DNA of 10,546 nucleotides, taken from NCBI GenBank assembly GCA_002384315.1, contig DGBL01000082.1, positions 1 to 10,546 of the forward strand. Direction: 5' to 3'. The notes below the pieces were generated by a model. It did no database searches. It was not told the DNA's origin and worked only from the letters and a program-made list of their open reading frames with translations. A program made the translations under genes and the position numbers. The DNA is from Micrococcaceae bacterium UBA4005 (GTDB lineage Bacteria > Actinomycetota > Actinomycetes > Actinomycetales > Micrococcaceae). Of the stretch, positions 1-10,546 are shown one piece after another; position 1 is the stretch's first letter, and every line of letters begins with the position of its first letter.

Positions 1-9
1 ACCCGCCCA

Positions 10-240
10 GTGAAGCTCTACATTACAGGTGGCGTCCTGTTGTTCCTCAGCACGCTCTTTGTCCCGCAAGGGCTCTCCGACTTCGCCCGCGCGTCTGCCG
101 CATCAACGCCCGTCCCGCCCTTTGCCGGTTTGTACCTTGCGATCGGCGCCGTTCTGATTCTCACCGCGATCGCCCTCGGCGCCCGGGCTTACTACCTCAT
201 CCACAGTGGATCCCCCGGTAACCGTACGCCGGACGAGTAG
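10..240 (+). CDS. Small two-helix membrane protein, possibly the C-terminal part of a longer protein
   Basis: I do not recognise this protein. From the GTG at position 10 it is 76 residues long and has two hydrophobic stretches, residues 2-18 and about 39-62, joined by a short Ala/Ser/Pro-rich loop, with a polar tail (NRTPDE). It is therefore predicted to sit in the cytoplasmic membrane with two helices. No ribosome binding site can be seen in the 9 bases before the GTG, and the frame stays open to the window edge (Thr-Arg-Pro before the GTG), so the true start may lie outside. The next gene on the same strand begins 286 bp later, so the two are unlikely to be translationally coupled. Function unknown; even its reality as a separate gene is only moderately supported. 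Confidence 0.5.
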   Translation: MKLYITGGVLLFLSTLFVPQGLSDFARASAASTPVPPFAGLYLAIGAVLILTAIALGARAYYLIHSGSPGNRTPDE

Positions 241-526
241 CTATCTACGCAGTCCGTGGAAATACCACCTGCGGCACTACTCGCAAGTCTGCCGGACTAC
301 CCGCTCGGTCCGTGCCCGCTACAGCCGACTACTCACCTCCGCTCTGGCGGTTACCCGACTTTAAGACGCCAGCAACTCGAGTATCAGAGATTGTTGTGAG
401 CCGATTCCCGTGGTGCCACGGTTGCATCAGGCAGCCCCATCATTATCAGGCTAGAGGCGGTAATAAGCCGGGCCGCTGAAACGCATTGGCACGCTACGAC
501 TTTAAGCTGGGGAACCGGAGAACACG
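241..526. other. Spacer upstream of the SARP-type regulator
   Basis: This 286-bp stretch carries no convincing gene. It contains a set of ACTAC-like repeats (listed separately) and an inverted repeat CTGGCG (344-349) / CGCCAG (367-372) with a 17-base loop, which could be a weak terminator for the small upstream gene or an operator. A ribosome binding site CCGGAG at 515-520 sits 6 bases before the ATG at 527. A poor sigma70-like pair, TTGCAT (422-427) and TATCAG (444-449) with a 16-base spacer, is the best promoter guess for the regulator, but the match is weak. Confidence 0.4.
274..332 (+). repeat. Helically phased ACTAC-like heptamer repeats
   Basis: Four related heptamers lie on the + strand: GCACTAC (274-280), GGACTAC (294-300), CCGCTAC (316-322) and CGACTAC (326-332). 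Their starts are 20, 22 and 10 bp apart, close to whole turns of the helix. A further CTAC lies at 245-248. Regulators with SARP-type winged-helix domains are known to bind short direct repeats spaced by one or two helical turns, and the next gene encodes such a regulator, so an autoregulatory operator is possible. The repeats are short and imperfect, so chance is not excluded. Confidence 0.3.
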
Positions 527-1468
527 ATGGAACAGAATGCTGGCTTTTCGACGCCCATTTCAGTACGACTACTAGGAGACTTCCAGATCATCCGCGCAGA
601 CGGAGTCGTGCTGCGCAGCCCCGATCTCGGCGGGTGCAAGACACGGCTCATCCTTGAAATACTGCTGCTGCAGCTCGGCACCCCGGTATCCAAGGATCGG
701 CTGATTGAACTGCTCTGGGGCGGGCACGCCCCCGATGGCGCGGTCGCAACGGTGGAAAGCTACGTCAGCGGTCTTCGGCGCACTATTCAGCCTGGTCATA
801 CCCGGACCGGACCGTTGCGCACCTCCAACGGCGGGTATGTTCTGGATTCGGCGCTCGTGGACCTCGACCTAGCCCGATTTCACCGACTTATCCGGCGGGC
901 GGACCGCTGCCAGAACGCAGAAGCTTACCGCCTACTGCTCCAGTCGTTGGAAATCGGTTCGAGCCCGCTCCTCAGTCACGAACTTACCTCCGAGTGGGCC
1001 GAATCAGAACGGACCAGTCAGGCCGCAACAGTCCAGGAGATACAGGTCCGCGTTTCTGAACTGGCTACGATTCTCGGAAAAACGGGTGAAGCGATCCGTT
1101 GGGCACAAACAGCAGTCACCGCAGATTGCCTCAATGAGCGGGCCTGGACCGCTCTGGTCACCGCGTTCGAAGGCGCGAGTCTCTACACCGAGGGACTTTC
1201 CGCGTACGAGCGCTGCCGCCGATTGTTCGGCCGGGAGCTGGGCTGTGTCCCCGGCCCGTCTCTGCGCGCGGCGCATCTTCGGCTGCTTCGCCAGACAGCC
1301 GAAGAGGAAAGTGAACTAGCGGAGGTGCTCAATGCGTTGCTCTACCTAGGCGCCCGACTGAACCTCGTATCCGGCATCGGGTTCAGCGGTGGTGGCCGGG
1401 ACCTCAGCAGCGAGGGCGCCGGACAGATCCTGGACTCGTTCCTGCGGCGTGCCCGCACGGCAACCTAG
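527..1468 (+). CDS. SARP/AfsR-type regulator: OmpR-like winged helix plus BTAD domain
   Basis: This 313-residue protein has the two-domain plan of the small SARP regulators that activate target promoters in actinobacteria. Residues about 11-107 form an OmpR/PhoB-like winged helix, with the family pattern KDRLIELLWGG (57-67), VATVESYVSGLRR (73-85) and the wing strand NGGYVLD (101-107). Residues about 112-255 form the bacterial transcriptional activator (BTAD) domain, a helical TPR-like region. It opens with VDLDLARFHRLI and ends with the usual RELGCVPGPSLRAAH (236-250). The remaining residues, about 256-313, have no domain that I recognise. No ATPase or sensor domain follows, so it is the short SARP type. 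The ATG has an upstream CCGGAG at good spacing. No secondary-metabolism genes are visible nearby, and the gene runs convergently into the pxp genes, so its target is unknown. Confidence 0.85.
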   Translation: MEQNAGFSTPISVRLLGDFQIIRADGVVLRSPDLGGCKTRLILEILLLQLGTPVSKDRLIELLWGGHAPDGAVATVESYVSGLRRTIQPGHTRTGPLRTSNGGYVLDSALVDLDLARFHRLIRRADRCQNAEAYRLLLQSLEIGSSPLLSHELTSEWAESERTSQAATVQEIQVRVSELATILGKTGEAIRWAQTAVTADCLNERAWTALVTAFEGASLYTEGLSAYERCRRLFGRELGCVPGPSLRAAHLRLLRQTAEEESELAEVLNALLYLGARLNLVSGIGFSGGGRDLSSEGAGQILDSFLRRARTAT

Positions 1469-1478
1469 ACGAAGCGGA

Positions 1479-1517
1479 GGCGCTGCGCCCGCACTAGCTC
1501 CTGGCCGGAGATCCGGC
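1479..1517. terminator. Small hairpins in the convergent gap
   Basis: The 72-bp gap between the regulator and pxpBC holds two short inverted repeats: GGCGC-T-GCGCC (1479-1489) and GCCGGA-GA-TCCGGC (1504-1517). Both are GC-rich and neither has a T tract. They could end transcription from either side, but the stems are short and the call is weak. Confidence 0.25.
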
Positions 1518-1540
1518 GGGTCGATTTAGATTGTCACGGG

Positions 1541-3202
1541 CTAGCTCCCGACGGCGGCGGACGTCGGCACACCCGCGTCCACCGGGTGGAACCTGATGCG
1601 GATACCGGGCGGCAATTGTGCGGCCCGGTCCAGATCCTCCGGAATCACCACGCCGATCACCGGATACCCTCCTGTCACCGGGTGGTCCGCCAGAAACAGG
1701 ACGGGGCACCCCGACGGCGGCACCTGCAACGCACCGCGTACCGTGCCTTCGCTGGGCAGTTCCCCCGTGATCCGGCGGACCAGCGGTTCGCCATCCAGCC
1801 GCACGCCGATGCGGCTGGACTGGGGGGTCACGAGCCAGGACTGCGCGCACAAACGTTCGAACCCGTCCACCGAGAACCAGTCGTCGCGCGGCCCGCGCAT
1901 CACCCGGAACTGAATCTCCGCAGCGTCCGCGGCTGCGGGAACATCCGCGAGAATTTCGGGCGCCCCAACCACCGAGGCGGGTGCTGGCGTTCCGACGGCC
2001 AGGAGTTGCCCAGCTAGCAACGGCGCCGGACCAAGCCCGGATAACGCATCGGTGGATCGGCTGTCCATGACCGGTTCCGCCACGAACCCGCCCCGCACGG
2101 CCGTATAACTGCGCAACCCACGTTCCGGCGAACCAAGGGAAAGCCGCTGACCGGCGCGCAGCAGGAACGGCGCACCAAGCTGCGCCGCGCGCGTTCCTCC
2201 GTTGTCGTCCATGATGGTCGCCGACAGATGTGCGCCGGTGACAGCCAGCACCTGGTCCGACTTTGCCTGGAGGTCTAGGCCGCCATGGAGGGTTTCGATC
2301 ACCGCTTCGCCTGCCGGATTGCCCACGAGGCGATTCGCCTGCCGGAAGGCTGCACGGTCCAGCGCGCCGGATTCGGCTACCCCTAACGCCGCAAAACCTG
2401 GCCTGCCCAGATCCTGGAACGTACTCTGCAGTCCGGCCCGGACGATCAGCAGCCCGCCACCGTCATTATCGCCGTCGTTATCGCTTTCGCGGCCGCCGTC
2501 GTTGCCACTGGATTCCGATGCCGGCGCCGGTGCCGACGTGGAACCCTGCGTGCGGCTCACTGGGAGCCGCGGGCGGACGGGGCGGAACCGGACCTCGTCG
2601 CCCGGAGTGACCAGTGCTGGGTTTTCGCGCGAGCTGTCCCACATCAGCGTTTCAGTTCGTCCGATCAGCTGCCAGCCACCAGGCGATTCACGCGGATAGA
2701 CGGCAGAATAGCCTCCCGCGAGCGCCACAGCGCCTGCTGGCACGAGCGTTCGTGGCGATTCCCGCCGCGGAACGGTCAGCTCCGGGGGCCCGGCCAGGTA
2801 GGCGAATCCTGGCGCGAAGCCGCCGAATGCCGCCGTCCAGTGTGCCGAGGAGTGGCGCGAAATCACCGACTCCTCACTCATGCCGGTCAGCTGCGCAACC
2901 TCAGCAAGATCCGCCCCGTCGTACACGGTGTCGATTGCTACCGTACGGCTCGTGCGCTCCGGTTCGAGCGAGAGGTCCATGGACGGGATCCGCCGGGCGA
3001 TGCGCTGTGCGCAGGCGCTGTTTGTCGCCGTGACCAGCACCGTTTTGGCAGCGGCGACGACGTCGACCTGTCCAGGACTTGGTTCGGCCCGCAACTGGGC
3101 CTGGAGGCTGAGGACTTGGCGCAACCCGGGCAGCTCCACCAGCACCGCGCATGGCCCGACCGGCAGAATACGCAAAGCGGGCGGGCTCATCTTGCTAGGC
3201 AT
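1541..3202 (-). CDS. pxpBC: 5-oxoprolinase subunits B and C fused (KipI-KipA, biotin-dependent carboxyltransferase-like)
   Basis: This 553-residue fusion joins the two proteins that work with PxpA in ATP-dependent opening of 5-oxoproline to glutamate in the cytoplasm. Residues about 10-210 are the PxpB/KipI domain, with the family signatures FGGFAPGFAYLAG (126-138), PRRESPRTLVPAG (145-157) and GGYSAVYPRESPGGW (163-177). Residues about 251-540 are the PxpC/KipA domain, with TFQDLGRPGF (261-270), ESGALDRAAFRQANRLVGN (277-295), VTGAH (321-325) and, near the end, ALQVPPSGCPVL and GGYPVIGVV (511-519). A low-complexity linker at about 212-250, rich in Ser, Asp, Asn and Gly, joins them. I chose the ATG at 3202, one base past the pxpA stop. 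An in-frame ATG at 3190 (residue 5) is equally possible, with AGGATG in front of it. The tight junction implies one operon and translational coupling with pxpA. The open frame continues upstream, but that part overlaps pxpA and is not coding. Confidence 0.9.
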   Translation of the reverse strand: MPSKMSPPALRILPVGPCAVLVELPGLRQVLSLQAQLRAEPSPGQVDVVAAAKTVLVTATNSACAQRIARRIPSMDLSLEPERTSRTVAIDTVYDGADLAEVAQLTGMSEESVISRHSSAHWTAAFGGFAPGFAYLAGPPELTVPRRESPRTLVPAGAVALAGGYSAVYPRESPGGWQLIGRTETLMWDSSRENPALVTPGDEVRFRPVRPRLPVSRTQGSTSAPAPASESSGNDGGRESDNDGDNDGGGLLIVRAGLQSTFQDLGRPGFAALGVAESGALDRAAFRQANRLVGNPAGEAVIETLHGGLDLQAKSDQVLAVTGAHLSATIMDDNGGTRAAQLGAPFLLRAGQRLSLGSPERGLRSYTAVRGGFVAEPVMDSRSTDALSGLGPAPLLAGQLLAVGTPAPASVVGAPEILADVPAAADAAEIQFRVMRGPRDDWFSVDGFERLCAQSWLVTPQSSRIGVRLDGEPLVRRITGELPSEGTVRGALQVPPSGCPVLFLADHPVTGGYPVIGVVIPEDLDRAAQLPPGIRIRFHPVDAGVPTSAAVGS

Positions 3203-3203
3203 C

Positions 3204-3962
3204 CTAGGCGAACCCTGCGACCGGAATCCCTGCGGCCGCGAGTGCGCGGCGGACGGCCTCTGCCATGGCGACCGCTCCAGGCGTGTCTCCATGGACGCAG
3301 ATGCTTTCCGCACCGACGTCCACCAGGGTACCGTCAATGGCCTTGATCTTTCCCTCACCGGCAATGCGCAATACATGCTCGACGACGGCTGCTGGCTCCT
3401 GGAGCACCGCTCCGGGTTGGGTGCGCGGAACCAGGGTCCCGTCCGGCAGGTACGCCCGGTCAGCGAATGCTTCCACCACTGTCCGCAGGTCAGCAGCGCG
3501 CGCCGCGCGCTGGATTTCAGACCCGGGCAGGACCAGCAGCGGCAGGGCCGGATCGACATCGCGGACCGCCTCGACCACGGCCTGCGCTTGACCGGCATGG
3601 TGAACAATCGCGTTATATAGCGCCCCATGTGGTTTGATATACGCCACGGAGGTTCCAGCAGAAACAGCCAGCGCCTGGAGTGCGCCCACCTGATACACGA
3701 TGTCGTTGGTCAGCTCCGGCAACGCCATATCCAGAAAGCGGCGGCCGAACCCCGCCAAGTCGCGATAGCCGGGGTGGGCTCCCACCGTGACTCCGGCTCC
3801 GGCCGCGGTTTTGCAGGTCTGCCGGATGCCCGTTGGGTCCCCGGCATGGAATCCGCACGCAACATTGACGCTCGATACTGACCGGATGATCTCGGCATCC
3901 GATCCGAAGGACCACTGCCCGAAGGATTCGCCGACGTCGCTGTTCAGGTCGATGCTCTGCAC
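3204..3962 (-). CDS. pxpA: 5-oxoprolinase subunit A, LamB/YcsF family
   Basis: PxpA is the LamB/YcsF subunit of prokaryotic 5-oxoprolinase, which removes the damage product 5-oxoproline (pyroglutamate) by converting it to glutamate with ATP. The protein reads [15 protein letters not shown] at the N-terminus, the family hallmark, followed by [23 protein letters not shown] and [12 protein letters not shown], all expected for this metal-dependent TIM-barrel-like fold. I chose the GTG at 3962. It gives 252 residues, the usual family length, and GGAGGA sits 4 bases ahead of it. An ATG at 4118 would add 52 residues with no family similarity that would run through the intergenic region. Downstream lies pxpBC; upstream and divergent lies a MarR-family regulator, a likely controller of this operon by position. 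Confidence 0.93.
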
Positions 3963-4056
3963 TGTGTCCTCCGATGTGATCCACCTATTCCCCAAGCATG
4001 GAGCATTTCCCCCGGATTGTTCAACATTCCACTCCAGGTTCCCGCAGAGCTCAAAA

Positions 4057-4096
4057 GTAAGCAGGCTTGGTAAGCAGCGTGGTGGGTCGGTAGAGT
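4057..4096 (+). promoter_or_regulatory. Candidate marR promoter with tandem GTAAGCAG operator
   Basis: A TTGGTA (4067-4072) and a TAGAGT (4091-4096) with an 18-base spacer make a fair sigma70-type promoter, predicting a start near 4103 and a leader of about 45 bases before the marR ATG. Two exact copies of GTAAGCAG lie at 4057-4064 and 4070-4077, 13 bp apart, the second overlapping the -35 box. Between them are short mirrored elements (AAGC/GCTT). This is a reasonable place for MarR autorepression. The 185-bp region (3963-4147) also has to hold the divergent pxpA promoter, which I could not assign. Confidence 0.4.
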
Positions 4097-4147
4097 GGGT
4101 GATGAGAACGCAATGCACTATCCATCGCCTTCGGGGGAGGAACCGTC

Positions 4148-4567
4148 ATGCCGGAGCTCAACGACTGGTCAACCAGCCGGTTGCTTACAACCGCCGCACG
4201 CATCGTGGAACATTCATGGAACGAGCGCCTACTAACCATCGGAATCACCCACGCGGGCCTGACCACCCTTGGTGTCCTTGACCGTGAGGGGACCGTCACA
4301 GGGGTGCAACTGGCCCAGCTGGTGCACGTTCAGGCCCAAACAATTGGACGAACGTTGGACCGTCTCGAAAAACGCGGACTGGTCACTCGCTTGCGCAACA
4401 CCGCCGACCGCCGGAGCCAGCGCATTGCCATTACTCCCGCTGGCAGGGAGGCGCTGGGTAAGGCGCAAGAGCTGGAAAATAGTCTGATCTCAGGTCCGGG
4501 GCTGGAATCTGAGGAGCTGAGGGCCCGCCTTCAGACCGTTATTGAGGAACTCGGACCCAAAAAGTAA
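4148..4567 (+). CDS. MarR-family transcriptional regulator
   Basis: This 139-residue protein has the MarR winged-helix-turn-helix core. The recognition region runs TGVQLAQLVHVQAQTIGRTL (51-70), followed by DRLEKRGLVTRL (71-82) and the wing with TADRRSQRIAITPAGREAL (85-103); the conserved DRR of the wing is present. Flanking helices (about 8-28 and 104-135) would form the dimer interface. Such proteins usually repress nearby genes and release DNA on binding a small molecule. The ATG has a strong GGGGGAGG at 4133-4140, 7 bases upstream. It is divergent from pxpA, so control of 5-oxoproline use is a plausible role. Its 3' end converges on dnaB, 29 bp away. The ligand cannot be read from the sequence. 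Confidence 0.88.
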   Translation: MPELNDWSTSRLLTTAARIVEHSWNERLLTIGITHAGLTTLGVLDREGTVTGVQLAQLVHVQAQTIGRTLDRLEKRGLVTRLRNTADRRSQRIAITPAGREALGKAQELENSLISGPGLESEELRARLQTVIEELGPKK

Positions 4568-4568
4568 T

Positions 4569-4596
4569 TGCAGATGCGGAACCTGCAGCCGGCTGC
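4569..4596. terminator. Palindromes in the marR/dnaB convergent gap
   Basis: The 29-bp gap between two convergent stop codons is almost filled by inverted repeats: TGCAG (4569-4573) with CTGCA (4583-4587), and a perfect 12-bp palindrome GCAGCCGGCTGC (4585-4596) touching the dnaB stop. The two are mutually exclusive folds. A role as a shared bidirectional terminator fits the position, but the stems are short and no T run follows. Confidence 0.35.
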
Positions 4597-5970
4597 CTAA
4601 AATCCGCCGTCGCTGGCCATGTTGTTGAAGCGTGAATAATGCCCCTGGAAACCTACGACCAGCGTTTTCGTCGGCCCGTTTCGATGCTTGGCAACGATCA
4701 CGTCCGCCTCTCCGGCACGCGGAGATTCCTTATCGTAGACATCATCGCGGTGCAGCAGGATGACCATGTCCGCGTCTTGCTCGATCGACCCTGATTCACG
4801 CAGATCCGAAACCTGTGGGCGCTTGTCGGTGCGCTGCTCCGACCCACGGTTCAGCTGCGAGAGAGCCACGACTGGAACATTCAGTTCCTTCGCCAACAGC
4901 TTGAGCGCGCGGGAGAATTCTGAAACCTCCTGCTGGCGCGACTCCACCCGCTTACCGGATGACATGAGCTGGAGGTAGTCAAGCACCACCAGTTTGAGGT
5001 CGTGGCGCTGCTTCAGGCGACGGCACTTTGCCCGAATTTCCATCAGCGACATGTTCGGGCTGTCATCGATAAACAGTGGGGCGTCATTCATCCGCCCCAT
5101 CGTTGTGGCGATCTTGCTCCACTGCTCGTCCTTAATAGTGCCCTTGCGCAGATCCTGCAGGCCGATGGTTGCCTCGGCGGAGAGCAATCGCATGGCGATC
5201 TCGTTGCGCCCCATCTCCAGGGAGAAGAAGACGGTGGTCAGATTGTGCTTAATAGCAGCCGACCTAGCCCAGTCAAGCGCAAACGTGGACTTTCCCATGG
5301 CCGGCCGGGCCGCGATCACAATCATCTGCCCGCCGTGCAGGCCCTGGGTAAGCTCGTCGAATTCATAGAAGCCCGTCGGAACACCGCTCATGCCCTCACC
5401 GCGATGGCCTGCGGACTCAATCTCATCAACCGTGCCCTCGATGATGTCCTTCAGCGGCACATAATCCTCGGCTGTGCGCCGTTCGGCCACCGCATAGACC
5501 TCCGCCTGCGCTGCGTTAACCAGATCATCTACCTCGCCGTCGTTGGAATACCCCAACTGCACGATCTTGGTGCCAGCATCCACCAGCCGGCGCAGCACCG
5601 CACGCTCGCGAACGATCTCAGCGTAGAAACCAGCATTCGCCGCCGTCGGAACAGACTGGATCAACGTATGCAAATAGGCGGGCCCGCCCACACGTGAAAT
5701 CTCGCCGCGCTTGGTCAATTCATCCGAAACAGTCACGGCATCGGCTGGTTCCCCCCGCCCGTAGAGGTCCAGAATTGCCTCGTAGATGCTCTCGTGGGAG
5801 GGACGGTAAAAATCGACCCCACGAAGGACTTCCACGCAGTCCGCGATGGCGTCCTTGGAAAGCATCATCCCGCCGAGCACCGACTGTTCGGCTACGAGAT
5901 CCTGCGGTGGAGTCCGCGCGAACTCCGGCACGCCCGTGTCACGGGAGGAATCCGCATGCGTCAATGACAC
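4597..5970 (-). CDS. dnaB: Replicative DNA helicase DnaB
   Basis: DnaB is the hexameric 5'-3' helicase that unwinds the chromosome at the replication fork. The 457-residue protein has the N-terminal helical domain (about 23-125, starting PPQDLVAEQSVLGGMM), a linker, and the RecA-like motor from about residue 190. The Walker A is ARPAMGKST (221-229), the Walker B strand LVVLDYLQLM (327-336), the QLNRGSEQR and DLRESGSIEQDAD segments follow (372-401), and KHRNGPT (428-434) holds the arginine finger. The length is normal and there is no intein, unlike some mycobacterial DnaB proteins. The GTG start has AGGG 7 bases upstream. It lies downstream of the rpsF-rplI block but behind a strong terminator-like palindrome, so it is probably transcribed from its own promoter in the 515-bp spacer, which carries DnaA boxes. 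Confidence 0.97.
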   Translation of the reverse strand: MSLTHADSSRDTGVPEFARTPPQDLVAEQSVLGGMMLSKDAIADCVEVLRGVDFYRPSHESIYEAILDLYGRGEPADAVTVSDELTKRGEISRVGGPAYLHTLIQSVPTAANAGFYAEIVRERAVLRRLVDAGTKIVQLGYSNDGEVDDLVNAAQAEVYAVAERRTAEDYVPLKDIIEGTVDEIESAGHRGEGMSGVPTGFYEFDELTQGLHGGQMIVIAARPAMGKSTFALDWARSAAIKHNLTTVFFSLEMGRNEIAMRLLSAEATIGLQDLRKGTIKDEQWSKIATTMGRMNDAPLFIDDSPNMSLMEIRAKCRRLKQRHDLKLVVLDYLQLMSSGKRVESRQQEVSEFSRALKLLAKELNVPVVALSQLNRGSEQRTDKRPQVSDLRESGSIEQDADMVILLHRDDVYDKESPRAGEADVIVAKHRNGPTKTLVVGFQGHYSRFNNMASDGGF

Positions 5971-5997
5971 CGTGACACCCTTTCTATTCAGCTGGTT

Positions 5998-6019
5998 CTG
6001 GCCAGTGAGTACTGGCCAG
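5998..6019 (-). promoter_or_regulatory. Perfect hairpin in the dnaB leader
   Basis: CTGGCCAGT (5998-6006) and its exact complement ACTGGCCAG (6011-6019) frame a 4-base loop, 28-49 bases before the dnaB GTG. As RNA it is a stable 9-bp stem with loop ACUC just upstream of the AAAGGG ribosome binding site; as DNA it is a 22-bp operator-like inverted repeat. Either a transcriptional operator or a leader element of dnaB is possible. Confidence 0.45.
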
Positions 6020-6186
6020 GTGAGTCTGGTTTCGTACGCGCTTGCAACCCGTTACACGGCTCCGGCGGCGGCTGGGAGCCGCGATGTGCCGGTGTAGTAG
6101 CAGTAGCACGCTCCGCCGACACTTTGGTGGACTTCCGTCACGGTAGTCCCCTTCCGCGCACGCACCAAGCTCACTATTTTTCCACC

Positions 6187-6344
6187 TGTGGATAACTTGT
6201 GAATTACGCGGGCGTGTCTTGTGCACAGGATGTGGAGATCTTTGTGGATAAAAAGATTTAGAAAGCTCTAAATAGCCTCTGACTAGGTACAACATATTAA
6301 ACGGTGTGTGGAGGAAAAGAACTTACCGTCAACCTTCATCCACA
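6187..6344. promoter_or_regulatory. DnaA-box cluster with AT-rich stretch, upstream of dnaB
   Basis: Two perfect DnaA boxes TTATCCACA lie on the minus strand at 6187-6195 and 6243-6251. One-mismatch boxes are TTGTGCACA at 6219-6227 (+, against the actinobacterial TTGTCCACA) and TCATCCACA at 6336-6344 (+). Two-mismatch candidates are at 6231-6239 and 6307-6315 (both minus) and 6178-6186 (+). The boxes at 6219, 6231 and 6243 start exactly 12 bp apart. An AT-rich run follows at about 6248-6300. This is the architecture of a DnaA-binding locus or origin. No dnaA, dnaN or rpmH, the usual actinobacterial oriC neighbours, is in the window, so it may instead control dnaB or titrate DnaA. The rest of the spacer (6020-6186) holds a small inverted repeat CGGCTCC/GGAGCCG (6057-6063, 6075-6081) and no gene that I can support. 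Confidence 0.65.
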
Positions 6345-6428
6345 AGTCGTATGTTGACAAACTGCGTAAAGGTGCTCGCTTTTGAGCCTGCCTAGCACGT
6401 CTCCCGTAGAAAGCCGGTCCCACGCAAG

Positions 6429-6460
6429 GGAGGGGCCCCGCCGTACGGCGGGGCCCCTCC
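6429..6460 (-). terminator. Perfect 32-bp GC-rich palindrome ending the rpsF-rplI operon
   Basis: Two 16-base arms (6429-6444 and 6445-6460) are exact complements centred on GTAC, giving an RNA stem of about 14 bp with very high GC content. It lies 25 bp past the rplI stop. No T tract follows on either strand, which is common for actinobacterial terminators. It should isolate dnaB from the ribosomal operon. Confidence 0.75.
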
Positions 6461-6485
6461 TCGAACCTGGTTGCAGCGGGCTGTA

Positions 6486-6935
6486 CTAGCCCGCTACGAC
6501 GTCGAGGTCGATTACTGCAGCAACATTCTCGTGCAGACGAACGTTGGCCTGATAGGCACCGACCGACTTGATGTGCGCGGGCAGTTCAACCTTGCGCTTG
6601 TCGATGGTCCCCAACCCAGCTGCTTCCACAGCCTTGGCCACGTCCTCGGCTTTCACCGTGCCGAAAAGCCGCCCTGATTCGCCCGCCTTGACGGTCAGCG
6701 TCACAGGCTTGGCTGAGAGTGCAGCAGCCTGCTTCTGGGCATCCTCGAGCGTGGCGTGCTCCCGGGCGGTGCGGGCAGCCTTGATCGACTCAACCTGCTT
6801 TTCTCCACCCTTCGTCCACGTCAGCGCGAACCCGCGCGGCAGGAGGTAGTTACGGGCGAACCCGTTCTTGACCTCCACAATGTCGCCTGCGGCGCCGAGG
6901 CCGGTCACTTCCTGGGTCAAAATTAGCTTTGCCAT
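6486..6935 (-). CDS. rplI: 50S ribosomal protein L9
   Basis: L9 binds 23S rRNA at the base of the L1 stalk and helps keep the reading frame. The 149-residue product has the N-terminal domain signature [20 protein letters not shown], then [18 protein letters not shown] (20-37), the long connecting helix (about 43-75) and the C-terminal domain with [17 protein letters not shown] (86-102) and [16 protein letters not shown] near the end. Length is normal. It starts 18 bp after rpsR; the gap contains AAAGG and AGGG purine runs upstream of the ATG. It is the last gene of the operon, before the strong palindrome at 6429-6460. Confidence 0.97.
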
Positions 6936-6953
6936 GAAAAAGGTCCCTTTCCT

Positions 6954-7193
6954 TTAGCCTCGGCCTGCGCCGGAGTATGGCAGGAGTGCAACTTCGCGGG
7001 CGTTCTTGATTGCCTGCGCAATTTTGCGCTGTTCCTGCACTGTCACACCGGTGACTCGACGGGCGCGGATCTTTCCGCGATCGGAAATGAACTTACGCAG
7101 CAACGCTACGTCCTTGTAGTCGATGACAGTTACGTCAGCGGCCTTCAAGGGATTGGACTTTGGTTTGGGCTTACGAATTTCAGCCTTAGCCAT
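6954..7193 (-). CDS. rpsR: 30S ribosomal protein S18, zinc-free type
   Basis: S18 pairs with S6 on the platform of the small subunit. The 79-residue protein contains the hallmark [19 protein letters not shown] (24-42), then [15 protein letters not shown] (43-57) and [11 protein letters not shown] (64-74). The Cys-x-x-Cys pair normally found before IDYKDV is absent (the segment reads [11 protein letters not shown]), and the Cys and His after RRVTG are replaced (VTVQEQ). All zinc ligands of the C+ form are therefore lost. The ATG at 7193 has AAGGAG 7 bases upstream; an upstream in-frame start at 7271 would add 26 residues unrelated to S18. It lies between ssb and rplI as expected. Confidence 0.96.
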
Positions 7194-7219
7194 CGTGGTG
7201 CTCCTTAATTCTGGTGGAG

Positions 7220-7240
7220 CCCGCAGAACGGTTCTGCGGG
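7220..7240 (-). promoter_or_regulatory. Strong hairpin in the ssb-rpsR spacer
   Basis: CCCGCAGAAC (7220-7229) and GTTCTGCGGG (7231-7240) are exact complements around a single base, giving about a 9-bp stem 27 bases ahead of the rpsR start. On the mRNA it is followed by CTCC and then by the AAGGAG ribosome binding site, so an alternative CTCC/GGAG pairing could cover it. The same 116-bp spacer holds CTCCG/CGGAG (7273-7277, 7282-7286) and CTAGGG/CCCTAG (7295-7300, 7308-7313, overlapping the ssb stop). Partial termination, RNase processing or translational control are all possible. Confidence 0.45.
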
Positions 7241-7309
7241 ATGGGACGTGCACTTTAAACTGTGCGGGCATCCTCCGGGAACGGAGAGCGCCCGCTAGGG
7301 CTCGAATCC

Positions 7310-7840
7310 CTAGAAGGGAGGCTCCGAGGAGTCCGGACCGTTGCCCCAGCCCTGCGCATTACCACCGGCTGGCGCACCCCAGGGATCCTCCGCGGGCTGC
7401 TGCGCCTGCTGGCCGCCGCCCCACGAATTTCCTCCCGGGTTGGAAGTGCCGCCGTTGAAGCCACCGCCGCCTGAACGCTGCGTGCGACTGACCTTGGCGG
7501 AGGCATAACGCAAGGATGGACCAATCTCGTCCACCTCGAGCTCCATAACGGTTCGCTTTTCGCCTTCTTTGGTCTCGTAAGAGCGTGACTTCAGGCGGCC
7601 CTGTGCGACAACCCGGGTGCCTTTGGTGAGGGTTTCGGCCACATTTTCAGCCGCTTCCCTCCACACCGAGGCACGCAGAAAGAGCGTTTCGCCGTCTTTC
7701 CATTCGTTCGACTGGCGATCGAACGTACGCGGCGTCGAGGCAATGGTGAAGTTCGCCACTGCTGATCCCGACGGGGTGAAACGAAGCTCAGGGTCGTTGG
7801 TGAGATTCCCAACAACCGTGATGATAGTTTCGCCTGCCAT
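7310..7840 (-). CDS. ssb: Single-stranded DNA-binding protein
   Basis: SSB coats single-stranded DNA during replication, repair and recombination. The 176-residue product has the OB-fold at about 1-115, with [20 protein letters not shown] (5-24), [10 protein letters not shown] (28-37), [18 protein letters not shown] (54-71) and [17 protein letters not shown] (73-89). A Gly/Gln/Asn/Trp-rich disordered tail follows (about 120-170), ending in DSSEPPF, the acidic tip that recruits partner proteins. The ATG at 7840 has AAAGGAGG 4 bases upstream; a GTG at 7858 contains that site and is rejected. It lies 65 bp after rpsF; the gap has a small CCCGA/TCGGG hairpin (7861-7874). Confidence 0.97.
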
Positions 7841-7905
7841 GGTGCCTCCTTTGGTCACATCCCGAGTAATCGGGCTCTTTGGGTACCCGGAGTCAATGCC
7901 AATAA

Positions 7906-8211
7906 TTATTCGGCAGTGACTTTCTGCTCTTCGGGGCGAATGATCTTGGTGCGCATGATCGTCTCGTTCAGACCAAGCTGGCGGTCAAGTTCAGCCGCGA
8001 TCGCAGGAGTTGCCGTGAAGTTAACGACGGCGTAGATTCCTTCGGCCTTCTTTTTGATTTCGTAGGCCAGGCGACGCCGGCCCCAGATATCCACTTTCTC
8101 GATGCTTCCCCCACCGTTGCGAACAACGTTCAGGAACTTCTCGAGTGTTGGTTCGACGGTACGTTCCTCGACATCGGGGTCGATGATTACCATCAATTCA
8201 TATGCACGCAT
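7906..8211 (-). CDS. rpsF: 30S ribosomal protein S6
   Basis: S6 forms a heterodimer with S18 on the platform of the small ribosomal subunit. The 101-residue protein reads [19 protein letters not shown] at the start and then [20 protein letters not shown] sequence (here [20 protein letters not shown]), EGIYAVVNF and [11 protein letters not shown], all diagnostic for S6. I chose the ATG at 8211, matching the usual MRxYE start, with AGGAGG 11 bases upstream. A GTG at 8223 would lie inside that ribosome binding site. It is the first gene of the rpsF-ssb-rpsR-rplI operon, preceded by a leader that can fold over its ribosome binding site. Confidence 0.97.
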
Positions 8212-8221
8212 GTATGAACCC

Positions 8222-8266
8222 ACCTCCTCTGGGCTAAACGGTCACGGCCTTTCCGTAACAGGAGGT
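8222..8266 (-). promoter_or_regulatory. rpsF leader fold, candidate S6:S18 autoregulatory element
   Basis: In the mRNA, ACCUCCU (+ strand 8260-8266) can pair with AGGAGGU (8222-8228), which is the rpsF ribosome binding site. Directly inside, GUUACGG (8253-8259) pairs with CCGUGAC (8241-8247; one G-U pair) around a 5-base loop. The 12 bases CGUUUAGCCCAG remain as a one-sided bulge, and a CCG spans the stem/bulge junction. S6:S18 is known to bind a leader motif with a bulged CCG in many bacteria; assigning this element to that class is an inference. Confidence 0.5.
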
Positions 8267-8330
8267 TCTTTTGCGTTGACATGCTCCGTCCCTTCTCCAT
8301 GGTGGGAAGTGGCCGAGCACAGACTTTCCT

Positions 8331-8336
8331 ATCCTA
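8331..8336 (-). promoter_or_regulatory. Possible -10 box of the rpsF operon
   Basis: TAGGAT on the minus strand fits the TAnnnT -10 pattern and overlaps the apeB stop codon. It would start transcription near 8324 and give a leader of about 113 bases, enough for the fold at 8222-8266. No good -35 is visible 16-19 bases upstream, so the call is tentative. Confidence 0.3.
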
Positions 8337-9647
8337 GTGCATTGTGCCTGAACTGGGTGAGTCACCGGGTCCGCCGTGGAAAAACTCTCCAAGCACCCGG
8401 GCCAGCCGGTAGGGATCCTCCACGCCACACATCTCCCGCGCTGAGTGCATCGAAAGAATAGGGATGCCGACGTCGAGAGTGCGGATGCCAAGGCGGGTCG
8501 CCGTCAGGGGTCCGATGGTCGATCCGCACGGGATGGCGTTGTTCGAGACGAACTCCTGATAGGGAACTGACGTTCGCTGGCACAGTCCCGCCCACAGGGA
8601 AGCCCCTGGCGCGTCCGTGGCATACCGCTGGTTGGCGTTGATCTTCAGTACGGGCCCGCCATTGGGCACCGGCCGATTGGCTGGATCATGGCGTTCCGGA
8701 TAATTGGGATGCACCGCATGGGCGGCGTCCGCCGAAATACAGACCGAGGACGCCATAGCGCGCATCCGCTCCTCCAATCCGGCGCCAGTGCCAGCCGAAA
8801 TACGCAACAACACGTCCTCGAGAAATGGTCCGCTTGCTCCGGAGCGAGAAGCGCTGCCAACCTCTTCGTGATCGAACGCAGCTACCACCGCGATCGGCCG
8901 CTGTGCGCCGTCCGCGCTCGAGCCGCCGATGAGTGCATGCAGTCCAGCATGCACCGACACCAGGTTATCCAGCCGTCCCGCAGCCAGAAACGCGCCGCCG
9001 GCCCCGAAACGCTGCGGTTGCTGGCTATCAGCGATGACGACGTCGAAACCGCCGACGTCGGCTGGTTTGAGCCCTGCTTCCTCCAAGACCACAGTCAACA
9101 GGTCCGCGTGGCCCGGATCCCCCAGACCCCACACCGGGTTCATATGCTGTTGCCGGTCCAGAACCAGCCCGTCGTTAGCTGCACGGTCTAGGTGGATTGC
9201 AAGCTGTGCAAAGCGCAGCAGCGGCCCCGTCCGCACCAGATGTTCGACGCCGTCGCGCGTCACTATCCTGCCTGCCAGGATCAATTCCCGATCAAGCCAG
9301 GAATTCAGCAGCGGGCCGCCGTAGATTTCCACCCCGGCCTGCAGCCATCCCGCCCGGCCGCTGCTCGGTCGGGGCTTAAGCGTAAAGGTCGGAGAGTCCG
9401 TGTGCGCGCCGACGATGTGAAATCCGGTCAACGGCCCGGCGTCGGCCTGTTTGACCCAGGCGATGAGCGCCCCGTCGCGGATCACGAAATATTTTCCCGC
9501 CGCGACGGGCCACTGCTCGGACTCTTCCAGGCGTGCGAATCCAGCTTCCAGCAGCCGAAGCCCTGCGCTGTGGGCGGCGTGGAAGCTCGAAGGAGACGCG
9601 TTGAGGTAGGAACTGAGGTCGCTGAGGTATTCCGAGGCCGCTGGCAT
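8334..9647 (-). CDS. apeB: M18-family metalloaminopeptidase (aspartyl aminopeptidase-like)
   Basis: This 437-residue cytoplasmic dizinc aminopeptidase removes N-terminal residues from peptides; family members usually prefer acidic ones. Metal-ligand motifs are in order: GAHTDSPTFTLK with His82, GRLDNL with the bridging Asp227, DHEEVGS with Glu261/262, SADAAHAVHPNY with Asp307, and SMHSAREMCG with His401. The N-terminal SPSSFHAAHSAGLRLLEAGF (18-37) is also typical of the family, and the length is normal. I chose the ATG at 9647 by family similarity. GGAG lies only one base before it, so the ribosome binding site is poorly spaced and a nearby TTG at 9659 is an alternative. It follows the MFS gene by 44 bp and probably shares its transcript. 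The open frame upstream of 9647 overlaps the transporter in another frame and is not coding. The exact substrate is not readable. Confidence 0.93.
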   Translation of the reverse strand: MPAASEYLSDLSSYLNASPSSFHAAHSAGLRLLEAGFARLEESEQWPVAAGKYFVIRDGALIAWVKQADAGPLTGFHIVGAHTDSPTFTLKPRPSSGRAGWLQAGVEIYGGPLLNSWLDRELILAGRIVTRDGVEHLVRTGPLLRFAQLAIHLDRAANDGLVLDRQQHMNPVWGLGDPGHADLLTVVLEEAGLKPADVGGFDVVIADSQQPQRFGAGGAFLAAGRLDNLVSVHAGLHALIGGSSADGAQRPIAVVAAFDHEEVGSASRSGASGPFLEDVLLRISAGTGAGLEERMRAMASSVCISADAAHAVHPNYPERHDPANRPVPNGGPVLKINANQRYATDAPGASLWAGLCQRTSVPYQEFVSNNAIPCGSTIGPLTATRLGIRTLDVGIPILSMHSAREMCGVEDPYRLARVLGEFFHGGPGDSPSSGTMH

Positions 9648-9691
9648 GCTCCGATTCAACCAGATTGCCGGTTCCCGCGCAGTGTCCCGCC

Positions 9692-10546
9692 TCAGTCCCG
9701 GCGTTCGGCGGCAGCCGGAGCTACGAGGACGGAGGCCAGAATGGCAACTCCCACCGCGAGCAGTGCGGTACGCAGACCCACTAGATCGCCGAGGTAGCCA
9801 ATCAGCGGCGGCCCGGCAAGGAAGGCCGTATATCCAATGGTGGAGACCACGGAGACACGCGCCGCCGCGTACCGGGAATTGTCGGCAGCCGCAGACATCC
9901 CCATCGGGAATCCGAGCGCGGCCCCTGCACCCCAGAAGATCGCACCGAGCCCCGCCAGCGGCGCCGTCGGCGCGAGAACGAAAACCAGCAGCCCTGCCAG
10001 AGCGGAGCCGAGGCTGGCCTGGAGGACGCGTACTCTCCCAAACCGGTCGATGAACCCCCCTCCGATGAACCGCACGGTCGTCATCGACGCGACGAACACA
10101 GCAAACACCATCGCGCCTACGCTTTCGGAGGTGCCGAGCCCGTCCACGACTGCCTTCGCCGCCCAATCGTTGGCTGCGCCTTCTGTTAGCGCGGCGCCTA
10201 GGACGACCAATCCGATCAGGAGGGTGCGCGGTTCCCGCCAGGCAGCGAAGCGGCCTCCGGGAGGGGCAGGCTCGTCCGGGTGACGTGTCACGTGCGGGAG
10301 GAAATACCGCGGGAGCCAGAGCGAAACGACTAGCGAAACCACCGCAACGGCAGCAAGGTGGAGGGGAAGCTCCACCTTCAGCGCCGCCAGGAGGGCGCCG
10401 ATCAGGGCGCCGATGAACGCTCCAGCGCTGAATCCTGCATGGAACCTTGGCATGAGGGTGCGGCGGAGCTGGCGTTCGACGTCGGCTCCTTCAATGTTTT
10501 GCGCAACGTCCCACAGCGCGACGCCGGTTCCGAAAAGAAACAGGCC
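9692..10546 (-). CDS. Major facilitator superfamily transporter, YbjJ-like (5' end outside the window)
   Basis: The 284 visible residues are the C-terminal two thirds of a 12-helix cytoplasmic-membrane transporter; the frame is open to the window end, so the start is missing. The fragment begins GLFLFGTGVALWDVAQNIEG followed by ADVERQLRRTLMPRFHAGFS. This is the characteristic DVAxNxEGxxVER...LM...HAxFSxG pattern of the YbjJ-like MFS group, in the helix 4-5 area. Later come EGAANDWAA (122-130), the second-half motif-A loop GGGFIDRFGRVRV (162-174) and GYTAFLAGPPLIGYLGD (238-254). At least eight further hydrophobic helices can be seen. Substrates of this group are poorly known, with sugar or drug efflux often guessed. 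It lies 44 bp upstream of apeB on the same strand. Confidence 0.9.
   Translation of the reverse strand, partial: GLFLFGTGVALWDVAQNIEGADVERQLRRTLMPRFHAGFSAGAFIGALIGALLAALKVELPLHLAAVAVVSLVVSLWLPRYFLPHVTRHPDEPAPPGGRFAAWREPRTLLIGLVVLGAALTEGAANDWAAKAVVDGLGTSESVGAMVFAVFVASMTTVRFIGGGFIDRFGRVRVLQASLGSALAGLLVFVLAPTAPLAGLGAIFWGAGAALGFPMGMSAAADNSRYAAARVSVVSTIGYTAFLAGPPLIGYLGDLVGLRTALLAVGVAILASVLVAPAAAERRD

What the first reader, a model, noticed from the sequence alone, without database searches (positions are those of the whole stretch)
6187..6344. DnaA-box cluster and AT-rich stretch upstream of dnaB, away from dnaA/dnaN
Seen directly: two perfect TTATCCACA boxes, two one-mismatch boxes and at least three weaker ones in about 165 bp. 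Three starts lie exactly 12 bp apart (6219, 6231, 6243), and an AT-rich run follows at about 6248-6300. Known: actinobacterial oriC normally lies between dnaA and dnaN, neither of which is here. Inference: the spacer is either a DnaA-controlled dnaB promoter, a DnaA-titrating or reactivating locus analogous to datA/DARS, or a secondary or relocated origin. Coupling helicase supply to DnaA would be a neat control loop.
Basis: partly seen in the sequence, partly recalled or inferred. Interest (0 to 1): 0.75.

Follow-up and report, generated by a model that had tools for sequence, protein, structure and literature searches.

The report
DnaA-controlled promoter of helicase gene dnaB
The spacer in front of the DNA-helicase gene carries a cluster of binding sites for the replication starter protein DnaA, and in many related bacteria these sites sit at fixed distances before a promoter, so the cell probably ties its supply of helicase to the protein that starts DNA replication.

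Summary
In detail: the rplI-dnaB spacer holds two perfect and three one-mismatch DnaA boxes in 6187-6360, far above chance, and the most AT-rich stretch of the window. The cluster is conserved across the class: 217 boxes in 70 dnaB upstream regions from 62 other genera, against 9.0 in shuffles and 17 for the reversed pattern. The last box core sits 13-15, 24-26, 35-37 or 46-48 bp before the -35 in 25 of the 27 sampled genera (of 62) with a promoter match; random promoter placement gives 3.0 and never 25 in 5000 trials. Published work reports DnaA binding upstream of dnaB in M. tuberculosis and M. smegmatis, with lower dnaB expression in a mutant that binds it less (PMC7738170, passages). Best reading: a DnaA-regulated, probably DnaA-activated, dnaB promoter, with titration near oriC as a possible second role. 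A second origin is unlikely, since close relatives keep box clusters at dnaA-dnaN.

The parts
6187..6195 (-). DnaA box, perfect TTATCCACA; promoter-proximal box, 18 bp before the -35 element
   Evidence: spacing read output
6219..6227 (+). DnaA box TTGTGCACA (1 mismatch); part of an 11-bp block CTGTGCACAAG (dnaB orientation) invariant in the 9 aligned Arthrobacter-group sequences
6231..6239 (-). weak DnaA box ATCTCCACA (2 mismatches), middle of the 12-bp series
   Evidence: by eye
6243..6251 (-). DnaA box, perfect TTATCCACA
   Evidence: aligned TCCACA kept in 9 of 9 sequences
6336..6344 (+). DnaA box TCATCCACA (1 mismatch)
   Evidence: aligned TGTGGATG in 8 of 9
6352..6360 (-).
6248..6300 (.). 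AT-rich run (72% AT)
6163..6168 (-). predicted -35 element of the dnaB promoter, TTGGTG
6140..6145 (-). predicted -10 element of the dnaB promoter, TACCGT, 17 bp after the -35
6430..6459. 30-bp perfect palindrome after rplI, possible terminator hairpin separating dnaB from the rpsF-ssb-rpsR-rplI operon (inferred; no T run, not listed by the terminator scan)
   Evidence: by eye; sub-threshold Rfam matches on it
4597..5970 (-). dnaB, replicative DNA helicase (457 aa), the regulated gene
   Evidence: PF03796, PF00772
6486..6935 (-). rplI, ribosomal protein L9, upstream neighbour

Best explanation
The spacer is the control region of dnaB. DnaA binds the box array upstream of a vegetative-sigma promoter (-35 TTGGTG, 17 bp, -10 TACCGT). 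From the promoter-proximal box it most likely activates transcription by contacting RNA polymerase, so helicase supply follows the level or nucleotide state of DnaA. Shown here: boxes, promoter-like elements, their conservation and their fixed spacing. Shown by others in mycobacteria: DnaA binding upstream of dnaB, and reduced dnaB expression in a DnaA mutant that binds there less. Inferred: binding in this organism, activation rather than repression, and contact with RNA polymerase.
For: Class sample: 217 boxes in 70 upstream regions against 9.0 (shuffles) and 17 (reversed pattern); 57 of 70 have at least 2 boxes with shuffle p <= 0.01. First set: 86 boxes in 27 representatives against 3.4 and 6. 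Promoter TTGNNN-N16-18-TANNNT in 65 of 81 regions against 8.2% of shuffles; TTGNNN-N17-18-TANCGT in 49 of 81 against 0.5%. Distance from the last upstream box core to the -35 is 13-15 or 24-26 bp in 63 of 65 (mostly Streptomyces and Microbacteriaceae). One genome per genus: 19 of 27 at those distances, 25 of 27 when 35-37 and 46-48 are added. Placing the promoter at random downstream of the first core gives means of 1.6 and 3.0, jittering it by up to 15 bp gives 3.9 and 5.8, and 0 of 5000 trials reach the observed counts in either. The reversed control core gives 0 of 27, but only 6 of 27 regions hold such a core there. M. tuberculosis DnaA pull-down and M. smegmatis ChIP-seq find the site upstream of dnaB; DnaA I282T binds it less and under-expresses dnaB (PMC7738170, passages). 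dnaB (SCO3911) is in the HrdB modelled regulon of S. coelicolor (PMC6344877, passage). Caulobacter dnaB is in the DnaA regulon (PMC8203912, passage).
Against: No binding or expression data for this genus. Only 27 of 62 sampled genera show the promoter pattern (about 5 expected by chance at the 8.2% rate). The closest relative, A. echini, lacks the strict pattern; a relaxed one is seen by eye (TTCGGT-17-TACGGT, sequence). 3 of 70 regions have no box, 4 of 27 have none and 3 have one. The distance windows were drawn, though tested on a separate sample. Box cores also fall inside the promoter in 2 of 65 and 1 of 27 regions, and downstream of it in 10 of 65 and 3 of 27, which would suit repression there. 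Some weak boxes may not bind. The sign of regulation rests on one mycobacterial mutant.
Confidence: 0.78

Rival explanations
1. The cluster is mainly a DnaA reservoir near oriC (datA-like or Streptomyces-cluster-like) that limits re-initiation after it is duplicated; its position before dnaB matters little.
For: Densest-200-bp box count equals or exceeds that seen at dnaA-dnaN in 8 of 17 genomes (only 1,086 bp seen on that side); in A. echini it lies about 53 kb from dnaA on the same contig; S. coelicolor has DnaA-box clusters near oriC that repress untimely initiation (PMC5742627 and PMC4585315, passages).
Against: A reservoir needs no fixed spacing to a promoter, yet the spacing is kept across genera.
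Confidence: 0.3
2. DnaA binds the cluster but represses dnaB rather than activating it.
For: DnaA represses some promoters (established knowledge); the closest boxes end only about 5-7 bp before the -35 in Streptomyces and Microbacteriaceae (sequences); cores lie inside the promoter in 2 of 65 and 1 of 27 regions and downstream in 10 of 65 and 3 of 27.
Against: In most promoter-bearing regions no core overlaps the promoter (63 of 65 and 26 of 27); the mycobacterial mutant with less binding has less dnaB expression.
Confidence: 0.2
3. A secondary or relocated replication origin.
For: Box cluster with 12-bp series next to an AT-rich run; five of eight relatives have their most AT-rich 53 bp at a similar place, -290 to -357.
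Against: Clusters remain at dnaA-dnaN in close relatives (in the window's own MAG dnaA was not found); maximum AT of a 53-bp stretch is 0.57 in A. echini and 0.55-0.68 in the eight relatives; the array is spaced to a promoter.
Confidence: 0.03
4. A DARS-like site that reloads DnaA with ATP.
For: Box cluster outside oriC conserved in position.
Against: No evidence for or against was obtained; DARS function could not be tested.
Confidence: 0.04

Closest known systems
DnaA site upstream of dnaB in M. tuberculosis / M. smegmatis (PMC7738170, passages)
   Same: Same gene and same side; DnaA binding seen by genomic pull-down (M. tuberculosis) and ChIP-seq (M. smegmatis).
   Different: No binding data here; box and promoter geometry was not in the passages read, and the mycobacterial sequence itself was not compared.
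dnaB in the Caulobacter DnaA regulon (Hottes 2005, as cited in PMC8203912, passage)
   Same: Predicted DnaA boxes upstream of dnaB and response to dnaA delay.
   Different: Distant phylum; architecture not compared here.
S. coelicolor DnaA-box clusters (Smulczyk-Krawczyszyn 2006; paper not held, known here only as cited in PMC5742627 and PMC4585315)
   Same: DnaA-box cluster outside oriC but near it.
   Different: Whether one of those clusters is the dnaB spacer could not be checked.
datA / DARS of E. coli (recalled, and PMC5742627 passage)
   Same: DnaA boxes outside oriC.
   Different: Here the cluster sits in a gene's promoter region and is spaced to it; IHF and Fis sites not examined.

Membership tests
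DnaA-regulated dnaB promoter | DnaA boxes upstream of dnaB, above chance | tested here: met
DnaA-regulated dnaB promoter | promoter for dnaB adjoining the boxes, conserved in relation to them | tested here: met
   met in the window; pattern found in 27 of 62 genera, spacing kept in 25 of those 27
DnaA-regulated dnaB promoter | DnaA bound there in the cell | not testable with these tools
   published for mycobacteria
DnaA-regulated dnaB promoter | dnaB transcription responds to DnaA | not testable with these tools
   mycobacterial I282T mutant and Caulobacter regulon, passages
chromosomal origin oriC | location at dnaA/dnaN | tested here: not met
   flanked by rplI and dnaB; close relatives keep clusters at dnaA-dnaN
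chromosomal origin oriC | AT-rich unwinding element conserved with the boxes | tested here: inconclusive
   72% AT here, 55-68% maximum in eight relatives, at a similar place in five; triplet-run test uninformative
datA / titration locus | high DnaA-box density near oriC | tested here: met
   (8 of 17 at least as dense as the seen dnaA-dnaN stretch); about 53 kb from dnaA in A. echini; distance unknown in the window's own genome
datA / titration locus | loss raises initiation frequency | not testable with these tools
   needs deletion and marker-frequency analysis
DARS | promotes ADP-to-ATP exchange on DnaA | not testable with these tools
   biochemical assay needed

The most novel reading that the evidence does not exclude
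Actinomycetes share an ancestral control loop in which DnaA is a helical-phase-dependent activator of the replicative helicase gene. The dnaB array and a second cluster 3' of crgA (the likely counterpart of the mycobacterial Rv0010c-Rv0011c site) form a conserved oriC-flanking set of DnaA sites that couples helicase supply and DnaA activity to replication.
Probability: 0.4. Interest if true: 0.72.

Novelty: new member of a known kind. Interest (0 to 1): 0.5.

Why it matters
It would turn a binding site reported in mycobacteria into a class-wide regulatory element, and give a simple test of whether DnaA switches on the gene for its own partner helicase through a geometry-dependent contact with RNA polymerase. 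It also offers conserved sites for studying how actinobacteria limit initiation.

Tried and rejected
Plasmid near-match search of the spacer: no match. Rfam on the spacer: seven matches, all below the gathering score and on the GC-rich palindrome region; no leader RNA. The generic sigma-70 scan proposed a different site (6203-6176, TTCACA-16-AAAAAT); set aside because it overlaps the proximal box, whereas TTGGTG-N17-TACCGT is the one repeated in relatives. DnaA-trio-like triplets: none in the spacer, but none in the A. echini oriC either, so not used as evidence. Whether the Streptomyces clusters named D78, H24 or H69 (names recalled) include the dnaB spacer: nothing seen in the library gave it. 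Literature searches for DnaA boxes or binding before dnaB. Of what I saw, only PMC7738170 (passages) reports binding upstream of dnaB in actinobacteria; a cyanobacterial paper listed was not opened. Absence from print beyond this open-licence library is not claimed.

Dropped or unused rows: of 118 class genomes searched (own genome included), 117 matched, and the match list was cut short. 70 upstream regions were fetched (62 genera plus 8 further genomes of the same genera). Left out: the own genus and four genera (no match, no listed N-terminal match, or no upstream sequence). In one search, 27 of 81 regions (one per genus or unnamed MAG, chosen by me) were used. crgA was not found in 1 of 17 genomes. 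One dnaA handle (L047) was not held. The first crgA scan had wrong orientation and stopped with an error; it was redone.

Full report
What is there. The window lies in an incomplete Arthrobacter-like MAG (1.92 Mb, 241 contigs, 68.8% complete). Its dnaB is 96% identical to that of A. echini and 93% to that of A. koreensis in the best segment. The gene order on the minus strand is rpsF-ssb-rpsR-rplI-dnaB (rpsF and rpsR assigned by eye). The 515-bp rplI-dnaB spacer holds two perfect and three one-mismatch DnaA boxes. Shuffles of the spacer average 0.0095 perfect boxes and 0.18 with at most one mismatch; 0 of 2000 reach the observed 2 or 5. A 30-bp GC-rich palindrome after rplI (6430-6459, by eye) may end the ribosomal-protein operon, so dnaB is expected to have its own promoter (inference).

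Conservation. In 80 dnaB loci from genome contigs plus the window, boxes recur upstream of dnaB. One representative per genus or unnamed MAG (27 of 81) gives 86 boxes in 500 bp against 3.4 in shuffles and 6 for the reversed pattern; 20 of 27 have at least 2 boxes at p <= 0.01, 3 have one box and 4 have none. A class sample drawn by the tool (118 genomes, 117 with a match) was cut to 70 upstream regions (62 genera). It gives 217 boxes against 9.0 and 17; 57 of 70 are significant in the same sense, and 3 of 70 have none.

A promoter spaced to the boxes. Alignment of the window with eight Arthrobacter-group loci shows the boxes among the best-kept blocks, with CTGTGCACAAG invariant, followed by a -10-like element, mostly TA-N-CGT. 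Searching TTGNNN-N16-18-TANNNT finds a match in 65 of 81 regions, against 8.2% of shuffles; the tighter TTGNNN-N17-18-TANCGT occurs in 49 of 81 against 0.5%. In the window it is TTGGTG (6168-6163) - 17 bp - TACCGT (6145-6140). The distance from the start of the last upstream TCCACA/TGTGGA core to the -35 is 13-15 or 24-26 bp in 63 of 65 cases (24 in the window); the two exceptions are 45 and 65. Because Streptomyces and Microbacteriaceae dominate that set, the test was repeated with one genome per genus in the class sample. Of 62 genera, 27 have a promoter match; 19 are at those distances and 25 are within 13-15, 24-26, 35-37 or 46-48; the exceptions are 92 and 147. A reversed control core gives 0 of 27, but it occurs upstream of the promoter in only 6 of 27 regions, so a second control was run. 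Random promoter placement gives means of 1.6 (two windows) and 3.0 (four), jitter of up to 15 bp gives 3.9 and 5.8, and 0 of 5000 trials reach 19 or 25. Steps of about one helical turn are what an activator on a fixed DNA face would need. The 11-13-bp repeat of boxes within arrays could produce the same steps when a proximal box is lost. Cores also lie inside the promoter in 2 of 65 and 1 of 27 regions, and downstream of it in 10 of 65 and 3 of 27.

Mechanism. Published data supply binding. In M. tuberculosis, DnaA pull-down of genomic DNA gave five highly enriched regions including the one upstream of dnaB, and M. [quoted passage not shown] S. coelicolor dnaB is in the modelled regulon of the principal sigma factor HrdB (PMC6344877, passage). 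Together these favour activation of a vegetative promoter by DnaA. Binding and activation in this organism are inferred.

Alternatives. The densest 200 bp of the dnaB spacer has at least as many boxes as the seen dnaA-dnaN stretch in 8 of 17 genomes and fewer in 9, with only 1,086 bp on that side in hand. The locus is about 53 kb from dnaA in A. echini. A titration role is therefore possible alongside regulation; two papers state that S. coelicolor clusters restrain untimely initiation (passages). A second origin is unlikely, since dnaA-dnaN clusters persist in close relatives. The most AT-rich 53 bp lies at a similar place in five of eight relatives but reaches only 57-68% there, so the AT run is not decisive.

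A second site. In the same MAG another pair of perfect boxes lies just 3' of crgA, next to a rhomboid gene and a cyclophilin gene like ppiA (L112; ppiA by eye). A. echini has three perfect boxes there, about 15 kb from dnaA. M. tuberculosis DnaA binds Rv0010c-Rv0011c (Rv0011c is crgA, recalled), for which the authors saw no obvious correspondence in other species. In 400 bp 3' of crgA, 17 loci hold 32 boxes against 1.9 in shuffles and 5 reversed; 9 of 17 have at least two, 1 has one and 7 have none. Conservation there is patchier than at dnaB.

Verdict.

Noticed in passing
L112:3097-3118 (own genome contig C214); A. echini G005:C15:773218-773282: Second DnaA-box cluster, 3' of crgA; likely counterpart of the mycobacterial Rv0010c-Rv0011c DnaA site. 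9 of 17 crgA loci have at least two boxes in 400 bp, 7 have none.
   Followed up: partly
L111:4316-4376 (own genome contig C140, near its end): Pair of perfect TTATCCACA boxes 52 bp apart, about 50 bp upstream of a long ORF that looks like an HNH/DUF222-type protein (by eye); conservation unknown.
   Followed up: no
window 6256-6273: 7-bp dyad ATTTAGA-AAGC-TCTAAAT inside the AT-rich run (by eye); not visible in the aligned relatives, possibly a lineage-specific operator.
   Followed up: no
alignment, between the outer and inner boxes: Non-box block GTTT...GTCAGA kept in many Arthrobacter-group spacers between DnaA boxes; no known factor assigned.
   Followed up: no
window 1541-4118: 5-oxoprolinase-like set: LamB/YcsF gene (3204-4118) and a fused CT_C_D/CT_A_B carboxyltransferase ORF (1541-3628) overlapping on the same strand.
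   Followed up: no
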